Shown here piece after piece: positions 1 to 64,000 of a stretch of 64,000 nucleotides of DNA. The stretch spans positions 62,001 through 126,000 of the forward strand of contig NZ_JMFO01000004.1 of assembly GCF_000714715.1 (NCBI RefSeq). Reading direction: 5' to 3'. The translations under genes and the position numbers were made by a program. The stretch's first letter is position 1, and each line of letters begins with the position of its first letter. The stretch is from Candidatus Magnetobacterium casense. Its GTDB lineage: Bacteria; Nitrospirota; Thermodesulfovibrionia; Thermodesulfovibrionales; Magnetobacteriaceae. Below the pieces are notes generated by a model. It saw nothing but the letters and a program-made list of their open reading frames with translations. It made no database searches and had not been told where the DNA came from.

Positions 1-29
1 TATGGAGTTGGACATAGTAGTCTAAGGAA

Positions 30-317
30 ATGAGACTCTCAGATGACCAAATAGATTTCCTCAAGGGTGAAATCCTGGCGATTGTACCCGATGCCATAAT
101 ATATCTTTTTGGCTCACGGGCGGATAACGATAAAAAGGGCGGAGATATAGACATCATGGTACTGTCTGCCAACAGACTAACGTGGAAGGACAAGGCCACG
201 ATCAGGTGGAGCTATTTCGGGAGGTTTGGTGAACAAAGGCTTGATATCGTCTCTTTTGACTTCAACGATGAGACTCCTTTCAAAGAGATAGTGCTGGCTC
301 AGGGTATAAGACTGTGA
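30..317 (+). CDS. MNT-domain nucleotidyltransferase, MntA-like antitoxin
   Basis: A 95-aa minimal nucleotidyltransferase. The fold signature is visible: GSRAD at about residues 28-32, then the two acidic residues in GGDIDIMV near residue 40, and a further Asp in RLDIVSFD near 72. In the MNT/HEPN family such proteins AMPylate and silence the partner HEPN RNase, and a partner follows directly: the stop TGA overlaps the GTG start of the next gene by 4 bases. The ATG at 30 is preceded by AAGG only 2 bases away, so the ribosome site is poor, and the promoter lies outside the window. The family call is firm; the antitoxin role is inferred from the pair. Confidence 0.88.
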   Translation: MRLSDDQIDFLKGEILAIVPDAIIYLFGSRADNDKKGGDIDIMVLSANRLTWKDKATIRWSYFGRFGEQRLDIVSFDFNDETPFKEIVLAQGIRL

Positions 318-760
318 AGACAGAGGCCCTGATGCTAAAGGAGTTAGAACACGACCTGGGCAGATTGAACAAGGCCGTTGAGATGCTGGAGTACTCACTG
401 CGGCAGTGCAAGAAAATAGGACTGAAGCGGGCCTATTCACTGGATGAACTTGATAGATTTGAGAGCCTTACTGCCAGGTTTGCAAGGACCAGCGACATCT
501 ATACGCAAAAAATAATGAAGGGCATAACCATCATCTTAAGGGAAGATGCAAAGACCTTTATAGACAGGGCAAACCTGTTTGAAAAACTCGATATTGCCAA
601 AGCGGAAGATATCAAACTGATAAGAGACCTGAGAAACGAGATATCCCATGAGTACAGACTGGATGACATCACGGAGATATTTGAGGCCGTAATGGAATAC
701 AGCGATAAGTTGATAGAAGTTATAGAAAACACAAGGGCATACGTAAGGCTTCATTATTAG
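314..760 (+). CDS. HEPN-domain RNase toxin, HepT-like
   Basis: A 148-aa all-helical protein carrying the complete HEPN toxin motif RX4HXY as R107-NEIS-H112-E-Y114. In characterised HepT toxins the Arg and His form the RNase site, and the Tyr is the residue AMPylated by the MntA antitoxin. The preceding gene is such a nucleotidyltransferase, and the GTG start (314) overlaps its TGA stop, so the two are translationally coupled in antitoxin-toxin order. All motif residues are intact, so this module looks functional, unlike the decayed MNT/HEPN pair at 39.8-40.2 kb. A terminator-like hairpin follows the stop codon. Confidence 0.85.
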   Translation: MKTEALMLKELEHDLGRLNKAVEMLEYSLRQCKKIGLKRAYSLDELDRFESLTARFARTSDIYTQKIMKGITIILREDAKTFIDRANLFEKLDIAKAEDIKLIRDLRNEISHEYRLDDITEIFEAVMEYSDKLIEVIENTRAYVRLHY

Positions 761-767
761 GTCTGAG

Positions 768-807
768 GGGAGGGCGGAGCCGCTCCCTTTCTTTCTTCTT
801 CTCTTTT
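768..807. terminator. GC-rich hairpin with T-rich tail
   Basis: GGGAG..CGG pairs with CCG.CTCCC over 768-787, with a GG bulge and a tight loop, followed by a pyrimidine run rich in T (788-807). It sits 8 bases after the HEPN gene and just before the end of the converging BY-kinase gene, so it could stop transcription from the left. The sequence resembles one end of the composite repeat seen near 3.0 and 49.0 kb. Confidence 0.55.
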
Positions 808-2992
808 ATGGCAGATACCTGTATGTCATGTAACGCTTGCCGTAGAGGCTGCTGACGCTGTACTTGTTCAGCACGACCGCTACGGAGGCTGAGTTTGCCT
901 TCTGCAGATTCACCAACACATCTTCCATGACATGCCTGGGACAGCGACCTGACTCTACGACGAGCAGGACAAGCCTGCCGATATCGGAGAGCAACATGGC
1001 ACCATCGGCAAAGAGCACTGCTGGGGTGTCTATCACCACGTAATCGTAATGCGCCTCAAACACACCGATGAGCCTGTTAAACCTGTCGAGGTTGGCTGCC
1101 AGGACGTTGTCGGCAACCACGCTGCCTGCAACGAGCAAGTCCACGCCCTCAACGCCCTGAATCGGCACGCCCGACAAGTCCTCCACCGCCATGTCCTCAG
1201 CGACCACCGGCAAGTAATCCGACAACCCCGGCTCCCCGGAGACGCCAAAGTACGTGTGCAACGACGACGACGCACCGGCGGCATCTATCAGGAGCACCTT
1301 CTTGTCGGTGGCCGCCATGGCCCTGGCAACGTTGGAGGCAACAAAGCCCTTGCCCTCACGGCGCAGGGCGCTGGTTACGATGATCGTCCTGAGGGGGGCA
1401 CTGGTGCGGTTGAGATACGTGATGCTGTTGACGACGGTCATAAACGGATGTATAAGGTCCGAGCCTATCCCGCGACGCTTCGTCCTGAGATACGGCAATA
1501 TGCCAAGCAACGCAAGGCCGCTAAACCCCTTGATGTCCTCTGCCGTGGCAACCCTGTCATCCACGTACTGGTGCATCAGCGCCGCCGCAACACCAAACAC
1601 GCCGGCAAGGAGCAGCGCCAACGTTAGAGCGATTGGCCGATAGGGATGCCGGTGCTTGGAGGTCGTGTGGACGATGGCAGGCTCGATCACCGTGAAGTTG
1701 GACATAGCCGCCTTCTGTGCCAGACCCATCTGGTACTGATACTGGAGGAGCGTCTTGTAGATCGAATCCGTCACCGTGGCATCGAGCTTGAGGAGGTTAA
1801 ACGTGTAGTTCTTGTCTGACATGTCACGCAGTTCGTCCTCATACTTCTTTATGATCTCCGGATAGGCGCTTAGGTGAGACTCGTTCAGCGTCAACTCTAT
1901 GTACTGGTCTACGAGCTTGCGCCTTACGTCGATGTAGAGGCTGTCCATGTTGAGGTTGTTGGTGTCAAAGACCTTTTCAAGCTCCTTGCGCATGAGTTCT
2001 TTAAGTGCGGCGATCTGGTTTTCAATATCGATAACACTTGGATGATTACTTGTGTACTTGGTTTTTGTCTCAGCCAGGGACAGGTTCAACGCAGTCAACC
2101 GCTGCTGATAGTGACTGAGCATTTCGGTTGTCACCAGGGATTGAGGCTCGTTGTTCTTTTCCAGTTTGTCCCACTTGAGCTGCTGCTGAAGGCGGCGGAT
2201 TGCTGCATTGGACTTCAGTACCGCTATCTTGGTGCTGTAGAGGTTCTTCTTCCATGCGGCGAGGTTGTCGATGATGGCCGATACCTGTGTGTCGATGGAG
2301 ATGGCGGTCTCCTTCTCCTGGAAGTTTTTGATGGCCCTGAGATTGCGCATGTGGTCAATCTTGACATCCGTGACTATGTCGGCCATGACGTCTCTGGCCT
2401 CATCAAAGGAGTCGAGGATGCGCTTGCGTTCGGCCTCCTTGATGGCCGTTGCCATGGCATTGGCGATGTCTTTGGCCTGTTGCACATCGGGGGATGTAGC
2501 CGTCACTATGTAGACGTTGGTGTCCTCATGCTGTTTGACCTTGAGGTGCGGGCGCGGAAAAATCAGCGCAACCAACGAGGACTCAAGCAGTTCCTCGGCT
2601 GTCATGTCCTTTTGTGTGTCGTCTACGTTTACACCGAAACGCTTAAATATCGGTCTCGTAAACGGAAAACGCCGCATCACCTTGTATCGCACGCGCTCAC
2701 GGGTCAGGTGGAGGTCGTCGATGACCCCCTGGACGACCGGTCTTATCGTTGCGTATGCCAGGTAATCCGCCCTTTCGGTGTCGTTAAACTGAAGCAGGTC
2801 TGCGCTGAGGCCCATGGATTGGTTCAGGGATGCAGCGGCAATGGTCTTTTTCAGCATCACCCTGGCGCTTGAATCATACCAGGGCGTGATCGCAAAGGTC
2901 AAGACCGCAACAGTCAGGAAAAAGACCAGAAACACAACAATGCCCGTCCAACGTCTCCGCCACAGGATGTCTAAGAATCGCTTGAGTTCCAA
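806..2992 (-). CDS. Polysaccharide co-polymerase fused to BY-kinase domain (Wzc/GumC-like), degenerate P-loop
   Basis: A 728-aa inner-membrane protein for export or chain-length control of a surface polysaccharide. The N-terminal Wzz domain starts with a TM helix (about residues 14-36), a long periplasmic coiled-coil part follows (190-420), and a second TM lies near 455-475. The C-terminal third (from about 530) is a bacterial tyrosine-kinase fold with a Walker B-like VVIDTP and a C-terminal Tyr cluster (YGKRYMTYRY). The Walker A loop is abnormal: the usual PGEGKST reads RREGKGF, so the Mg-binding Ser/Thr is lost, and Walker A' reads LLIDAAG instead of LLIDAD.R. Kinase activity is therefore doubtful. 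No other polysaccharide gene adjoins it. The fold call is secure. Confidence 0.9.
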   Translation of the reverse strand: MELKRFLDILWRRRWTGIVVFLVFFLTVAVLTFAITPWYDSSARVMLKKTIAAASLNQSMGLSADLLQFNDTERADYLAYATIRPVVQGVIDDLHLTRERVRYKVMRRFPFTRPIFKRFGVNVDDTQKDMTAEELLESSLVALIFPRPHLKVKQHEDTNVYIVTATSPDVQQAKDIANAMATAIKEAERKRILDSFDEARDVMADIVTDVKIDHMRNLRAIKNFQEKETAISIDTQVSAIIDNLAAWKKNLYSTKIAVLKSNAAIRRLQQQLKWDKLEKNNEPQSLVTTEMLSHYQQRLTALNLSLAETKTKYTSNHPSVIDIENQIAALKELMRKELEKVFDTNNLNMDSLYIDVRRKLVDQYIELTLNESHLSAYPEIIKKYEDELRDMSDKNYTFNLLKLDATVTDSIYKTLLQYQYQMGLAQKAAMSNFTVIEPAIVHTTSKHRHPYRPIALTLALLLAGVFGVAAALMHQYVDDRVATAEDIKGFSGLALLGILPYLRTKRRGIGSDLIHPFMTVVNSITYLNRTSAPLRTIIVTSALRREGKGFVASNVARAMAATDKKVLLIDAAGASSSLHTYFGVSGEPGLSDYLPVVAEDMAVEDLSGVPIQGVEGVDLLVAGSVVADNVLAANLDRFNRLIGVFEAHYDYVVIDTPAVLFADGAMLLSDIGRLVLLVVESGRCPRHVMEDVLVNLQKANSASVAVVLNKYSVSSLYGKRYMTYRYLP

Positions 2993-3018
2993 CTGCTACC
3001 TATCGTGAAGAAGAAAGA

Positions 3019-3135
3019 AGGAAGGCGGCGGAGCTTCTTTTCCGCTCCAGGGGGTGAGGCACCCCTGCCATAAAAGTCGCACCTGGCCCTCCTTAAACCT
3101 CCCCCGCAAGGGGTCCAGACCCCTTGACCCCATAA
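3019..3135. repeat. Composite GC-rich intergenic repeat, copy 1
   Basis: It contains GGGGGTGAGGCACCCCTGCC (3051-3070) and a perfect palindrome AAGGGGTC-CA-GACCCCTT (3108-3125) running into CCCCTTGACCCC (3120-3131) and an AT-rich tail. The same blocks in the same order recur near 14.4 kb and, inverted, at 49.0 kb. Partial copies lie at 4.65 and 58.83 kb. Here it fills the space between the dehydrogenase and the BY-kinase gene. Hairpins of this kind could act as terminators or mRNA stabilisers. Confidence 0.7.
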
Positions 3136-3172
3136 TAGTTACACCTAAGTTTATATATTCATTCATATATAT

Positions 3173-4339
3173 TTATATGGCAATCATGCACTTGCCGTCT
3201 TGTCTGTCCGTGGATTTTTTAAATGCGCTCAGGACATCCTTAAACGGGTATCTGGCGGTGATTATGGGGCCGACGTTTAGTCTTCCCGATGCCAGTAGCC
3301 TTATTACGTAGTGGTAGATGCCGCCTCCTGCGTGTCCCCTACTGCCGATGATGCTGTTTGCCTCGGTGACTAGCCTGTCCAGGGTCAGTGTTGCCGTTGA
3401 GGCGGCCCTGCCCAGATATATTACCTTTCCGTTGGTTGCTACACACTGCTGCATCTGTGCAATAGTATATGCCGCAGCTCCGGCTGCCTCAACTTGCACC
3501 TCAGCCCCTGCCCCTTGGGTGAGATTCATGACCTGTTGTGCAGCGGTGACGTTGTTGTCGCTCAGGGAGTTGACGTTGAAGGTGTAGTCGGCGCCCAGTG
3601 TCGTGGCTATCTCCAGCCTGGAGTCGATGCAGTCAAAGGCGATGATCATATCCGCCCCTGCCAGTTGAGCCAGGGCAACGGCTGCAAGCCCGATGGGTCC
3701 CACCCCGTAGACTACTACCGTAGCCCCCGGTTTAAACCCACCACCGCTGACAAACATCCCGTTATACGCACACCCGATGGGTTCGATCAGCGCCCCCACG
3801 TCGAAGAGTTCCTGCCCGTCGTACCTGAGTGCAAGGCAATCTATGTCCCAGCAATGGCGTTCCTTTGCGGCGACGAATTCTGCCATCGCGCCATTGCGCG
3901 TGATGCCGACCAGTTCGACGCTCTTGCACTGGTTAAAGGCACCGCTTTTGCAGGCCACACATACCCCACACCAGTAGATGCTCTCTACGGCCACGCACTG
4001 CCCTACCCTGAAATTTGTGACCCGTTTGCCAATACGTTGCACCACGCCCGTGTACTCGTGTCCGATGATACAAGGTAGTTTCACTGGGCCGGAGAAGAGG
4101 ACGTAGCCGTCGTCATCCTGCTCATAGAGGTGCAGGTCTGACCCGCAGATGCCGCAACTCCTAACGCGGATAAGCAGTTCGTCGTCATCGATCTCCGGCT
4201 CCAGCACGTCGCAGACCTCAAAGGTCGGATAACGCCAGACCTTGCTGCCAATGACGGCCCGCCGCTGTTGGCGCTCCACGGCGCTTACCGGATAGTCCGC
4301 CCTGGGTAGCCACTGGCCGTCTGCTACTAAAGCCTTCAC
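3173..4339 (-). CDS. Zinc-dependent medium-chain dehydrogenase, scyllo-inosose 3-dehydrogenase-like
   Basis: A 388-aa MDR-superfamily alcohol dehydrogenase. Catalytic-zinc residues are visible in CGICGSD (near 63) and GHEY (near 93). Structural zinc is carried by the cluster CGVCVACKSGAFNQC (near 125). The Rossmann motif GVGPIGLAAVA lies near 215. The N-terminal GSKVWRYP block and the C-terminal GSRGHAGGGIYHYVI block match, from memory, the family of the Thermotoga inositol-pathway enzyme (NAD+ oxidation of scyllo-inosose) better than threonine dehydrogenase. No inositol genes adjoin it, so the substrate is unproven. The gene appears monocistronic and is followed by a GC-rich repeat. Confidence 0.82.
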   Translation of the reverse strand: MKALVADGQWLPRADYPVSAVERQQRRAVIGSKVWRYPTFEVCDVLEPEIDDDELLIRVRSCGICGSDLHLYEQDDDGYVLFSGPVKLPCIIGHEYTGVVQRIGKRVTNFRVGQCVAVESIYWCGVCVACKSGAFNQCKSVELVGITRNGAMAEFVAAKERHCWDIDCLALRYDGQELFDVGALIEPIGCAYNGMFVSGGGFKPGATVVVYGVGPIGLAAVALAQLAGADMIIAFDCIDSRLEIATTLGADYTFNVNSLSDNNVTAAQQVMNLTQGAGAEVQVEAAGAAAYTIAQMQQCVATNGKVIYLGRAASTATLTLDRLVTEANSIIGSRGHAGGGIYHYVIRLLASGRLNVGPIITARYPFKDVLSAFKKSTDRQDGKCMIAI

Positions 4340-4765
4340 ACTATATCCTTAACATCACCGCGCTATCCTCAAGACCTCCGCTGCAAGGTGGCCAGTCCAC
4401 TTGCCCCCTCCCTGATGTACTCCTGATGTGTTGTAATGTAATTCAACTCCATATAAAAAATGACCAATATTGCCTGGTCATGCAGCATCTGCTCAGTCTT
4501 TAAGAGATTACAGCCCATTGTCTTTAATCTTTCAATATTAACGCAATTTCCACACTAAAGTCAACCCTTGGTACAGGCCAATCGCATTTGGTTGGAAGAT
4601 AAAAGAATAGGGGGGCCAGCCCCCTTTTATGCCGGGAGTCGCTGACCCCTTGACCCCTTTATATGCATTTTTATTACCACTTGTTATCCACTAAGAATTT
4701 ATGCAACCATTGCCAAATTGTACTTGCTATTTCTATTCGCATTAAGATATAATAAAGGCTTAGAT
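4340..4765. other. Intergenic stretch with AT hairpin and partial repeat
   Basis: There is no gene in this 426-base gap. It holds a small inverted repeat, ATGACCA (4460-4466) and TGGTCAT (4475-4481), which on the minus strand is followed by a T run and could be a weak terminator. Further right lies a partial copy of the GC-rich repeat with CCCCTTGACCCC at 4646-4657. Base composition drops sharply towards AT-rich after about 4650, marking the left edge of the next cassette. Confidence 0.5.
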
Positions 4766-5452
4766 ATGGTTGACACAAGTTCAATAGTTTTATTGGGAAG
4801 TTTTATCCCTATGATCTTTCATCCTGAGTGGTTTGAAAGATACAAGATATTGCCGCTTCAGGATACCCAATGGGCAAAGGGACATTGTCCGGAAATAGTA
4901 GAGCTTAAAGATGGTTCAGGTGCTATTGTAAAGCATCCAGCAATATATGTTACCAACGCAATAACGCAGCTTAACTTTCAATCATTGAGTTTTAAAGTAA
5001 TTAATAATAGTTTCTCTTGTGAAACTAAGGAAAGAGGTTCTTTTGATACTATGAAGGAAGTTGTTATAAAAACTTTCTCTATACTGGAACATACTCCAAT
5101 AGATGCCGTTGGTATAAATTTTGTCGGATCGCTTGAGGTGAAAAAAAAGGCCGATACAGTTTTGAAATCTATATTTATGAAGAATGACTTAGGCAGTATT
5201 TTTGGAGATAACTATAATGTTGGTAGTAACATCATTATAAAAGAAGATACAAGAATAATCAGTTTTAAAGTTGACAGTTCACTGGCTAAAGATTATATGA
5301 TTGATTATCAAATAAATTTTCATTCAAATATTGAAAAGGACGAATCTATTAGTGCAAACAAGGCTGTCGATATTGTAGCAAACAATTACGATTCCAGTTT
5401 AGCGTATACGGTAAGGATACTTCAATCTCTTTTAGGAAAATACATCACATGA
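4766..5452 (+). CDS. Unknown protein, first gene of AT-rich three-gene cassette
   Basis: About 228 aa from the ATG at 4766, chosen because AAAGG lies 7 bases upstream; the open frame extends back to 4718. I do not recognise the family with certainty. Visible traits are a hydrophobic N-terminal segment containing GSFIPMIFHPEWF, a central LEHTPIDAVGINFVGSLEV segment, and an alternating beta-rich pattern without signal peptide or convincing TM helix. The general plan recalls the TIGR04255-like group of uncharacterised proteins, a weak resemblance from memory. It overlaps the next gene by 4 bases (ATGA). Codon use is strongly AT-biased compared with flanking genes, which suggests horizontal acquisition. 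Confidence 0.7.
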   Translation: MVDTSSIVLLGSFIPMIFHPEWFERYKILPLQDTQWAKGHCPEIVELKDGSGAIVKHPAIYVTNAITQLNFQSLSFKVINNSFSCETKERGSFDTMKEVVIKTFSILEHTPIDAVGINFVGSLEVKKKADTVLKSIFMKNDLGSIFGDNYNVGSNIIIKEDTRIISFKVDSSLAKDYMIDYQINFHSNIEKDESISANKAVDIVANNYDSSLAYTVRILQSLLGKYIT

Positions 5453-5973
5453 TGAATACTGAAAGAATAAGAGAGCAATATTACTTTAATGATTTATTAG
5501 TCGATCTTCAACAAAAACATGAGAGAACCACATCTACGGAAGATATAATACATAGACACAATAAAACGGACTCCAACTTTGAAAATAGAGATAGAACACC
5601 ACATTCTTATAACCAAAGTCAAAGGACTAAAAGAGAGAGAGAGACAATAAAATTTTGGTGTATAGGAAAAGTTATAAGGATAAATGAGAAAGACGGGTAT
5701 TTCGAAGCATCTTTAAAAGACATAAAAAACAAAGTGGAACTTATTGCTGAATTCAGTATTGATGCTGCTTTTGATGATGATGACGATAAAAAATTAACGT
5801 TGTATCCTAACGCAACATTTATATATTATATATCTCAAATACATGGGTATGGAAGTCCTAAGATGGAGTTTAAATTTGAGTTTAAGCCTCCATACATCTG
5901 GCAGAAGAATGATGGCAAAAAGGCAGCAGAAAAATATCGAGAGTTATTCCCTGACGATCCTGAAATTAATTAA
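5449..5973 (+). CDS. Unknown protein, second gene of AT-rich three-gene cassette
   Basis: A 174-aa protein of unrecognised family. The N-terminal 65 residues are highly charged and low in hydrophobics, probably disordered. Residues 68-150 look like a compact beta-rich domain (IKFWCIGKVIRI at its start, YYISQIHGYG near its end), followed by a charged tail with a DDDDDKK stretch near 104-110. It starts inside the stop of the upstream gene (ATGA overlap) and ends 3 bases before the metallo-beta-lactamase-fold gene, so it almost certainly works with both neighbours. It has no catalytic motif, and an adaptor or immunity-type role is only a guess. Confidence 0.68.
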   Translation: MMNTERIREQYYFNDLLVDLQQKHERTTSTEDIIHRHNKTDSNFENRDRTPHSYNQSQRTKRERETIKFWCIGKVIRINEKDGYFEASLKDIKNKVELIAEFSIDAAFDDDDDKKLTLYPNATFIYYISQIHGYGSPKMEFKFEFKPPYIWQKNDGKKAAEKYRELFPDDPEIN

Positions 5974-5976
5974 TTC

Positions 5977-7116
5977 ATGCCCAACTTTCCTATAGATTGT
6001 CTTACACCACCCAAAGATAATGAATTGGAGGTTACAGTATTTGGTACGGGGTACGGAGAATCTATCGTAATGCACGTCCCTGGTATTGGCTGGGGAGTAA
6101 TTGACTCCTGCATCATGGAAACTGATAATGGAAGTAAAATAGTCCCTCCTCTTGCCTATCTTACTGAATTACAGACACCACCTGAGAATTTATCTTTCAT
6201 GATACTAACTCATCCTCACGAGGATCATTATATGGGGTTTGACGTTATCTTGAAGCATTATACAGGACATATCTCAAAGGTCTGCCTATATGCAGGTAAG
6301 GGAGTGAGAGAGTTGAAAAAGTATACTGCAAAAAAAACAATTGCAGGAGCTAATATGGATAATCTTGTGAAAGTGTTTAAAGCTGTTGATATTATAAAAA
6401 ATGGTGGGGCAACTTTACGATATTTGAGTGAGATGACAAGTGTTTTTGATAAAAGAAATGTCCTGATTAAAGATTACGGTAGCACGGACATTTCAATGAC
6501 GGCGCTATCACCAAATGCAATCAGTATAGACTTGTATACTGATAAATTGTTTAAGGCAATACCTGAACCAGGCTTACCAGTACATGAGTTAGATGATACT
6601 TTACATAATGTAATATCGGTTGCATTGTTACTAAAAATTGGAGAGTTACAGATAATCTTAGGAAGTGATCTTGAAACCGGAACAGCAGTTCATAAGAATG
6701 GCTGGATTGGTGTTTTATCTAATCGTGATATTCCGTTGTGGGCCAATTTTGTTAAGGTCTCGCATCATGGCTCAAAAAATGGGTTCCATGAATTTGCATG
6801 GGATGAACATTCTTCTAAAAAGAAACCTTATGCGTTCATCTGTCCCTTTTATTACGGTAGTAACAGATTACCTGATGGGGAAGAGGTTGGCACAATAAAT
6901 AAATATTGTGAGAGTTTGGGAATAGTCTCTGCCGTTCAATTTGATGATCAATTGAATAAACATTATAAAAGAGATATCATCCAGGTTTTTAAATCATGTG
7001 TTAGAAATATAAAGGTTCTAAATAAATCTAAGACTCCAGGTCTTCTTAGAATTCGATTTGATCTTTACGGCAATATAACAGAAACCCGTGCTGTAGCGCC
7101 TGCTGTATTGCTTTGA
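5977..7116 (+). CDS. ComEC/Rec2-like metallo-beta-lactamase-fold hydrolase
   Basis: A 379-aa soluble MBL-fold protein. The metal-binding motif HxHxDH is present as HPHEDH near residue 78. A downstream acidic residue lies in ILGSDLETG (near 229), and SHHGSKNGF near 267 supplies the His of the ComEC-type subgroup. The N-terminal segment FGTGYGESIVMH is typical of that subgroup. ComEC-like MBL domains act on nucleic acid or nucleotides, but the TM channel of ComEC is missing here, so this is a free-standing enzyme. It is the third gene of a tightly packed AT-rich operon with two unknown proteins, an arrangement common in anti-phage or conflict cassettes. The substrate is unknown. Confidence 0.85.
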   Translation: MPNFPIDCLTPPKDNELEVTVFGTGYGESIVMHVPGIGWGVIDSCIMETDNGSKIVPPLAYLTELQTPPENLSFMILTHPHEDHYMGFDVILKHYTGHISKVCLYAGKGVRELKKYTAKKTIAGANMDNLVKVFKAVDIIKNGGATLRYLSEMTSVFDKRNVLIKDYGSTDISMTALSPNAISIDLYTDKLFKAIPEPGLPVHELDDTLHNVISVALLLKIGELQIILGSDLETGTAVHKNGWIGVLSNRDIPLWANFVKVSHHGSKNGFHEFAWDEHSSKKKPYAFICPFYYGSNRLPDGEEVGTINKYCESLGIVSAVQFDDQLNKHYKRDIIQVFKSCVRNIKVLNKSKTPGLLRIRFDLYGNITETRAVAPAVLL

Positions 7117-7219
7117 TAAGTGCATGATTTGCGATTGCCCTTTAGGGATTTGCCCTCCCTCAGACTTTTTTAGTTGTTTATGGCATAATAGACAGTATGA
7201 CCAGTAAAGACGTGCCACG

Positions 7220-7777
7220 ATGAAGACCCTGCTGCACATATGCTGTGCCAACTGCGCCCTCTACCCGATAACGACGATGACTCAACGCGGCATAGAAGTC
7301 GATGGCCTGTGGTTTAACCCCAACATACATCCCCTGACTGAGTACATGGCAAGGTTGGACGCACTCAAGACCCTTCAGTCGGCCTGGAATCTCAACATAC
7401 ACTACAATAACCACTACGGCCTGGTAGACTTCATAAGAAACGTAGTAAACAAGGAAAACGACCGCTGTATGTACTGCTACACGGTGAGGCTCCAGGATAC
7501 CGCCCAAAAGGCAAGACAAGACGGCTACGATGCCTTCTCCACCACCCTACTTTACAGCATATATCAGAGATATGATACAATACTGGAGGTAGGGAGATTG
7601 ATGCAAGTAAGCTATGACGTAGAATTCTACATCGAGGACTTTCGCAAGGGTTGGAAGGAGGGCATCGGGATGTCCAAGGCACTGTCCCTGTACCGACAGA
7701 AGTATTGCGGGTGCATATACTCGGAGATGGAGCGATACCGCAAAAAGGCCACCGGTATCGTTGTGCCAGGTGGATAA
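7220..7777 (+). CDS. queH: Epoxyqueuosine reductase QueH (DUF208)
   Basis: A 185-aa QueH-family protein that reduces epoxyqueuosine to queuosine in tRNA, the last step of the pathway; it is the non-orthologous alternative to the cobalamin enzyme QueG. Diagnostic cysteines are present: C8, C9 and C12 in HICCANC, the CMYC pair near 81-84 and CGC near 163-165, which hold the Fe-S cluster and metal site. Length and motif order are normal. The next gene, queA, makes its substrate and starts 53 bases downstream on the same strand, so the two final Q steps are co-transcribed. The start ATG has a weak ribosome site. Confidence 0.92.
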   Translation: MKTLLHICCANCALYPITTMTQRGIEVDGLWFNPNIHPLTEYMARLDALKTLQSAWNLNIHYNNHYGLVDFIRNVVNKENDRCMYCYTVRLQDTAQKARQDGYDAFSTTLLYSIYQRYDTILEVGRLMQVSYDVEFYIEDFRKGWKEGIGMSKALSLYRQKYCGCIYSEMERYRKKATGIVVPGG

Positions 7778-7830
7778 GGGACAACATGGGATAGCATGGA
7801 ACAAATAGGACGGTCGCTACGGACACAAAG

Positions 7831-8871
7831 GTGGTCATAAAGACAGAAGACTACACATATGAGCTTCCGAGGGAGCTAATAGCGCAGGAGCCTTGCCAAC
7901 GTCGGCAGGACTCTCGCCTGCTGGTGCTTGGTCGCGATGGCAGCATCCAACACAGACGCTTTGAACAACTGGGTGACTACCTCAACAGCGGCGACCTGCT
8001 GCTCCTGAACGACACCAAGGTGTTGCCAGTGCGTCTGACGGGCACGGACGAATCCGGCAAGGTGCGTGATATCGTAATCGTAAGGGAGCTTGAGACCGGT
8101 GGTTGCCGGATACTCTCCAAGGGCAGGTACACAGGCAGTCTCCGCATAGGGGATGACTTCCATGCCGAGGTCTCTTCGGGTTTGACGGCGGTGTTTTACG
8201 ACGGCACCGGGATGCTGAGTGGCAGCACCCTAAGCGACAAACTCTGGCAGACCGGCCAGATGCCATTGCCCCCCTACATAGAGCGTCCCTCAGGCGGCAT
8301 CGACCGGGAACGATACCAGACCGTCTACGCCAGGGCCGCCGGCTCCATAGCCGCCCCCACGGCAGGACTGCACTTTACCGAGGCCATCCTGCAAGGCATC
8401 AGGGACAAGGGCGTCACCATAAAGCCCATCACCCTGCACGTCGGCATCGGAACGTTCAGACCGATCACCACCGATGACCTTATGGCACACAAAATGGACG
8501 AGGAACACTTTGAAATCGACGCTCACCTGGCTCAACAGATACGGCAGGTCAAGGGCAGGGGCAATCGCATCATCGTCGTCGGCACCACAACGACACGGGC
8601 AGTGGAGGCCTATATGGCAGGCCGGTATCGGCTGACTGAGGAGGAGCGTATCAACGGCGTCATACGTGGCGCTACGGATATATTCATAACACCGGGGTTT
8701 GCCTTTAAGGCGGCGGATGCCCTGCTGACCAACCTGCACATGCCGCGTTCAACGACGCTGGTGCTGGCCTGCGCCTTTGCCGGCAGAGGGCACATTTTAA
8801 ACGCCTACAGGGAGGCCGTTGCCAGGGGGTATAGATTTCTCTCCTACGGTGATGCTATGCTTATTATATGA
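7831..8871 (+). CDS. queA: S-adenosylmethionine:tRNA ribosyltransferase-isomerase QueA
   Basis: A 346-aa QueA, which transfers and rearranges the ribosyl part of SAM onto preQ1 in tRNA to give epoxyqueuosine. The family blocks are all visible: YELPRELIAQEP at the N-terminus, LLLNDTKVLPVRL near 52, AAPTAGLHFTEA near 175, HVGIGTFRPI near 203, and MPRSTTLVLACAFAG near 308. The start codon is GTG at 7831, giving VIKTEDYTYELP as the expected N-terminus. queH lies just upstream and the SPOR gene overlaps the stop by 4 bases, so the three form one transcription unit. Full length, no anomaly. Confidence 0.96.
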   Translation: MVIKTEDYTYELPRELIAQEPCQRRQDSRLLVLGRDGSIQHRRFEQLGDYLNSGDLLLLNDTKVLPVRLTGTDESGKVRDIVIVRELETGGCRILSKGRYTGSLRIGDDFHAEVSSGLTAVFYDGTGMLSGSTLSDKLWQTGQMPLPPYIERPSGGIDRERYQTVYARAAGSIAAPTAGLHFTEAILQGIRDKGVTIKPITLHVGIGTFRPITTDDLMAHKMDEEHFEIDAHLAQQIRQVKGRGNRIIVVGTTTTRAVEAYMAGRYRLTEEERINGVIRGATDIFITPGFAFKAADALLTNLHMPRSTTLVLACAFAGRGHILNAYREAVARGYRFLSYGDAMLII

Positions 8872-9614
8872 GTACGTTTGACAAGTTCAGCCATAGCTTT
8901 ATGGAGGGCAAGGGGTTATTGATCGTGATGATGATAGTGTTTTCGTCATTCAGCTTTGTGGTTGGTTTCTTTGCGGGGAAAAAACTCTCCGACAAAGCGG
9001 CGCTCACCAATACCTCAACGACCTGCACCCCGGAGATGATGGCCGGCAACAAGCCACAGCCGCCGATAAATCTGTTTACCACTACACCTGCCCCATCCGT
9101 CGCCCCTGACACACAACCGGTCGAGAACCTGAACAAGAAAGCAGCCAAGGACTTCCCCCTTGACCAGCCGGTTGAGGACCAGGCCCCCCAGGAACCGGAG
9201 CAGACTGCACCCGTTACAACACCCACTCCACATCCCCAGAAGACCGTTGCAAAACCCACTGCTCCCCCGGTCGTTGCAAAACCTGCAATCAAACCGACAG
9301 AGCCTCCGCATCAACAACTCCAGGTCGTGACCCATGAACCCAAGACGCCAACCAAACAGACACATGCACCCGGCAAAGAGCGTTACATCATCCAGGTGGG
9401 GGCGTTTAAGAGCCTCGGTGAGGCCATGAGGTTGCAGGAGGAGTTAAAGCAGAAGGGGTTTGATTCCAACGTCTCCAAACATCCCATCAAGGAGGGCATG
9501 ACGCTGTATAAGGTCAGACTCGACTACGCCAACTCCAAGGACGAGGCCATTGCAACACTCTCACGGTTAAACAAAAAAGGCATTACAGGCTTTATCAAGG
9601 GCGAAAACCAATAG
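8868..9614 (+). CDS. SPOR-domain membrane protein
   Basis: A 248-aa bitopic protein with a short cytoplasmic N-terminus, one TM helix (about 16-36), a long Pro/Thr-rich periplasmic linker (about 50-165) and a C-terminal SPOR domain (about 170-245, beginning YIIQVGAFKS). SPOR domains bind denuded glycan strands at the division septum, so the protein probably works in cell division or envelope remodelling. Its ATG overlaps the queA stop (ATGA). The coupling to queuosine genes may be only positional. The domain call is firm; the precise role is unknown. Confidence 0.88.
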   Translation: MSTFDKFSHSFMEGKGLLIVMMIVFSSFSFVVGFFAGKKLSDKAALTNTSTTCTPEMMAGNKPQPPINLFTTTPAPSVAPDTQPVENLNKKAAKDFPLDQPVEDQAPQEPEQTAPVTTPTPHPQKTVAKPTAPPVVAKPAIKPTEPPHQQLQVVTHEPKTPTKQTHAPGKERYIIQVGAFKSLGEAMRLQEELKQKGFDSNVSKHPIKEGMTLYKVRLDYANSKDEAIATLSRLNKKGITGFIKGENQ

Positions 9615-9659
9615 GGGCAACAACGATTGCAGGCAGCCCGGTATCGGTTGGCTGTTTCG

Positions 9660-10181
9660 CTACTCTTGGAACACATCCTTAATGTCTATCTCCAGCCCCT
9701 CAATGACCTTGGACTTTACTATGCCCTCATCTGTAGCTTCGGAGAATATCTTGTACTTGTCTCCTTCAATGGTGAGTATCTCAATGGTCTGAAAATCCGG
9801 TATGACAATCCAATACTCAGGCACTCTGTAGCGCTCGTATATATCCCTCTTGGTAATAGTATCCTTGCCAATGGTCCCCCTGGAGACTATCTCACACACC
9901 ATATCAGGCACCCCCCTGACCCAATCCTGAAAAATAGACATGTTCTCTTTCCTGATAAACAACAAGTCAGGCTGTAATCTTTGCTCGCCCTCTTTGAGGA
10001 TGACGTCAAGTGGTGCATAGTACACCTTGCCGGATTTATGTATCTTTATGTGCCGGCTTATTATGTCGTTTAAATTCCAGCTAACATCCTGATGCCTGCC
10101 AAACGGACTAGGCCCCATAACTTCCACCCCATTAATTATCTCTGTCAGGTCAATATCTCTGTCTGTTGCCTGTGTTTCCAT
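9660..10181 (-). CDS. Uma2-family (DUF820) PD-(D/E)XK nuclease-like protein
   Basis: A 173-aa protein of the Uma2 family, restriction-endonuclease-fold proteins abundant in cyanobacteria and some environmental phyla. Core motifs are present: LQPDLLFI (the Asp of PD) near 92-99, and the acidic residue of MVCEIVS near 115, followed by KRDIYERYRVPEYWIV, the family hallmark. The natural substrate is not known; many copies are orphan genes. It converges on the queH-queA-spor unit with a 45-base gap and shows no partner gene. Confidence 0.88.
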   Translation of the reverse strand: METQATDRDIDLTEIINGVEVMGPSPFGRHQDVSWNLNDIISRHIKIHKSGKVYYAPLDVILKEGEQRLQPDLLFIRKENMSIFQDWVRGVPDMVCEIVSRGTIGKDTITKRDIYERYRVPEYWIVIPDFQTIEILTIEGDKYKIFSEATDEGIVKSKVIEGLEIDIKDVFQE

Positions 10182-10227
10182 ATGCGTATCCTGTCATAAA
10201 AGATTGTGTCCTGTCAAATATACCCCG

Positions 10228-10761
10228 TCAAGGCATTAACCAACCTCTTACGAAATAGAAGACCCCAATACTGCCTACCAGCATCCCGGCTATCCATAAC
10301 GGCTTCTTTTTCAATAGCGCCGAAATGGACGACAACAGTATTGCAACCTGCAGGAATATCACAGCCATGCCAAAGGCCTTTGAATGACTCCTGGCGTTGT
10401 CTCTGATAGCCTCAAGGTCTCTTGCATCTTTTTCTATCTTGTTTTTTTCCTCGATGTACTTTTTGATCTTTTGGTCGTAGGTGGTTATCCTCTTTTCATA
10501 GTCTTGGACGAGGCCGTCAGGGAGTGTTTGCCGTTTTTCCGAGAGATCGATTTCTATGCGCTCCTTCTGTGTTTCGTAGAGGTATTGTTTAACGCTCTTT
10601 GCCTGATAATACGCCCATTGGTCTGATGCCTGAGACTGTGTCAGGACGGAGAGGGTCGAAAAACCCCCACCCTTAAACGTTGAAAGTGTGGCACACACGG
10701 CCAGTACGACCGTAGAAAGTGCAAGGTAATTTAACCAGGGTTCTTTTTTTTCTTCTGCCAT
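10228..10761 (-). CDS. DUF4337 membrane protein
   Basis: A 177-aa inner-membrane protein with one N-terminal TM helix (about 12-30), a long charged helical or coiled-coil middle (about 55-125, rich in Lys/Glu), and two closely spaced C-terminal TM helices (about 130-150 and 155-173). The topology and the N-terminal WLNYLALSTVVLAVCATL segment fit DUF4337. Function is unknown. It is divergent from the HDOD gene across a 131-base intergenic region that must hold both promoters. Confidence 0.75.
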   Translation of the reverse strand: MAEEKKEPWLNYLALSTVVLAVCATLSTFKGGGFSTLSVLTQSQASDQWAYYQAKSVKQYLYETQKERIEIDLSEKRQTLPDGLVQDYEKRITTYDQKIKKYIEEKNKIEKDARDLEAIRDNARSHSKAFGMAVIFLQVAILLSSISALLKKKPLWIAGMLVGSIGVFYFVRGWLMP

Positions 10762-10892
10762 AGTGCTACCGTGATATCATTATAACATATCCGGCAATAA
10801 TGCTGCACATGCCCCGTAAAGAAAAAAATAACTTGCGAATAAGAATTATGTTTACTTTATATCTACAGACATGTTAAACTGTAATCGTTGTT

Positions 10893-12473
10893 ATGACGGA
10901 CAAAATGACAATAAAGAAAATACCCATAGTAGTGCGTTTGTTGGACATAATAAATGCACACAGGGAATTCCCTGCCATGTCGCGGACAATCACGCTTGTG
11001 AGCAAGCAGACCGCAGCCGGCAGCGATGCCTCGGTAACGGAACTGACCAACACCATCCTGGATGACTTCGCCCTGTCCAACAAGCTGCTGAGGATGGTCA
11101 ACACAGCCGCCTATATCAAGTACCACGGGGCCGGAAGGATCACCACGGTCTCCCGTGCCGTCTACATACTTGGATTTCACCACGTAAGGGATGCGGCGTT
11201 GTCGCTGCTGCTCTTTGAACAAATAAAGAACAAGGCCCTGGCCATGGAGCTGAGGGAATCTTTTGTGATGTCCTTTATGAGTGGCGTAATAGCAAAGGAG
11301 ATGGGTAAGAAGCTAGGTGTCCAGGACGTAGAGGAGGCTTTTATCTGCTCGATGTTTCATGACCTTGGAAAACTGCTGACCAGGTTTTATCTGCCCGATG
11401 AGCAGAGAAAGATAAAAGACCTTGCCGTTAACCAAAACGCCACCGAAGATGAGACGGCACCATCGGTCATAAATGCCACATACGATACCGTCGGCATGGA
11501 GGTTGCCAAACACTGGAACTTCTCCGATAACATTGTCCACTGTATGCACAAGATACCACTATACAAGCTCACCAAACCCAAGACCGACCTGGAAACCATC
11601 AGGTGTCTTGTCCTGTTCTCCAACAAACTGTGTGAGCTGATAAACAAGACAAAGCCCAATTCCGAAGATTGGAAAAAGGCCCTGGATACCTTTAAACATC
11701 GCTTTGATACCTGCTTCACCTCCGATGAGAAGATGATAACCGATGTGATAGAAGCCTCATTTAACGAGGTAAAGTCCTACTGTGACAACTTCAATCTGAG
11801 CATGGGACACAGCCACTTCCTGCAGAACCTGGAGTTTGTAGTAAAGGGTCAGGATGCGGCAGGCAAGGGTAAAAAACATGCCGAGCCTGGTGCAAGAAGC
11901 CCGATGCAGATACTTGACGGTCTGCTTGACGGCGAGGATGAAAGCTCCGAGGTCATGACCCCGGAGGACGTGCTTGCCAAGGGCATACTGGAAATAGCCA
12001 ATGCCCTGCTTGAGAGCTTTTCGCTAAATGACATATTGCGAATGATCCTTGAGGTCTTGTACCGCGGAATGGAGTTTACGCGTGTTGTCATCAGCATCAG
12101 AAGTCCTAAGGAACCTTACATGGAAGGTCGCTTTGGTTTTGGCCAGAGCATAGACAAGCTGGTTAAGGGGTTTCGGTTCCAGGTTGAAAAGACCTCCGAA
12201 GACGTCTTTAACATATCCCTGAGCAGAGACTCAATCGTCCTGATCAACAACGTCCATGACGTGGAGGTGCAGTCGTGTATACCCACGTGGTTGCGCACAG
12301 TGTTTAATGCCAACACGTTTATAGTGATTCCGATCACGCTGCGCAAGGCCCCGATAGCGCTAATCTATGGCGACTGGGTAAGTGTTGATCCCAAGGCACT
12401 GCATCCCAAGCGCCTCAGATACGTCAAGACGCTCCGAAATCAAGCCATGTTGGCCATCAAACACTCAATGTAA
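10893..12473 (+). CDS. HDOD-GAF signalling protein
   Basis: A 526-aa cytoplasmic regulator. Residues 1-280 form an HDOD domain (FPAMSRTI near 28, LRMVNTAAYIKYHG near 70, SMFHDLGKLL near 152), a catalytically altered HD relative used in signalling. After a low-complexity linker (about 310-355) a GAF domain fills the rest (about 365-520). HDOD proteins often act in c-di-GMP, motility or stress circuits, so a link with the motility genes further right is possible but not shown. Its stop overlaps by one base the start of a truncated ParA-like gene, so the two formed an operon. Confidence 0.85.
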   Translation: MTDKMTIKKIPIVVRLLDIINAHREFPAMSRTITLVSKQTAAGSDASVTELTNTILDDFALSNKLLRMVNTAAYIKYHGAGRITTVSRAVYILGFHHVRDAALSLLLFEQIKNKALAMELRESFVMSFMSGVIAKEMGKKLGVQDVEEAFICSMFHDLGKLLTRFYLPDEQRKIKDLAVNQNATEDETAPSVINATYDTVGMEVAKHWNFSDNIVHCMHKIPLYKLTKPKTDLETIRCLVLFSNKLCELINKTKPNSEDWKKALDTFKHRFDTCFTSDEKMITDVIEASFNEVKSYCDNFNLSMGHSHFLQNLEFVVKGQDAAGKGKKHAEPGARSPMQILDGLLDGEDESSEVMTPEDVLAKGILEIANALLESFSLNDILRMILEVLYRGMEFTRVVISIRSPKEPYMEGRFGFGQSIDKLVKGFRFQVEKTSEDVFNISLSRDSIVLINNVHDVEVQSCIPTWLRTVFNANTFIVIPITLRKAPIALIYGDWVSVDPKALHPKRLRYVKTLRNQAMLAIKHSM

Positions 12474-12754
12474 TGCCATACGGTGAGGGAGGCATGTCCG
12501 GCGTCATCAGTCCCCCCAAAACTACCCAAGGCAAAAAAGTTGCCCATGCCAAGGCCAAGGTCAAAATGAGCAGCGGTATGGTCATAACATTCTATTCGTA
12601 TAAGGGCGGGGTAGGACGCAGTTTTATCCTCGCCAATGTCAGTGTCCTGCTGTCTAAATGGGGCTATCGCGTGCTGTGTATTGATTGGGATTTGGAAGCA
12701 CCAGGATTGAGTCATTATTTCGCTCCATGGAACAACAACCCAAAGCATCATTAA
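12473..12754 (+). pseudogene. Truncated ParA/MinD-like ATPase (5' fragment)
   Basis: Only 93 codons of a P-loop ATPase that is normally 250 residues or more. The fragment contains the deviant Walker A KGGVGRSF (near 48-55), typical of the KGGVGR subgroup, and Walker A' VLCIDWDLEAPG (near 74-85), then ends at a stop after HYFAPW. Nothing resembling the rest of the domain follows before the next gene. The natural start may be the ATG at 12569 (MSSGMVITFYS), since about 30 poorly conserved residues precede it. TAATG coupling to the HDOD gene suggests a former regulatory pair. Confidence 0.7.
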
Positions 12755-12837
12755 ATTTGTGCAATACATCCCAAAAAACTGATAACCTGATATTAAAAAT
12801 ATAAAATAGAATATACAGCAAAGGAGGGTGTTTGACA

Positions 12838-12987
12838 TTGACTGAGACACAGAGTATATGTGCCATATGTGCGTGGCGTGAGCACTGCAAGAAGAAGTTC
12901 ACCGTTTCGGGACAGATGCTGCGGTGTAACGAATTCTCGCAGGATATCACCATAAAAGACGATAAACCCAAGGACGACAAAAAATGA
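12838..12987 (+). CDS. Small cysteine-rich protein, 49 aa
   Basis: A short gene starting with TTG. A perfect AAGGAGG (12821-12827) lies 10 bases before the TTG at 12838; an in-frame TTG at 12832, 4 bases from it, is the alternative. The product has four cysteines in the pattern CAIC-AWREHC-11 residues-RCNEF, followed by an acidic/Lys tail, and looks like a metal-binding knuckle. I recall similar tiny proteins in delta-proteobacterial and Nitrospirota genomes, but no function. It sits 66 bases upstream of the TerD-vWA gene on the same strand and is probably co-transcribed with it. Confidence 0.65.
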   Translation: MTETQSICAICAWREHCKKKFTVSGQMLRCNEFSQDITIKDDKPKDDKK

Positions 12988-13053
12988 CACAATAGTAACA
13001 TAATTCAGGCACGACGCCTGTTGTATACCACACCAAATAAGGAGGCAACAGAC

Positions 13054-14352
13054 ATGGCAGAACTCAAGGCAAAGACCGTACTCAGTGCAAAGGGTGATGA
13101 GGCCTACATAGAGGTCAAACAGTTGAAGATTGCTCTGACGTGGAGCGCCACAGTTGACCTGGACATGATGGCCTTCTACAGGGCAAAGGACGGCAGAACC
13201 GGCGGGGTGTTCTCCTCCAACTACGAGGGTGGCTCCATGGGCGACCTCAACGGCTTCCCGTTCATTGCACTGAGCGCCGATGCCGGTGTTGGCGCCCGGG
13301 GCGGGGACAACGAAGAAACCATCCGCATCACAAGGCTCGATGACATGGCCGAGGTCTACATATGCGCCGTCAACTTCACCGATGCCCTCAAGAATAATCC
13401 AACCTCCTTCAGCAACTACGACGCCTCTGTCAGCATCACCAGCGACAAGGGCGAAACCGTCGCCGTCCCGCTGAACTCCACACAAACCGGCACGTGCGCC
13501 GTCATTGCCAGGATCGACAACACATCCTTTATCGGCGCCAAGCTCATCAACGAAAACAACATCCTCGACCTGCCCTCGTTGCAGCGTACCATCCCGGGGG
13601 CGATGTCGCTTGTCATATCCTCCAAGAGTCCGGAGGAGATCAAGGCCGTCAAGCGATTCCTGGAACTCCGAAAGAAGGCCGATACCGCTATTGCCCGTGC
13701 CGGACTCGACCAACAGAGGGCCAGGGTGGCCATGGCAATAGACGTCTCAGCTTCGATGGAGCATCTGTTTGACAACGGCGTGGTGCAGAGGGCGTGTGAG
13801 CGACTGCTTGCCCTGGCCGTGAAGTTCGACGACAACGGCGCCATCGATATCTTTATCTTCGACCACAGGGACCACGAGGTGGGAGAGCTGCATCAGTCCA
13901 AGTTCTATGGCTTTGTCGAAAACGCAATACTCAAGAAATTCCAGGGCAAAATATGGGGGGCAACCAGCTATGCCGGTGTCATACGACGTATAACCAAAAA
14001 GTACACCACCACACCCGGCTTCTGGGGCAGTCTTGTCGGCAAAAAGCCGCTCCCGCAAGAGCCGGCCTACGTCCTGTTTGTGACCGACGGCGACAACGGC
14101 GACAAAAACGACACGGAAAGCGCCATCACGGATGCCTCAAAAGAAGCCATCTTCTGGCAGTTTGTTGGCATCGGCAAGTCCACATTCAGCTTTCTGGAGC
14201 GTTTGGATACCATGCCGGGGCGTTTCATTGACAACGCAAACTTCTTCAAACTCAACGACCTTGACGCAATCTCTGACGACGAACTCTACGACAGACTCCT
14301 GGCAGAATTCCCGTTATGGCTAAAACTTGCCAAGGGCAAAGGACTGTTCTAA
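13054..14352 (+). CDS. TerD domain-vWA domain protein (TerF-like)
   Basis: 432 aa from the ATG at 13054, which has AAGGAGG 8 bases upstream; the frame is open further back to 13021. Residues 1-190 are a TerD-type calcium-binding beta-sandwich (LTWSATVDLDMMAF, then GARGGDNEE at the metal site). Residues about 220-430 are a von Willebrand A domain with an intact MIDAS: DVSAS near 231-235, a Thr in the GATSYAG loop, and FVTDGDNGD near 345. This TerD plus vWA layout matches TerF-class proteins of tellurite-resistance/stress operons. No other ter gene is present, so this is an orphan Ter protein with the small Cys protein as its only neighbour. Confidence 0.85.
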   Translation: MAELKAKTVLSAKGDEAYIEVKQLKIALTWSATVDLDMMAFYRAKDGRTGGVFSSNYEGGSMGDLNGFPFIALSADAGVGARGGDNEETIRITRLDDMAEVYICAVNFTDALKNNPTSFSNYDASVSITSDKGETVAVPLNSTQTGTCAVIARIDNTSFIGAKLINENNILDLPSLQRTIPGAMSLVISSKSPEEIKAVKRFLELRKKADTAIARAGLDQQRARVAMAIDVSASMEHLFDNGVVQRACERLLALAVKFDDNGAIDIFIFDHRDHEVGELHQSKFYGFVENAILKKFQGKIWGATSYAGVIRRITKKYTTTPGFWGSLVGKKPLPQEPAYVLFVTDGDNGDKNDTESAITDASKEAIFWQFVGIGKSTFSFLERLDTMPGRFIDNANFFKLNDLDAISDDELYDRLLAEFPLWLKLAKGKGLF

Positions 14353-14370
14353 GCATGCGATACAAAGAAA

Positions 14371-14437
14371 GAAAGGGGCGGCTCCGCCCCCCTTCAGAAC
14401 CCCCCGCAAGGGGACCAGTCCCCTTGACCCCATAAAA
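14371..14437. repeat. Composite GC-rich intergenic repeat, copy 2, with hairpin
   Basis: GGGGCGG (14375-14381) pairs with CCGCCCC (14384-14390). It is followed by the palindrome AAGGGGAC-CA-GTCCCCTT (14408-14425) and CCCCTTGACCCC (14420-14431) with an AT-rich tail. Block order matches copy 1 at 3.0-3.1 kb. It lies directly after the TerD-vWA stop and may end that transcript. Confidence 0.7.
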
Positions 14438-14462
14438 ATGCCACGTCTGTTGTATTTAATCC

Positions 14463-14480
14463 ATCGAAATCTGCTATAAT
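14463..14480 (+). promoter_or_regulatory. Extended -10 promoter (shared 18-bp block)
   Basis: TG-C-TATAAT with the -10 hexamer at 14475-14480. The expected start point falls at about 14487-14488, which is the ATG of the permease gene, so the mRNA may be leaderless. The 18 bases at 14463-14480 are identical to 58953-58970 in front of osmC. Confidence 0.6.
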
Positions 14481-14487
14481 GTCGGTA

Positions 14488-15468
14488 ATGGAACTATTGA
14501 GCGTTGTATTTCCGGTATCGGGGGTAGAGACCAACGTACTGTTGCCGCCTTTGGTAGCGATGGTGATATCGGTTTTCACGTCGATGGGGGGTGTGTCGGG
14601 GGCGTTTTTGCTATTGCCGTTTCAGATGAGCGTCCTGGGGTATACGGCGCCATCGGTCAGCGGGACCAACCACGTCTACAACATCGTTGCCATACCAAGC
14701 GGTGTATGGCAGTACATAAAGGAAGGACGGATGGCCTGGCCTGTGACGTGGGTTGTGGTGTTGGGGACACTGCCGGGGGTTTTTATCGGATATTACGTGC
14801 GGGTGCATTATCTGCCTGACCCCAAACCGTTTAAGCTATTTGTGGGATGCGTGCTGCTGTATATCGGCAGCAGACTATTAAAGGGGATTTTTCCTGACAA
14901 GACAGACCCCGCTGTCACTGCCGCAAACCCCCTGGAGGCTAAGTTTAAGCTCAAGGCGGAACAGATCAGGCAGCAACAGAGCCGGCGCATGGCAGCAGGG
15001 TTGCCGCCGGAGGCCGTCATAAAGACCGTGTCGATATCCTTGCGGCGGATCGAATATGAGTTCTGGTCGGAGCGATTTTCGTTTAACCCGCTCAGTATGT
15101 TTGCCCTGGCCCTTGTTGTCGGGGTAATCGGCGGGGCATATGGCATTGGTGGTGGGGCGATCATTGCCCCGTTCTGCGTGGCCGTGTTTCACCTGCCCGT
15201 ATACACGATAGCGGGGGCGGCTCTGATGGGAACGTTTATAACGTCGTTTGTCGGGGCGGTGTTTTTCACCCTCATTCCGATGGCAACCGCAGGGGTGTCC
15301 GCAACTCCGGACTGGATGTTGGGCGGACTCTTTGGCCTTGGCGGCTTTGCGGGCATGTACATCGGAGCACGACTGCAAAAGTTTGTCCCACAGAAACACA
15401 TCAAAATCCTCATCGGACTGCTTATCGTTATGCTCGCCATGAGATACATCACACAGTTCTTCTTTTAG
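14488..15468 (+). CDS. TauE/SafE-family anion permease
   Basis: About 326 aa from the ATG at 14488; an ATG at 14479 also exists but lies inside the -10 box. It is a polytopic membrane protein with roughly eight hydrophobic segments in two repeats, each with the Gly-rich family signature (GGVSGAFLLLPF near 40, GVIGGAYGIGGGAIIAPF near 215-232) and a charged cytoplasmic insert at about 140-195. Family members export sulfite, sulfoacetate or other sulfur oxyanions; the substrate here is unknown. A second TauE protein is encoded at 54.6-55.6 kb but is only distantly similar. It appears monocistronic. Confidence 0.88.
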   Translation: MELLSVVFPVSGVETNVLLPPLVAMVISVFTSMGGVSGAFLLLPFQMSVLGYTAPSVSGTNHVYNIVAIPSGVWQYIKEGRMAWPVTWVVVLGTLPGVFIGYYVRVHYLPDPKPFKLFVGCVLLYIGSRLLKGIFPDKTDPAVTAANPLEAKFKLKAEQIRQQQSRRMAAGLPPEAVIKTVSISLRRIEYEFWSERFSFNPLSMFALALVVGVIGGAYGIGGGAIIAPFCVAVFHLPVYTIAGAALMGTFITSFVGAVFFTLIPMATAGVSATPDWMLGGLFGLGGFAGMYIGARLQKFVPQKHIKILIGLLIVMLAMRYITQFFF

Positions 15469-15495
15469 GCATGAGCACCCGGTAGCGCACCACAA

Positions 15496-15540
15496 TCAAT
15501 CATGGTTGTCAGGAGCTGTAATTGCAGGCAGCTTACCCAC
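15496..15540 (-). pseudogene. hicA toxin remnant (N-terminal stub)
   Basis: Nine bases after the hicB stop codon, a GTG (15540) opens a 14-codon frame reading GKLPAITAPDNHD before a TGA. GKLPAI followed by a Thr or Lys is the usual start of HicA mRNA-interferase toxins, and HicA lies beside HicB in most loci. The rest of the roughly 60-80-residue toxin is absent, the sequence running into the end of the permease gene. I read this as a deleted toxin gene. Confidence 0.55.
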
Positions 15541-15549
15541 TATATTTGC

Positions 15550-15771
15550 CTAAACATTTACTTGCTGTAATGCTACAAATTTTAGCTGAGGAGGTGTCTC
15601 TTCTTCAAGGCAGAGGTCTATTACCTCTCTTATGCGTGGATATAATTCTTCAAGGGTTTTGGCCTGTGTATAACAGCTCTTCAAGGCGGGAACAGTCGCT
15701 ACATAATAGTCGTCCTCATCCATCTCTATTAGTACACTAAAAGTTAAGTGCCTGTCTATTGCCTCTTGCAT
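15550..15771 (-). CDS. HicB-family antitoxin
   Basis: A 73-aa single-domain HicB/UPF0150 protein: an RNase-H-like fold with the FSVLIEMDEDDYYVATVPAL strand-turn segment and a helix ending LEELYPRIREVIDLCLEE. It lacks the C-terminal DNA-binding domain of longer HicB proteins, so it probably acts only by binding toxin. GGAAGGAG lies 7 bases before the ATG. The toxin gene that should be paired with it survives only as a stub, making this an orphan antitoxin. Confidence 0.85.
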   Translation of the reverse strand: MQEAIDRHLTFSVLIEMDEDDYYVATVPALKSCYTQAKTLEELYPRIREVIDLCLEEETPPQLKFVALQQVNV

Positions 15772-15925
15772 TAAACAACTCCTTCCTTATTTCATTCCAA
15801 GCAGGTAGGCCTAGTCCCCGACGTCGATTGGCAGATTTTTAAGTAGATACGCCTTAATTTCAAGTATCGCCTAAAGCGTCGCCCCCCTCCCCTTGCCCCT
15901 GAGCATCACGGGAGGGGGCAAAAGG

Positions 15926-16642
15926 CTAGTGCATGAAAAATATCTTCATGACAAGAGACATGAGGGTAGCTAAAATAAGCCCCATAAGCCACTTCATCAA
16001 GACCATCTCACCTTTAAGTTGAGCAAGGCCTTCTCTGACCTTGGAGATATCTTCCTTAAGGCCGGCTTTTGTCTCAGCTATGTTTTCGGTGAGACGAGCT
16101 TCTGTCTTGGTGATGTCTTCTTTTACCTTAGATATTTCCCCTTTGAGACTGGCTTCTGTCTTGGTGATGTCTTCTTTTACCTTAGATATTTCCCCTTTGA
16201 GACTGGCTTCTGTCTTAGCGATGTCTTCTTTGAGGCCGGTTTTTGTCTCAGCGATGCTTTCTTTGAGACGGGCTTCTGTCTTGGTGATGTCTTCTTTGAG
16301 ACGGGCTTCTGTCTTGGCTATTTCTCCTTTGAGGCCGGCTTCTACCTTGAACAGATTGTTTGCCAACTTAGCAACGTCTTCCTTGACCTTAGCGATGTCT
16401 CCTTTTAGACCGACTTCTCCCTTAGAGACACCTTCCTTGACCTTGGAGACACTTTCTTTGAGGATGGTTTCCAACTTGGACATGTCTTCCTTGAGACTGG
16501 CCTCCAGTCTGAACATATCTTCTTTGGTAGCCAAGTCTCGGCGCGTGTCAAGCCCGGCATCGCTGATAACCCTTATAAAAGCGTCTGTGGCTTCTTCACC
16601 GAGCTTATCTCTCAGCACCCGTGGTATCGTTATTACACTCAT
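15926..16642 (-). CDS. Repetitive coiled-coil protein with C-terminal membrane anchor
   Basis: 238 aa from the ATG at 16642 (MSVITIP); the frame also opens 12 codons earlier. Residues 1-45 form a small globular head (PRVLRDKLGEEATDAFI), and residues 45-205 are an almost perfect heptad-rich coiled coil built from variants of the unit LKxDIxKTEAx. A C-terminal hydrophobic segment (MVLMKWLMGLILATLMSLVMKI, divided by a Lys) anchors it in the membrane. It resembles DUF1640-like or bdr/LA_3751-type proteins. The repeat array includes an exact 54-base tandem duplication, so copy number probably varies between strains. Function is unknown. Confidence 0.75.
   Translation of the reverse strand: MSVITIPRVLRDKLGEEATDAFIRVISDAGLDTRRDLATKEDMFRLEASLKEDMSKLETILKESVSKVKEGVSKGEVGLKGDIAKVKEDVAKLANNLFKVEAGLKGEIAKTEARLKEDITKTEARLKESIAETKTGLKEDIAKTEASLKGEISKVKEDITKTEASLKGEISKVKEDITKTEARLTENIAETKAGLKEDISKVREGLAQLKGEMVLMKWLMGLILATLMSLVMKIFFMH
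16098..16205. repeat. Exact 54-bp tandem duplication inside coiled-coil gene
   Basis: The 54 bases at 16098-16151 are repeated at 16152-16205. They encode 18 residues of coiled coil per unit, so gain or loss keeps the frame and shifts the heptad by four positions. More degenerate units flank both sides. Confidence 0.85.
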
Positions 16643-16744
16643 GCCTTTATTATACAACTCGTGTATAAAAAAGCACAAGTTTTGAACTTGACAGATAAAA
16701 TGTCAGGGTGACAAGAGTAAATCCTATATGTTAAGGTATAGGGT

Positions 16745-17548
16745 ATGGAACTGAGGACAAAGGAAGAACCATTCGCCGGCTCAACGGATGGCTACAAGAA
16801 TCGAACGGTCGCCGGTATCTATGGCGTTACGCTTGGCGCCCTGGGGGTGCATCGCTTCTACCTCGGCTATACGGGCATAGGCATAGCCCAGATACTTGTG
16901 ACGCTGCTGACCTGTGGAGTGGGGGCGCTGTGGGGGATTATTGAAGGCTGGATCATCCTGTGGGATGGCGGCTTCTTCGACAAGGACGCACGCGGTAACC
17001 CCCTGGTCAAGTACGCAGAGCCACTACCGACGGAATCCGGGGCAGGGGATGACACGCCTGTCGCCGGCCAAAAGAATCGTGCCACTGCCGCAATGTATGG
17101 CGTCTTTCTCGGCGCCTTTGGGGTGCATCGCTTTTACCTTGGCTACACAGCCATAGGGGTTATACAGGTGGCTGTCACCTTTCTGACCTGCGGACTTGGC
17201 GCCTTGTGGGGTATGCTTGAGGGTTTTCTCATCCTGTCTGGAAAAATTGACAAGGATGCACAGGGCAGACCGCTCGGTAAGGACGTGGAGATCGTAGTGG
17301 CAGAGGCCAATTTATCCGAAGAATACACTTACAAGAACAAGACCATCGCCGGTATACTTGGCGTATTCCTTGGCAGCCTGGGGATACATCGCTTCTACCT
17401 TGGTTATACGGGCATTGGCATCGCCCAGTTGCTTCTTACGTTTTCCACCGGTTTAGGTGCCATCTGGGGGTTGGTCGAGGGGATTCTCATCCTTACGGGG
17501 ACCATAAATAAAGATGCCCAGGGCAGACCGCTTATAAATTACAAGTGA
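16745..17548 (+). CDS. Triple TM2-domain membrane protein
   Basis: A 267-aa protein made of three TM2 domains in tandem (about residues 18-85, 100-167 and 195-262). Each has the diagnostic GVHRFYLGY or GIHRFYLGY turn between two TM helices, and ends with a conserved KDAQG/KDARG motif. Most TM2 proteins carry one such unit; a threefold fusion is unusual and gives about six TM helices. The repeats are diverged, so the duplication is old. Function of bacterial TM2 proteins is unclear. It has its own upstream region with TTGACA at 16688. Confidence 0.88.
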   Translation: MELRTKEEPFAGSTDGYKNRTVAGIYGVTLGALGVHRFYLGYTGIGIAQILVTLLTCGVGALWGIIEGWIILWDGGFFDKDARGNPLVKYAEPLPTESGAGDDTPVAGQKNRATAAMYGVFLGAFGVHRFYLGYTAIGVIQVAVTFLTCGLGALWGMLEGFLILSGKIDKDAQGRPLGKDVEIVVAEANLSEEYTYKNKTIAGILGVFLGSLGIHRFYLGYTGIGIAQLLLTFSTGLGAIWGLVEGILILTGTINKDAQGRPLINYK

Positions 17549-17586
17549 GATTATTTACGAACAGTGATAAACAAAGGAGAATATAG

Positions 17587-17871
17587 ATGAAATTAACGGA
17601 AGCACCCAATTGCCCATACTGTGGACAAAAGATGAAAAAAACGGAAACACCACGCTTTAACCTCAGCGATGGCCTGGGCTGGTGTACGCCGTATCTCTAT
17701 GTATGCTTCAACGACGAGTGCAGCTTCTACGTGCAAGGCTGGACCCATATAATGAACAACTACGGCAAAGTGGCCTCCTACCGCTGCATGTGCTACCCAG
17801 AAACCGGAGATATGGACACCGTATGCGTCTACACCAGCGACGGCCTCAGAGGACAAATCGTAGAGGAGTAA
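17587..17871 (+). CDS. Small zinc-binding protein (Ogr/Delta-like)
   Basis: A 94-aa protein. CPYCGQKM at 9-16 and CFNDEC at about 40-45 give a two-CxnC zinc-ribbon arrangement, with further Cys at CMCY near 66-69. The DGLGWCTPYLYVC and ASYRCM blocks fit, from memory, a conserved family of Ogr/Delta-like zinc-finger proteins seen in delta-proteobacteria and Nitrospirota. An AAAGGAG lies about 8 bases before the ATG. It is followed by acylphosphatase on the same strand. Function is unknown. Confidence 0.68.
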   Translation: MKLTEAPNCPYCGQKMKKTETPRFNLSDGLGWCTPYLYVCFNDECSFYVQGWTHIMNNYGKVASYRCMCYPETGDMDTVCVYTSDGLRGQIVEE

Positions 17872-17920
17872 GCGCCCCCTTGCCGATATGCAACAGTTAA
17901 GAGGATGGAGTGTATGAGTT

Positions 17921-18202
17921 ATGGATGAACAGAGAAAGGCACATCTGAGGATCGAGGGCAGGGTCCAGGGTGTTGGCTTCCGGTACTTCGTGCGTGAGAT
18001 AGCAATGAGGTACAGGGTCAACGGCTGGGTGCGCAACCTATACGACGGCAGCGTTGAAGCCGTTCTTGAGGGGGATGGCAAGGACGTAAGCACTGCCGTT
18101 GCGTACTGCTATCAGGGCCCTCCGGGGGCGCACGTCACAAACGTTGATGTCACCTGGATGGACTACACGGGGGAATTTACCGCATTTGGAATAAGGTTTT
18201 AG
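17921..18202 (+). CDS. acyP: Acylphosphatase
   Basis: A 93-aa acylphosphatase that hydrolyses acyl phosphates such as carbamoyl phosphate. The signature GRVQGVGFRYFVRE (residues 14-27) contains the catalytic Arg, and VNGWVRNLYDGSVEAVLEG (38-56) contains the catalytic Asn in the usual place. Length is standard. It begins a run of closely spaced genes (methyltransferase at +6 bases, then glycosyltransferase overlapping), so it may be transcribed with them. Confidence 0.95.
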   Translation: MDEQRKAHLRIEGRVQGVGFRYFVREIAMRYRVNGWVRNLYDGSVEAVLEGDGKDVSTAVAYCYQGPPGAHVTNVDVTWMDYTGEFTAFGIRF

Positions 18203-18207
18203 CAGAA

Positions 18208-19209
18208 GTGGACGCCTTGTGCGAAATATGCCACACGCCTCTGCCTGACAAGCACTCAGGCCGATGCAGCGCCGCCAACGGACAATACACCGTGCGCGTA
18301 TGTGGCAACTGTGGCGTAGGTGTAACGGTGCCACGACCATCGCCTCAGACGCTTGCCGCCCTGTACGAAACCGGCGCTTACCGGGAAAAGGACGGCAAAC
18401 GCTTTGCCTTTTTGGTTGAGGCCGTCATATATCTCTTCCGGCAACTGAGAAAGCGCAAGGTCAAGCGTTATGCGTCAACGTCGGGGGAGTGTGGGAGTCT
18501 GCTGGATGTGGGGTGCGGGCGCGGGTTGTTCCTGCACGTGATGAAGCAGGATGGCTGGTCGGTGGCCGGCGTGGAGTTTGACAATGCCACGGCGTGCAAC
18601 GTCGCGGACGCCTACAACATCGAGTGCAAGTGGGGCGACCCTCAGCACTGGGGATTGCCGGATGCCTCCTTTGACGTCATAACGATAAACCACGTGCTTG
18701 AACACGTGGCAAACCCCCTGCAACTGCTAAAGACCTGCCACCGGCTGCTCCGTGAGGGGGGATGTCTGATCGTTGCCGTGCCAAACTTTTCAAGCCTTCA
18801 GGCACGGGTTGGAGGTGGGTGTTGGTTTCACCTTGACATGCCGTATCACCTGTATCATTTTTCGGAAGACTCCCTGATGCTCCTGCTCAGTGAGGCGTCG
18901 ATGACGGTCCGGGACGTCAATCGCTTTGATGCCGAGTACTCGCCGTTTGGGTGGTTGCAGACCCTGTTGAATCTAACCGGAATAAAGAAAAACCTCCTGT
19001 ACAACCTGCTAAAGAATCCTGCGGCAAGACAACAGGAACTCGCCTCCGTCAGCCGGGAGGCCCTTGCGCTGAACTTTATGCTTTTGCCGTTTTTTGGTAC
19101 CGTTTCGGTCGCCCTGACGTTATACGAGTCATTCATCGCAAAGACTGGAGGGACTATCGAGATAATAGCGGTGAAGGACACTAAAAATAAAACAGAGGAA
19201 ACGTTATGA
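18208..19209 (+). CDS. Class I SAM methyltransferase with N-terminal Cys motif
   Basis: 333 aa from a GTG start. An N-terminal treble-clef-like element (CEICHTPLP, later CGNCG) precedes a Rossmann methyltransferase with motif I LLDVGCGRG near 94-102, an acidic residue in VAGVEFD, and motif IV/post-I VITINHVLEHV near 155. This plan is common in methyltransferases acting on sugar or polysaccharide precursors. It overlaps the following GT2 gene by 4 bases (ATGA) and precedes a flagellin cluster, so modification of a glycan, perhaps the flagellin glycan, is plausible. Confidence 0.85.
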   Translation: MDALCEICHTPLPDKHSGRCSAANGQYTVRVCGNCGVGVTVPRPSPQTLAALYETGAYREKDGKRFAFLVEAVIYLFRQLRKRKVKRYASTSGECGSLLDVGCGRGLFLHVMKQDGWSVAGVEFDNATACNVADAYNIECKWGDPQHWGLPDASFDVITINHVLEHVANPLQLLKTCHRLLREGGCLIVAVPNFSSLQARVGGGCWFHLDMPYHLYHFSEDSLMLLLSEASMTVRDVNRFDAEYSPFGWLQTLLNLTGIKKNLLYNLLKNPAARQQELASVSREALALNFMLLPFFGTVSVALTLYESFIAKTGGTIEIIAVKDTKNKTEETL

Positions 19210-19961
19210 TTTTGGAGAAAAAAATAGCAGTGGTGATGCCGGCATACAACGCAGAAAAGACCCTCCGGCAGACCTACGATGAGCTTCCGCACGAGTACAT
19301 AGATGAGTGCATCGTGGTGGATGACGCCTCGCGCGACAGCACCATTACAGTGGCAAGAAATCTGGGTCTAAAGGTGTTTGTTCACCAGAAGAACATGGGC
19401 TACGGCGCCAACCAAAAGACCTGTTACCGTAATGCGCTCGACAGTGGCGCCGATATCATCGTGATGCTCCACCCCGACTACCAGTACTCGCCGCGCCTTG
19501 TGACGGCCCTGGCGTCGATGATCCTCTCAGGTCACTACGACATAGCCCTGGGGTCGCGAATATTGGGTGGCAGGGCACTGGATGGCGGTATGCCGCTGTA
19601 CAAGTACATCTCCAACCGGTTGCTCACCTTTGCGGAAAACATGGCGGTGGGGATAAAGCTGTCCGAGTACCACACGGGGTTTCGTGCCTTTAATCGTAAG
19701 GTTCTTGAGACGATTCCCTACGAAAACAACTCCGACGACTTTGTCTTTGACAACGAAATCCTGGTGCAGGCGGTACACTTTGGCTTCCAAATCGGTGAGA
19801 TAAGCTGCCCGACAAAGTATTTTGAAGACGCCTCCTCGATAAACTTCCCGCGCAGCGTCAGGTACGGTGTTGGGTGCCTTCAGACGTCCTTTAAGTACCT
19901 CATGCAGAAGGCCGGTAAACGACATTACGCAATGTTTGACAACTCATGGAAGGTGCGCTGA
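19206..19961 (+). CDS. Family 2 glycosyltransferase (DPM1-like)
   Basis: A 251-aa GT-A glycosyltransferase. VVMPAYNAEKTL near 9-20, the nucleotide-binding DDAS near 38-41, and the DxD-like HPDYQYSP near 89 are in the expected places. It lacks C-terminal TM helices, like dolichyl- or polyprenyl-phosphate mannose synthases of the short class. It overlaps the methyltransferase gene and likely acts in the same glycan pathway. Donor and acceptor cannot be read from sequence. Confidence 0.88.
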   Translation: MILEKKIAVVMPAYNAEKTLRQTYDELPHEYIDECIVVDDASRDSTITVARNLGLKVFVHQKNMGYGANQKTCYRNALDSGADIIVMLHPDYQYSPRLVTALASMILSGHYDIALGSRILGGRALDGGMPLYKYISNRLLTFAENMAVGIKLSEYHTGFRAFNRKVLETIPYENNSDDFVFDNEILVQAVHFGFQIGEISCPTKYFEDASSINFPRSVRYGVGCLQTSFKYLMQKAGKRHYAMFDNSWKVR

Positions 19962-20018
19962 AATAAAGAATCGGGTATCTTCTTTATATTTCTATGGTAA
20001 CTATACTGTTACGCATCT

Positions 20019-20094
20019 TGGATTCCTGGTCAAGCCAGGAATGACACAATTGGAAAACGCCTATTACTGTCATTCCTGCGAAAGCAGGAATCCA
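20019..20094. repeat. Paired-hairpin REP/MITE-like element
   Basis: TGGATTCCTGG..CCAGGAATGACA is followed after a short spacer by its mirror TGTCATTCCTGC..GCAGGAATCCA. This gives two hairpins in opposite orientation with terminal repeats TGGATTCCTG/CAGGAATCCA, the layout of REPIN-type mobile repeats. It separates the glycosyltransferase gene from the TPR-like gene. Confidence 0.75.
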
Positions 20095-20209
20095 TGTCTT
20101 TAAACCATGATGTTAATTTACCATGCTTTTTAAAGAGGATACAAGATACGAATAGGGTTTATAATATGCAAATGATGTCACAAACGATGAATATGTAAGG
20201 AGGTTTATT

Positions 20210-20773
20210 ATGGTACAGAAGGACTACGAGGCAAATTTAGAGACAACGATTGCCTACATGAGACAGGACCAGAGGAGGGATGCCGTGTTGTCGTTAAAGA
20301 CGGCATTGTCACAGGTACCGCCGGAGGACAAGATAGCCGACAATACCGCCTATCTCAAGATACTTGCGATGTCGGCGAGGTTCACTATCGAGGACGGCGA
20401 CTACACAAAGGCCTCTTACTATATAAGTGAGGGGTTGAAGCTCAAGAGATTCTATGCGGACTTTCTCTTTCTCAACACGCTGATCTTCAAGGTGCTGCAC
20501 CAGCATGGCGATATGCTGACCTCCATCATCGGCTATCTGATTTCGATAGACCTGCCCGATGTCTATAACTACGGTTATGACTTTGTAAACGAAGCAGCCA
20601 TAAAGGAGATGCTTGACGTGTACCTGCCCCTTGCCTACACCAACACGCCCAACCATGTCCAGATACAGGAGGTGATCGAAGGGACAATGTTAAAGATGAA
20701 AGAGGTCACCTCCGGGCAGTATATAGAAAGCGCACTGAACATCATGCGCGACATCGACAACAGGGCGAATTAG
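20210..20773 (+). CDS. TPR-like helical protein
   Basis: A 187-aa soluble all-helical protein with at least two TPR-type repeats (about 15-45 and 50-80; AMSARFTIEDGDYTKASYYI has the TPR spacing). No enzyme motif. AAGGAGG lies 6 bases before the ATG and a TATAAT box at 20160-20165. It ends 19 bases before a glycosyltransferase-like gene, which is followed by flagellin, so a scaffold role in flagellin modification or secretion is possible. Family not recognised beyond the fold. Confidence 0.65.
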   Translation: MVQKDYEANLETTIAYMRQDQRRDAVLSLKTALSQVPPEDKIADNTAYLKILAMSARFTIEDGDYTKASYYISEGLKLKRFYADFLFLNTLIFKVLHQHGDMLTSIIGYLISIDLPDVYNYGYDFVNEAAIKEMLDVYLPLAYTNTPNHVQIQEVIEGTMLKMKEVTSGQYIESALNIMRDIDNRAN

Positions 20774-20792
20774 CAAGGGACGTTGTACATTT

Positions 20793-21962
20793 ATGTCAAA
20801 ATTGCTGTTACCGCTCGGAGAGGGCGAAATGCAGTCCACCAACGGCAGACTGGTCTTTATAGCCAAGGCCCTTGCCGCCAGGGGACACTCAATTGATGTC
20901 ATCACGTACAGCAAGTCGGTGTTTAATTTTGCCGGCGATGTGCTGAAGGACCACAAGGGCATACGGGCCATACATGTTGGCAGTCAGCCCCTGAACTACT
21001 ATCACATCCCGTCTCTGGTCAATACATTCATAAAGCTCACCTACGACATGCACCTGCCCCAGACCGACCTGAAGCTGTACAAGGTGACGGCCTTTGACGA
21101 CTTCCGCGGACACATCTCCAGCTTCACCTATCCGGCCATAGACCTTTCGGCCTACGACATGGTCCTGCTGCCGATACCCTCCATAGAGATACCACCGCTC
21201 AACGACTGTGACATATTCTACTCAACCGTGTGCTTCTATGCCAGGGACAAAAACATTCCAATAATTGGTCTGCAGGTATTCCCTGTTATCCAGACGCCGC
21301 CCATATTTTTCAAGGTGGTTGACTACCTGATCATAAAGGAAGAGTACGAGCGTGAGTTTCTCAAAGGTTATGGCTTTGATCCGGGACGGGCCTTTGTGCT
21401 CAACTGCGACAGTGATGCCTACTTTGTCAACACCGTCGAGGACAAGTACCTGGACTTCCTGCTTGAGCCCATCGTGGAGGTGCCAAAGGAGGAGCTGGCC
21501 ATACTGGTGATAAATCACCCTCGCCTGCGCTTTTGCATCAGGGAGATAATCGAAGTCGTGGGGGCGTTAAATATACCCAAGACGCTGTTTCTGCTAAAGC
21601 GTAAGTTCGTCATCCGGGAGCTGTCCGAGGACGATATCATCCGTGACCTGTTCATGGATGCCATCAAGCGAGTCAAGGGGCGTTCCTTCATAATGGAGTC
21701 TGATGCCAAGAGCAACCTGCTGATGATATCCGATGTGATTATTTCGCCGTCGTATCTGTCAACGCTGGGGTTTGCCTCCAACTATAACAAGCTGTCGATA
21801 GTCTATAATCCTCTCAATGACAAGGAGGTCTTTCAAAAGGGCGTGACCTTCATAAATGACAAGGAGACACTGAAAAGGGCAGTGCTCCAGGGTTATGAAA
21901 ACAAGCGTGCTGTCACCTCCATCTCTGATATCGTTGCGATGGTTGGCAAGCTACGCATCTGA
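20793..21962 (+). CDS. Probable GT-B glycosyltransferase-like protein upstream of flagellin
   Basis: A 389-aa soluble protein with a GT-B-like plan: an N-terminal Rossmann half opening LLLPLGEGEMQSTNGRLVFIAKALAARGH, and a C-terminal half with SDVIISPSYLSTLGFASNYN near 310-330, where GT-B enzymes bind donor nucleotide. Sequence similarity to named families is not clear to me. It lies between a TPR-like gene and the flagellin gene, a common site for flagellin O-glycosyltransferases. A glycosylation role is an inference from position and fold. Confidence 0.6.
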   Translation: MSKLLLPLGEGEMQSTNGRLVFIAKALAARGHSIDVITYSKSVFNFAGDVLKDHKGIRAIHVGSQPLNYYHIPSLVNTFIKLTYDMHLPQTDLKLYKVTAFDDFRGHISSFTYPAIDLSAYDMVLLPIPSIEIPPLNDCDIFYSTVCFYARDKNIPIIGLQVFPVIQTPPIFFKVVDYLIIKEEYEREFLKGYGFDPGRAFVLNCDSDAYFVNTVEDKYLDFLLEPIVEVPKEELAILVINHPRLRFCIREIIEVVGALNIPKTLFLLKRKFVIRELSEDDIIRDLFMDAIKRVKGRSFIMESDAKSNLLMISDVIISPSYLSTLGFASNYNKLSIVYNPLNDKEVFQKGVTFINDKETLKRAVLQGYENKRAVTSISDIVAMVGKLRI

Positions 21963-22021
21963 TACATTGTCGCTGCGCAGACCGTTGGATTGCACGGGGG
22001 GGAAAGAATAATAACGATGGT

Positions 22022-22048
22022 TAAAGTTTTGTAAAAGATGACCGATAA
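22022..22048 (+). promoter_or_regulatory. Sigma-28 (FliA) flagellin promoter
   Basis: TAAAGTTT (22022-22029), 11 bases, then ACCGATAA (22041-22048). This differs from the sigma-28 consensus TAAAGTTT-N11-GCCGATAA in one base. It lies about 175 bases before the flagellin ATG, giving a long 5' leader. Confidence 0.9.
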
Positions 22049-22224
22049 ATATAACCAATAGAGTGAATGCAGCAGATTAGGAGAAAAGTGGAAAAGACTA
22101 ATATTAAGGAAGGAGGGGTAAGAGAGAAAGGGGCAAGACCTTTTCTAAGAGCAGGTACTGAATCTAAGGCAATAGCGGGAAGCTATATAAAGATGTTACT
22201 ATTAAATTTACATGGAGGTAAAAA

Positions 22225-23247
22225 ATGGCATTTGTAATTCAAACAAACGTGATGTCACTAAACGCTCAGAGGAATCTGAGAAAGACACAGCCGCTCTTAA
22301 CTGAGGCAATGCAGAGGTTATCATCTGGTTACAGGATCAACTCGGCCAAGGACGATGCGGCAGGATTGGCAATTTCAACGAGGATGACAACCCAGACGCG
22401 TGGTCTGACGGTATCGGTGAGAAACGCTAACGACGGTCTCTCCATAGCCCAGACGGCAGAGGGTGCAATGGACGAGATAACCAACAACCTGCAACGTGTC
22501 AGAGAGCTTGCAGTCCAGGCTATGAGTGGTCAGTATGGTATCACTGATGTGTCTTACATGCAGCAAGAGGTTAATGCTCTGGTTGAGGAGATAGGCAGAA
22601 TTACCGAGCAGACGAAGTTTAACGACAAGAGGCTTTTGGCCGGTACAAGTACGGGTGCGTTCACTACAAGATTGCACGTAAGTTATGCCGCCAGCGATGC
22701 CCAGGTGCAGCTCGTTCTTAATTCGCTCAACACCGATGCCATTGGTGGCAATACGTTTACGGCCACCGGTAAAGATGGTGCAATGATGTATCTCAAGGAC
22801 ATACACACAGCCACGTCATCGGCAGTTGACGGTATTGGTGATACCTCATGGGTAACCAGTACAGGTGCGGCTCCGACGTGGAGTTACACTACAAGTGCAA
22901 AGATCACCTATACCGGTACTGCTTCACTCTATGTTGCAGATTCTACCGCAGCATCGGGTTATTCGTCCAGGGCGTCTAACGCGATAGCTATAGTAGATGG
23001 CGCAATCAACTTTGTTCTGTCGGAGAAGGCGAGAATGGGTGCAAGGGCAAACCAGATGGAGGCTATAGTACGCAATGTCGAAAACGTTATCGAGACAACG
23101 TATTCAGCACGCAGCCGAATCATGGATGCCGACTTTGCGGCAGAGACAGCGAACATGACAAAGGCAATGATACTACAGCAGTCTGGTATCTCTGTCCTGG
23201 CACAGGCAAACAGTCAACAACAGAACATACTTGCCCTTTTGAGGTAA
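22225..23247 (+). CDS. fliC: Flagellin
   Basis: A 340-aa flagellin, the filament subunit. The conserved D0/D1 N-terminus ([33 protein letters not shown]) and C-terminus ([20 protein letters not shown], ending in LLR) are complete. The central variable region (about 155-255) is short and rich in Thr, Ser and Ala, likely surface exposed and a possible site of O-glycosylation by enzymes encoded just upstream. GGAGG lies 6 bases before the ATG. It is controlled by the sigma-28 promoter at 22022. Confidence 0.97.
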
Positions 23248-23266
23248 GAACTGTTACGATAGTTAT

Positions 23267-23310
23267 GAGAGTGGGGAGGGAGACATTGTCCTCTCCTTCT
23301 CTCTATTTAA
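23267..23310 (+). terminator. Imperfect hairpin after flagellin gene
   Basis: GAGAG..GGAGGGAGACA pairs imperfectly with TGTCCTCTCC..CTCTC, followed by TATTT. It lies 20 bases after the fliC stop and probably ends the abundant flagellin mRNA before flaG. Confidence 0.6.
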
Positions 23311-23353
23311 AAAATCTCCAGAAAAAATATCTTAAAGATGGAGGTGATGATAT

Positions 23354-23788
23354 ATGGTTGAGGCAGTAGCAAGCATAATGCCGGTGGGTTTGGCAATGAA
23401 GGTTGACGTCTCCGGTATCGGAGATGAGTTGGTGCGCAATATTTCCGGTCAAGCGGACAATGGCGTGGTTGGAGGTGGCGCCGATCAGCGCGTAAAATGG
23501 AATGAAAATGACAGCGTTGCCATAAAAGGCAGTGGTAACACTGTTGACGTTGAAAAAGAAGCTGGTAATGATTTAAAGAAACTTGTAAATAAAGAGACTG
23601 ATGTCACAAAGGCTGTTGATGCAAATCAGAGTAAGGCGTATTTTGAGATCGACGAGGACGAAAAAGTGATTATCAAGGTGGTTGATGCCGAAGGCAAGCT
23701 GTTAAAGCAGATACCGCCGGATGACTATAAGAAGTCAGTGCGTCGTCTGGAAGAGGCCTATAATAAGTTGTTTCATAAGGAGGTTTAG
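23354..23788 (+). CDS. flaG: FlaG family protein
   Basis: A 144-aa FlaG protein, which affects filament length in other bacteria. The conserved part is the C-terminal 55 residues (FEIDEDEKVIIKVVDAEGKL, then QIPPDDY and a terminal helix). The first 85 residues are variable and polar. It ends 2 bases before fliD on the same strand, the usual flaG-fliD-fliS order. GGAGG lies about 9 bases before the ATG at 23354. Confidence 0.9.
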   Translation: MVEAVASIMPVGLAMKVDVSGIGDELVRNISGQADNGVVGGGADQRVKWNENDSVAIKGSGNTVDVEKEAGNDLKKLVNKETDVTKAVDANQSKAYFEIDEDEKVIIKVVDAEGKLLKQIPPDDYKKSVRRLEEAYNKLFHKEV

Positions 23789-23790
23789 AC

Positions 23791-25113
23791 ATGGCAACAG
23801 TGACGACAACGACCGGAGCATTTTCAGGTATCGATACGGCCGGTATCATCGATAAGCTGATGGCTATCGAACAGAAACCGCTGGATAAGCTAAACCAAAA
23901 AAAGGAAGACTATCAGACGGAAATAAGTGCTTACGGTGAAATATCATCGGTAGTATCCGCTTTGCGCACGGCGGTAAAGGGATTGGCGTCATCCAAGATA
24001 GCGTCTTTTGATGTGACCTCCTCCGATGAGACCATATTACAGGCTACAGCAGGTGTTTCGGCTTCTGCGGGTAACTACAGCATAGAGGTTACACAGTTGG
24101 CGCAAGACCAGAAGATCAGTTCGAATGCCTACAGCAGCGACAAGGAAGTCTTTAAGACAGGGACGCTTACCCTCAGATTGGGGGCATCGTCGGTAGATAT
24201 AGATATAAATTACAAGAACAACACACTGTCCGGTATAAAAGATGCGATAAACAGTGCCGGTATTGGCGCCAGTGCCACTATCATAAAAGATAGTACCGGC
24301 TACAGACTGGTAGTAAGCTCAAAGGACAGCGGCGCCTCTGGTGGGGTCACGATAGTTGGCAACGATGGCGGACCAACTGGTAAGAGTCTGGGTGAGCTGG
24401 ACTTTGATGCCGAATTCTCGGTTGGTAGTATGACGCTTACACAACAAGGTCGGGATGCAATCGTCAAGATTGACGGTCAGAGCATCAGCAGTAGCTCAAA
24501 TACGCTAACCGACGTGATAAGCGGGTTGACCATCAACCTGAAAAAGGCCTCTCCCGGCACCAAAGTTGCTCTTTCGGTTGAAACTGGGGCAATGTCAGAA
24601 TCGACAAACATAAAGGCATTTGTGGACTCCTATAACTCTGCAATGTCCAAGCTGAAAGAACTGTCAGCCAAGGGAGAGTCTCTCTCCGGAGATAGAACAA
24701 CCAGAAGCATCATGCTGCAGTTGCAGAGAGTCACAACATCAAGCTACGCCGGCTCAACGCTTGCGCAGTTTGGCATAAGTCATGACAAGTATGGCGTCAT
24801 GGAGTTGGAGTCTTCCAAGCTGGATTCCACATCGGCAGACAAAAAAACCGAATTCAATGCAATGATGGATAACTTAAGCTCGGAATTCGATACCACACTC
24901 CAAGAGATCGTCAGGTCCCTAATCCCTGAGAAAACGAATACCCTTAGCAAAAAGATAAGGTATATTGAAGACGATGTGCTCGATTTGACTGCCTCGTTAG
25001 CAAAAACCAGGGAGTTGTATCAGAAGAAATTTGCAGCTATGGAAGCAACTATAGCGGATCTTCAGAGTCAAAGCACAAGTATGGCAAATATGTTGCCATC
25101 AACTAACAAATAA
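23791..25113 (+). CDS. fliD: Flagellar hook-associated protein 2 (filament cap)
   Basis: A 440-aa FliD, the cap protein that directs flagellin polymerisation. It shows the N-terminal FSGIDTAGIIDKLMAIEQKP motif, the middle D2/D3 region with beta repeats, and the C-terminal coiled-coil FliD_C domain (from about 275, SYNSAMSKLKEL). Length is normal. A ribosome site AAGGAGG precedes the ATG. It sits between flaG and fliS in an operon. Confidence 0.96.
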   Translation: MATVTTTTGAFSGIDTAGIIDKLMAIEQKPLDKLNQKKEDYQTEISAYGEISSVVSALRTAVKGLASSKIASFDVTSSDETILQATAGVSASAGNYSIEVTQLAQDQKISSNAYSSDKEVFKTGTLTLRLGASSVDIDINYKNNTLSGIKDAINSAGIGASATIIKDSTGYRLVVSSKDSGASGGVTIVGNDGGPTGKSLGELDFDAEFSVGSMTLTQQGRDAIVKIDGQSISSSSNTLTDVISGLTINLKKASPGTKVALSVETGAMSESTNIKAFVDSYNSAMSKLKELSAKGESLSGDRTTRSIMLQLQRVTTSSYAGSTLAQFGISHDKYGVMELESSKLDSTSADKKTEFNAMMDNLSSEFDTTLQEIVRSLIPEKTNTLSKKIRYIEDDVLDLTASLAKTRELYQKKFAAMEATIADLQSQSTSMANMLPSTNK

Positions 25114-25133
25114 ATCAGCAAGGAGGAAATTTT

Positions 25134-25556
25134 ATGACAAACGCGACCTACGCACAAGCTGCTTATATCAGTATGGATATAAACAGTTTGTCTCCGCTCG
25201 ATCTCATCATCAAGCTGTATGACGGAGCAATCAGCTTCCTAAGCAAGGCAGTGGTGGCAATCAACAAAAAGGACAAGGTGCAGAAAATCCAGTACCTCAA
25301 CAGAAGCAGAATGATCATAGAGGAACTGCTCTTTTCACTAAACGTCGAAGATGGCGGCGAAGTGGCGCTAAACCTGCAAGACCTCTATACGTACATACTT
25401 CTGGAACTTACACGGATAAACGCATCCGAATCTGTAGATAAGATATATCATATCCAGGAACTGCTGAAAACACTCAGAAGTGCATGGTTCGAAATAAAAA
25501 CAACAGTGCCGGCATCAGAAATAGCACGGCAACAAATGGCGGCTAAGGCACACTAA
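25134..25556 (+). CDS. fliS: Flagellin export chaperone FliS
   Basis: A 140-aa helical FliS, which binds the C-terminus of flagellin in the cytoplasm and prevents early polymerisation. Family features are the N-terminal SPLDLIIKLYDGAISFLSKA segment and LNRSRMIIEELLFSLN in the second helix. AAGGAGG lies 8 bases before the ATG. It is 20 bases downstream of fliD and normal in length. Confidence 0.94.
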   Translation: MTNATYAQAAYISMDINSLSPLDLIIKLYDGAISFLSKAVVAINKKDKVQKIQYLNRSRMIIEELLFSLNVEDGGEVALNLQDLYTYILLELTRINASESVDKIYHIQELLKTLRSAWFEIKTTVPASEIARQQMAAKAH

Positions 25557-25680
25557 AAAAAAAGTAGCCCTGTGGTATGATCAGCGTAATCAGTGTTGAC
25601 AAACAATGGAGAGTTGTGGCATACTATAAACCAATGAATACTGATGTTGCATAAACGAATAGAGTAGATGATATACAGTC

Positions 25681-26460
25681 ATGCCACTTAAGGTAGGTGA
25701 TAATATAGTCTGCAAATATCAACCGAGGTATGAACAGTATAAAGCGGAGGTATTGTCCGTAAAAGATGAAGACATTGTAGTGAGACAGCTTGAGTTGGTA
25801 CCGGTAAATGTGTTCAAGGGCCAAAATGTGTTTTTTATGATTGGCGGTTCAGGTTACTTTGCAGAAATAGTCAACGTAGAAGACAACAAAATCTACATGA
25901 AAAGCGTTGGAGCCGAAGAACGTGACTCCTTTCGTGTGGAAGATGTAATGCCCGTGATTGTCAAAAAGATCGATGGTGATGCCCACATAAAACGTGCAAA
26001 GGTAATATCCGAAGTCGGCGTAGATATGTCAAGACTCAGGAAATCCGCTGGAGATGTCGCAGACGATACGGTCAGTCCGACAGTGTGGAAAATGCTCGTC
26101 GATATAAATGCCAAACTAGGTATAATACTCGATATGCTTACCTTCGGTAGAGAAGGCCTTATGAACGCAGAAGAAGTCCAGGTAAATATAAGCGCATCAG
26201 GAATGAGCCTCAATGTCAACGAACGTTACAGCGTGAGAGACTGCGTCGAAGTCAAGATGCTCCTGCCAACCTCACCACCTGTAGGGCTTATTGTCTATGG
26301 TGTAGTGGTCAGGGCAAGAGACCTGAAAACTATAGCTAACTCTGAAATCGCAATAACCTTCATCGACATGGAAGAAGATGTAAGAGACGAACTCTTGCAG
26401 TATACGCTAAAGCGGCAAAGAGAAATATTAAGAAGACAACGAGAGATCAGAATACAATAG
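25681..26460 (+). CDS. PilZ-domain protein (YcgR-like)
   Basis: A 259-aa protein with an N-terminal beta-barrel region (1-90) and a C-terminal PilZ-type domain. RDSFR at about 81-85 matches RxxxR, and NISASGMSL near 163-171 matches the D/NxSxxG motif, although they are about 80 residues apart because a helical segment is inserted. PilZ proteins bind c-di-GMP and, like YcgR, can brake the flagellar motor. It lies directly upstream of motA, which fits that role. Confidence 0.78.
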   Translation: MPLKVGDNIVCKYQPRYEQYKAEVLSVKDEDIVVRQLELVPVNVFKGQNVFFMIGGSGYFAEIVNVEDNKIYMKSVGAEERDSFRVEDVMPVIVKKIDGDAHIKRAKVISEVGVDMSRLRKSAGDVADDTVSPTVWKMLVDINAKLGIILDMLTFGREGLMNAEEVQVNISASGMSLNVNERYSVRDCVEVKMLLPTSPPVGLIVYGVVVRARDLKTIANSEIAITFIDMEEDVRDELLQYTLKRQREILRRQREIRIQ

Positions 26461-26509
26461 AAAAATAACTTTAAACGGGAATGTTAAAACACATGAATAC
26501 GGAAGATAA

Positions 26510-27358
26510 ATGACAGTAGCAGTAGGCATTGCAATAGTCCTTGTAGCGGTTATCGGCGGATACCTGATGGAACACGGAAATCTGGCATTGCTGATAAACC
26601 CGGCAGAATTCTTCATAATCGGTGGATCGGCCTTTGGCGCATTTGTTATAGCCACACCCAAGAAGGTCATATTCCATACCCTGGATAAACTAAAACATAT
26701 ATTTGGCGAAGGTACGGCCAATAAAGAAGCCTATCTGGAACTCCTCTCCCTGCTGTTCTTGATCTTTTCAAAGGTCAGAAAAGAAGGCTTGATCTCTATC
26801 GAACAGGACGTTGAAGACCCCAGCAAAAGTGCAGTCTTTACAAAGTACAAAAGCCTCTTCACAAACAAAACCGCCCTCGGCTTTATCTGCGACAACCTCA
26901 AAGTTATAATCACCACCAGCATGCCCACACACGAACTGGATGAACTCCTCAATATCGATATAGAGGCTAACTCACACGAAGAAATGTTGCCTGCCATGAG
27001 TATCCAAAAGGTGGCCGATGCCCTGCCTGGATTCGGAATCGTGGCGGCTGTCTTGGGCGTCGTCCTGACAATGGGAAAGATCGACAGCCCCCCCTCAGTC
27101 TTGGGGCATAGCATCGGGGCGGCACTGGTAGGTACCTTCCTGGGCGTGCTCATGTGCTACGGATTCGTTGGTCCCATAGCCAGCAACCTCGAACTCAAGG
27201 CCAAGGAAGAAGAGGTCTACTTCCACGTCATACGTGTAGCTCTGGTTGCCTTTGTCGGCGGTGCGGCACCGCAGATGGCCGTGGAATCAGGCAGAAGAGC
27301 CATCCCCAACTCCGAAAGACCTACATTCTCAGAACTGGAGGAATCAATCAGAAAATGA
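26510..27358 (+). CDS. motA: Flagellar motor stator protein MotA
   Basis: A 282-aa MotA with four TM segments (about 3-20, 32-50, 170-190, 203-222). The cytoplasmic loop carries the charged torque residues (FSKVRKEGLISIEQ near 85-98) and the Pro-rich GFGIVAAVLGVVLTM segment of TM3. MotA forms the pentamer around the MotB dimer in the inner membrane. It overlaps motB by 4 bases (ATGA). Sequence alone does not settle proton or sodium coupling. Confidence 0.96.
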   Translation: MTVAVGIAIVLVAVIGGYLMEHGNLALLINPAEFFIIGGSAFGAFVIATPKKVIFHTLDKLKHIFGEGTANKEAYLELLSLLFLIFSKVRKEGLISIEQDVEDPSKSAVFTKYKSLFTNKTALGFICDNLKVIITTSMPTHELDELLNIDIEANSHEEMLPAMSIQKVADALPGFGIVAAVLGVVLTMGKIDSPPSVLGHSIGAALVGTFLGVLMCYGFVGPIASNLELKAKEEEVYFHVIRVALVAFVGGAAPQMAVESGRRAIPNSERPTFSELEESIRK

Positions 27359-28182
27359 AAGGTCAAAGCATCATTATCAAAAAAGTCAAAAAAGCCGGCC
27401 ACGGCGGTGGACATGGCGGCTCCTGGAAAGTGGCCTATGCAGATTTCGTCACCGCTATGATGGCCTTCTTCCTCCTGATGTGGCTGCTGTCAATGGTCTC
27501 CCCCGACAAACGCCTGAAACTGGCATCCTACTTTAACCAACTCTCCATATATGACAGCATGGGATACTCCTTCCTTGGCAAAGGAGCAGACGTCCTTGAT
27601 ACCCAAATCCCAAAGAGTGAGATTATGCCATCAGACAGACAATCTGGCAGCTTCTTCTCCATAAAAGATGAGTTAACGAAGAAATTAAAAGAGCAAGTGG
27701 AAAAAAAGATGGCCGACGTAAAAGACCAGGTGATGGTTGATGTCGTGGAAAACGGCGTGCGCATACAGTTGATCGATAAAGAGGGAGGAAAGCCTATGTT
27801 CGCCCTGGGAAAGGCCGACTTGACTCCAGACGCAAAGGCGATCATCAAAATCGTCACTGAAAACATAAAGGACATCCAGGATGCCAAGGTCTCCGTCGAG
27901 GGCCATACCGATGCCCTCAACTATGCCACTACCAAATACACCAACTGGGAGCTCTCCACCGATAGGGCCTCATCGGCAAGAAAAGAACTAGAGAACAACG
28001 GCCTCAACCCAGACCGTCTCTCCAAAGTAGCAGGCTTTGCAGCAACTGACCTCCTCATTAAAACAAGCCCGACTGACCCCAGAAACAGAAGAATCAGCAT
28101 ACTCGTCTTCTCTGAAACCAAGAGCGACAACCTGAAAAAAATAAACGTAACAAACGAAATACCACAACTTAAATCCCAATAA
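27355..28182 (+). CDS. motB: Flagellar motor stator protein MotB
   Basis: 275 aa from the ATG at 27355, which overlaps the motA stop; the frame is open for another 200 bases upstream, inside motA, but that is not coding. The N-terminus has the typical HGGSWKVAYADFVTAMMAFF helix with the ion-carrying Asp at residue 30. The C-terminal OmpA-like domain (about 155-265) includes VEGHTDA and NRRISILV, which bind peptidoglycan. Order and length are normal. Confidence 0.96.
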   Translation: MKGQSIIIKKVKKAGHGGGHGGSWKVAYADFVTAMMAFFLLMWLLSMVSPDKRLKLASYFNQLSIYDSMGYSFLGKGADVLDTQIPKSEIMPSDRQSGSFFSIKDELTKKLKEQVEKKMADVKDQVMVDVVENGVRIQLIDKEGGKPMFALGKADLTPDAKAIIKIVTENIKDIQDAKVSVEGHTDALNYATTKYTNWELSTDRASSARKELENNGLNPDRLSKVAGFAATDLLIKTSPTDPRNRRISILVFSETKSDNLKKINVTNEIPQLKSQ

Positions 28183-28247
28183 CCACTATGTCGGCAATAA
28201 CTAAGCGTGTATGCCAACAACGTATAAGCACACATGATATACCGTGA

Positions 28248-29768
28248 ATGAAAGTTACGCTGAATCTTTTAGAAGGCCCAGGGGCAGGGAGAAAGTTATT
28301 CTTCACTGAACCAGACACCTTCCTGGTAGGCAGATCAAAGAGGGCGCACCTGAGACTGGGTCCGGAGGCAGACCGCTATCTGTCACGTACACACTTTATA
28401 CTCGAGATTCGCTCAACCATCTGCATCATCACAGACCTCAACAGCACAAACGGAACCCTGGTTAATGACAAACGCATCCACAGAATGGAGCTGTTTGATG
28501 GCGACCTCATAAGGGTAGGCAATACGCTCATACAGGTCAACATTGATGAGGACGAAACTGAAAAACAAGCAGTGGTCTTGTGCACTGTCTGCGGCAGAAA
28601 CGTCACAGACGAAGTGGGCACCGTCACCCCGGAGCAATCCAAATCCATGGTCTACACCTGCAATAAGTGCCAAAAACAACAACAGGAACTAAAGCGTCGC
28701 GCAACTCTCCAGGCAGAACAGGCTAAGGTCACACTCAACTTCAAATGCGTTGGTTGTCAGCTCGACCTCTCGGAGGCGGCCAACAGCGATGGCTGTGCTG
28801 CGGACTTCCCCGATATGATGTACCTCTGCGATGAGTGTGCCCAAAAGCAGCAAAAACCCCCCATCCCGTATAAAACGATGGGCGATTATACCGTCCTGTC
28901 TGAGCTTGGCAAGGGCGCCATGGGGATTGTCTTTAAGGTCGTGCATAATCACACGCGACGCATCTGTGCAATCAAGCAGATACATGCCGATGCCGTAAGA
29001 CACGAGGACAGTCGCAAGCTCTTTGAACGTGAAATGGAGGTGCAGTCTATGGTGGCACATCCCAACCTCGTCAGAAATCTCGGAAAAGGTCTGGTGGGAA
29101 ATGTGCCTTTCTTTGTCACGGAGTTCCTGCCAGGTGGCGACATCTCACAGTTGATGAGGAGGGTATTCCGTGGCCCTTTGCCAGTGCCACTTGCCGTAAG
29201 GATCACGCTTCAATTGCTCAAGGGGTTAAGCTCACTCCACAGTCGGGGGTTCATACACAGGGACCTCAAACCCTCAAACTTCCTCCTAAGTCGTCCCTAT
29301 GACGACCCCGACTTTGTCGCCAAAATAAGCGACTATGGCCTGGCAAAGTCCTACGAGGATGCCGGCAACTCCCTCTATGACTACACCCAGACTGGAAAGT
29401 TCGGCGGCTCGTTGTTGTTTATGCCACCCGAGCAGATAACAAACTACAAGTTCGTCAAGCCCCCATCAGACGTCTATGCCATCGGAGTCAGTCTCTACTT
29501 CCTGCTCACCGGCAAGTACACCATCGACGTCCCCAAGGCTGATGCACAAAAACACGCTCCGGGGGCTGCCAAACAAAGAACGCGCCATCCCGTGGAGATT
29601 ATACTCGAAGACTCGCCCATCCCAATTATGCAGCGAAAAGCAGACCTCTTGCCGCAACTGGCTGAGGTTGTGGACAAGGCCGTCATGAAAGAGGCCGACA
29701 AACGATATCAAACAGCCGATGAGTTCCGCGAAGCCCTCAAGCAGGTGTCAAAAAAATACAGCTTCTGA
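28248..29768 (+). CDS. FHA domain-Ser/Thr protein kinase
   Basis: A 506-aa eukaryotic-like kinase. Residues 1-100 form an FHA phospho-Thr-binding domain (VGRSKRAHL, LSRTHF, NSTNGTLVN). Two Cys-knuckle elements follow: CTVCGRNV with CNKCQ, then CVGCQLDL with CDEC (about 106-205). The kinase domain starts near 212: GKGAMGIV, the catalytic Lys in CAIKQI, and HRDLKPSNFLL. The metal loop reads DYG, not DFG. No TM helix. It follows motB by 65 bases, so motor or chemotaxis regulation is a reasonable but unproven guess. Confidence 0.88.
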   Translation: MKVTLNLLEGPGAGRKLFFTEPDTFLVGRSKRAHLRLGPEADRYLSRTHFILEIRSTICIITDLNSTNGTLVNDKRIHRMELFDGDLIRVGNTLIQVNIDEDETEKQAVVLCTVCGRNVTDEVGTVTPEQSKSMVYTCNKCQKQQQELKRRATLQAEQAKVTLNFKCVGCQLDLSEAANSDGCAADFPDMMYLCDECAQKQQKPPIPYKTMGDYTVLSELGKGAMGIVFKVVHNHTRRICAIKQIHADAVRHEDSRKLFEREMEVQSMVAHPNLVRNLGKGLVGNVPFFVTEFLPGGDISQLMRRVFRGPLPVPLAVRITLQLLKGLSSLHSRGFIHRDLKPSNFLLSRPYDDPDFVAKISDYGLAKSYEDAGNSLYDYTQTGKFGGSLLFMPPEQITNYKFVKPPSDVYAIGVSLYFLLTGKYTIDVPKADAQKHAPGAAKQRTRHPVEIILEDSPIPIMQRKADLLPQLAEVVDKAVMKEADKRYQTADEFREALKQVSKKYSF

Positions 29769-29823
29769 TGCGCTGCCGTGCTTCTGCCATGTGAACACGC
29801 TTGCCATGGCAGTGTTGCGAGGA

Positions 29824-30288
29824 TTATTCGGGGCGAAAACTATAATCTATTATTTGCCCAAATGTATAGGGACAGGTCTCAGGTAATGTATCGGCGCTAA
29901 TGCCTGTTTCATCTTCAAATCCGCCTTTAGCGTCTATAAATCCTTTAGCTATAACGATTTCTATGTTATGCTTCAGGCTTGGGCTGTCTCCAAGCAGATG
30001 TTTAATTTCGTCCCTTTGATTACGTATTGTTGTGCGCCAACTTTTACAACGTCGTCTTGGTTGATACTGCCATTTTAGCAGGTGCATTATTAACACCTTT
30101 AATCGACTCAATAGCTCTCTCTTGTTATTCCTGGCCATGCCCTCCAGCTCCTCTACTATATTTTCAAGGTCTATCTCCGTGAATCTGCCTTGTCGCAACA
30201 GATCGGCATTATGGAACGCCCATTGGTAAAAATCAATCTCATAGAGAGAACTCGCTGTAAGCGTGTCTTTATGCGTTAAAGCCTCCAT
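29824..30288 (-). CDS. DUF29 family protein, copy 1 (most diverged)
   Basis: 154 aa from the ATG at 30288; an ATG five codons earlier overlaps the ribosome site and is unlikely. The DUF29 signature is present: LYEIDFYQWAFHNADLLRQG, then ENIVEELEGM, then HLLKWQYQP. The family is soluble, helical and of unknown function, abundant in cyanobacteria and some environmental phyla. This is the last gene of a five-copy array and differs most from the others (KTL for RAH at the start, RRRCKSWR in the middle). It is separated from copy 2 by a longer spacer holding a MITE-like insertion. Confidence 0.88.
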   Translation of the reverse strand: MEALTHKDTLTASSLYEIDFYQWAFHNADLLRQGRFTEIDLENIVEELEGMARNNKRELLSRLKVLIMHLLKWQYQPRRRCKSWRTTIRNQRDEIKHLLGDSPSLKHNIEIVIAKGFIDAKGGFEDETGISADTLPETCPYTFGQIIDYSFRPE

Positions 30289-30349
30289 AGATATAGTCTC
30301 CATACAGGTATAGTAGCATTACCTCTTAGGCGCTTGTCAAGGGGGCGAA

Positions 30350-30478
30350 TTGCCTCATCTAAAATCTATACGAAACGATACCCGTTGCCTTAAAAAAACA
30401 TTAGCGAGCATGACTTGGCCAAATACAGACCACCACCACACCTAAGACTACTTTCGTATAGATTTTTACGTGAGGCAA
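30350..30478. mobile_element. 129-bp MITE-like insertion with terminal inverted repeats
   Basis: The ends TTGCCTCA and TGAGGCAA continue into AATCTATACGAAA (left, to 30375) and TTTCGTATAGATT (right, from 30452), giving about 25-base imperfect inverted repeats with a noncoding core. The spacers between the other DUF29 copies lack it: the flanking sequences (GTCAAG..GGCG and GGAAAG) are contiguous there. This supports insertion into this spacer. Confidence 0.75.
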
Positions 30479-30507
30479 CACGGGGGGGAAAGTTTTTTTG
30501 ATCCGGA

Positions 30508-30972
30508 CTATTCGGGCCAGAAATCATAATCCATTAATTGTTCAAATGTGTATAGGCAGGTCTCAGGTAATTCCTTGGCGCTAATTCCTGTTTCATCTTC
30601 AAATGTGCGTTTGGTTAATATAAATCCTTTATTTATAGCGGCTTCTATATTATTTTGCAAGCTTGGACTGTCCTCAAGTAAAAGTTTGATCTCTACTCTT
30701 TGATTATTTATTGTTTCACGCCAACTTCTACTACGCCGTTTTGGTTGGTACTGCCATTTTAGCAGGTGCATTATTAACACCTTTAATCGACTCAATAGCT
30801 CTCTCTTGTTATTCCTGGCCATGCTCTCCAGCTCCTCTACTATATTTTCAAGGTCTATCTCCGTGAATCTGCCTTGCCGCAACAGGTCGGCATTATGAAA
30901 CGCCCATTGATAAAAATCAACCTCGTATAGGTCATGAGCCCTGAGAGCGTCGTTATGAGTCAAGGTATCCAT
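30508..30972 (-). CDS. DUF29 family protein, copy 2
   Basis: 154 aa from the ATG at 30972, with GGAGGT about 7 bases upstream. N-terminal 60 residues are nearly identical to copies 3-5. The middle carries the ARNNKRELLSRLKV variant shared with copies 1 and 4, and the end reads CLYTFEQLMDYDFWPE. The C-terminal third is where copies differ most. Its own TTGACA-containing upstream block suggests independent transcription. Confidence 0.88.
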   Translation of the reverse strand: MDTLTHNDALRAHDLYEVDFYQWAFHNADLLRQGRFTEIDLENIVEELESMARNNKRELLSRLKVLIMHLLKWQYQPKRRSRSWRETINNQRVEIKLLLEDSPSLQNNIEAAINKGFILTKRTFEDETGISAKELPETCLYTFEQLMDYDFWPE

Positions 30973-31055
30973 AGATATTACCTCCATATTAAATATGCTA
31001 ACATTACATATGAGGCATTTGTCAAGAGGCGGAGGAAAGTCGTTTTTGACACGGA

Positions 31056-31520
31056 CTACTCTGGTCGGAAACTGTAATCCATCAATTGGTCAAAGGTGTA
31101 CTGGCAGGTCTCAGGTAATTCCTTGGCACTAATTCCCGTTTCATCTTCAAATGTGCGTTTGGCTTCTATAAATTCTTCATCTATAACGGCTTCTATATTA
31201 TGCTTTAAGCTGGGATTGTCCGCAAGCAGACGTTTAATATCTTTTCGTTGATTACTCATTGTTGCACGCCAACTTCTGCAACGCCGTTTTGGTTGGTACT
31301 GCCATTTTAACAGGTGCATTATTAACACCGCTAATCGACTTGCAAGTTCTCGTTTGTTATTTTTGCCCATGCTCTCCAGCTCCTCTACTATATTTTCAAG
31401 GTCTATCTCTGTGAATCTGCCTTGCCGCAACAGGTCGGCATTATGAAACGCCCATTGATAAAAATCAACCTCGTATAGGTCATGAGCCCTGAGAGCGTCG
31501 TTATGAGTCAAGGTATCCAT
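31056..31520 (-). CDS. DUF29 family protein, copy 3
   Basis: 154 aa from the ATG at 31520 (GGAGGT upstream; ATG at 31535 overlaps that site). It has the GKNNKRELASRLAV middle variant shared with copy 5, the RCRSWRATMSNQR block, close to copy 1 in its RRC start, and the ending CQYTFDQLMDYSFRPE shared with copy 5. So it combines blocks of two other copies. The product is soluble and helical, of unknown function. Confidence 0.88.
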   Translation of the reverse strand: MDTLTHNDALRAHDLYEVDFYQWAFHNADLLRQGRFTEIDLENIVEELESMGKNNKRELASRLAVLIMHLLKWQYQPKRRCRSWRATMSNQRKDIKRLLADNPSLKHNIEAVIDEEFIEAKRTFEDETGISAKELPETCQYTFDQLMDYSFRPE

Positions 31521-31603
31521 ATATATTACCTCCATATTAAATATGCTAACATTACATATGAGGCATTTGTCAAGAGGCGGAGGAAAGTCGTTTTTGACAC
31601 GGA

Positions 31604-32068
31604 CTACTCTGGTCGAAAACCACGCTCCATTATCTGTCCGAAGGTATAGGGGCAGGTCTCAGGTAATTCCTTGGCGCTAATTCCTGTTTCATCTTCAAAT
31701 GACAGTTTAGCTTCTATAAATCCTTTAGCAATAACGGCTTCTATCTTATATTTTAGGCTTGGATTGTCATCAAGCAAAAAATTAATCTCTACTCTTTGAT
31801 TATTTATTGTTTCACGCCAACTTCTACTACGCCGATTTGGTTGGTACTGCCATTTTAGCAGGTGCATTATTAGCACCTTTAATCGACTCAATAGCTCTCT
31901 CTTGTTATTCCTGGCCATGCCCTCCAGCTCCTCTACTATATTTTCAAGGTCTATCTCCGTGAATCTGCCTTGCCGCAACAGGTCGGCATTATGAAACGCC
32001 CATTGATAAAAATCAACCTCGTATAGGTCATGAGCCCTGAGAGCGTCGTTATGAGTCAAGGTATCCAT
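31604..32068 (-). CDS. DUF29 family protein, copy 4
   Basis: 154 aa from the ATG at 32068. The middle has the ARNNKRELLSRLKV variant, the RSRSWRETINNQRVEI block of copy 2, and the ending CPYTFGQIMERGFRPE, whose CPYTFGQI matches copy 1. The N-terminal 60 residues match the other copies almost exactly, so selection or recent conversion preserves the N-terminal half while the C-terminal half varies. Confidence 0.88.
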   Translation of the reverse strand: MDTLTHNDALRAHDLYEVDFYQWAFHNADLLRQGRFTEIDLENIVEELEGMARNNKRELLSRLKVLIMHLLKWQYQPNRRSRSWRETINNQRVEINFLLDDNPSLKYKIEAVIAKGFIEAKLSFEDETGISAKELPETCPYTFGQIMERGFRPE

Positions 32069-32151
32069 ATATATTACCTCCATATTAAATATGCTAACAT
32101 TACATATGAGGCATTTGTCAAGAGGCGGAGGAAAGTCGTTTTTGACACGGA

Positions 32152-32616
32152 CTACTCTGGTCGGAAACTGTAATCCATCAATTGATCAAAGGTGTACTGG
32201 CAGGTCTCAGGTAATTCCTTGGCACTAATTCCCGTTTCATCTTCAAATGTGCGTTTGGCTTCTATAAATCCTTTAGCTATAATGACTTCTATCTTATATT
32301 TTAAGCTTGGACTGTCCTCAAGTAAAAGTTTGATATCTTTCCTTTGATTATTTATTGTTTCACGCCAACTTCTACTACGCCGTTTTGGTTGGTACTGCCA
32401 TTTTAGCAGGTGCATTATTAATACCGCTAATCGACTTGCAAGTTCTCGTTTGTTATTTTTGCCCATGCCCTCCAGCTCCTCTACTATATTTTCAAGGTCT
32501 ATCTCCGTGAATCTGCCTTGCCGCAACAGGTCGGCATTATGAAACGCCCATTGGTAAAAATCAACCTCGTAGAGGTCATGAGCCCTGAGAGCATCGTTAT
32601 GAGTCAAGGTATCCAT
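32152..32616 (-). CDS. DUF29 family protein, copy 5 (promoter-proximal)
   Basis: 154 aa from the ATG at 32616. It pairs the GKNNKRELASRLAV block of copy 3 with RSRSWRETINNQR and LLEDSPSL of copy 2, then ends like copy 3. Its upstream region departs from the repeat after TTTGTCAAG (about 32671), where sequence joins the rng gene end. This marks the right boundary of the array. Confidence 0.88.
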   Translation of the reverse strand: MDTLTHNDALRAHDLYEVDFYQWAFHNADLLRQGRFTEIDLENIVEELEGMGKNNKRELASRLAVLIMHLLKWQYQPKRRSRSWRETINNQRKDIKLLLEDSPSLKYKIEVIIAKGFIEAKRTFEDETGISAKELPETCQYTFDQLMDYSFRPE

Positions 32617-32686
32617 AGATATTACCTCCATATGAGATATGGTAACATTACATCTGAGGCATTTGTCAAGTGAACTTCTTTCGTTC

Positions 32687-34195
32687 TCACGCTATGGATA
32701 TATCGAAGTTCTCTCGCTGCAACTTGGAGTCTGCCTTGATGATCAGTACAACGTCAAAGGTGACTTCAAACTCCTCCAACCCGTGGCGTTGCTCGTCGGA
32801 GAGGTAATCGGCGACAATGGGGTGTGCCGTTATGGTCACCTTGGCACCCTTGTGCAGGGGCATGCGGCGGAGCTTTCTGAATATTTCGTAGCTGACCGTC
32901 TTTGTGGACTTCACAAAACCCTTGCCTTCACACATCGGACAAGTCTCACACAGGGTCCGGCCAAGGCTCTCGCGGATGCGCTTTCTGGTCATCTGGATCA
33001 GGCCGATTTCGGAGACATTAAATATGGTGTTTTTGGCCCTGTCCCGCTTCATGATTTCGACAAAGGCGGTGTAGAGTTTTTCCCTGTTTTCGGGTATCTC
33101 CATGTCAATGAAGTCAATAATGATAATGCCCCCGAGGTTTCTCAACCTGATCTGATAGGCGATCTCCTTGACGGCCTCGAGGTTGGCCTTGAGTATGGTG
33201 TCTTCGAGGTCTTCCTTGCCAACGTACTTGCCGGTGTTGACGTCTATGACGGTCATGGCCTCGGTCTGGTCTATGACAATGTAGCCGCCGGACTTTAACC
33301 AGACGCGCCTGTCAAGCCCCTTGTATACGTCAAGTTCGATGCCAAAGAAGTCAAAGATGGTCTCACGTCGGTCGTAGTACTCTATCTTGTTGTAGAGTTT
33401 TGGAAAAAAATGCTTGACAAAATCCTGGATGTGTTCAAACTCGTCCCTGGAGTCTATGACAAGGCGTTCGACTTCGTTGTTTAACAGGTCGCGCACGCTG
33501 CGGTAGATCAGGTCAAGGTCGCTGTAGAGCATCGACGGAGAGGAGACGTTTTCCTTCTTCTTGAGGATGTTTTCCCAGATGAGAAGGAGAAATTCCATGT
33601 CCTTTCTTAACTCTTCGATGTCTTCGCTTTCGCTGGCAGTCCTGACGATGAGACCGTAGCCCTTGGGCTTGAGTTCGTCAACAATATTGCGCAGTCGCTG
33701 GCGTTCTTCGGCCTTGACGATGCGCCTGGAGATGCCTACATGGTCTATGGTTGGCATCAGCACCAGGTATCTCCCCGGTATGGTGATGTAGGAGGTGCCA
33801 CGGGCACCCTTTGTCCCGATGGGGTCCTTTGACACCTGAAGCAGGACGTCCTGCCCCTCCTGTATCAGCTCGTTGATGGTGATATCGGGTCTGTCGGGAC
33901 GCCCACGCTGCGTCGTCAACTCTATGGGGTCATCGCCGTTTTCCAGGAACTCCGTGAAGTCCTCCACGTCGGTCTTTATGTCATCAACGTAGAGAAAGGC
34001 CGCCTTCTCAAGACCAATATCGATAAAGGCCGATTGCATCCCCGGCAGTATCTTGACCACCTTGCCCTTATAGATGTTGCCCACGAGACTTGCATCCTTC
34101 TTTCTCTCCACGTAGAACTCCACCAACTGCCCCCTCTCCAGGAGCCCTACACGTACCTCATCGAGGGTCACGTTTATGATTATCTCACTTGACAC
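32687..34195 (-). CDS. rng: Ribonuclease G/E family endoribonuclease
   Basis: A 502-aa RNase G-type enzyme for rRNA maturation and mRNA decay. An N-terminal S1 domain (about 35-125, GNIYKGKVVKILPGMQSAFIDIG) is followed by the catalytic region, with metal-binding Asp in VIDVNTGKYVG (near 305) and IDFIDM (near 347). The zinc-link motif CETCPMCEGKG lies near 405, which joins subunits in the family. The long C-terminal scaffold of RNase E is absent. It starts 2 bases after the TIGR03960 radical SAM gene, a conserved neighbourhood. Confidence 0.95.
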   Translation of the reverse strand: MSSEIIINVTLDEVRVGLLERGQLVEFYVERKKDASLVGNIYKGKVVKILPGMQSAFIDIGLEKAAFLYVDDIKTDVEDFTEFLENGDDPIELTTQRGRPDRPDITINELIQEGQDVLLQVSKDPIGTKGARGTSYITIPGRYLVLMPTIDHVGISRRIVKAEERQRLRNIVDELKPKGYGLIVRTASESEDIEELRKDMEFLLLIWENILKKKENVSSPSMLYSDLDLIYRSVRDLLNNEVERLVIDSRDEFEHIQDFVKHFFPKLYNKIEYYDRRETIFDFFGIELDVYKGLDRRVWLKSGGYIVIDQTEAMTVIDVNTGKYVGKEDLEDTILKANLEAVKEIAYQIRLRNLGGIIIIDFIDMEIPENREKLYTAFVEIMKRDRAKNTIFNVSEIGLIQMTRKRIRESLGRTLCETCPMCEGKGFVKSTKTVSYEIFRKLRRMPLHKGAKVTITAHPIVADYLSDEQRHGLEEFEVTFDVVLIIKADSKLQRENFDISIA

Positions 34196-34197
34196 CC

Positions 34198-36693
34198 CTA
34201 ATGTTGCCCCCTGGGGATGATCTCATCGGGTTGTACCAGGCGTCCTGTTTTCAATTGGCCGTCCTGCCCCTTGCCCGCCAACCCCGCTTGCCATCCATAC
34301 ATAGCCGTTCTAACCACCTCAACCTCCTCCATCTTGCACCCCAACAGCGCCTCGACCACAACAGCTATCTTTACGGCCTTCTCCGGGGTGTCTCTCAGGA
34401 GCAGGACAAGTTTGTCGTCCGCTGTGTCAAACTCCACAAGGTTGGAAGTCATCCATTTATTTTCAGGGGTTTGCAGAAACAATTGTATGGCGTTTTCTAT
34501 GTCGATTCTGGTTAATTTTTTATTTAGTGCTATTTCGTACCTGTAAGTGTTGACGAACTTCCCCAGCGACGGTGCCCCCTTTGGTATAAAGAACATCTTC
34601 AAGACGCTCAACCCCTGCGGTAAGGTCATGTTGAGTTCCCTGGTGAATTTCTCTATGTCGCACGGGGGATAGACCTCAATGTCAAAGAACTCGCGTTCCC
34701 CTGCAACCCCAACGCTCAAGGCAGGGCCAAAGGAAATCCCCGGCATGGGGTTAAACCCCTTTGAGTACACCAGCGGCACCGATGCCCGCAGCAACCCCCT
34801 CAGGAGCGCCAACATCAGTTCCAGGTGCGAAAGGTATCGCAGTTGTCCGCCCTTGGAGAACATGACCCGCACACCTACAGGAGAGAAGCTATGGCGCATC
34901 TGAAACTCCGGCTTGCTCCCTGAATCGGGCAAGACATAGCCGTCACACTTGGAGAGATACTCCCCGCTCTTACAGCCAAGTCCGCATGCCATACAGGTGT
35001 TCTTGCAGTCGGGGGTTCGATTTTCGGCCAATGCCCGCTGCAGTTCACGCCAAAGGTAGTCCTTGCTTACGCCGGTATCCACGGTATCCCAGGGCAAGGG
35101 GGTGGAGGCATCCCCGTGGAAGTCCCTCGTGGCAATGGCCGCACCATCTATGCCGGTCTTATCCATGGCAGTGAGCCACTTGTTGTAGTCAAAGACGTCC
35201 GACCAGGCATCCAATCTTGCCCCCTCCTGCCACGCCGTCTCTATCAGCGTAGCCATGTCCTGGTCCCCGCGGGCAAACAGTGCCTCAAGCAGTGACATGC
35301 GATCGTCCTGGAGCTTAAACTTGATTGCCTTTTTATTGAGGTTCTGTCTGAGGTAGTCCTTTTTTCTCATGATTTCGTCCAGGGAGGCGTGTTGACACCA
35401 CTGAAAGGGCGTATGCGACTTGGGTATGAAGGCCGAAACACCCACGTTGATGTTGACGGAGTGTTTTGTGAACCTGTTGGCGGTCTTTAGCGCCTTATAA
35501 ACCATTGCAGGGATGGCCTCAACGTCTTCGTCCCTTTCCGTTGGCAGGGCTATCATGAAATAGAGCTTGAGGTTGAGCCAGCCCTCTCTGAATATCGTGT
35601 GTATAGTTCTGTCATAATCTTCCTGTTCGAAGTCCTTGTTTATGACCTGTCGCAGACGTGCAGTGGCGGCCTCTGCGGCGATGGTAAAGCCGCTTTTTTT
35701 GACTGCCTTGGTCATTATAACGATGTCCTCCGTCACCGAGTTGATCCTCAGCGAGGGCAGGGAAAATGATATGCGTCGGTGCGAAAATTTCCTGTTAAAC
35801 AGCCTCAGTACCTCGGGTAGTCTGGTGTAATCCCCGGCGCTGAGTGAGGTGAAAGAGACCTCGGTATAGCCGGTGTTTTTGAGGGCCTGCTCGGCTATGG
35901 TAATGATGGTTGCCGGGTCACGCTCTCTGACGGGTCTGTAGATGACCCCGGCCTGACAGAAGCGGCAGCCACAGCTACACCCCCTGGCGATCTCTATGTT
36001 TATGCGGTCGTGGACAACCTCTGTGTAGGGCACAACGGGGGCCGTGGGATAGTCGGCAATATCAAGGTTGGTAACATATCTGCGTCTGACGGAGGGCTTG
36101 GGAAAGGCCGGTACCATTACGCCTTCTATTTCGCTGAGACCTTTGAGGAAGTCCTTCCGGTTGAGGTGTCCGTCCTTCTTGTATGCGACCCCAACGTCTA
36201 TGACCTCCCTGATGGTCTCCTCGGCGTCGCCTATTACGAAGGCGTCGAAAAATGGCAGCACCGGCGAGGGATTGACCGTGCAGGGGCCGCCCGCTATGAC
36301 CACGGGGTCAGTGTCGGAACGCATTTGCGCCCTTATCGGGATACCGCCAAGGTGTAGCATGTTAAGGACGGTCGTATACGACAGCTCGTACTGGAGGCTG
36401 AATCCGACGATATCAAACTCCCGCAGGGGCGTCTTACTCTCAAGGGATGTTAGCAGTATGCCCTCTGTCTTGAGGTATTCTTCGAGGTCTGTCCACGGGG
36501 CAAAGGCACGTTCACAGGAGGCATAGGGCAGGTCGTTTATTATCTTGTAGAGGAGTTTAAGGCCGAGATGCGACATCCCGATCTCATAGACATCGGGGAA
36601 ACACAGCGCCACACGTATAAACCCACGCTTGTATACAGCATTAAGTTCGCTGTTTATGTACCTGCTCGGTCTCCTGAATTGCGAAAAATTCAC
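34198..36693 (-). CDS. Radical SAM protein, TIGR03960-TIGR03936 (DUF2344) fusion
   Basis: 831 aa from a GTG start. The N-terminal B12-binding-like region (FPDVYEIGMSHLGLKLLY near 31-48) precedes the radical SAM core with CSCGCRFC (CX3CX2C, near 236-243) and an iron-sulfur-like Cys group near 568-580 (CKNTCMACGLGC). Residues from about 605 form the DUF2344 domain (VMFSKGGQLRYLSHLEL), a separate gene in some genomes. The reaction is unknown; its constant pairing with rng suggests RNA or ribosome modification. A promoter box lies 6 bases before the start codon. Confidence 0.92.
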   Translation of the reverse strand: MNFSQFRRPSRYINSELNAVYKRGFIRVALCFPDVYEIGMSHLGLKLLYKIINDLPYASCERAFAPWTDLEEYLKTEGILLTSLESKTPLREFDIVGFSLQYELSYTTVLNMLHLGGIPIRAQMRSDTDPVVIAGGPCTVNPSPVLPFFDAFVIGDAEETIREVIDVGVAYKKDGHLNRKDFLKGLSEIEGVMVPAFPKPSVRRRYVTNLDIADYPTAPVVPYTEVVHDRINIEIARGCSCGCRFCQAGVIYRPVRERDPATIITIAEQALKNTGYTEVSFTSLSAGDYTRLPEVLRLFNRKFSHRRISFSLPSLRINSVTEDIVIMTKAVKKSGFTIAAEAATARLRQVINKDFEQEDYDRTIHTIFREGWLNLKLYFMIALPTERDEDVEAIPAMVYKALKTANRFTKHSVNINVGVSAFIPKSHTPFQWCQHASLDEIMRKKDYLRQNLNKKAIKFKLQDDRMSLLEALFARGDQDMATLIETAWQEGARLDAWSDVFDYNKWLTAMDKTGIDGAAIATRDFHGDASTPLPWDTVDTGVSKDYLWRELQRALAENRTPDCKNTCMACGLGCKSGEYLSKCDGYVLPDSGSKPEFQMRHSFSPVGVRVMFSKGGQLRYLSHLELMLALLRGLLRASVPLVYSKGFNPMPGISFGPALSVGVAGEREFFDIEVYPPCDIEKFTRELNMTLPQGLSVLKMFFIPKGAPSLGKFVNTYRYEIALNKKLTRIDIENAIQLFLQTPENKWMTSNLVEFDTADDKLVLLLRDTPEKAVKIAVVVEALLGCKMEEVEVVRTAMYGWQAGLAGKGQDGQLKTGRLVQPDEIIPRGQH

Positions 36694-36699
36694 TCCTTA

Positions 36700-36729
36700 A
36701 CTATACCAGTTCCAAACACTGTTTGACAA
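36700..36729 (-). promoter_or_regulatory. Sigma-70-like promoter abutting GTG start
   Basis: TTGTCA (36729-36724), 18 bases, TATAGT (36705-36700), then 6 bases to the GTG at 36693. The expected start point coincides with the start codon, so the radical SAM-rng mRNA may be leaderless. The AAGGA between them touches the GTG and is too close to serve as a normal ribosome site. Confidence 0.65.
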
Positions 36730-36747
36730 GCATGTTAATGGGGAGAT

Positions 36748-36783
36748 AAAAAAAATTCCGATTCCTTAAAAGGAATGCCTTAA
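36748..36783 (-). terminator. Rho-independent terminator of two-component operon
   Basis: On the minus strand ATTCC-TTTTAA-GGAAT is followed by CGG and a run of eight T. It lies just after the response-regulator stop codon and before the radical SAM promoter. Confidence 0.75.
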
Positions 36784-36792
36784 TCGGGCTGC

Positions 36793-38160
36793 CTACTGCT
36801 TATCGGGGTTATTGAGGCCAAACTTCTCAAACCTGTACCAGAAGGTCTTGTAGCTCATCCCAAGGAGTCTGGCGGCCTTGGCTGCTACGTTGTTTGCCTG
36901 AGCCATGGCCTTTTTTAGCAGGGTTTTTTCCAGTTCCTCGAAGTTGATCCCCTCCTGTGGAATCTCTATGTTAAATGCCGTGCCTGCTGTTGGCAGACTT
37001 AACTCATCCTTGATGTCATCGGTGGTTATAAGCTCCGTGTCGGCCATGAGGACTGCCCGCTCAACGACGGAACCCAGTTGGCGGATGTTGCCCGGCCAGT
37101 GATAATCCATGAGCATCCTCAGGGCGGAGCGTTCCACGCCCCTGATCTGCCTGTCAAACTCCTTGTTGTACTTGTCAAGGAAATGCTGAATGAGCTGCGG
37201 GATGTCATCCTTCCTCTGCGCCAGGGAAGGCAGGCGTATGGTGACCACCTTTAGCCTGTAGTACAGGTCGTCCCTGAAGGTGGCTTTTTCGATCTCCCGT
37301 TCGAGGTCTTTGTTTGTAGCGGCGATGATCCTGACATCCACCTTGATGCTGTCCTTGCCGCCCAATCTCCTGACCTCCTTGTCCTGGAGCACCCTCAGGA
37401 GTTTTGTCTGGGTTATCAGGGGCATGTCACCGATCTCATCCAGAAACAGCGTCCCGCCGGAGGTCGATTCAAACAGTCCAATCTTGCGGTGGGTTGCCCC
37501 CGTGAAGGCGCCAGGTTCGTAACCAAACAACTCGCTTTCGATGAGATTATCGGGCAGAGCGGCACAGTTAATGGCCGTAAAGGGGGCCGTGCGCCGGGGG
37601 CTGTTGTAGTGAATCGCCCTGGCTATAAGCTCCTTTCCCGTACCACTTTCGCCGTATACCAGGACTGTCACGTTTACCGCTGTTATCTTACGGACAACCT
37701 CCATGACATCCTTTATACGCTTTGAAGTGCCCACGATGCCCTCTATGCTGAACTTGTCATAGAGTTCATGACGCAGCCTCTGGTTTTCCCGCAGAAGGTC
37801 TATACGTTCAACGGCCTTTTTGACTATCAGCAGGATGACGTCCTTGTCCAGGGGTTTTGTGAGGTAGTCAAAGGCGCCTTTTTTTATGGCATCTACGGCG
37901 CTGGTAATCGTCCCATAGGCAGTGATCACGATAACCGCCGGCCTTGACAACCCGGTGGGCAGGGCGTCCAACAGTTGTATGCCGCTCATGCCGCCCATCT
38001 TGAGGTCCGTGATCACTAAATCGGGCAGGAGCGTGGTTATCATGTGCAGACCTTCTTCGGCAGATGATGCACTGTAGACCTCATAACCCTCATCCTCCAG
38101 GATTGTTTTAAGGATGTCCCGCTGCAGGGGCTCATCGTCTATGACTACTATAACCGCCAT
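36793..38160 (-). CDS. Sigma-54-dependent response regulator (NtrC family)
   Basis: A 455-aa three-domain activator: receiver (1-120, phospho-acceptor Asp in LVITDLKM near 52), AAA+ domain (about 140-375, [14 protein letters not shown] sigma-54 contact motif, Walker B LFLDEIGD, arginine finger region) and a Fis-type HTH at the C-terminus (NVAAKAARLLGMSYKTFWYR). It starts 3 bases after the sensor kinase stop, so the two form a two-component operon. The target promoters are unknown. Confidence 0.95.
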   Translation of the reverse strand: MAVIVVIDDEPLQRDILKTILEDEGYEVYSASSAEEGLHMITTLLPDLVITDLKMGGMSGIQLLDALPTGLSRPAVIVITAYGTITSAVDAIKKGAFDYLTKPLDKDVILLIVKKAVERIDLLRENQRLRHELYDKFSIEGIVGTSKRIKDVMEVVRKITAVNVTVLVYGESGTGKELIARAIHYNSPRRTAPFTAINCAALPDNLIESELFGYEPGAFTGATHRKIGLFESTSGGTLFLDEIGDMPLITQTKLLRVLQDKEVRRLGGKDSIKVDVRIIAATNKDLEREIEKATFRDDLYYRLKVVTIRLPSLAQRKDDIPQLIQHFLDKYNKEFDRQIRGVERSALRMLMDYHWPGNIRQLGSVVERAVLMADTELITTDDIKDELSLPTAGTAFNIEIPQEGINFEELEKTLLKKAMAQANNVAAKAARLLGMSYKTFWYRFEKFGLNNPDKQ

Positions 38161-38163
38161 AAC

Positions 38164-39609
38164 CTATTCACATGGGCAGGGTAAAAATAACCTGACGCTG
38201 CATCCCTCTCCCTCTGCGCTGTGAAACTCGACCCGCCCGCCAAGCTCCTCCATCACCCGCCTGGTCATCGGAAGACCAAGACCGGGATGGTTCTGTTTGG
38301 TTGAAAAAAAAGGCTCAAACACCTTTGATATCAGGTCCTGAGACAATCCCACGCCGTTGTCGGTAATTGTCAGCAGGTAATCGTTGTCTGACAGGTCCGA
38401 GGATAGCAGCAGAGTGCTACTGTCCTTCCTGCTTTCGGACATCGCGTTAAAGGCGTTGACGATGACGTTGAGTATGCAGGACTTAAAGAGTGCGGGGTCT
38501 ACTTCTAACGTGACGTCGCAGTGGTCGAACTCCCTGATTATTTGTATGCCGTCTGCCTCCGCTTTGGCCCACACGAGGGCCAGCACGTCCTCCAGCATGG
38601 GGTTGACCCTGACCTTCTGGATGCTGAATTTAAGTGGCCTGCTGTATTCCAGGAAATCGGTTACCAGTTGATTAAGGCGCTGTACCTCATGTTTGATGCC
38701 ACTGATGAGGCTGCCAAACTTTGCGGCGCTCTCCGTCTCTGCCGGTCTGTATTTGTCCTCAATGTAACCGATACTGAGGCTTATGAAATTCAACGGATTG
38801 CGGATTTCGTGCGCTATGTTGCGCGACAACTGCCCCAACCCAGACAGGTGTTCGGCCTCTCTGAGGCGTTCCTCGATGGAGCGACTCTCCCTGAGTCTCT
38901 GCACCATGTAGTTAAAGCTCTCGGAGAGTTTGCCGATCTCATCACGGCTCAACACGGGTATGGACTGTGTGAGGTCTCCGGCAGAGACACGCAGGGAGGC
39001 ATCGGCCAGCCTCTTGATGGGGTCCGTATAGCGCCTGGAAAATATTATGATTATCCCCATCCCTATGCCAAAGACGACAAGTGTTGTTATTGTCCTCTTA
39101 ATGGTGTTTGCCTTTATGAGATCGGAGAAGTCGTCCTTGTTTATCTGCAGATGAATGTAACCGTACTGGATACCGTCGGCTATGACCGGGATGATGACGT
39201 TATATGCCCTGCCCTCATCCGTGACGTGCTCACCGAGTTCGGCCTTGATAACGAGCTCTTTTTTCCTGTGCGAAATGCGTGCGCCCACCTTCGATATATT
39301 GGTGCTTGCAAGCACTTCGCTGTCGTTGCTGATTATCGATATCTCCTTTAAGCCTTTCTTGTTGAGTTTTTTGAGGTACTTTGAAAGCCTTGCCTCATCT
39401 GTAACCCCGGAACCTGTGACCTCCTCCACTCCTATCTGGATGGCCTTGGTGAGTTCATCCGTCTGGCGCTCTATCTCCATCAGGAGGCTTTGCTCCAGTT
39501 GATAGTTAAAGATGACAAGCAAGGTGATGATTATCGCCATCAGAGACAGCATCATCGCTATCAACTTAACGTTGAGCGACGGCGTGAAAGACAACCCCCG
39601 TAACATCAT
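38164..39609 (-). CDS. Sensor histidine kinase
   Basis: A 481-aa membrane kinase with TM1 (about 14-34), a periplasmic sensor segment (about 35-175), TM2 (about 176-196), HAMP (197-250), HisKA with H-box ARNIAHEIRNPLNF near 263, and HATPase_c (G1 box DNGVGL near 432, G2 HPGLGL near 457). It pairs with the NtrC-type regulator encoded next. The periplasmic domain resembles dCACHE/sCACHE-size sensors but its ligand is not evident. Confidence 0.93.
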   Translation of the reverse strand: MMLRGLSFTPSLNVKLIAMMLSLMAIIITLLVIFNYQLEQSLLMEIERQTDELTKAIQIGVEEVTGSGVTDEARLSKYLKKLNKKGLKEISIISNDSEVLASTNISKVGARISHRKKELVIKAELGEHVTDEGRAYNVIIPVIADGIQYGYIHLQINKDDFSDLIKANTIKRTITTLVVFGIGMGIIIIFSRRYTDPIKRLADASLRVSAGDLTQSIPVLSRDEIGKLSESFNYMVQRLRESRSIEERLREAEHLSGLGQLSRNIAHEIRNPLNFISLSIGYIEDKYRPAETESAAKFGSLISGIKHEVQRLNQLVTDFLEYSRPLKFSIQKVRVNPMLEDVLALVWAKAEADGIQIIREFDHCDVTLEVDPALFKSCILNVIVNAFNAMSESRKDSSTLLLSSDLSDNDYLLTITDNGVGLSQDLISKVFEPFFSTKQNHPGLGLPMTRRVMEELGGRVEFHSAEGEGCSVRLFLPCPCE

Positions 39610-39765
39610 ACGACTATTATAGCATTAAAAAAACGGAAATCACAGCGAGCCAGTTATGATGTCGGTGTGGACACCCCGCGTTGGCGGCAAGCACCAAATA
39701 CATTGCAAGTTGCCTCGTCAATCTCAGCATACTCGCTTATATATCAGTTGTAAAAAACGGAATTT

Positions 39766-39905
39766 TTATAATTTGCCTTGAAGTGCATTTAAGATAACAG
39801 CCCTTATTTTTAGAGCGATTACGATTGCTTCTTCGGCATCCTCTCGTGGTCGTTTTCGGCCTTCTGCAGCCATGCCCTGACAACATCAAGCTTATCGCCT
39901 TTCAT
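39766..39905 (-). pseudogene. HEPN toxin gene with internal deletion
   Basis: ATG at 39905 opens a frame reading KGDKLDVVRAWLQKAEND, the usual N-terminus of HEPN proteins, overlapping the preceding MNT gene by 14 bases. After about 21 residues the frame breaks, and a second frame continues with EDAEEAIVIALKIRAVIL, a typical HEPN C-terminal helix, to a TAA at 39766. The roughly 80 central residues with the RX4H active site are missing. This is a dead toxin gene beside its intact partner. Confidence 0.65.
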
Positions 39906-40209
39906 AGAGTACCCTTCCTCTGTGTGCGGCGGGATAGATCAACGTACCTACAATGTCCTTAAACTGCTCAAACTCCTCCGGCGTCCTGACAACAATATCC
40001 TTGGGGATATCGATATCCCTTAGAATCCGTCTTATAGAAACTGCCCGTTTGTGGGGCATCTCGCTTGTCCGCATAACAACCATGAGATCAATGTCACTGT
40101 CCGATGTCGCTGTTCCGACGGCATAAGAACCAAACAGGATTATCCGCTCCGGATCAAACATAGTGGCGATCCGCCTTGTGATTTCCATTAATAGAGCTTC
40201 TATGTCCAT
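39892..40209 (-). CDS. MNT-domain nucleotidyltransferase, partner of decayed HEPN gene
   Basis: 105 aa from the ATG at 40209 (MDIEALLMEI); the frame extends 62 codons upstream without recognisable sequence. The nucleotidyltransferase motif is intact: ILFGSYAVGTATSDSDIDLM has the GS and DxD residues, and DIVVRTPEEF follows. It differs in sequence from the MNT antitoxin at window start. It overlaps the start of a deleted HEPN gene, so it is now an antitoxin without functional toxin, or has taken another role. Confidence 0.8.
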   Translation of the reverse strand: MDIEALLMEITRRIATMFDPERIILFGSYAVGTATSDSDIDLMVVMRTSEMPHKRAVSIRRILRDIDIPKDIVVRTPEEFEQFKDIVGTLIYPAAHRGRVLYERR

Positions 40210-40566
40210 TCTAACCTTACTTTCTAACTTTTTTCTCAAAAAAAACCATTTATTTACGTCAATGCGCCGTTTTTGCATCGCGTCGATAAAATTCCGAAAT
40301 ATATTCTCAACATGTCTATACCAATCAAGTAAACAGTCTCTCAGCCAAGTACTTTGGTTATATTTTCTCATAACTGTTGTACATTTGTCTAACAAGACAT
40401 TTGCCGTCTTTTCCAGTTGTTATAACGGGGATATATGCAGCCTCAAAATCAGGCGATATGTTTTATTTGGTATCTACGGCAGATGTGAGCAACGGCAGCT
40501 AAGGAATAACAAGCGTGATGTTGAGGTTGCATAGGGGGGATGAGAGTCCCCCTTCTCTATGTCAGC
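40210..40566. other. Intergenic stretch ending in bidirectional hairpin
   Basis: No gene could be supported in these 357 bases. On the plus strand a short frame reading TGIYAASKSGDMFYLV ends before the hairpin and could be the tail of a lost gene. GGGGGA (40535-40540) pairs with TCCCCC (40547-40552) and could terminate the ketosynthase operon arriving from the right. Confidence 0.5.
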
Positions 40567-41649
40567 TTACAGATATGCCAAAGTCTCCTGTTTCAGTTGT
40601 GCTATCAGGTCCTTAACGGATACGATTTCATTGCAGCGGTATGCGTTTTCACCGGCAAAGGCAAAGCCCTCATCGAGGTTGCCTTCAACGGCGTTTGTCA
40701 GCACTTCGGCGATGCAATAGGGGATCGTCTTTGGGTCGCAGTTCTTGAGACACTTGTAGGTGCATCTAAAGGGTATGGTCTCACCATTTTTGATACGCTG
40801 GACGAACTCACTGTTGATCACCCGACCAGGCATCCCAACGGGACTCTTTATGATTGTAATGTCCTCTTTTTTGGCATTTATCCAGGCTTTTTTGAAGTTT
40901 TCGTGGGCGTCGCACTCATGCGTACACACAAAACGACTCGCCATCTGTACCCCGGAGGCACCGAGCTTGAGGAATTTGGCTATATCCTTGCCGTCAAACA
41001 CGCCGCCTGCCGCCACCACGGGGATCGGCGGATCGAAAGTGTTGGCCACATCTATGACCTCTGTCACGATCTGCTCAAGGGTCGGAGCCTTGTCGTTGAG
41101 CACCTCCTTGTACGAAAATCCCAGATGTCCACCGGCCTTGACTCCTTCGACTATCACGGCATCGGGGAGCTTGTCGTAGTCCTTCCTCCAGAACTCACAG
41201 ATCAGCCGAAATGCTCGCGCAGAGGAAACTATCGGCACCAACTTGACGTCCTTGCCGTTAAGGAACTTGGGCAGATTCACGGGCATCCCTGCACCGGAGA
41301 TGATCAAGTCTACACCTTCCTCAACTGCAATGGCGGAGAACTTTTCATAGTTTGATATTGCGTACATGATGTTGACGCCGATCAACCCCTTTGTCATCTG
41401 ACGTGCCTTTCTGATTTCGGCACGAAACGCCTCACCTCCGGTGTCAACATACCTCTGCTTGTTGAGGGTGAGGTCACTCTTTTTGGGGAAGTCTATCCCC
41501 ACGCTGGCTATAACGCCGATACATCCCTCGTTTGCAACAGCGGAGGCAAGCCCCGACATGGACACCCTCACACCCATTCCACCCTGAATGATAGGCGGGT
41601 TGGCCTCTATGTTACCTATTCTTAAGGATGGTAGTTCCTTACAGGTCAT
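40567..41649 (-). CDS. 2-nitropropane dioxygenase/FabK-family flavoprotein
   Basis: A 360-aa TIM-barrel FMN enzyme of the nitronate monooxygenase/FabK/PfaD superfamily. Visible features are IIQGGMGVRVS near 20-30, the KAGGHLG flavin-binding segment near 171-177, and the phosphate-binding VVAAGGVFDGKDIAKFLKLGA near 212-232. A Cys-rich C-terminal stretch (CTYKCLKNCDPKTIPYC near 296-312) is unusual for FabK and could bind metal. It lies last in an operon with ketosynthase, ACP, dehydratase and FabI-like genes, so an enoyl reductase or PfaD-like role is more likely than nitronate detoxification. Confidence 0.82.
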   Translation of the reverse strand: MTCKELPSLRIGNIEANPPIIQGGMGVRVSMSGLASAVANEGCIGVIASVGIDFPKKSDLTLNKQRYVDTGGEAFRAEIRKARQMTKGLIGVNIMYAISNYEKFSAIAVEEGVDLIISGAGMPVNLPKFLNGKDVKLVPIVSSARAFRLICEFWRKDYDKLPDAVIVEGVKAGGHLGFSYKEVLNDKAPTLEQIVTEVIDVANTFDPPIPVVAAGGVFDGKDIAKFLKLGASGVQMASRFVCTHECDAHENFKKAWINAKKEDITIIKSPVGMPGRVINSEFVQRIKNGETIPFRCTYKCLKNCDPKTIPYCIAEVLTNAVEGNLDEGFAFAGENAYRCNEIVSVKDLIAQLKQETLAYL

Positions 41650-41680
41650 TTCTTATTACTCCTTGGCAGAGGCATTAACT

Positions 41681-42505
41681 TTATACGTTAACACCGCTTT
41701 GATTCTTGTTTTTTATCAATGCGTCAAGTATTTCCTTGTCATAGGGATTGAGCATCGTGCCGGCATCCGAGACGATAATCTGTCCGTTTATAACGGCAGC
41801 CCTTTTGCTCAACAGGTAGACAATTACGTCTGCTATTTCGCTTGCCTCCAGGGCCTTTTTTCTGAAATTCGTCTTCTCCGAATAGATATAGTTGGAGACG
41901 AATCCCGGGATTCCGGCTGCCGATGTGGTTTTAAGGAATCCGGAGGCCACCACGTTGAATCTCACGTTTGAGAAGTTGCTGAAGGACTTTGCCAGATAGA
42001 CAACGGACGACTCAAGCGCAGCCTTCACCGGTGCCATGTACCCATAGCACTCAACGGCAATCCGCGTAAAGGGCACGGAAAGCGTTACCACGGAGGCATC
42101 CGTAGCAAACAGACCCTTAAAGGTGTTGGCAAGATTGGTCAACGAAAAACACGATATATCAATGGCCTCCAGGAAGTCTGCCTTGTTCATTTCATGGAAA
42201 GAGACATAGTTGTCCGGGATATTAGCAAACGCTATTGAATGTAACATGCCATCTATTTTCTGATAGCGACCCGATATGTTTGTATACAGGTCCTCTATGG
42301 ATTTTTGTTCTTTCACGTTACATGTGAATATCTCCTTGCCCGGGAAGAGTGCAGCCACCTTGGCCTTAATGTCCTCATCCCTGACAACAAATAGACACTC
42401 TGCACCCTCTTGTTGCAGGAGGGCCGCCGTATGGTAGGCAATGCTTTTCTTGTTACGCACACCAAATACAATGATTTTCTTATTCTCAAGTCCCAAAAAG
42501 TTCAT
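41681..42505 (-). CDS. FabI-like enoyl-ACP reductase / SDR
   Basis: A 274-aa short-chain dehydrogenase of the FabI type. The N-terminus ENKKIIVFGVRNKKSIAYHTA replaces the Gly-rich loop in FabI fashion, HSIAFA lies near 89-94, and the active-site YGYMAPVK near 152-159 keeps Tyr-X6-Lys spacing. The C-terminus INGQIIVSDAG is normal. It starts 2 bases after the dehydratase gene. With a FabK/PfaD-type protein also present, the operon may hold two reductases of different flavours. Confidence 0.85.
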   Translation of the reverse strand: MNFLGLENKKIIVFGVRNKKSIAYHTAALLQQEGAECLFVVRDEDIKAKVAALFPGKEIFTCNVKEQKSIEDLYTNISGRYQKIDGMLHSIAFANIPDNYVSFHEMNKADFLEAIDISCFSLTNLANTFKGLFATDASVVTLSVPFTRIAVECYGYMAPVKAALESSVVYLAKSFSNFSNVRFNVVASGFLKTTSAAGIPGFVSNYIYSEKTNFRKKALEASEIADVIVYLLSKRAAVINGQIIVSDAGTMLNPYDKEILDALIKNKNQSGVNV

Positions 42506-42507
42506 AT

Positions 42508-42942
42508 TTACGTATTCTCTCCCTTCTTTACCAGGGCGCAGGCAAAGTCCATCGACACCACCACCTTTGAATTAACAAATGCCTTGCCCTTGAGGTAATA
42601 AGCGCTTGATATCTTATCGGTAAGTTCTACGTGCATTTCGATAGTGGAATCAGGCAGCACCATGTTTTTAAACTTCACGTTGTTAATCTTTGAGACAACG
42701 GGGACATCACTCAGGAGGTCTTTGTTCTGGCAATGGGCGATGAGGATGGCGCCAGACTGCATCATAGCCTCACACATCAGTACCCCCGGCATTACGGGAT
42801 AGCCGGGATAGTGGCCCTTGAAAAAGTATTCTCCGCTACCGATGTACTTTTTGGTTTTTATGCTTTTGTCGTCAATTTCAACGATCTCATCGACAAACAG
42901 GAACGGTTCTCTGTGCGGGATGTATGTCCTGACATCGTTCAT
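42508..42942 (-). CDS. 3-hydroxyacyl-ACP dehydratase, FabZ-like
   Basis: A 144-aa single-hotdog dehydratase. IPHREPFLFVDEI near 8-20 and FFKGHYPGYPVMPGVLMCEA near 40-59 carry the catalytic His (GHYP) and Glu (CEAMMQ) of FabZ. Length is standard. Its ATG overlaps the ACP stop by 4 bases. As part of the ketosynthase-ACP cassette it should dehydrate the beta-hydroxyacyl-ACP intermediate. Confidence 0.9.
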   Translation of the reverse strand: MNDVRTYIPHREPFLFVDEIVEIDDKSIKTKKYIGSGEYFFKGHYPGYPVMPGVLMCEAMMQSGAILIAHCQNKDLLSDVPVVSKINNVKFKNMVLPDSTIEMHVELTDKISSAYYLKGKAFVNSKVVVSMDFACALVKKGENT

Positions 42943-43205
42943 GATATCTTGGGCATCAGGTAGTCCAGGGTATCCTTCATTGTCCGGAGGTGGCTGAAAT
43001 CGGAGTCCGGTATATCGATCTTGTACTCCTTTGTCAGGGAGAGCACTATATCGAGGAAGTCCATAGAGTCCATCTCCACGCGGTTTACAAAGGGGACGTT
43101 ATCATCTTCTATATCGGAGACATCCTCGCCGGGGAGGACCTCGCTGATAATCTTTACCAAGTTGCCTTTTACTTCTTCTCTTGTCATATCTACCTCTTCT
43201 GTCAT
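42939..43205 (-). CDS. Acyl carrier protein
   Basis: An 88-aa ACP. The phosphopantetheine Ser is in EMDSMDFLD (near 50-58), where DSM replaces the more common DSL, as in dedicated ACPs of secondary lipid or polyene pathways. The N-terminus is slightly longer and the product acidic. It is the second gene of the operon, between ketosynthase and dehydratase. Confidence 0.9.
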   Translation of the reverse strand: MTEEVDMTREEVKGNLVKIISEVLPGEDVSDIEDDNVPFVNRVEMDSMDFLDIVLSLTKEYKIDIPDSDFSHLRTMKDTLDYLMPKIS

Positions 43206-43225
43206 TAATTTACCTCGTTTTGGGC

Positions 43226-44470
43226 TTAAGCACCATACTTCTTTACGATTACTGTGGAATTAATACCGAGCATTCCGAAGGCGTTGTTGAGTATGTACTC
43301 GATATTATCGACCTTCATTGGTTTATCCCTGACGATGTTTGTGATTTTGCATGCCGGGTCGAGGTTGTCCAGGTTCAGGGTGTGGTGTATCATGCCGTCG
43401 TCAAAGGACGGCAGTTCTCCGGCTAGTTCCAGTGCCCCTGCGGCACCCATTGTGTGGCCAATGAAGCTCTTGGTGTTGGTGATATGGACGTCCTTGTGCA
43501 TACCGAAGACGTCGTCTATGGAAATCCCCTCCTGCACATCACCCAGTGGGGTGGAGGTGGCGTGTGTGTTTATTATGTCTATATCCTGGGGACGGATACC
43601 GGCCTTATAGAGTGCCAGTTGCATGCACTGTGCCTGTCGCACACAGTTTGGGGCGACATAGTCGGATGCGTCGGTATTTATGGCATATCCCACGACTTCG
43701 GCGTATATTTTGGCGTTTCTGTTGAGTGCGTCATCGAGTCGTTCGAGGATATAGATGCAGCCGCCTTCGGAGATGACAATGCCGTTTCGGTCTGCGTCAA
43801 AGGGTCTGCTTGCCTTTGCGGGGTCGGAGTGGTGGGCGAGGGCGCCGCCGTTTTTGAAGCTGGCTATTATCGGGAAGGCGTGTATTGTCTCCGACACTCC
43901 TCCGGCGATTGCGATATCGACCTCACCCAGTCTGAGCATCTGCAGGCCCTGGATTATCCCCATGTTGCCTGCGGCACAGGCGGCACCGATTGTATAGTGC
44001 GGCCCGGTTATTTTGAGGTTGAGGGCTATCTCGCCGGCGGGATTGTTCGATATCCCCTTGGGGTTGAAGTTGTGGGAGACGTACCGTGGGTTATAGTCAA
44101 ACTCCTTGATGGCAAAGCATTCCACGACTGTTTCGGCGCACCCGTGTTCCGTGATGCCGACATAGATACCAATGCTGGATTTGTCGTACAGGCTGAGGTC
44201 GAGCCTGGAGTCTGTTATAGCCTCGTGGGTGCAATAGATACCGATTGAACCTGCCCTTGTGCCACGCCTGCGTTCCTTTTTGGACTGATACCGCGTGTCG
44301 TCATAAGTGCAGACCCCGGCCAATATCTCACCCATGATCTGGTCGTGAAAGACGGTAACGCCAGATTTACCTTCCAGGAGGCTTGCCCTGAACTCCGTGA
44401 GGTTGTTTCCGTTGGGGGCCGTCAGACCAACGCCCGTTATGACGATCCTCGCACTAGCTAAATTATCCAT
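43226..44470 (-). CDS. Beta-ketoacyl-ACP synthase (FabF-like)
   Basis: About 414 aa from the ATG at 44470; a GTG at 44479 is possible but touches the AGGGGAAG ribosome site. Catalytic residues are intact: Cys in IGAACAAGNMG, His in INTHATSTPLGD and His in KSFIGHTMGAAG, with the GFGFN-like region near the end reading NAFGMLGINS. AACAAG instead of TACAAG/S and the short 414-residue size set it apart from housekeeping FabF. As first gene of the five-gene cassette it should carry out decarboxylative condensation on the dedicated ACP. Confidence 0.9.
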   Translation of the reverse strand: MDNLASARIVITGVGLTAPNGNNLTEFRASLLEGKSGVTVFHDQIMGEILAGVCTYDDTRYQSKKERRRGTRAGSIGIYCTHEAITDSRLDLSLYDKSSIGIYVGITEHGCAETVVECFAIKEFDYNPRYVSHNFNPKGISNNPAGEIALNLKITGPHYTIGAACAAGNMGIIQGLQMLRLGEVDIAIAGGVSETIHAFPIIASFKNGGALAHHSDPAKASRPFDADRNGIVISEGGCIYILERLDDALNRNAKIYAEVVGYAINTDASDYVAPNCVRQAQCMQLALYKAGIRPQDIDIINTHATSTPLGDVQEGISIDDVFGMHKDVHITNTKSFIGHTMGAAGALELAGELPSFDDGMIHHTLNLDNLDPACKITNIVRDKPMKVDNIEYILNNAFGMLGINSTVIVKKYGA

Positions 44471-44690
44471 ATATACCACTTCCCCTATCTCTTAATGTTT
44501 CTGCATCCACAGTGAATATATCAAAAAAAAGACAACACCGAACTTCAGAGCAAGTCATTTCCCTGCATCGGAAAGTCACTCTATATCCCCTTGGTCTGAT
44601 CCCTCAAGCAAGGATATGTTCTTGATAATGCTCAATCTTATATACTAACTTACCTCTATAGAATTTTACACTTTTATCTTCAGCATAAAA

Positions 44691-44720
44691 AGAATATCAT
44701 TAAAGACAAATCTTTGTCAA
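44691..44720 (-). promoter_or_regulatory. Sigma-70-like promoter of the fatty-acid-like operon
   Basis: TTGACA (44720-44715), 18 bases, TATTCT (44696-44691). The predicted leader is about 210 bases. The rest of the 320-base gap between ketosynthase and Memo genes is AT-rich and holds nothing else recognised. Confidence 0.55.
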
Positions 44721-44802
44721 CAATAAATTGCGGCAAGCACAGAGGCTGTGTTTCCGATGAGGGGCATTACATCGCAGAGATATGTTTTTTGCATATCACC
44801 AG

Positions 44803-45636
44803 TTACTTAACAAGCACGCCTGCGTATCCGACCACGTGGTTGTAGTCGCCGCTTGTCTCTGCGGAGGTTTCGTACTTAACCAGCTCTGCCCTTGTGGCCC
44901 CCAGCTCCATGCAGGCATAGAGCATGACCGTTACGGGCATGGCCCCACACATGCTGATGTTTTCGTCATGCACCACTTTGTACAGCCCCTCGGGGTCCAT
45001 GGCGAGTATTTTTTCCATGGCGAGGTTGTCCTTGTAGCGGGCCTGTTCTTCGGTGACGTAGTGGCTCATGTCGGAGCTTGCCACGATGACAACGTCTGTT
45101 GCTATTTTTGCGGCTATTGCCATCCGTATCACCCGTGCTATGGTGATGCCTGCCTGGTTGCACTCCTGCAGGGTGGCATGCAGCATCGTAATTGGTACGA
45201 TCCTGACGTCGGGGGATTGTGCGGTGGACAAGAAATGCGCAATAAACGGCAATTGCACCTCCAGGGAGTGCTCGTAGTAGTGTGCTATGGGGTCGTCCTT
45301 GAGAAACACGGAGTGCTCAAGGAGCATATCCGCAATGCCCTCATTTATGCTAAAGGTGTGTGCAGGTATCTCCCACTGCCCCCTCGACATCAGGGCAAAC
45401 CGCTCCCCCATGCCGGTGTGATTAGGACCAATCAGGATGATGTTATCAGGCAACCTGACCCTGGAGTATGTCGCCCCGGCAACCCTGCCGGAATATATCA
45501 GACCGGCATGAGGACTCACAATGCCAAAGACCTTGTCCTTCTGCTCGTCGTCCCGTACAAAACCCTTCACCTGAAGCTGCAACTCTTCACTGATGCCCTT
45601 GTAGAAGTGCCCTGCCACTGCCGCCTGCCTTTTCAT
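44803..45636 (-). CDS. AmmeMemoRadiSam system protein B (Memo family)
   Basis: 277 aa from the ATG at 45636 (MKRQAAVAGHFY), preceded by AAGGAGG; the frame extends 23 codons upstream without conservation. The Memo fold is visible in SPHAGLIYSGRVA near 43-55, the IGPNHTG segment and SSDMSHYV near 193, which carry the metal-site His residues. The family resembles extradiol dioxygenases and usually occurs with AMMECR1 and a radical SAM protein; neither is present here. Function is unknown. Confidence 0.9.
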   Translation of the reverse strand: MKRQAAVAGHFYKGISEELQLQVKGFVRDDEQKDKVFGIVSPHAGLIYSGRVAGATYSRVRLPDNIILIGPNHTGMGERFALMSRGQWEIPAHTFSINEGIADMLLEHSVFLKDDPIAHYYEHSLEVQLPFIAHFLSTAQSPDVRIVPITMLHATLQECNQAGITIARVIRMAIAAKIATDVVIVASSDMSHYVTEEQARYKDNLAMEKILAMDPEGLYKVVHDENISMCGAMPVTVMLYACMELGATRAELVKYETSAETSGDYNHVVGYAGVLVK

Positions 45637-45753
45637 TGTCCAACCCTCCTTGTTATTAATTCCGTCCCCCCGGCCAGCACCCCGGGAGGTCTCTGCCAAC
45701 CACACGGCAATGGCTCACGATGCCATGCCCAAACAGTCAGCTCTGGTTAGTGC

Positions 45754-47133
45754 TCAAAAACTGCTATCGTCTCCATTGCCGGAGTATCCCTCGTGGGAAT
45801 CCGTATAGTCGGCAAAGCGGGTATAATCAGACATAAACGTCAGATTTACCTTTACCCCGGCCGGACCGTTTCGCTGCTTTGCAATGTGTATTTCGGCCTT
45901 GCCCTTTGACTCCTGATTGTCTCTATTATACACCTCGTCGCGGTATAAAAACAATATAACGTCGGCATCCTGCTCTATGGCGCCGGACTCTCTGAGGTCT
46001 GCCAGGGTTGGTATTGGTGGTCTTCGCTGTTCCACAAGCCTGTTTAACTGACTGAGGGCAATGACGGGGATATTCAGCTCCTTTGCCAGACCTTTGAGAG
46101 AGCGTGATATTTCGGAAATCTCCTGCTCCCTGCGTTCCGCCCCTGCCCTGCCGCGCACCAGTTGCAGGTAGTCAACGATCACCAGGCCCAGGTCTCGCTC
46201 CATCTTTAGCCTCCGAGCCTTTGACCTCATCTCCAGCACGCCGATATCGGAGGAGTCATCTATGAAGATAGGTGCCTCTGCCAGCCTGCCCGCCGCCGCT
46301 GTCAATACCGGCCACTCCTCACGGCGGAGAATCCCCTTCCTGACCCTGTTTGAGTCCACCATCGCCTCCGAACACAGCATCCTCAGCGCAAGCGAACGCT
46401 TGGACATCTCAAGGCTGAATATGGCAATAGGTCTCTTGGTGTGAACCCCCACGTACTGGGCAATGTTCAGACAAAATGCGGTCTTGCCCATCGACGGCCT
46501 GCCACCTATGATTATAAGGTCGCTGTCCTGAAACCCGGAGGTCAATTCGTCAAGGTCCTTAAAACCCGACGGAGTACCCGTTATTGATTCTTTTTTTGCA
46601 TAAAGATGTTCTACGAGTTCGATACTCTCCTTTACGATAACATCAAGGGAGGTGAAGGACTGTCGCACACGCTTGTCTGCTATCTCAAAGATGGTCTTTT
46701 CGGCAATATCGACCATGTCATCGGCGTCCTGTCCCTGTTCGTATACCGTTGATATGATGGTGGTAGCGCCTTGGACGAGGCCACGCATAAGCGCCTTTTC
46801 CCGTATGATCTTGCTGTGAAATGCCACGTTGGCCGAGGTGGCAACTGCGTTGACCAAGGTCGAAAGATAGGCCAGTCCACCTATTTTGTCGATATCACCC
46901 GTTTTTTTCAGATGGTCTGTCAAGGTGACAAGGTCAATAGGCTCGTGTTTGTCTAGTATGGCAAGCATAGCCCTGAAGACACGCTTGTGTGAGTCCTTGT
47001 AGAAGTCCTCATCGGATATCACCTCGATAGCCTTATAGATGGCCTCCTGCTCCAGGAGTATTGCCCCCAGGACGGCTTGTTCGGCCTCTATGTTCTGCGG
47101 GGGTATCCTGTCAAACGCCGTGTCATCTGCCAT
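45754..47133 (-). CDS. dnaB: Replicative DNA helicase DnaB
   Basis: A 459-aa DnaB hexameric helicase without intein. The N-terminal domain (PPQNIEAEQAVLGAIL) precedes a RecA-like core with Walker A GGRPSMGKTAF near 207-217, Walker B LVIVDYLQLV near 305, and the C-terminal DADVILFLYRDE motif. It acts at the fork with primase. It follows rplI by 83 bases, a conserved rplI-dnaB order. Confidence 0.97.
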   Translation of the reverse strand: MADDTAFDRIPPQNIEAEQAVLGAILLEQEAIYKAIEVISDEDFYKDSHKRVFRAMLAILDKHEPIDLVTLTDHLKKTGDIDKIGGLAYLSTLVNAVATSANVAFHSKIIREKALMRGLVQGATTIISTVYEQGQDADDMVDIAEKTIFEIADKRVRQSFTSLDVIVKESIELVEHLYAKKESITGTPSGFKDLDELTSGFQDSDLIIIGGRPSMGKTAFCLNIAQYVGVHTKRPIAIFSLEMSKRSLALRMLCSEAMVDSNRVRKGILRREEWPVLTAAAGRLAEAPIFIDDSSDIGVLEMRSKARRLKMERDLGLVIVDYLQLVRGRAGAERREQEISEISRSLKGLAKELNIPVIALSQLNRLVEQRRPPIPTLADLRESGAIEQDADVILFLYRDEVYNRDNQESKGKAEIHIAKQRNGPAGVKVNLTFMSDYTRFADYTDSHEGYSGNGDDSSF

Positions 47134-47216
47134 AGATACACCACGCGATATCCGCTGTTACCCCAATCATAAATGCTCCATAACGATTCATTCGGCTCTG
47201 CCGGTGACACACTACC

Positions 47217-47660
47217 CTATTCAGCCGTAACCTCAACCTTAAGGTCAGCCGAAACCTCCGGATGAATCCTGACCTTGACCACGTGCTCACCAATACGTTT
47301 TATCGGGCTGTCCAGGTGTATCTTCCTCTTGTCAACCGTAAAACCTACCCCCACAAGGGCCTCCGATATGTCCTTGCTGGTAATCGAACCAAAGAGCTTA
47401 CCCTCTTCACCGGCCTTGGCCGTAAGCGTGATGGTTACGGATGACAGTCTGGTGGCCAGGTCACCTGCCGTTGTCTTGAGCTTTTTGATTCTTTCTTCGA
47501 TATTGCGGCTTTCGTGCCTGAGGGCCTTCAAATTGCGTTCGCTTGCCTCCACTGCCAGGTTTCTTGGCAAGAGATAGTTCCTTGCATAGCCGTTGGCTAC
47601 ATTTACAATTGACCCCATATTGCCCAGGTTGGCAATATCGTCTTTTAAGATCACCTTCAT
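47217..47660 (-). CDS. rplI: 50S ribosomal protein L9
   Basis: A 147-aa L9 with the N-terminal rRNA-binding domain (MKVILKDDIANLGNMGSIVNV, GYARNYLLPRNLA), the connecting helix and the C-terminal domain (LFGSITSKDISEAL). The usual upstream partners rpsF, ssb and rpsR are missing; instead a gene fragment and a duplicated accessory region lie upstream, so the ribosomal operon appears to have been split here. Confidence 0.97.
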   Translation of the reverse strand: MKVILKDDIANLGNMGSIVNVANGYARNYLLPRNLAVEASERNLKALRHESRNIEERIKKLKTTAGDLATRLSSVTITLTAKAGEEGKLFGSITSKDISEALVGVGFTVDKRKIHLDSPIKRIGEHVVKVRIHPEVSADLKVEVTAE

Positions 47661-47730
47661 CTGTCGTACTCCTTCCTGAAATTTTGTAGTCCTGATAGTA
47701 TAGCATAAAAAACCATACTATGTGACAGGA

Positions 47731-47844
47731 CTATCGCATCAGAGAATTTTTCTTTCCCTTGCCGTGTTCGTAGATACGCCAGTTGCTTGGCATGCCCTGG
47801 GCCGCGTAGCCTCAGGAGTTGATTGTCGTACCGTCCATGAACCA
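47731..47844 (-). pseudogene. C-terminal fragment of a VCBS/FG-GAP protein paralogue
   Basis: Read on the minus strand from 47844, the sequence gives [10 protein letters not shown], a TGA stop, then GYAAQGMPSNWRIYEHGK. The first block is identical to the last repeat of the intact VCBS protein at 49.1 kb, and GMPSNWRIY matches its GVPNDWSIY end. Only this last repeat survives and it is interrupted by a stop, so it is a leftover from a paralogue or a duplication. Confidence 0.75.
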
Positions 47845-47861
47845 GTGAAAATAAAAAAATG

Positions 47862-48059
47862 CCGGGGGTGTTAATGTTGCTGAAGGTACGTTAAAGGAAA
47901 GAGAGCAAGAATGGCTCCAGAACTGAGATATTCCTGTCTATCAGGCAACAGGTAATCTCTCCTGAGCACTAAAAAAAGACCCCTTGTGTACATTCTTTAC
48001 GATCATCGCAGAATCGCATTTAAACCTGTAGCTGCGGCAGACGTTGTTCAGCGGCAAGC
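47862..48059. other. Left part of duplicated accessory segment
   Basis: From about 47862 the sequence parallels 51705 onwards (GGGGGTGTTAATGTTGCTGA is identical), then joins the Rpn gene end. In the other copy a PIN toxin and antitoxin occupy the space between. No intact gene is seen here. Confidence 0.6.
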
Positions 48060-48895
48060 TCAAGCGTTACCCTGCAGGTACAATCTCAACTGGGCTACCG
48101 ACGTGGACCTCTTGATAAGCGCCCTGAATTCATCAAGTTTATCGACCTTATCAATGCCCCTGAGCATATCCATAAGCTCCAGTCCCTCCGGACCATACTT
48201 GATTTCAAGCATCCCTTCTATCCCTTCCAGTTTGCCTTTGAGTTCGCCTTTGAGTTCGCCCTTTGTAAATATATCCTTAAAAAACTCGTATTCATCCAAA
48301 TCAATTGTTATCGGCATGTTCAGTACCTCCTGTTTTACCTTGGCGGCCAAATTTCTTAATCCGGCAAGATATAGAAATTCCTTATATAATTCTCCCTTTT
48401 TCTGGGTTGTAACCGATAGAGTTTGGCAAGAATCCTCTTTATCATAACATCGGCATCGTCGAACCTGCACAGAATAGCCAATATAATATCATCAGGGTCA
48501 TCACTGTCAATGAGTTGGTTGCCATCAAGAGTACGGGCGTCTATCAATTCGTAGGAATACTTTATTCGCTTAAACTCCATGCTGCTCTTCATGTTTAGCG
48601 GCTTATTACCGATATACAAGACAACCTGTAACGGTAACTTCTTGTACTGGTTGTATATGAACCCGGAATAGAGATACATACGCCCCAACATATCACTATC
48701 GTTTGACGATTGCATCTCAATGTGGGCTATATTGCCATCCGGCAGCTCAATCAGGATATCGACCTCCCTGATCTGAATATCGGGGAACTGGATATCTATG
48801 AATTTGCCCGTATCATACCCCGTCAGCAGCTTCAGAAACCTCCGCGGCGCATCTTTAACAATATCCTTCAATACTATATCATACTTCTGGTGCAT
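48060..48895 (-). pseudogene. Rpn-family PD-(D/E)XK nuclease, frameshifted copy
   Basis: Nearly identical to the intact Rpn gene at 52276-53184, but one T is missing in a short run at about 48378, so the frame stops after RENYIRNFYILPD and resumes out of frame to 48060. It also lacks 72 bases, three 24-base units, near the C-terminus. The length difference of the two copies, 73 bases, equals exactly these two changes. The nuclease core (REVDILIELP, then IEMQ) is encoded before the frameshift, so a truncated 179-aa protein could still be made. Confidence 0.85.
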
Positions 48896-48902
48896 GACTA
48901 TT

Positions 48903-48932
48903 ATGATAATACCAAAGGAGTGTTCCTGTCAA
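48903..48932 (-). promoter_or_regulatory. Promoter abutting Rpn copy 1 start
   Basis: TTGACA (48932-48927), 18 bases, TATCAT (48908-48903), then 7 bases to the ATG at 48895. No ribosome site lies in between. The same arrangement precedes the other Rpn copy. Confidence 0.65.
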
Positions 48933-48975
48933 CAGTTAATTTTTGCACATCAGATAAAGATGTCAACACAGCCAT

Positions 48976-49083
48976 AAAAGGGGTTAAGGGGACTGGTCCC
49001 CTTGCAGGAGGGGTCTGAGGGGAGGGCGGAGGGGGTGAGGCACCCCTGCCGTAAACCGCTCCCCTTCTTTCTCTTTCTCTTTG
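48976..49083. repeat. Composite GC-rich intergenic repeat, copy 3 (inverted)
   Basis: AAGGGGAC-TG-GTCCCCTT (48986-49003) and GGGGGTGAGGCACCCCTGCC (49029-49048) occur with purine/pyrimidine-rich ends. This is the reverse complement of the block order seen at 3.0 kb. It lies immediately after the VCBS gene (minus strand), where it may serve as terminator. Confidence 0.7.
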
Positions 49084-50652
49084 TTAGTAGATACTCCAGT
49101 CGTTTGGCACGCCGTGATCGGCATAACCTCCGGAGTTAATCGTCGTGCCGTCCATAAACCAGATGTAGACATCGCCAGTTGAGCCATCCTGCCAAAGCAT
49201 GTCGTTCATGCCATCGCCGTTGTAATCTCCGACCGACTTCACGGCCCAGGTATCACCGCTGGAACCACGCACTGACACACCCGCTGACTGATCGGCACCG
49301 CCCTTGGGCCTGACGAAATCACCGCCCTTGATCTTTATGCCGTCCATCAACCAGACGTATATCTTGCCGGTATCGATATCCTGGAGATGTACATCGCTCT
49401 TGCCGTCGCCATCGTAGTCGGCAATTGACCTGATCTGCCATTGATGTGGTATCCCCTTGGCCACAAAACCGCTGCTTCCCTGTATCTTGACACCGTCCAT
49501 GAGCCAGGCATAGACGTCACCGATGTCCTTGCTCTGCCAGAGGATATCGGTTTTGCCGTCGCCATTGAAATCGCCAACGCCCCTGACCTCCCAGTCGGCG
49601 GGAACGCCCTTGACTATGAAGTCCCTGGACTTTATCTTGACGCCATCGAGGAGCCAGACAACAACATCGTTGGTGCTTGTGTTTTGCCAGAGGACGTCGT
49701 TTCTGCAATCGCCGTTAAAGTCACCGATTGCCTTTATCTGCCACTCCGAGGTCATGCTACGGTAGACGTAGTCCCCGCTGTTTGGTTTTGTGCCGTCCAT
49801 GAGCCAGACATAGACGTCGCCGGTGTCCGTGTTCTGCCAGATGATATCGGCCTTGCCGTCGCCATCGAAATCATCCGACGCTATGACCTTCCAGTTCTTT
49901 GGCACCCCGTTGGCAGCGAAGGCCGCGGACTTCTTTGCAGCACCGTTCATCAGCCAGATTGCCACGTCGCCGTTATTTGAGTTCTGCCATAGGACGTCGC
50001 TCTTGCCGTCGCCGTCAAAGTCCTTCTTTGTCTTCTTGCATACACCGTTGAACTCAGCGGTGATGCCCTTTGATGCCGTCATATTTACCGTACACTGATT
50101 GCCGATGGTTACGTCGCATCCCGTCCAGCCGTTAAACATTGAGGCGTTGTCCGCCACCGCAGTGACTATCACCTGTGTGTTAAGCGCATACAGCGCCGTG
50201 CCAGTGTTGCCACTCCAGTTGAGGCTGCCCGTTGACGTTGTTATAGTGCCGTCACCGGTGCCCTGTTTTGTGATTGTCAGCGTTACCGGGGTTGGTGTTG
50301 GCGTAGGAGTTGCTGTTGCCGTCGGAGTTGGAGTCGGTGTTACAGTCGGTGTAGGTGTTGGGGTTGCCGACGGAGTAGGTGTCGGCGTTGCTGTAGCCGT
50401 TGGTGTGGGAGTGGGCGTTGCCGTTGGAGTAGGTGTTGGTGTAGGAGTTACCGTGGGTGTGGAAGTCGGTGTCGCTGTGGGTGTAGGAGTTGGCGTTGGC
50501 GTCGGTGTAGACGTAGGTGTCGGGGTGGGCGTAGGTGTTGGTGAAACATCCCAATAGCCCGTATCCCACGTCATGCCGTCCCACGTGCTAACTGCCCATA
50601 CTGATGACGCTAGCAGCAGACCTATCATTAGTGTTAAGACAATTCTTCTCAT
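49084..50652 (-). CDS. Secreted VCBS/FG-GAP-repeat protein with Pro-Thr linker
   Basis: A 522-aa exported protein: signal peptide (1-20, cleavage after VWA), a short [12 protein letters not shown] segment, a Pro-Thr linker of alternating PT with Ala/Ser/Val variants (about 38-123), a divergent InlB-type B-repeat-like domain (125-205), and six FG-GAP/VCBS-like blade repeats with DxDGDGKxDxxW calcium-binding loops (210-520). Such proteins are surface adhesins or binding proteins. The linker is encoded by a hypervariable-looking 6-base repeat. It starts 9 bases after the neighbouring secreted protein gene. Confidence 0.88.
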
Positions 50653-50661
50653 CCTGTCGTC

Positions 50662-51546
50662 TCACTTCTCTGATAAATTTCTGTTGAAAGTCTTAACCTC
50701 ATCAGTCAACTTTTCAATAATCTTCTGCTGAGATTTTATTGTATCATTCATTTGGGCAATGTATACATGGGCTTTTTCTAACTCTTCAAGAATACCACGC
50801 ACATGAACACCGTATTCTACAATGTCTTGTCCCATTTCATCCTTTTTAGCTTTTGGAATGGCCTTTAAGTGCTTTTCCTCAAACATGAATTTCTTATGCT
50901 CTTCTATTGTTTCTAATTTGTAAACAGGTTCGAAAACGTAATCTGCGTGTAACTGTGAGCCGCGTTGATATATTGAACCGTTAACATCAAGCGTGCCTGC
51001 AGGTCTAACCGTTATATCTGAAGGATTTATAAGCACCTTGCTACCTATAAGCACATCACCTGTCGCTTGTGAATTTGGATTATCCCCAGCGATACGAAAA
51101 TTGCCTTGCCACGTATCTACCATCCAATTTTGATAACCACTTGAACCAGAAAATATTACTTGTCCCCCTTCACCCTCATTATTCTGAGATCCGAATCTCA
51201 CAACGTGCTTACCATTCTGTGGCCATCCTGACGTAGGACCTCCACCTACAACCGCCATGATTTCTAAATTATTGTTTGTATCTATAATTTGAAATTCAGT
51301 ACTTGGACTACTTGTTCCAATCCCAACATTCCCACCGTTGTAATACAAACTACCCCCCGACTTATCCCAGCACCGCTCCCCCAGGTAGGTAAAGTTTGCG
51401 TTGACCTCACTGGACTTGGCGACCGTCCCCGACGTGAACACGTTTGGCACCGAACCTGCGTATGCCGACAACGTCAGAAACAGCAACGCAACAATCGCTA
51501 CGTTAACCCCAACTACTTTCTTTAAACCTGTGTTACTAAACCTCAT
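50662..51546 (-). CDS. Secreted tail-fibre-like protein with C-terminal coiled coil
   Basis: A 294-aa exported protein. Signal peptide about 1-30 (VAIVALLFLTLSAYA). The GGNVGIGTSSPSTEFQI motif near 70-86 is the hallmark of tail-fibre/autotransporter-like shafts, followed by a beta-rich region. The C-terminal 100 residues (YKLETIEEHKKFMFEEKHL to the end) recall the S74 intramolecular-chaperone neighbourhood and finish in a coiled coil. It is probably cell-surface and co-transcribed with the VCBS protein. Function is unknown. Confidence 0.72.
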   Translation of the reverse strand: MRFSNTGLKKVVGVNVAIVALLFLTLSAYAGSVPNVFTSGTVAKSSEVNANFTYLGERCWDKSGGSLYYNGGNVGIGTSSPSTEFQIIDTNNNLEIMAVVGGGPTSGWPQNGKHVVRFGSQNNEGEGGQVIFSGSSGYQNWMVDTWQGNFRIAGDNPNSQATGDVLIGSKVLINPSDITVRPAGTLDVNGSIYQRGSQLHADYVFEPVYKLETIEEHKKFMFEEKHLKAIPKAKKDEMGQDIVEYGVHVRGILEELEKAHVYIAQMNDTIKSQQKIIEKLTDEVKTFNRNLSEK

Positions 51547-51730
51547 CTTAGTACCTCCGAACTGTGTTTAATTTGCACGCAAAATGCGTGAGTGCCCTTT
51601 GATTGCTACTTCGTTGATGAAAAAGGCCGGACAATATACAACAATGACGTTGATAAGTGGTAGTCCAATTAAACGCAAAAATACCGTGGAAAAGAAAAAA
51701 TCTGGGGGTGTTAATGTTGCTGAAGGTGCG

Positions 51731-52036
51731 TTAATGGATAGATAGAGAGAGAGCAAGACTTGCGCCAAAACTGGAATATCCCGGCATATCAGGCTGAAAA
51801 TAATCTCTCAACCGCATAAAAAAACCTCCTTCTTCACATTCTTTACTGACATCATCATACCGCAAGTATATAACGAGTGTTTCAGAAAAGTCAAGAGCAC
51901 GGACAGGCCCCATATCCGGACTAAACATCATAACAACCCTCCTTTCCTGTACCATGTCATATATAATCCGTGGAGGGCCTTTCCAGAACAACGCGGATAT
52001 AAGGACATTGGTATCCAGAACTATCCTTTTCAGCAA
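51731..52036 (-). pseudogene. PIN-domain toxin, C-terminally truncated
   Basis: From a TTG at 52036, overlapping the antitoxin stop by 7 bases, the product starts with LKRIVLDTNVLISALFWKGPP, the first strand of COG1569 PIN RNases with the catalytic Asp. After about 38 residues it leaves the family: the central and C-terminal acidic residues are absent and the frame runs through a promoter-like segment and an unrelated tail. The toxin is therefore probably dead, although the antitoxin gene is intact. Confidence 0.65.
51865..51894 (-). promoter_or_regulatory. Promoter within truncated PIN gene
   Basis: TTGACT (51894-51889), 18 bases, TATACT (51870-51865). Downstream, AAGGAGG (51831-51825) lies 7 bases before an ATG at 51817 that opens a 28-codon frame, in the PIN frame. 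This looks like the 5' end of another, lost gene fused to the PIN fragment. Confidence 0.55.
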
Positions 52037-52191
52037 AGACCTCTTGACTCATGTATGATTTTCTCTATATCGGAATCGGTTAGATTTTCAAATCCCTTAT
52101 CAATGGCAAGCTCTTGGGCGTAGCTATATATTTCCGTAATGGTTTCTATTGACCTTTCAAACTCTTCAACTGTCATATCGCTAACCTTCAT
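52030..52191 (-). CDS. Small antitoxin of PIN module, 53 aa
   Basis: A gene starting at the ATG 52191 with AGGAGG about 12 bases upstream. The product begins KVSDMTVEEFERSIET and ends DSDIEKIIHESRGLC, all-helical and acidic, like the small antitoxins that precede COG1569 PIN genes. It overlaps the PIN start by 7 bases. The partner toxin is truncated, so this antitoxin is probably orphaned. Confidence 0.6.
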   Translation of the reverse strand: MKVSDMTVEEFERSIETITEIYSYAQELAIDKGFENLTDSDIEKIIHESRGLC

Positions 52192-52275
52192 AACACGTGT
52201 CCTCCTTATAGTCTGGACTATATTTAGAGTCGCATTTAAACCTATAACTGCGGCAGACGTTGTTCAACGGCAAGC

Positions 52276-53184
52276 TCAAGCGTTACCCTGCAGGTACAAT
52301 CTCAACTGGGCTACTGACGTGGACCTCTTGATAAGCGCCCTGAATTCATCAAGTCTATCGACCTTATCAATGCCCCTGAGCATATCCATAAGCTCCAGTC
52401 CCTCCGGACCATACTTGATTTCAAGCATCCCTTCTATCCCTTCCAGTTTGCCTTTGAGTTCACCTTTGAGTTCGCCTTCCTGTCTGCCTTTGAGTTCGCC
52501 TTCCTGTCTGCCTTTGAGTTCACCTTCCTGTCTGCCTTTGAGTTCACCCTTTGTAAATATATCCTTAAAGAACTCGTATTCATCCAAATCAATTGTTATC
52601 GGCATGTTCAGTACCTCCTGTTTTACCTTGGCGGCCAGATTTCTTAATCCGGCAAGATATAGAAATTTCCTTATATAATTCTCCCTTTTTCTGGGTTGTA
52701 ACCGATAGAGTTTGGCAAGAATCCTCTTTATCATAACATCGGCATCGTCGAACCTGCACAGAATAGCCAATATAATATCATCAGGGTCATCACTGTCAAT
52801 GAGTTGGTTGCCATCAAGAGTACGGGCGTCTATCAATTCGTAGGAATACTTTATTCGCTTAAACTTCATACTGCTTTTCATGTTTAACGGCTTATTACCG
52901 ATATACAAGACAATCTGTAACGGTAACTTCTTGTACTGGTTGTATATGAACCCGGAGTAGAGATACATACGCCCCAACATATCGCTATCGTTTGACGATT
53001 GCATCTCAATGTGGGCTATATTGCTATCCGGCAGCTCAATCAAGATATCAACCTCCCTGATCTGAATATCCGGGAACTGGATATCTATGAATTTGCCCGT
53101 ATCATACCCCGTCAGCAGCTTCAGAAACCTCCGCGGCGCATCTTTAACGATATCCTTTAATACTATATCATACTTCTGGTGCAT
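52276..53184 (-). CDS. Rpn-family recombination-promoting nuclease (intact copy)
   Basis: A 302-aa PD-(D/E)XK protein of the Rpn/transposase_31-like family. Start MHQKYDIVLKDIVKDAPRRF; nuclease core with acidic residues in REVDILIELP (near 43-52) and IAHIEMQ (near 56-62, E-x-Q form of the motif). The C-terminal tail contains three ELKGRQEG octapeptides plus degenerate units, encoded by 24-base repeats. E. coli Rpn proteins cut DNA and raise recombination and can act in phage defence. A second, frameshifted copy lies 4.3 kb away. The -10 box abuts the ATG. Confidence 0.88.
   Translation of the reverse strand: MHQKYDIVLKDIVKDAPRRFLKLLTGYDTGKFIDIQFPDIQIREVDILIELPDSNIAHIEMQSSNDSDMLGRMYLYSGFIYNQYKKLPLQIVLYIGNKPLNMKSSMKFKRIKYSYELIDARTLDGNQLIDSDDPDDIILAILCRFDDADVMIKRILAKLYRLQPRKRENYIRKFLYLAGLRNLAAKVKQEVLNMPITIDLDEYEFFKDIFTKGELKGRQEGELKGRQEGELKGRQEGELKGELKGKLEGIEGMLEIKYGPEGLELMDMLRGIDKVDRLDEFRALIKRSTSVAQLRLYLQGNA
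52465..52536. repeat. 24-bp tandem repeat in Rpn gene (3 units)
   Basis: Three 24-base units at 52465-52488, 52489-52512 and 52513-52536, each encoding ELKGRQEG. They are absent from the paralogous copy at 48.2 kb. Copy-number change keeps the reading frame. Confidence 0.88.
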
Positions 53185-53191
53185 AACTATT

Positions 53192-53221
53192 ATGATAATA
53201 CCACAGAAGTGTTCCTGTCAA
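53192..53221 (-). promoter_or_regulatory. Promoter abutting intact Rpn start
   Basis: TTGACA (53221-53216), 18 bases, TATCAT (53197-53192), then 7 bases to the ATG at 53184, with no Shine-Dalgarno sequence. A leaderless mRNA is expected. Confidence 0.65.
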
Positions 53222-53293
53222 CAGTTAATATTTGCACATCAGAAAGTGACGTAGGGGGTGGATATCCCTGTCGAAAACCACCCCCTTCTTAAC

Positions 53294-54145
53294 TTATATC
53301 TTGGAGACGATTACCGATCCCATGGACAGGGCAACCACTCTTTCGGCTACACTTCCCATCAGGAGCCTCTCTATACCGGTTCTTCCGTGCGACCCCATGA
53401 TGGTTATATCGATGCCTGCCTCCATCGAGGCATTGACTATGGCCTTGTACGGCTCACCCACAAGGGGCAGCGTTTCGACCTTGACGCCTCTTTTTTCGGC
53501 GTTTTCCTTTACCTTTTCGAGGTTCCTCTGTGCCTCCGGCAGTTTGTCCTTTGAGGAGACGACGGATATTGCCAGGAAGTTCTTTACAAACGGACACCTG
53601 CTTGCCATGTTGATGGCCTCCTGCTCGGCCGCATCACTGTACTTGGAGCCGTCGGTTGCAAGCATGATGTTTTCGCCTTTTATTTCGGCATCCTTGGGCA
53701 CCACGAGTATCTTGCACGGGGCATATGCAATGGTCTTGGCCGTCTGACTCCCAAGAACGAGCCTCTTCAGCCCCGTATTGCCCCTCCTGCCCATTACGAT
53801 TACGTCGGCCTTCTGCCTAACGGCCTCCTCCACCACGCTCTCATAGGCCTGCACAGACCTGCGCACTATGATGTCACACTCCACATTCTCCTCCGAGGCC
53901 ATACTGCGGATGTCGTCGAAGTGCTTCCTTGCGGCCAGCTCCAGTTGCTCTACGTAGCGATTTCCCTCGGTCTCAAACTCGGGATTGTACTCAAGCACCC
54001 TCAGCACCGTCAGGATGGTCTTGCACGCCCTTGCAAAGCTAATGGCCTCCTTGATCGCCCCCCGACTGAACTCCGAACCGTCCGTTGCCAGGAGGATCGA
54101 TTTGAGGTCCCCCATCAGGTTCATCTTATACTTGTCATTGACCAT
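53294..54145 (-). CDS. Tandem universal stress protein
   Basis: A 283-aa protein with two UspA domains. Each shows the ATP-binding motif G-2x-G-9x-G-S/T: GRRGNTGLKRLVLGS near 123-137 and GSHGRTGIERLLMGS near 253-267, and the LLATDGSEFS / LATDGSKYS strand-turn. ATP-binding Usp proteins act as energy or stress sensors. It is the last gene of an operon with a small membrane protein (1-base overlap) and a TauE permease, a combination seen in sulfur-metabolising bacteria. It is followed by an inverted repeat GGGGGTGG/CCACCCCC. Confidence 0.92.
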   Translation of the reverse strand: MVNDKYKMNLMGDLKSILLATDGSEFSRGAIKEAISFARACKTILTVLRVLEYNPEFETEGNRYVEQLELAARKHFDDIRSMASEENVECDIIVRRSVQAYESVVEEAVRQKADVIVMGRRGNTGLKRLVLGSQTAKTIAYAPCKILVVPKDAEIKGENIMLATDGSKYSDAAEQEAINMASRCPFVKNFLAISVVSSKDKLPEAQRNLEKVKENAEKRGVKVETLPLVGEPYKAIVNASMEAGIDITIMGSHGRTGIERLLMGSVAERVVALSMGSVIVSKI

Positions 54146-54561
54146 TAGTGCCCTCCTGTTTTTAACAGTCCCGATGCCGCCAGCGCCAGGACCAGTACCT
54201 CAATCACTGCTATTACGCCATAAACGGTGTCCTTCTTTCTGAAAAGGATCGGTATTATCGCCAGAAAGCATATTATCGTAACTCCACCCAGGAAGGCAAT
54301 TCCGGCAAAGTTGAGGAAATCCCCCTTACCAAGCAGGTGAAGCCATGCCCAACCCGGATGAATACCGGTCTTTTCAAGATACTCGTGGACGGACAACCCC
54401 CACAGTTTCGGCAGATCGTCCACTGGTACAAACGGAGAGAATACCCCCGTTATATAGATCATAAATGAAACAAACAACATCACTATCCCCAACTTCATTC
54501 CGATGTCGAGGAGTTTGGCATATGTCAGTTGTTCTTCGGTAGCAACCTGTTTTTTTTCCAA
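54145..54561 (-). CDS. Small inner-membrane protein between TauE and Usp
   Basis: A 138-aa membrane protein with three TM segments (about 22-42, 82-104, 112-132) and a periplasmic-side loop with WGLSVHEYLEKTGIHPGWAWLHLLGKGD between the first two. No named domain is recognised. Its position between a TauE/SafE permease and a tandem Usp, with a one-base overlap with the Usp gene, suggests it is an accessory subunit of the permease. Confidence 0.72.
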   Translation of the reverse strand: MEKKQVATEEQLTYAKLLDIGMKLGIVMLFVSFMIYITGVFSPFVPVDDLPKLWGLSVHEYLEKTGIHPGWAWLHLLGKGDFLNFAGIAFLGGVTIICFLAIIPILFRKKDTVYGVIAVIEVLVLALAASGLLKTGGH

Positions 54562-54609
54562 TTTTCTAGTCCTCCTTATAGTTTATCAGATTTTTGTTAA
54601 AAAATGTTG

Positions 54610-55572
54610 TTATGTCCATATGCCTAATCCCTTAAGCAGGGCACGCAGACCCGCAAATGAGAGCATCACGATGACGATATACCTTACCGCCGCCGGTTTG
54701 GTCTTGGCAAGGATCTTTACTCCCACCATAGAGCCAAGCATTATGCCAATAATGGAGGGAACAACGATCATCGGCAACACGGCCCCGTTGTTGATGTATA
54801 TCCATGCGGCTGATGTGTCGGTAATGGAGAGCAGGAACTTGCTTGAGGACACAGCAACTTTCAACGGGGCACCCATGAGCAGGTTCAGAACAGGAACGTT
54901 TGCCCATCCAGCACCCAACCCAAACATTCCTGCCATCACGCCGATGACAATGAAGAGGAGAAAGCCGGGGAGGGTCCTGTGTATCTTCCAGTGTATGTCC
55001 TGCCCTGTGGATACTTCGTGGTAGATGCCGTTTATAGCTAAGGCCGTGGAGAGGGCATCGGCCTCTTTGACTTCGGGATACTCGGACTTCTTGGCCTTTA
55101 AGATTATAAGGACAATGCCGATGATGGTGATTCCTAGGGACGTCTGGACGACATTGGTAGGCAGCGCCAGACCGATCATTGCCCCTACGATGGCACAAGC
55201 GGAGGCTATCAACCCAACCGGCAGGGCGAGTCTCAGATTGGCGAGTCCCTTTTTCAAAAGCCCGGGACCTGCCGCCAACGCCCCGGCCAGGGCAACCAAC
55301 AAACCGGCCCCTCTTACAAAGTCAAGGTGAAACGGGAAAAACCCACCCACAATCGGGACAAATAACACCCCGCCTCCAACACCACCCAGCACGGCCACAA
55401 TTCCAAGCACAAAGGTCAACACAAATAACCCCAGTGGCCACACCCACCACGCAACCGCACTTGCCTTCCCTGCCACCTCCCCGGCCGGCTCCCCGGCAAA
55501 TGATGGCGACAGAGCACCCATCACAAGGGTGACTATTGCTAGTAAGAAAAGCGCTTTTTTGACAATTGACAT
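54610..55572 (-). CDS. TauE/SafE-family anion permease with long N-terminus
   Basis: A 320-aa polytopic permease. An extra N-terminal hydrophobic segment with FAGEPAGEVAGK after it looks like a cleaved signal or additional TM. Family signatures are GGVGGGVLFVPIVGG near 66-80 and GMFGLGAGWANVPVLN near 222-237. Likely role is export of sulfite or a related anion. First gene of a permease-membrane protein-Usp operon, behind a promoter overlapped by a 15-base inverted repeat. Confidence 0.88.
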   Translation of the reverse strand: MSIVKKALFLLAIVTLVMGALSPSFAGEPAGEVAGKASAVAWWVWPLGLFVLTFVLGIVAVLGGVGGGVLFVPIVGGFFPFHLDFVRGAGLLVALAGALAAGPGLLKKGLANLRLALPVGLIASACAIVGAMIGLALPTNVVQTSLGITIIGIVLIILKAKKSEYPEVKEADALSTALAINGIYHEVSTGQDIHWKIHRTLPGFLLFIVIGVMAGMFGLGAGWANVPVLNLLMGAPLKVAVSSSKFLLSITDTSAAWIYINNGAVLPMIVVPSIIGIMLGSMVGVKILAKTKPAAVRYIVIVMLSFAGLRALLKGLGIWT

Positions 55573-55629
55573 CTCTGATAACCTCCATATTTTTTTATAG
55601 AAGCATAACTTGCTTCTAAATGTGTATGG

Positions 55630-55680
55630 ATTATATCATAGTGTTGCAAAAAGAATCTACAGCGTTTCTTTTTGCAACAC
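55630..55680 (-). promoter_or_regulatory. Promoter with large inverted repeat (operator or attenuator)
   Basis: A perfect 15-base inverted repeat, GTGTTGCAAAAAGAA (55641-55655) and its complement (55666-55680), separated by 10 bases. A TATAAT (55635-55630) lies 5 bases from it on the minus strand, so the repeat covers the -35 region. A regulator binding there would control the TauE operon. The reverse reading could also act as terminator for opposing transcription. Confidence 0.6.
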
Positions 55681-55789
55681 AAGAGACGACTCTCTGCAGA
55701 AACACCTCCCCCATGTAGACATGTGACGCTAAATACCTGTGAAGCTAATACCGCCTTTGTGTTAGAATATAACCTGACAATGGTGGAAT

Positions 55790-58702
55790 ATGCAACCACG
55801 CTTTGGAGTACGTCAGAGGAACCGAAAGCCCCGTGGAGGAGGTCATTTGCTGTCGGCTGGTGATTTACTGAGACGCATCAGACTGTGCATCATGGCAGGT
55901 TTGTTCCTGTTGTTGTTTGATGCGTTTTTTATTCCAATCTTTGCATGGGCAACCGTGGATGGAAATGCGACGGTGGAATTGACCCCTGCTGAAAGGGCAT
56001 TTCTGGCCGGCAAACAAGTGCGTTTGGGGGTGGACTCTGCGCGTCCGCCGTTTGAGTTTATCGACGAAAAGGGCGTTTACTCCGGCATCAGCGCCGGATT
56101 TATAGAGGCCTGTGCCAAGCGGCTTGGCATTGAAATTGTCCTGGTCTCCGGCCTTAATGTCGGTGCAGCCATGAAGAAGATGAAAGAGGGTGAAGTGGAT
56201 GTTATACCGAAGATTTCGCCCGACCCGGAGCGTGCAAAGAGCATCCTGTTTACCAAGCCTCATGCCACCTTTGCATCGGTCATTGTTACCCGCCAGAATG
56301 TCCGATACATCAGCGGCATAGATGACCTTGAAGGTCTCAGGGTTGGTGTGTTGAAGGGGCTGATTGTCGAGACAAGTATGAAGCGTGATTATCCGGATGT
56401 GCCGCTGGTATCGCTGCCTGATGTCCGCACTGCCCTTGTGGAGCTTTCCTCAGGCAAAATAGATGCCTACATAGATAACATGGCCATGGTATCCTATAAC
56501 ATGGATAGGCTCGGCCTGACCAATCTCAAGATAGCAGCGCAGACCCCCTACATCTATGACATAGCATTCGGTGTCAGAAAGGATTGGCCGCTGTTGGCGT
56601 CCGCGCTCGACAAGGCCCTGGCAAGCATGTCCAAGCAGGAACGGGCAGCAATAACGGGCCGGTGGCTTACCGTTGAATATCAGGCAAGGATTAACTGGAA
56701 GGTCTTTGGACCGGTTGCGGCTTCGTTGCTTGCTATCACTACCTTTGTGCTCATCTGGAATCGGCGCTTGAGGCGCGCGATCTGTCAACGGGACATCATC
56801 CAGGCGGAGTTGCAGGTAGCCAAGGATGTTGCCGAGGAAGCAACAAGGGCCAAGAGCGACTTCCTTGCCAACATGAGTCACGAAATCCGTACCCCGATGA
56901 ACGCCATCATTGGCATGTCACACCTGGCCTTGCATACAAACCTCGATGCAAAGCAGCGTAACTACATCGAAAAGATCGAGTCTGCCGCCAAAAACCTCCT
57001 TGGGATTATCAACGACATTCTGGACTTTTCCAAGATAGAGGCGGGCAAACTGGAGTTTGAAACCACAGATTTCTACCTGGAAGATGTCATGGAAAACCTT
57101 GCAGACCTCTCCGTAATCAAGGCACAGGACAAGGGACTGCAACTGCTGTTTGACATAGCAACCGATGTGCCCACAGCCCTCAGAGGCGATCCGCTGAGGC
57201 TGGGACAGGTTCTGCTCAACCTGGTCAACAATGCCATTAAATTTACCGAATTTGGTGAAATTACCGTAAGTATCCGGTGCATTGCCAATGAAGCTAACGG
57301 GGTGTTTTTGCGTTTTGATGTAAGCGACACCGGCATTGGTCTCACCGAAGAAGAGCTCGGAAAACTGTTCACCGCCTTTTCGCAAGCGGATAACTCAACA
57401 TCGCGCAAGTATGGTGGCACCGGCCTTGGGCTAACCATCAGCAGGCGCCTGGTGGAAATGATGGACGGAGAAATAGGAGTCGAAAGCACCCCCGGTGTTG
57501 GCAGTACCTTTCATTTTACCGCCAGGTTTGGCCTGCAGGCGGAGCAGCCTGAGCTATCAACCTCCACGCAACTTGATATTTTCGGCAAATCAGTCCTGCG
57601 GCGACCACGCAAACAGCACAGGCAGGCGGATTACGAGGAGGCCGGAAGACTTCTCAGGGGTGCTAATTTATTGCTGGCCGAAGACAACGCAGTCAATCAG
57701 GAGCTGGCGTTGGAAATTCTCCAGGGGGTGGGCATACGTGTTGATGTGGCAGGCAACGGTGTTGAGGCAGTGGAAAAGGTCGCCCTGGCGGACTACGATG
57801 GCGTGCTCATGGATTGTCAGATGCCCGTGATGGATGGCTTTGAGGCTACCCGCAGGATTCGGGGGGATAAACGCTTTGCCGCTCTCCCCATACTGGCCAT
57901 GACTGCCAATGCGATGGCCGGGGACAGGGAGAAGTGTATCCAATGCGGTATGAACGACCACATTGCCAAACCGATAGATGTCGCCCAACTCTTTAGTGCC
58001 CTGGTGCGCTGGATCAAGCCCAAAGCACCTGCTCCTGAATCAAGCATCGCCCCTGCGGTAGCAACAGACGATGCCATGCCAAATATCACCGGCATTGAAA
58101 CGGACAAGGCTCTAAGACGTGTAGGTGGTAATGTCAGGTTGCTGCGTAAATTAATCACCCGTTTCAGTGAAAATCAAGCCGATGCAATTACACGGATTAA
58201 GGCTGCCACGGAAAACAACGATGCCGAAACCGCAATCCGCCATGCCCATACGCTCAAGGGGCTTGCGGGCAACATCGGGGCCAACAGGATGTTCGATCTG
58301 GCGGCTAGGCTGGAAGACATTCTGAACAGGGGTGAGACGGCTTGCTTGTATGAGGCGATGGCTGAGGCAGATGGTGAACTCGCCGACTTACTGAGGAGGA
58401 TTTCTGAAGGTATGTCGCATGAGGTTGAGGCGACGGCAGGGACTGACGCTATTGTAGACATGGACAGCCTTGCCGATGACATGATAAAACTGGCAGCGCT
58501 TTTGGCCGATGATGATCCGCAGGCCGTTGGCGTTATGGATGGTTTAGTTGACAGACTTGGGTGTACAGGACACACAGATGCGGCAAGAACGGTGCAGGAG
58601 AGTATCGCAAATTTTGACTTTGAAGATGCCTTGGTCAGGCTCGGAGAGATAGGACGAGCACTGCAGATATCCACATTTGATAAGATTATGAGTACAGATT
58701 AA
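55790..58702 (+). CDS. BvgS-like hybrid histidine kinase (SBP3-HisKA-HATPase-REC-HPt)
   Basis: 970 aa as opened from the ATG at 55790. A TTG at 55847, just after GGAGGAGG, is an equally likely start and would give a cleaner signal/TM segment. Order: periplasmic solute-binding-3 domain (about 70-290), TM (about 303-322), HisKA (H-box [10 protein letters not shown] near 364), HATPase_c ([15 protein letters not shown]), receiver (Asp in [12 protein letters not shown] near 680) and HPt ([13 protein letters not shown] near 820). A second HPt-like helix lies at the C-terminus. It senses a small periplasmic ligand, perhaps an amino acid. No cognate regulator adjoins. Confidence 0.93.
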
Positions 58703-58952
58703 AAGATTTACAGGAAAACAAAAACGAAGCCTTCTTAACATAATCCTGATAATCAAATCGCTCCTTACAGTCGCCAGGCCGTTAAATCGTGGTTCAGACA
58801 TCTTTATGCTTAAGTCAACAACATTACCCCTTGACCCCCATTATTTCACACTCAATTATCATGCCTGAAAAAAACTGTGTCATTTCAGTATAATTCTTAT
58901 GATAATTAGCATACGTGTTGATGTGACAGGCAACAGTGTTGAGGCAGTTCAA
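58703..58952. other. Intergenic stretch with repeat and receiver-gene fragment
   Basis: No intact gene. It contains CCCCTTGACCCC (58827-58838), a partial copy of the GC-rich repeat, followed by an AT-rich part and the receiver fragment listed separately. Confidence 0.55.
58909..58948 (+). pseudogene. 40-bp fragment of a receiver-domain gene
   Basis: 58909-58948 matches 57732-57771, inside the receiver domain of the upstream hybrid kinase, at 38 of 40 bases. It would encode IRVDVTGNSVEAV. Sequence on both sides is unrelated, so this is a scrap left by recombination or by decay of a paralogous kinase gene. Confidence 0.65.
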
Positions 58953-58970
58953 ATCGAAATCTGCTATAAT
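58953..58970 (+). promoter_or_regulatory. Extended -10 promoter of osmC (shared 18-bp block)
   Basis: TGC-TATAAT with the hexamer at 58965-58970. The 18 bases are identical to 14463-14480 in front of the TauE gene. Here a leader of about 28 bases with GGAGG (58993-58997) follows. Confidence 0.65.
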
Positions 58971-59005
58971 ATAACGACATAAAAACTTTATCGGAGGTAA
59001 GGGAA

Positions 59006-59482
59006 ATGACCGATGAACCAGAGATACAAGACCTGGAAGGCTCCCTGGGAAGCTATAAGGCCAAGGTAGCCACAACGTTTAAGGGAACCCTGACGTGGGA
59101 CAAGGACTTAATATTCCTCGGACGCACACAGAAGGGCTACGAAATAGACTACGACGCAAACGTCGAATGGGGATGTCAGCCGTCGGAACCCGTGATGATG
59201 AGCCTTGCAGCGTGCATCTCCACAGACTGCCTCATGTTTCTGCAAAAGATGAAGGCTACGATCACCGCCATGAAGACCAATATCACGGGCATTAAGCAAG
59301 AGTCCCCCCCACACTACTTCACGGGCTTTGACATCATGCTCTACATAACGGGCAAAAACCTCACGGAGAAGAAAGTAGACAGGGCACTCGACCTCTCAAT
59401 CAACAAGTACTGCGGCGTCTACCACTCCCTGAGAAGAGACATCAAGCTCAACATCAAGTATGAGTTGACCAAAGAGGAATGA
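59006..59482 (+). CDS. OsmC-family protein
   Basis: A 158-aa OsmC/Ohr-fold protein. The two redox cysteines lie in AACISTDCLMFL (near 69-80; either may be the peroxidatic residue) and KYCGVYHSL (near 139-147). The fold is a peroxiredoxin-like dimer that reduces organic hydroperoxides, though some members do not. GGAGG lies 8 bases before the ATG. It overlaps the radC-like gene by 4 bases, and a NifA-like gene follows, fitting an oxygen-protection theme. Confidence 0.9.
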   Translation: MTDEPEIQDLEGSLGSYKAKVATTFKGTLTWDKDLIFLGRTQKGYEIDYDANVEWGCQPSEPVMMSLAACISTDCLMFLQKMKATITAMKTNITGIKQESPPHYFTGFDIMLYITGKNLTEKKVDRALDLSINKYCGVYHSLRRDIKLNIKYELTKEE

Positions 59483-60171
59483 CCAAAGCCAATGGCAGCA
59501 AACCCCACTACCTGGGACATCGCAGCAGACTCAGAGACAGGTATGTCAGAGGCGGCATAGACTCACTTAACGACTACGAGGCCGTTGAACTGTTGCTGAC
59601 GTTTGTCCACAGTCGCAGGGATGTAAAGCCCCAGGCAAAGGACCTGTTGGGCCGGTTTGATGGCATCAGGGGGCTGCTCGATGCCGGGATGGATGACCTA
59701 ATTGGGGTGGGCGGGGTCGGCAGACAGACTGCCATACTGATAAAGCTTGCCAGGGACTTCGTGGAACTCTACATGCGTGAGACACTCCTGGAAAGGCAGG
59801 TGGTCCGCTGCCCCGATGACATTATTGATTATCTCCGTATATCCGTTGGCTCGCTCAAGGACGAACGGTTTATGACGCTCTTCCTGAACGCCAGAAACGA
59901 AATCGTTGCCTTTGAAGTAGTCAGCGAGGGGACGGTCAACAGTACGGTTGTTTATCCGCGCAAGATATTTGAAAACGCCCTGAGACACAAGGCCACCGCC
60001 ATGATTCTCGTCCACAACCACCCCAGTGGAAGCCTCAAGGTCTCAGAGGATGACATCAAGCTCACCAAAAACCTCAAGCGTACCGCAGATACCCTCGGCA
60101 TCATCATCCACGACCACCTGATCGTGACCAACGACGACTACGTAAGCCTCAGCCAAAAGGGGCTGATATAG
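59479..60171 (+). CDS. radC: RadC-family JAB-domain protein
   Basis: A 230-aa RadC. The N-terminal UPF0758 helical part contains a helix-hairpin-helix (IGVGGVGRQTAILI near 75-88). The C-terminal JAMM domain carries VHNHPSGSLKVSEDD (near 177-191) with His, His, Ser and Asp of the metal site. Despite its name, a role in DNA repair is unproven. Start overlaps the osmC stop. Confidence 0.94.
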   Translation: MTKANGSKPHYLGHRSRLRDRYVRGGIDSLNDYEAVELLLTFVHSRRDVKPQAKDLLGRFDGIRGLLDAGMDDLIGVGGVGRQTAILIKLARDFVELYMRETLLERQVVRCPDDIIDYLRISVGSLKDERFMTLFLNARNEIVAFEVVSEGTVNSTVVYPRKIFENALRHKATAMILVHNHPSGSLKVSEDDIKLTKNLKRTADTLGIIIHDHLIVTNDDYVSLSQKGLI

Positions 60172-60180
60172 CCTGTCCGG

Positions 60181-61704
60181 ATGAGACGAGATACAGCAGA
60201 ACTAAACGTCATCTATGAGATAAGCAAGTTGCTTGGTTCTTCGCTGGATATCCACAGGACGCTCAAGATGACGATGAAGTTTCTGTGCGTGTTTCTCGAC
60301 CTCAAGCGCGCAACCGTCGCCCTCATAGAAGACAATGAGTTGGTGATACGGGCCGCCCACGGCCTCAGTCGCAGCGAAATAGAGCTCGGACGATACAAGA
60401 AGGGCGAGGGAATCATGGGTCAGGTGGCCAAGTCGGGCTATCCCATCGTCATCCCTAACATAAAGGATGAGCCGTTTTTCCTGAACAAGACGGGGGCACG
60501 TCCTGACATCGCCAGTGAGGATGCCGCCTTTTTGTGTGTTCCGGTCAAGTTTGGTCGCGAGATACTGGGGGTGTTGAGCGTAGACAGGCCGCTTGAGTCA
60601 AAGGGCATATCCCTGGATGATGACCTGAGACTGTTGAAGATCGTATCGGCGTTGATAGCGCAGGCGGTCAGGCTCCACGGGCAGGTGCAGCAGGAAAAGC
60701 AGGAGCTGATTGCCCAGCGGGATGCCCTGAAGTTTGAGCTAAAGGGCAAATACAGCATAGACAACGTCGTGGGCAATTCCGCAGCGATGCAGGTAGTATA
60801 TGAGGCGGTGCACAGGGTGGCGCCATCGAGGGCCACCGTAATGCTCATGGGCGAAAGCGGCACGGGCAAGGAGCTGATTGCCAGGGCCATACACTACATG
60901 GGGCCGCGTGCCAACGAGCAGTTTGTAAAGCTCAACTGTGCGTCGATCCCCGAGGGACTCCTTGAGGCCGAACTGTTTGGTCACGAAAAGGGCGCCTTTA
61001 CCGGTGCGGCCAATCTCAGAAAGGGACGCTTTGAGTTGGCCCACAAGGGCACCATCTTCCTGGATGAGATAGCAGACCTGACGTCTTCGCTCCAGCCAAA
61101 ACTCCTGCGCGTGCTCCAGGAGAGGGAGTTTGAGCGGATCGGCAGCGAAAGAACCATCAAGGTCGATGTCCGTGTGATCGCCGCCACGTCGAGGGACCTT
61201 GAGGGCCTCGTGCGGGAGGGCAAGTTCAGGGAGGACCTGTACTACAGGCTCAACGTGGTGCCCGTGACGCTCCCACCGCTGCGTCACCGGAGGGAGGACA
61301 TCGGTGCGTTGATCGAGTTCTTCCTTGACAAGTTCAACGCCGAAAATGTCCGCCAGGTAAACCTCTCCCCCGATGCCCTAAGGCTGATGCTGGAGTATCA
61401 GTGGCCCGGCAATGTGCGTGAGCTGGAAAACGCCGTCGAGCGGATGGTCATCATGACCCCAGAGGACGTGGTAGTGCCTGAGCGTTTGCCGTTGAACATA
61501 CGGGCGTCGATGGCTGCGGCTACGCCGGTGGTGGGTGTATCAGGTAAGGCGTTGCCGCTGCTGCAGTTGGAGAAGACACATATTATTGAGGCGCTTGTCA
61601 AGACCGGATGGGTCTATGCGCAGGCCGCCAGGGTGCTTGGCATTACGCCAAGACAAATTTGTTATAAGGTGAAAAAGTATGGAATCAGACAAGATATTTC
61701 ATGA
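60181..61704 (+). CDS. NifA-like sigma-54 activator (GAF-AAA-Fis)
   Basis: A 507-aa enhancer-binding protein: GAF domain (about 20-165), AAA+ domain (about 195-430; [14 protein letters not shown], Walker B IFLDEIAD) and a C-terminal HTH reading [20 protein letters not shown], very close to the NifA HTH. The linker after the AAA domain has no CX4C pair, so it would belong to the oxygen-tolerant NifA type that needs NifL or GAF control. No nif structural genes are in the window, so the name is provisional. It overlaps the next gene by 26 bases. Confidence 0.78.
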
Positions 61705-62041
61705 CTGGCTGGTGAGGCATCTCAAGGCCAGGCTGGCAAAGGATTACTCAGAGATTGCAGTCAACCTTGAGGGAGAAAGGAAACACGTCCTTGATGGGCA
61801 TTACCCAAACCTGATCCTCAAGAACCTTGGCATGGTCATGGCCGTAGTGGAGGTGGAGAGCGAAGGCAGTATAACCCCCGATAAGATAAGGCAGTGGAAG
61901 GAGTTAATCCAGCAGGGAACACGGTTAATCGTGATGGTGCCGGAGCGTTCCCGGGCAAAGACGATGTCTCTGTTGTGGGATGCCGGCATTGCCTCGGAGG
62001 TCTCCGTGGGCAGTTACGACCTGAAGATCAACATGCCATAG
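61679..62041 (+). CDS. Small PD-(D/E)XK-like protein
   Basis: A 120-aa protein. The arrangement YPNLILKN, about 10 residues, then [10 protein letters not shown], followed by a Lys/Trp helix (KIRQWKELI) and a final strand, resembles compact restriction-endonuclease folds, with Asn in place of the usual first Asp. Catalytic competence is uncertain. It overlaps the NifA-like gene by 26 bases. Family not identified. Confidence 0.55.
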
Positions 62042-62061
62042 GAATTGTGTACCAGGGTGCC

Positions 62062-62091
62062 TGGACAGATAAAATGTGTAACAGCTATAAT
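62062..62091 (+). promoter_or_regulatory. Sigma-70 promoter abutting MazE start
   Basis: TGGACA (62062-62067), 18 bases, TATAAT (62086-62091), then 5 bases to the ATG at 62097. The start point should fall on or next to the ATG. The 14 bases GACAGATAAAATGT also occur at 16690-16703 upstream of the TM2 gene. Confidence 0.7.
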
Positions 62092-62096
62092 TAGTA

Positions 62097-62354
62097 ATGA
62101 GAGTGAGCATTGTGTCTATAGGCAATTATAGTGGAATAAGGATACCTGATGCTGTTATGAAACAGTGTGGCTTTGACGATGAGGAAGCAGAGCTTGAAAT
62201 AAATGGAAATACACTCATTGTTAAACCGGTAAAGGAAAAACCAAGAAAAAACTGGGACAAGGCCTTTAAACTAATGGCCCAAAGAGGTGAGGATACCTTA
62301 CTCATAGATGATTCTTTAGATAGGGTAGAAAAAATTACCCATATGAAATACTAA
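62097..62354 (+). CDS. MazE/AbrB-like antitoxin
   Basis: An 85-aa swapped-hairpin AbrB-fold protein: VSIVSIGNYSGIRIPDAVMKQCGF at the N-terminus (DNA-binding part) and a C-terminal tail ending in LLIDDSLDRVEKITHMKY. Normally a MazF-type toxin gene follows; here the next gene is an AAA ATPase of a probable defence module, 35 bases away. It may be an orphan or a regulator of the module. Confidence 0.82.
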   Translation: MRVSIVSIGNYSGIRIPDAVMKQCGFDDEEAELEINGNTLIVKPVKEKPRKNWDKAFKLMAQRGEDTLLIDDSLDRVEKITHMKY

Positions 62355-62389
62355 AGAACCATAATTTAACAAAAGTATATGGCAGATAT

Positions 62390-63625
62390 ATGGCAGACGA
62401 AAACGTATACATAACCAAGGTAAATATCCGTAAGGTTAGGCATCTAATGGATATTAATATCTCACTTTCGGGTATATCGAGACAACATCTGATCTTCACA
62501 GGTATAAACGGGAGCGGTAAGACTTCGGTCTTGGAGGCAATAAGAGACTATTTAGGTAATGCTGATCAAGATAAATATATTAACTCTATAGCTGGTAAGG
62601 AATTTTTGGACCATAACAAAAGAACCTTCCTGAACAAAAGAACTCATAGAAAAATAGAGACTAGCATATTATTAGAAAAAATCATAAAAAAAACAGGCAT
62701 AGAGTTATATTTTAACCATAGCTACTTATTTTATAGAGCTTCGTACATTAGGGGTGAGCATTTTTTTGCGTTTTTTAACGCCAGGAGAAAAGCGGAATTA
62801 AAACAACCTACAGGTATAAGAAAAATTGAAATTAAACAACAATATGTCTTTAACGATAAAGCAAGTTCTGAATTCATACAACATATCGTAAATTTACAAG
62901 TAGACAGACTTTTTGCTGAAAGAGGAAATGATACAGATACTGTTAAGAACATAAATAACTGGTTCGAAATATTTGAACAAAGGCTCAAAGAGATATTTGA
63001 GGATAATGAAATCAAATTGGAATTTGACATAAAAAATTACGACTATCATATAGTCAAAAGAGACAGAGAGAAATTTACGTTTAATCAACTTTCTGATGGT
63101 TATTCGGCAATCTTCGATATAATGTCAGAAATCATCATGAGGATGGAACCACATAGAACCAAGAGCTACGATATCCAAGGAATTGTCTTGATAGATGAAA
63201 TCGAGACACACTTGCATGTCTCGTTGCAAAAAAAGATTTTGCCGCTTCTGACATCGTTTTTTCCAAATGTTCAATTTATTGTTACAACCCATTCGCCGTT
63301 TGTGTTAAATTCAATTGAAAACGCTGTAATCTGTGACTTGGAAAATAATATCATAGCGAGTGACTTCAGTGGGTATTCCTATAGCAGTATTGTAGAGGAT
63401 TATTTTGATTCTGATAAATATTCTCAGGTTGTTAAAGATAAGATTGAAAGGTATGAACGTTTGGCAGGTCTTGAAATGCTGACAGAAGAAGAAGAAGATA
63501 AACTGTTTAAACTGGAAATGTATCTAAAAGAAATACCTGCATTTTTAGCCCCAGAGTTAAAACTAAAATTCCAACAAGTGCAATTGGTGTTGTTACTTAA
63601 AAACATAAAGAATGGTAAACGTTAA
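62390..63625 (+). CDS. AAA ATPase, PtuA-like (Septu-type defence)
   Basis: A 411-aa ABC/SMC-type ATPase with an AT-rich gene: Walker A GINGSGKTS near 38-46, a charged helical insert (about 90-220), LSDGYSAIFDIMSEI as signature-like segment near 233, Walker B VLIDEIETH near 265 and H-loop VTTHSPFVLNS near 300. This is the layout of PtuA of Septu systems, in which the ATPase senses phage and controls an HNH nuclease. The HNH gene overlaps its 3' end by 14 bases. Septu identity is inferred from the pair. Confidence 0.78.
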   Translation: MADENVYITKVNIRKVRHLMDINISLSGISRQHLIFTGINGSGKTSVLEAIRDYLGNADQDKYINSIAGKEFLDHNKRTFLNKRTHRKIETSILLEKIIKKTGIELYFNHSYLFYRASYIRGEHFFAFFNARRKAELKQPTGIRKIEIKQQYVFNDKASSEFIQHIVNLQVDRLFAERGNDTDTVKNINNWFEIFEQRLKEIFEDNEIKLEFDIKNYDYHIVKRDREKFTFNQLSDGYSAIFDIMSEIIMRMEPHRTKSYDIQGIVLIDEIETHLHVSLQKKILPLLTSFFPNVQFIVTTHSPFVLNSIENAVICDLENNIIASDFSGYSYSSIVEDYFDSDKYSQVVKDKIERYERLAGLEMLTEEEEDKLFKLEMYLKEIPAFLAPELKLKFQQVQLVLLLKNIKNGKR

Positions 63626-64000
63626 AAAATCACAAATAGCGCCAGATTGTCTGGAAATAGAAAAGATAAAACCTAATGGTGATTATAAATGTGGTGAAGT
63701 TATAAAAAAAGTAGCAGAAGAATTCAAAAACAAATGTTACATATGTGAATATAAAGGACCAACTGGAATAAATGTTGAACATTTTATCCCACATGAAGGA
63801 AATAAAGACTTGATGTTTGACTGGAAAAATTTGTTCTATGCTTGTTGGCACTGTAATAACACTAAAACAAACAAATATAAAAATATTTTAAATTGTACTG
63901 ATTCAAAACATGACGTATTAAATTGGATTCAATATGAGATTAAGCCTTACCCTAAGGAAAAACCAAAGATAACGGCATTAAAGAATGAAGATGAAGTCAA
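63612..64000 (+). CDS. HNH nuclease, PtuB-like, cut by window end
   Basis: An open frame from the ATG at 63612 to the last base, at least 129 codons. CYICE near 48-52, VEHFIPHEGN near 61-70, WKNLFYACWHCNN near 79-91 form a Cys-bearing HNH motif (two CxxC zinc knuckles, catalytic His in VEHF, Asn). It overlaps the AAA gene by 14 bases, so the two are translationally coupled. The C-terminus lies outside the window. Confidence 0.78.
   Translation, partial: MVNVKKSQIAPDCLEIEKIKPNGDYKCGEVIKKVAEEFKNKCYICEYKGPTGINVEHFIPHEGNKDLMFDWKNLFYACWHCNNTKTNKYKNILNCTDSKHDVLNWIQYEIKPYPKEKPKITALKNEDEV

Follow-up and report, generated by a model that had tools for sequence, protein, structure and literature searches.

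ComEC-type nucleases and the closest described systems

The metallo-beta-lactamase (MBL) domains of ComEC are metal-dependent nucleases, and ComEC reportedly possesses an asparagine at the position where the motif III histidine is usual (PMC8579336). The nuclease activity of the ComEC MBL domain was reported to be raised by a tethered OB fold, but not by an OB fold supplied in trans (PMC12455585). ComEC-like MBL nucleases furthermore act in the Hachiman, AVAST, Lamassu and DRT anti-phage systems, and in one studied case the MBL was identified as a pro-nuclease which becomes activated by a protease (PMC12799240). A further anti-phage system with an MBL-fold protein, 6A-MBL, is represented by the NCBIfam model NF058524; a literature search on 6A-MBL, on the protein WP_000143147 discussed below and on the family TIGR04255 found no papers.

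The locus described here encodes a free-standing MBL of the ComEC subgroup as the last of three genes (referred to as the trio) and locates to a window of 64,000 nucleotides, by which the whole analysed stretch of DNA is meant. With ComEC/Rec2 the trio shares the MBL subgroup, as documented by the HHGS motif, a DxE-type motif IV and the motif III asparagine, and it likewise encodes a predicted OB-type domain adjacent to the MBL. Unlike ComEC/Rec2, it lacks a transmembrane channel, distributes the OB and MBL parts over separate proteins, carries an HxHxDH instead of an HxDxDH sequence in motif II, has more widely spaced motifs II and III and comprises an additional gene (gene 1), the whole being found in a mobile rather than a competence context. 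The ComEC/Rec2 model TIGR00361 scores gene 3 with 22.6 bits as compared to a cut-off of 190. The trypsin-MBL pairs of Hachiman, AVAST type 1, Lamassu and DRT resemble the trio in having a free-standing ComEC-like MBL, and the LmuA and RTasMBL models match gene 3; however, the trio has neither a helicase, STAND, SMC or RT partner nor a detectable protease, and its MBL gene comes last, with genes 1 and 2 as partners. The similarity to 6A-MBL is limited to the MBL fold, the window MBL reaching 13.2 bits and its E. coli relative 28.4 bits against a cut-off of 220 (NF058524). Finally, the three proteins of the E. coli prophage copy are members of PHROG 36401 (gene 1), 29493 (gene 2) and 28593 (MBL), clusters which are annotated as of unknown function.

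Organization and composition of the locus

The trio consists of three open reading frames on the same strand, preceded by a promoter-like site:

4766..5452, forward strand: gene 1 (g1), 228 aa, open reading frame with a 27-sequence alignment and an AlphaFold2 model; proposed sensor or regulator
5449..5973, forward strand: gene 2 (g2), 174 aa, open reading frame with alignment and model; proposed nucleic-acid or partner binder
5977..7116, forward strand: gene 3, 379 aa, free-standing ComEC-subgroup metallo-beta-lactamase-fold hydrolase, assigned by open reading frame and profile; proposed nuclease effector
4724..4753, forward strand: promoter-like site TTGCTA-18-TATAAT immediately upstream of gene 1; weak and equally frequent in shuffled sequence

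The tight packing noted in the preliminary description is borne out by these coordinates, whereby genes 1 and 2 share a 4-base ATGA overlap and genes 2 and 3 are spaced by 3 bases. The frame of gene 1 runs from the ATG at 4766 to the stop at 5452; the TTG at 4718 lies in the same frame, and the relatives favour 4766. The GC contents of genes 1, 2 and 3 (0.329, 0.318 and 0.370, respectively) lie about two standard deviations under the mean of the 62 window open reading frames of at least 120 aa (mean 0.480, standard deviation 0.067). The trio is flanked by the genes for a scyllo-inosose 3-dehydrogenase and for QueH (queH), and no convincing direct repeats or attachment sites were found around it. 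The AT-richness with respect to the neighbouring genes, claimed before, was confirmed, but the trio is not the sole AT-rich insert of the window: an AAA ATPase and HNH pair at 62390-64000 (forward strand, 29-33% GC), identified as a Septu defence system (PADLOC PtuA 3e-116, PtuB 9e-42), is of similar nature and becomes truncated at the window end.

The encoded proteins

Gene 3 was described earlier as keeping the HPHEDH and SHHGS motifs while lacking a membrane channel, and both statements hold: the motifs locate to residues 79-84 and 262-266, GSDLE is retained as well, and the 379-aa protein matches the ComEC model over the MBL region alone. Among 25 MBL sequences H79, H81, D83, H84, N211, D231, H263 and H264 are invariant, which includes all ligand positions. 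The closest solved structures by profile are ComEC beta-lactamase-like domains (9ic4 with E 6e-11, the second with 1.6e-9), and N211 aligns with the ComEC asparagine stretch. In motif II the protein possesses the canonical HxHxDH, whereas the aligned ComEC domain reads HPDADH. Of the defence models, LmuA (1e-10), RTasMBL (3e-9) and Avs1a (1e-5) match gene 3, and over the MBL proteins scored the PADLOC matches to LmuA and to the DRT-associated MBL (RTasMBL) span 1e-7 to 1e-11. Considering these motifs and profiles, the gene 3 product is proposed to be a metal-dependent nuclease.

For genes 1 and 2 no match with a credible score was obtained in the Pfam, NCBIfam or PADLOC models, in line with their initial description as unrecognised proteins, nor did sequence searches find solved relatives of either. 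The AlphaFold2 model of the gene 2 protein comprises a poorly ordered N-terminal stretch of 60 residues and a confident barrel (64-147), whose strands are arranged as in an OB fold and whose best structural matches are OB, cold-shock and EF-P/eIF5A domains, weak but consistent (best Z 7.7). Gene 2 is thus predicted to carry an OB fold. As the OB fold of ComEC did not stimulate in trans, the idea of a gene 2 OB domain acting in trans on the MBL would need a stable complex of the two proteins.

The gene 1 protein was modelled by AlphaFold2 with a pLDDT of 86.8 as an alpha/beta protein in which a long helix follows each of two strand sets. Its alignment with relatives reveals the conserved blocks GSFxPxIFxPxWF and LEHTPIDAVGINF, the latter being the block which had been suspected to define a family and which proved to be real, with G116 invariant and N118 conserved to 96% among 27 relatives. 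W22, G116, N118 and N184 are the most conserved residues, and by its alignment gene 1 forms a conserved family for which no solved relative was found. Structural searches (Foldseek, VIA) returned McsB, AdoMetDC and TBP as candidate folds (best Z 7.8); these matches lie within the background and were not used for assigning a function.

The three genes as an inherited unit

All three genes occur in the same order in 38 of 39 relative loci, these having been chosen by their MBL, with some near-identical ones stemming from related prophages. Scanning viral contigs with the MBL alignment yielded 40 loci; provided that the MBL was a close relative and the contig extended far enough upstream, the order g1-g2-MBL was always found, the one exception being a divergent locus (L044); wherever upstream DNA could be read, the MBL gene was never alone in the close clade. 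An independent search of 396 genomes of the phylum with the gene 1 profile gave six strong matches, each (6/6) with gene 2 and a neighbouring MBL gene. The question of whether genes 1 and 2 occur mainly apart from the MBL gene, which would have spoken against the trio as a module, is therefore answered in the negative for close relatives, while divergent relatives of gene 1 do occur without an MBL (see below).

The protein distances of the three genes agree among 25 less redundant loci (Mantel r 0.915-0.929, 0 of 5000 permutations), and the dN/dS values between the window and its relative in the Nitrospirae MAG MYbinv3 (L004) amount to 0.24, 0.16 and 0.20 for genes 1, 2 and 3. Compared with its flanks, the trio has a higher AT content in 36 of 37 loci, with a mean difference of 13 points. 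The recurrence of order and adjacency together with dN/dS values of 0.16-0.24 for all three genes shows that the trio is no chance assembly, and the three genes are shown to be inherited as a unit, evolving in step under purifying selection. This selection is also the one property that a housekeeping operon for nucleic-acid processing would share with the trio. The sporadic distribution (6 of 396 genomes of the phylum, 15 of 5426 E. coli genomes), the foreign composition and the mobile contexts make such a role extremely improbable; none of the copies seen lay within a housekeeping operon, and the explanation was rejected on account of the sporadic distribution.

The rapid evolution of the genes has to be considered when searches come back empty. 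A tblastn search of genes 1 and 2 against plasmids gave no match, even though both plasmids found via the MBL carry genes 1 and 2, meaning that single-sequence searches miss such fast-evolving genes. Scanning viral contigs with a single g1-like protein gave no match.

Hosts and mobile contexts

Hosts of the trio are four families of Nitrospirota, plasmids of Adhaeribacter and Pantoea, and lambdoid prophages of E. coli. The MYbinv3 relatives share 71-73% identity per protein with those of the window, and a genome from another family of the phylum (G112) carries the trio as well. In the Pantoea plasmid it is flanked by two tyrosine recombinase genes, and in one genome (G340) it adjoins an Eco57I-type methylase. 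Within 5426 complete E. coli genomes a 99-100% identical copy is present in 14, in all cases adjoining the antiterminator Q gene, and one further genome carries a diverged copy, giving 15 in total. In strain ECOR29 the prophage trio locates to 3762481-3764881 of NZ_CP197071.1. Five annotated E. coli regions locate the trio to the interval between Q and the holin gene of a lambdoid prophage, antisense to the phage genes, and the slot next to Q recurs in the IMG/VR viral contigs L030-L042. The trio is also found on chromosomes and plasmids outside recognisable prophages.

Of the expectation that a defence module would recur in defence islands of unrelated taxa, the spread over unrelated bacteria is borne out, with copies in prophages, plasmids and chromosomes and some in island-like locations. 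The evidence for islands is indirect, as the neighbours are mostly phage genes rather than other defence genes, which was counted against a defence reading. The frequent occurrence in prophages would in turn suit a phage counter-defence set, whose MBL would, in the manner of Apyc1-type MBL enzymes, destroy nucleotide signals used in host immunity, and Apyc1 is indeed among the weak PDB matches of the MBL (E 0.02). The ComEC domains, however, match far better (6e-11), and an Apyc1-like counter-defence MBL was set aside for this reason. Neither the E. coli gene 1 nor its MBL was matched in 50,697 phage records, which, together with the copies outside recognisable prophages and with the pairing of gene 1 relatives with HEPN and PIN proteins, for which no degradation of nucleotide signals is known, makes a counter-defence function quite improbable.

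Annotation records bear on the E. coli copy directly. The RefSeq label of its gene 1 protein (WP_000143147.1) is 'anti-phage protein' in two records and 'hypothetical protein' elsewhere. The former label suggests that the protein was tested or predicted by someone; a literature search found no paper naming it or giving the source of the label. The main texts of the DefensePredictor and E. coli functional-selection papers make no mention of an MBL system.

Divergent relatives of gene 1 and exchangeable third genes

Beyond the close relatives, the gene 1 profile picked up more weakly matching ones in 11 additional genomes, as well as two additional genes in the genome to which the window belongs. 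The alignment of gene 1 with these divergent relatives by hhalign (99.3%, E 1.2e-20, 207 columns) is such that, judged from the profiles, their homology is secure. Several of them head three-gene operons composed of the gene 1 relative, a middle protein of 165-280 aa and a third gene. This third gene encodes a HEPN protein (PF05168) above the Pfam cut-off in L095, L101 and L106, with L102 being similar by alignment, a PIN protein above the Pfam cut-off in L093 and L135, and a small protein without assigned family in L094, L133 and L134, whereas the remaining relatives are solitary or located next to unrelated genes. No profile similarity was detectable between the middle protein of the HEPN operons and gene 2. 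With HEPN and PIN proteins taking the third position, the third gene seems to code for an effector that can be exchanged, and the existence of such operons behind gene 1 relatives that lack an MBL fits a conflict role.

In L140 and L147, TIGR04255 proteins take the position of gene 1 at the head of operons with this layout. These operons resemble the trio by a first gene of about 230-280 aa, a middle gene and a small third gene of nuclease type; they differ from it in that the first gene is without detectable homology to gene 1, no profile or sequence similarity having been detected between gene 1 and TIGR04255, and in that the third gene is HEPN instead of MBL. The first of them (L140, 3755-5405) resides on a prophage contig and comprises a TIGR04255 gene (84 bits, cut-off 30), a middle gene and a HEPN-like gene, while the second (L147, 602-2232) encodes TIGR04255, a middle protein and HEPN, whereby the middle family (5.6e-16) and the HEPN protein (1.7e-37) are common to operons headed by gene 1 relatives. 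TIGR04255 was found in 20 of 148 genomes of the phylum and in none of 14 control genomes. In six further TIGR04255 operons (L149, L150, L153, L156, L157 and L159) the middle gene bears a WDGY...EPDG motif, and HADI-type blocks close the third gene; the gene 1 relatives in L133, L134 and L094 are followed by a third gene that is likewise small and similar, and it is possible that this protein represents a novel effector family.

Considering these operons, the trio may belong, as one branch, to a combinatorial class of three-component immune operons that has no name so far. Within this class the first protein, i.e., gene 1 or TIGR04255 in that slot, and the middle protein would jointly sense infection, whereas the third-gene effector would be exchangeable between a ComEC-like MBL, HEPN, PIN and a small protein without assigned family; in the MBL branch the ComEC OB fold and nuclease would be split over two proteins. 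This class-level reading, in which several effectors combine with one first-gene family, goes further in novelty than the reading of the trio by itself, and we put it forward tentatively, its chances being somewhat short of even.

The nature of the exchanged effectors also bears on a toxin-antitoxin-like addiction module, which would stabilise prophages and plasmids by an MBL toxin restrained by gene 1 and/or gene 2, phage defence being secondary. HEPN and PIN (VapC-like) proteins, with which operons of gene 1 relatives end, are both common toxins, and the gene overlap, the small size and the carriage by plasmids and prophages are what such a module would be expected to show. However, three genes instead of two are present in nearly every copy, the MBL gene of the close clade was not seen alone where upstream DNA was available, and the additional OB component would be left unexplained, so that an addiction module appears unlikely.

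Proposed function

The trio is most probably one horizontally moving operon directed against phages (or other mobile elements), a reading to which we assign a probability of about 0.6. It draws on the recurrence in fixed order, the co-evolution of the three genes, the mobile context, the AT-richness with respect to the flanks, the ComEC-type metal site, the matches to MBL models of known defence systems, the published nuclease activity of ComEC MBL domains, the exchange with HEPN and PIN, and the RefSeq name 'anti-phage protein'. The preliminary description had proposed a defence or conflict module; the placement in prophages, on plasmids and next to a restriction methylase as well as the HEPN and PIN operons support this proposal, with defence as such being inferred. 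According to the suggested mechanism, gene 1 would detect an infection signal or would be freed by one, and hence might serve as sensor, regulator or gate. The OB domain of gene 2 would bring nucleic acid, or the partner, to the MBL hydrolase, with gene 2 holding either the nucleic acid or the MBL. The hydrolase would then degrade invader or cellular DNA (or RNA), whereby infection would be halted. In the 39 trio loci no trypsin-like protease was found by a motif scan (GDSG[GSA]P), and neither gene 1 nor gene 2 matched protease families with a credible score; the missing protease was counted against the anti-phage reading, as were the weak structural matches behind the OB assignment. Activation should therefore differ from that of the protease-activated MBL pro-nuclease.

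As to the substrate, the kinship with ComEC points to DNA, while the HEPN and PIN replacements give a hint of RNA. The same system with an RNA substrate, its MBL resembling RNase Z/J instead of a DNase, would accommodate the RNase-type folds of the exchangeable third genes, the canonical HxHxDH as compared to the HPDADH of the aligned ComEC domain, and the EF-P/eIF5A and cold-shock OB folds among the top matches of gene 2. Both the profile and the motif III residue N211 nevertheless group the MBL with ComEC, a DNase (PMC8579336), and the related HamM nuclease cuts DNA, not RNA (PMC12799240), so that RNA is regarded as a doubtful substrate with a minor, though real, chance of being the correct one.

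If the anti-phage reading is right, the trio would constitute an anti-phage system that is small and easy to clone and whose ComEC-type nuclease does without the protease switch of its known relatives, and gene 1 would be the place to seek the activating signal. The E. coli prophage copies make testing straightforward. The exchange of MBL, HEPN and PIN behind one first-gene family would furthermore render a whole uncharacterised class of operons testable, those headed by TIGR04255 included.

Further observations in the window and in related loci

At 30-760 of the window (forward strand) a small nucleotidyltransferase (GSRAD...GGDIDIMV) is followed, with a 4-base overlap, by a helical protein of 148 aa, a pair that by our own reading of the sequence looks like an MntA-HepT toxin-antitoxin. 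At 9663-10181 (reverse strand) a Uma2-type protein is encoded which corresponds to the PADLOC candidate PDC-S03 (2e-38); in L099, L103 and L107 solitary gene 1 relatives likewise have Uma2-like genes as neighbours, which may be coincidental.

The genome to which the window belongs also harbours the 161-bp relic of another MBL gene, 91% identical, beside an ISL3-like transposase gene, so named from our reading of its sequence (L012, 8475-9783); the homology of this relic stops four bases beyond the stop codon. The MBL copy of MYbinv3 is damaged at its 3' end (L004, 6430-6700), where a 10-bp tandem duplication terminates the frame early and an insertion of about 130 bp with inverted-repeat ends is present.
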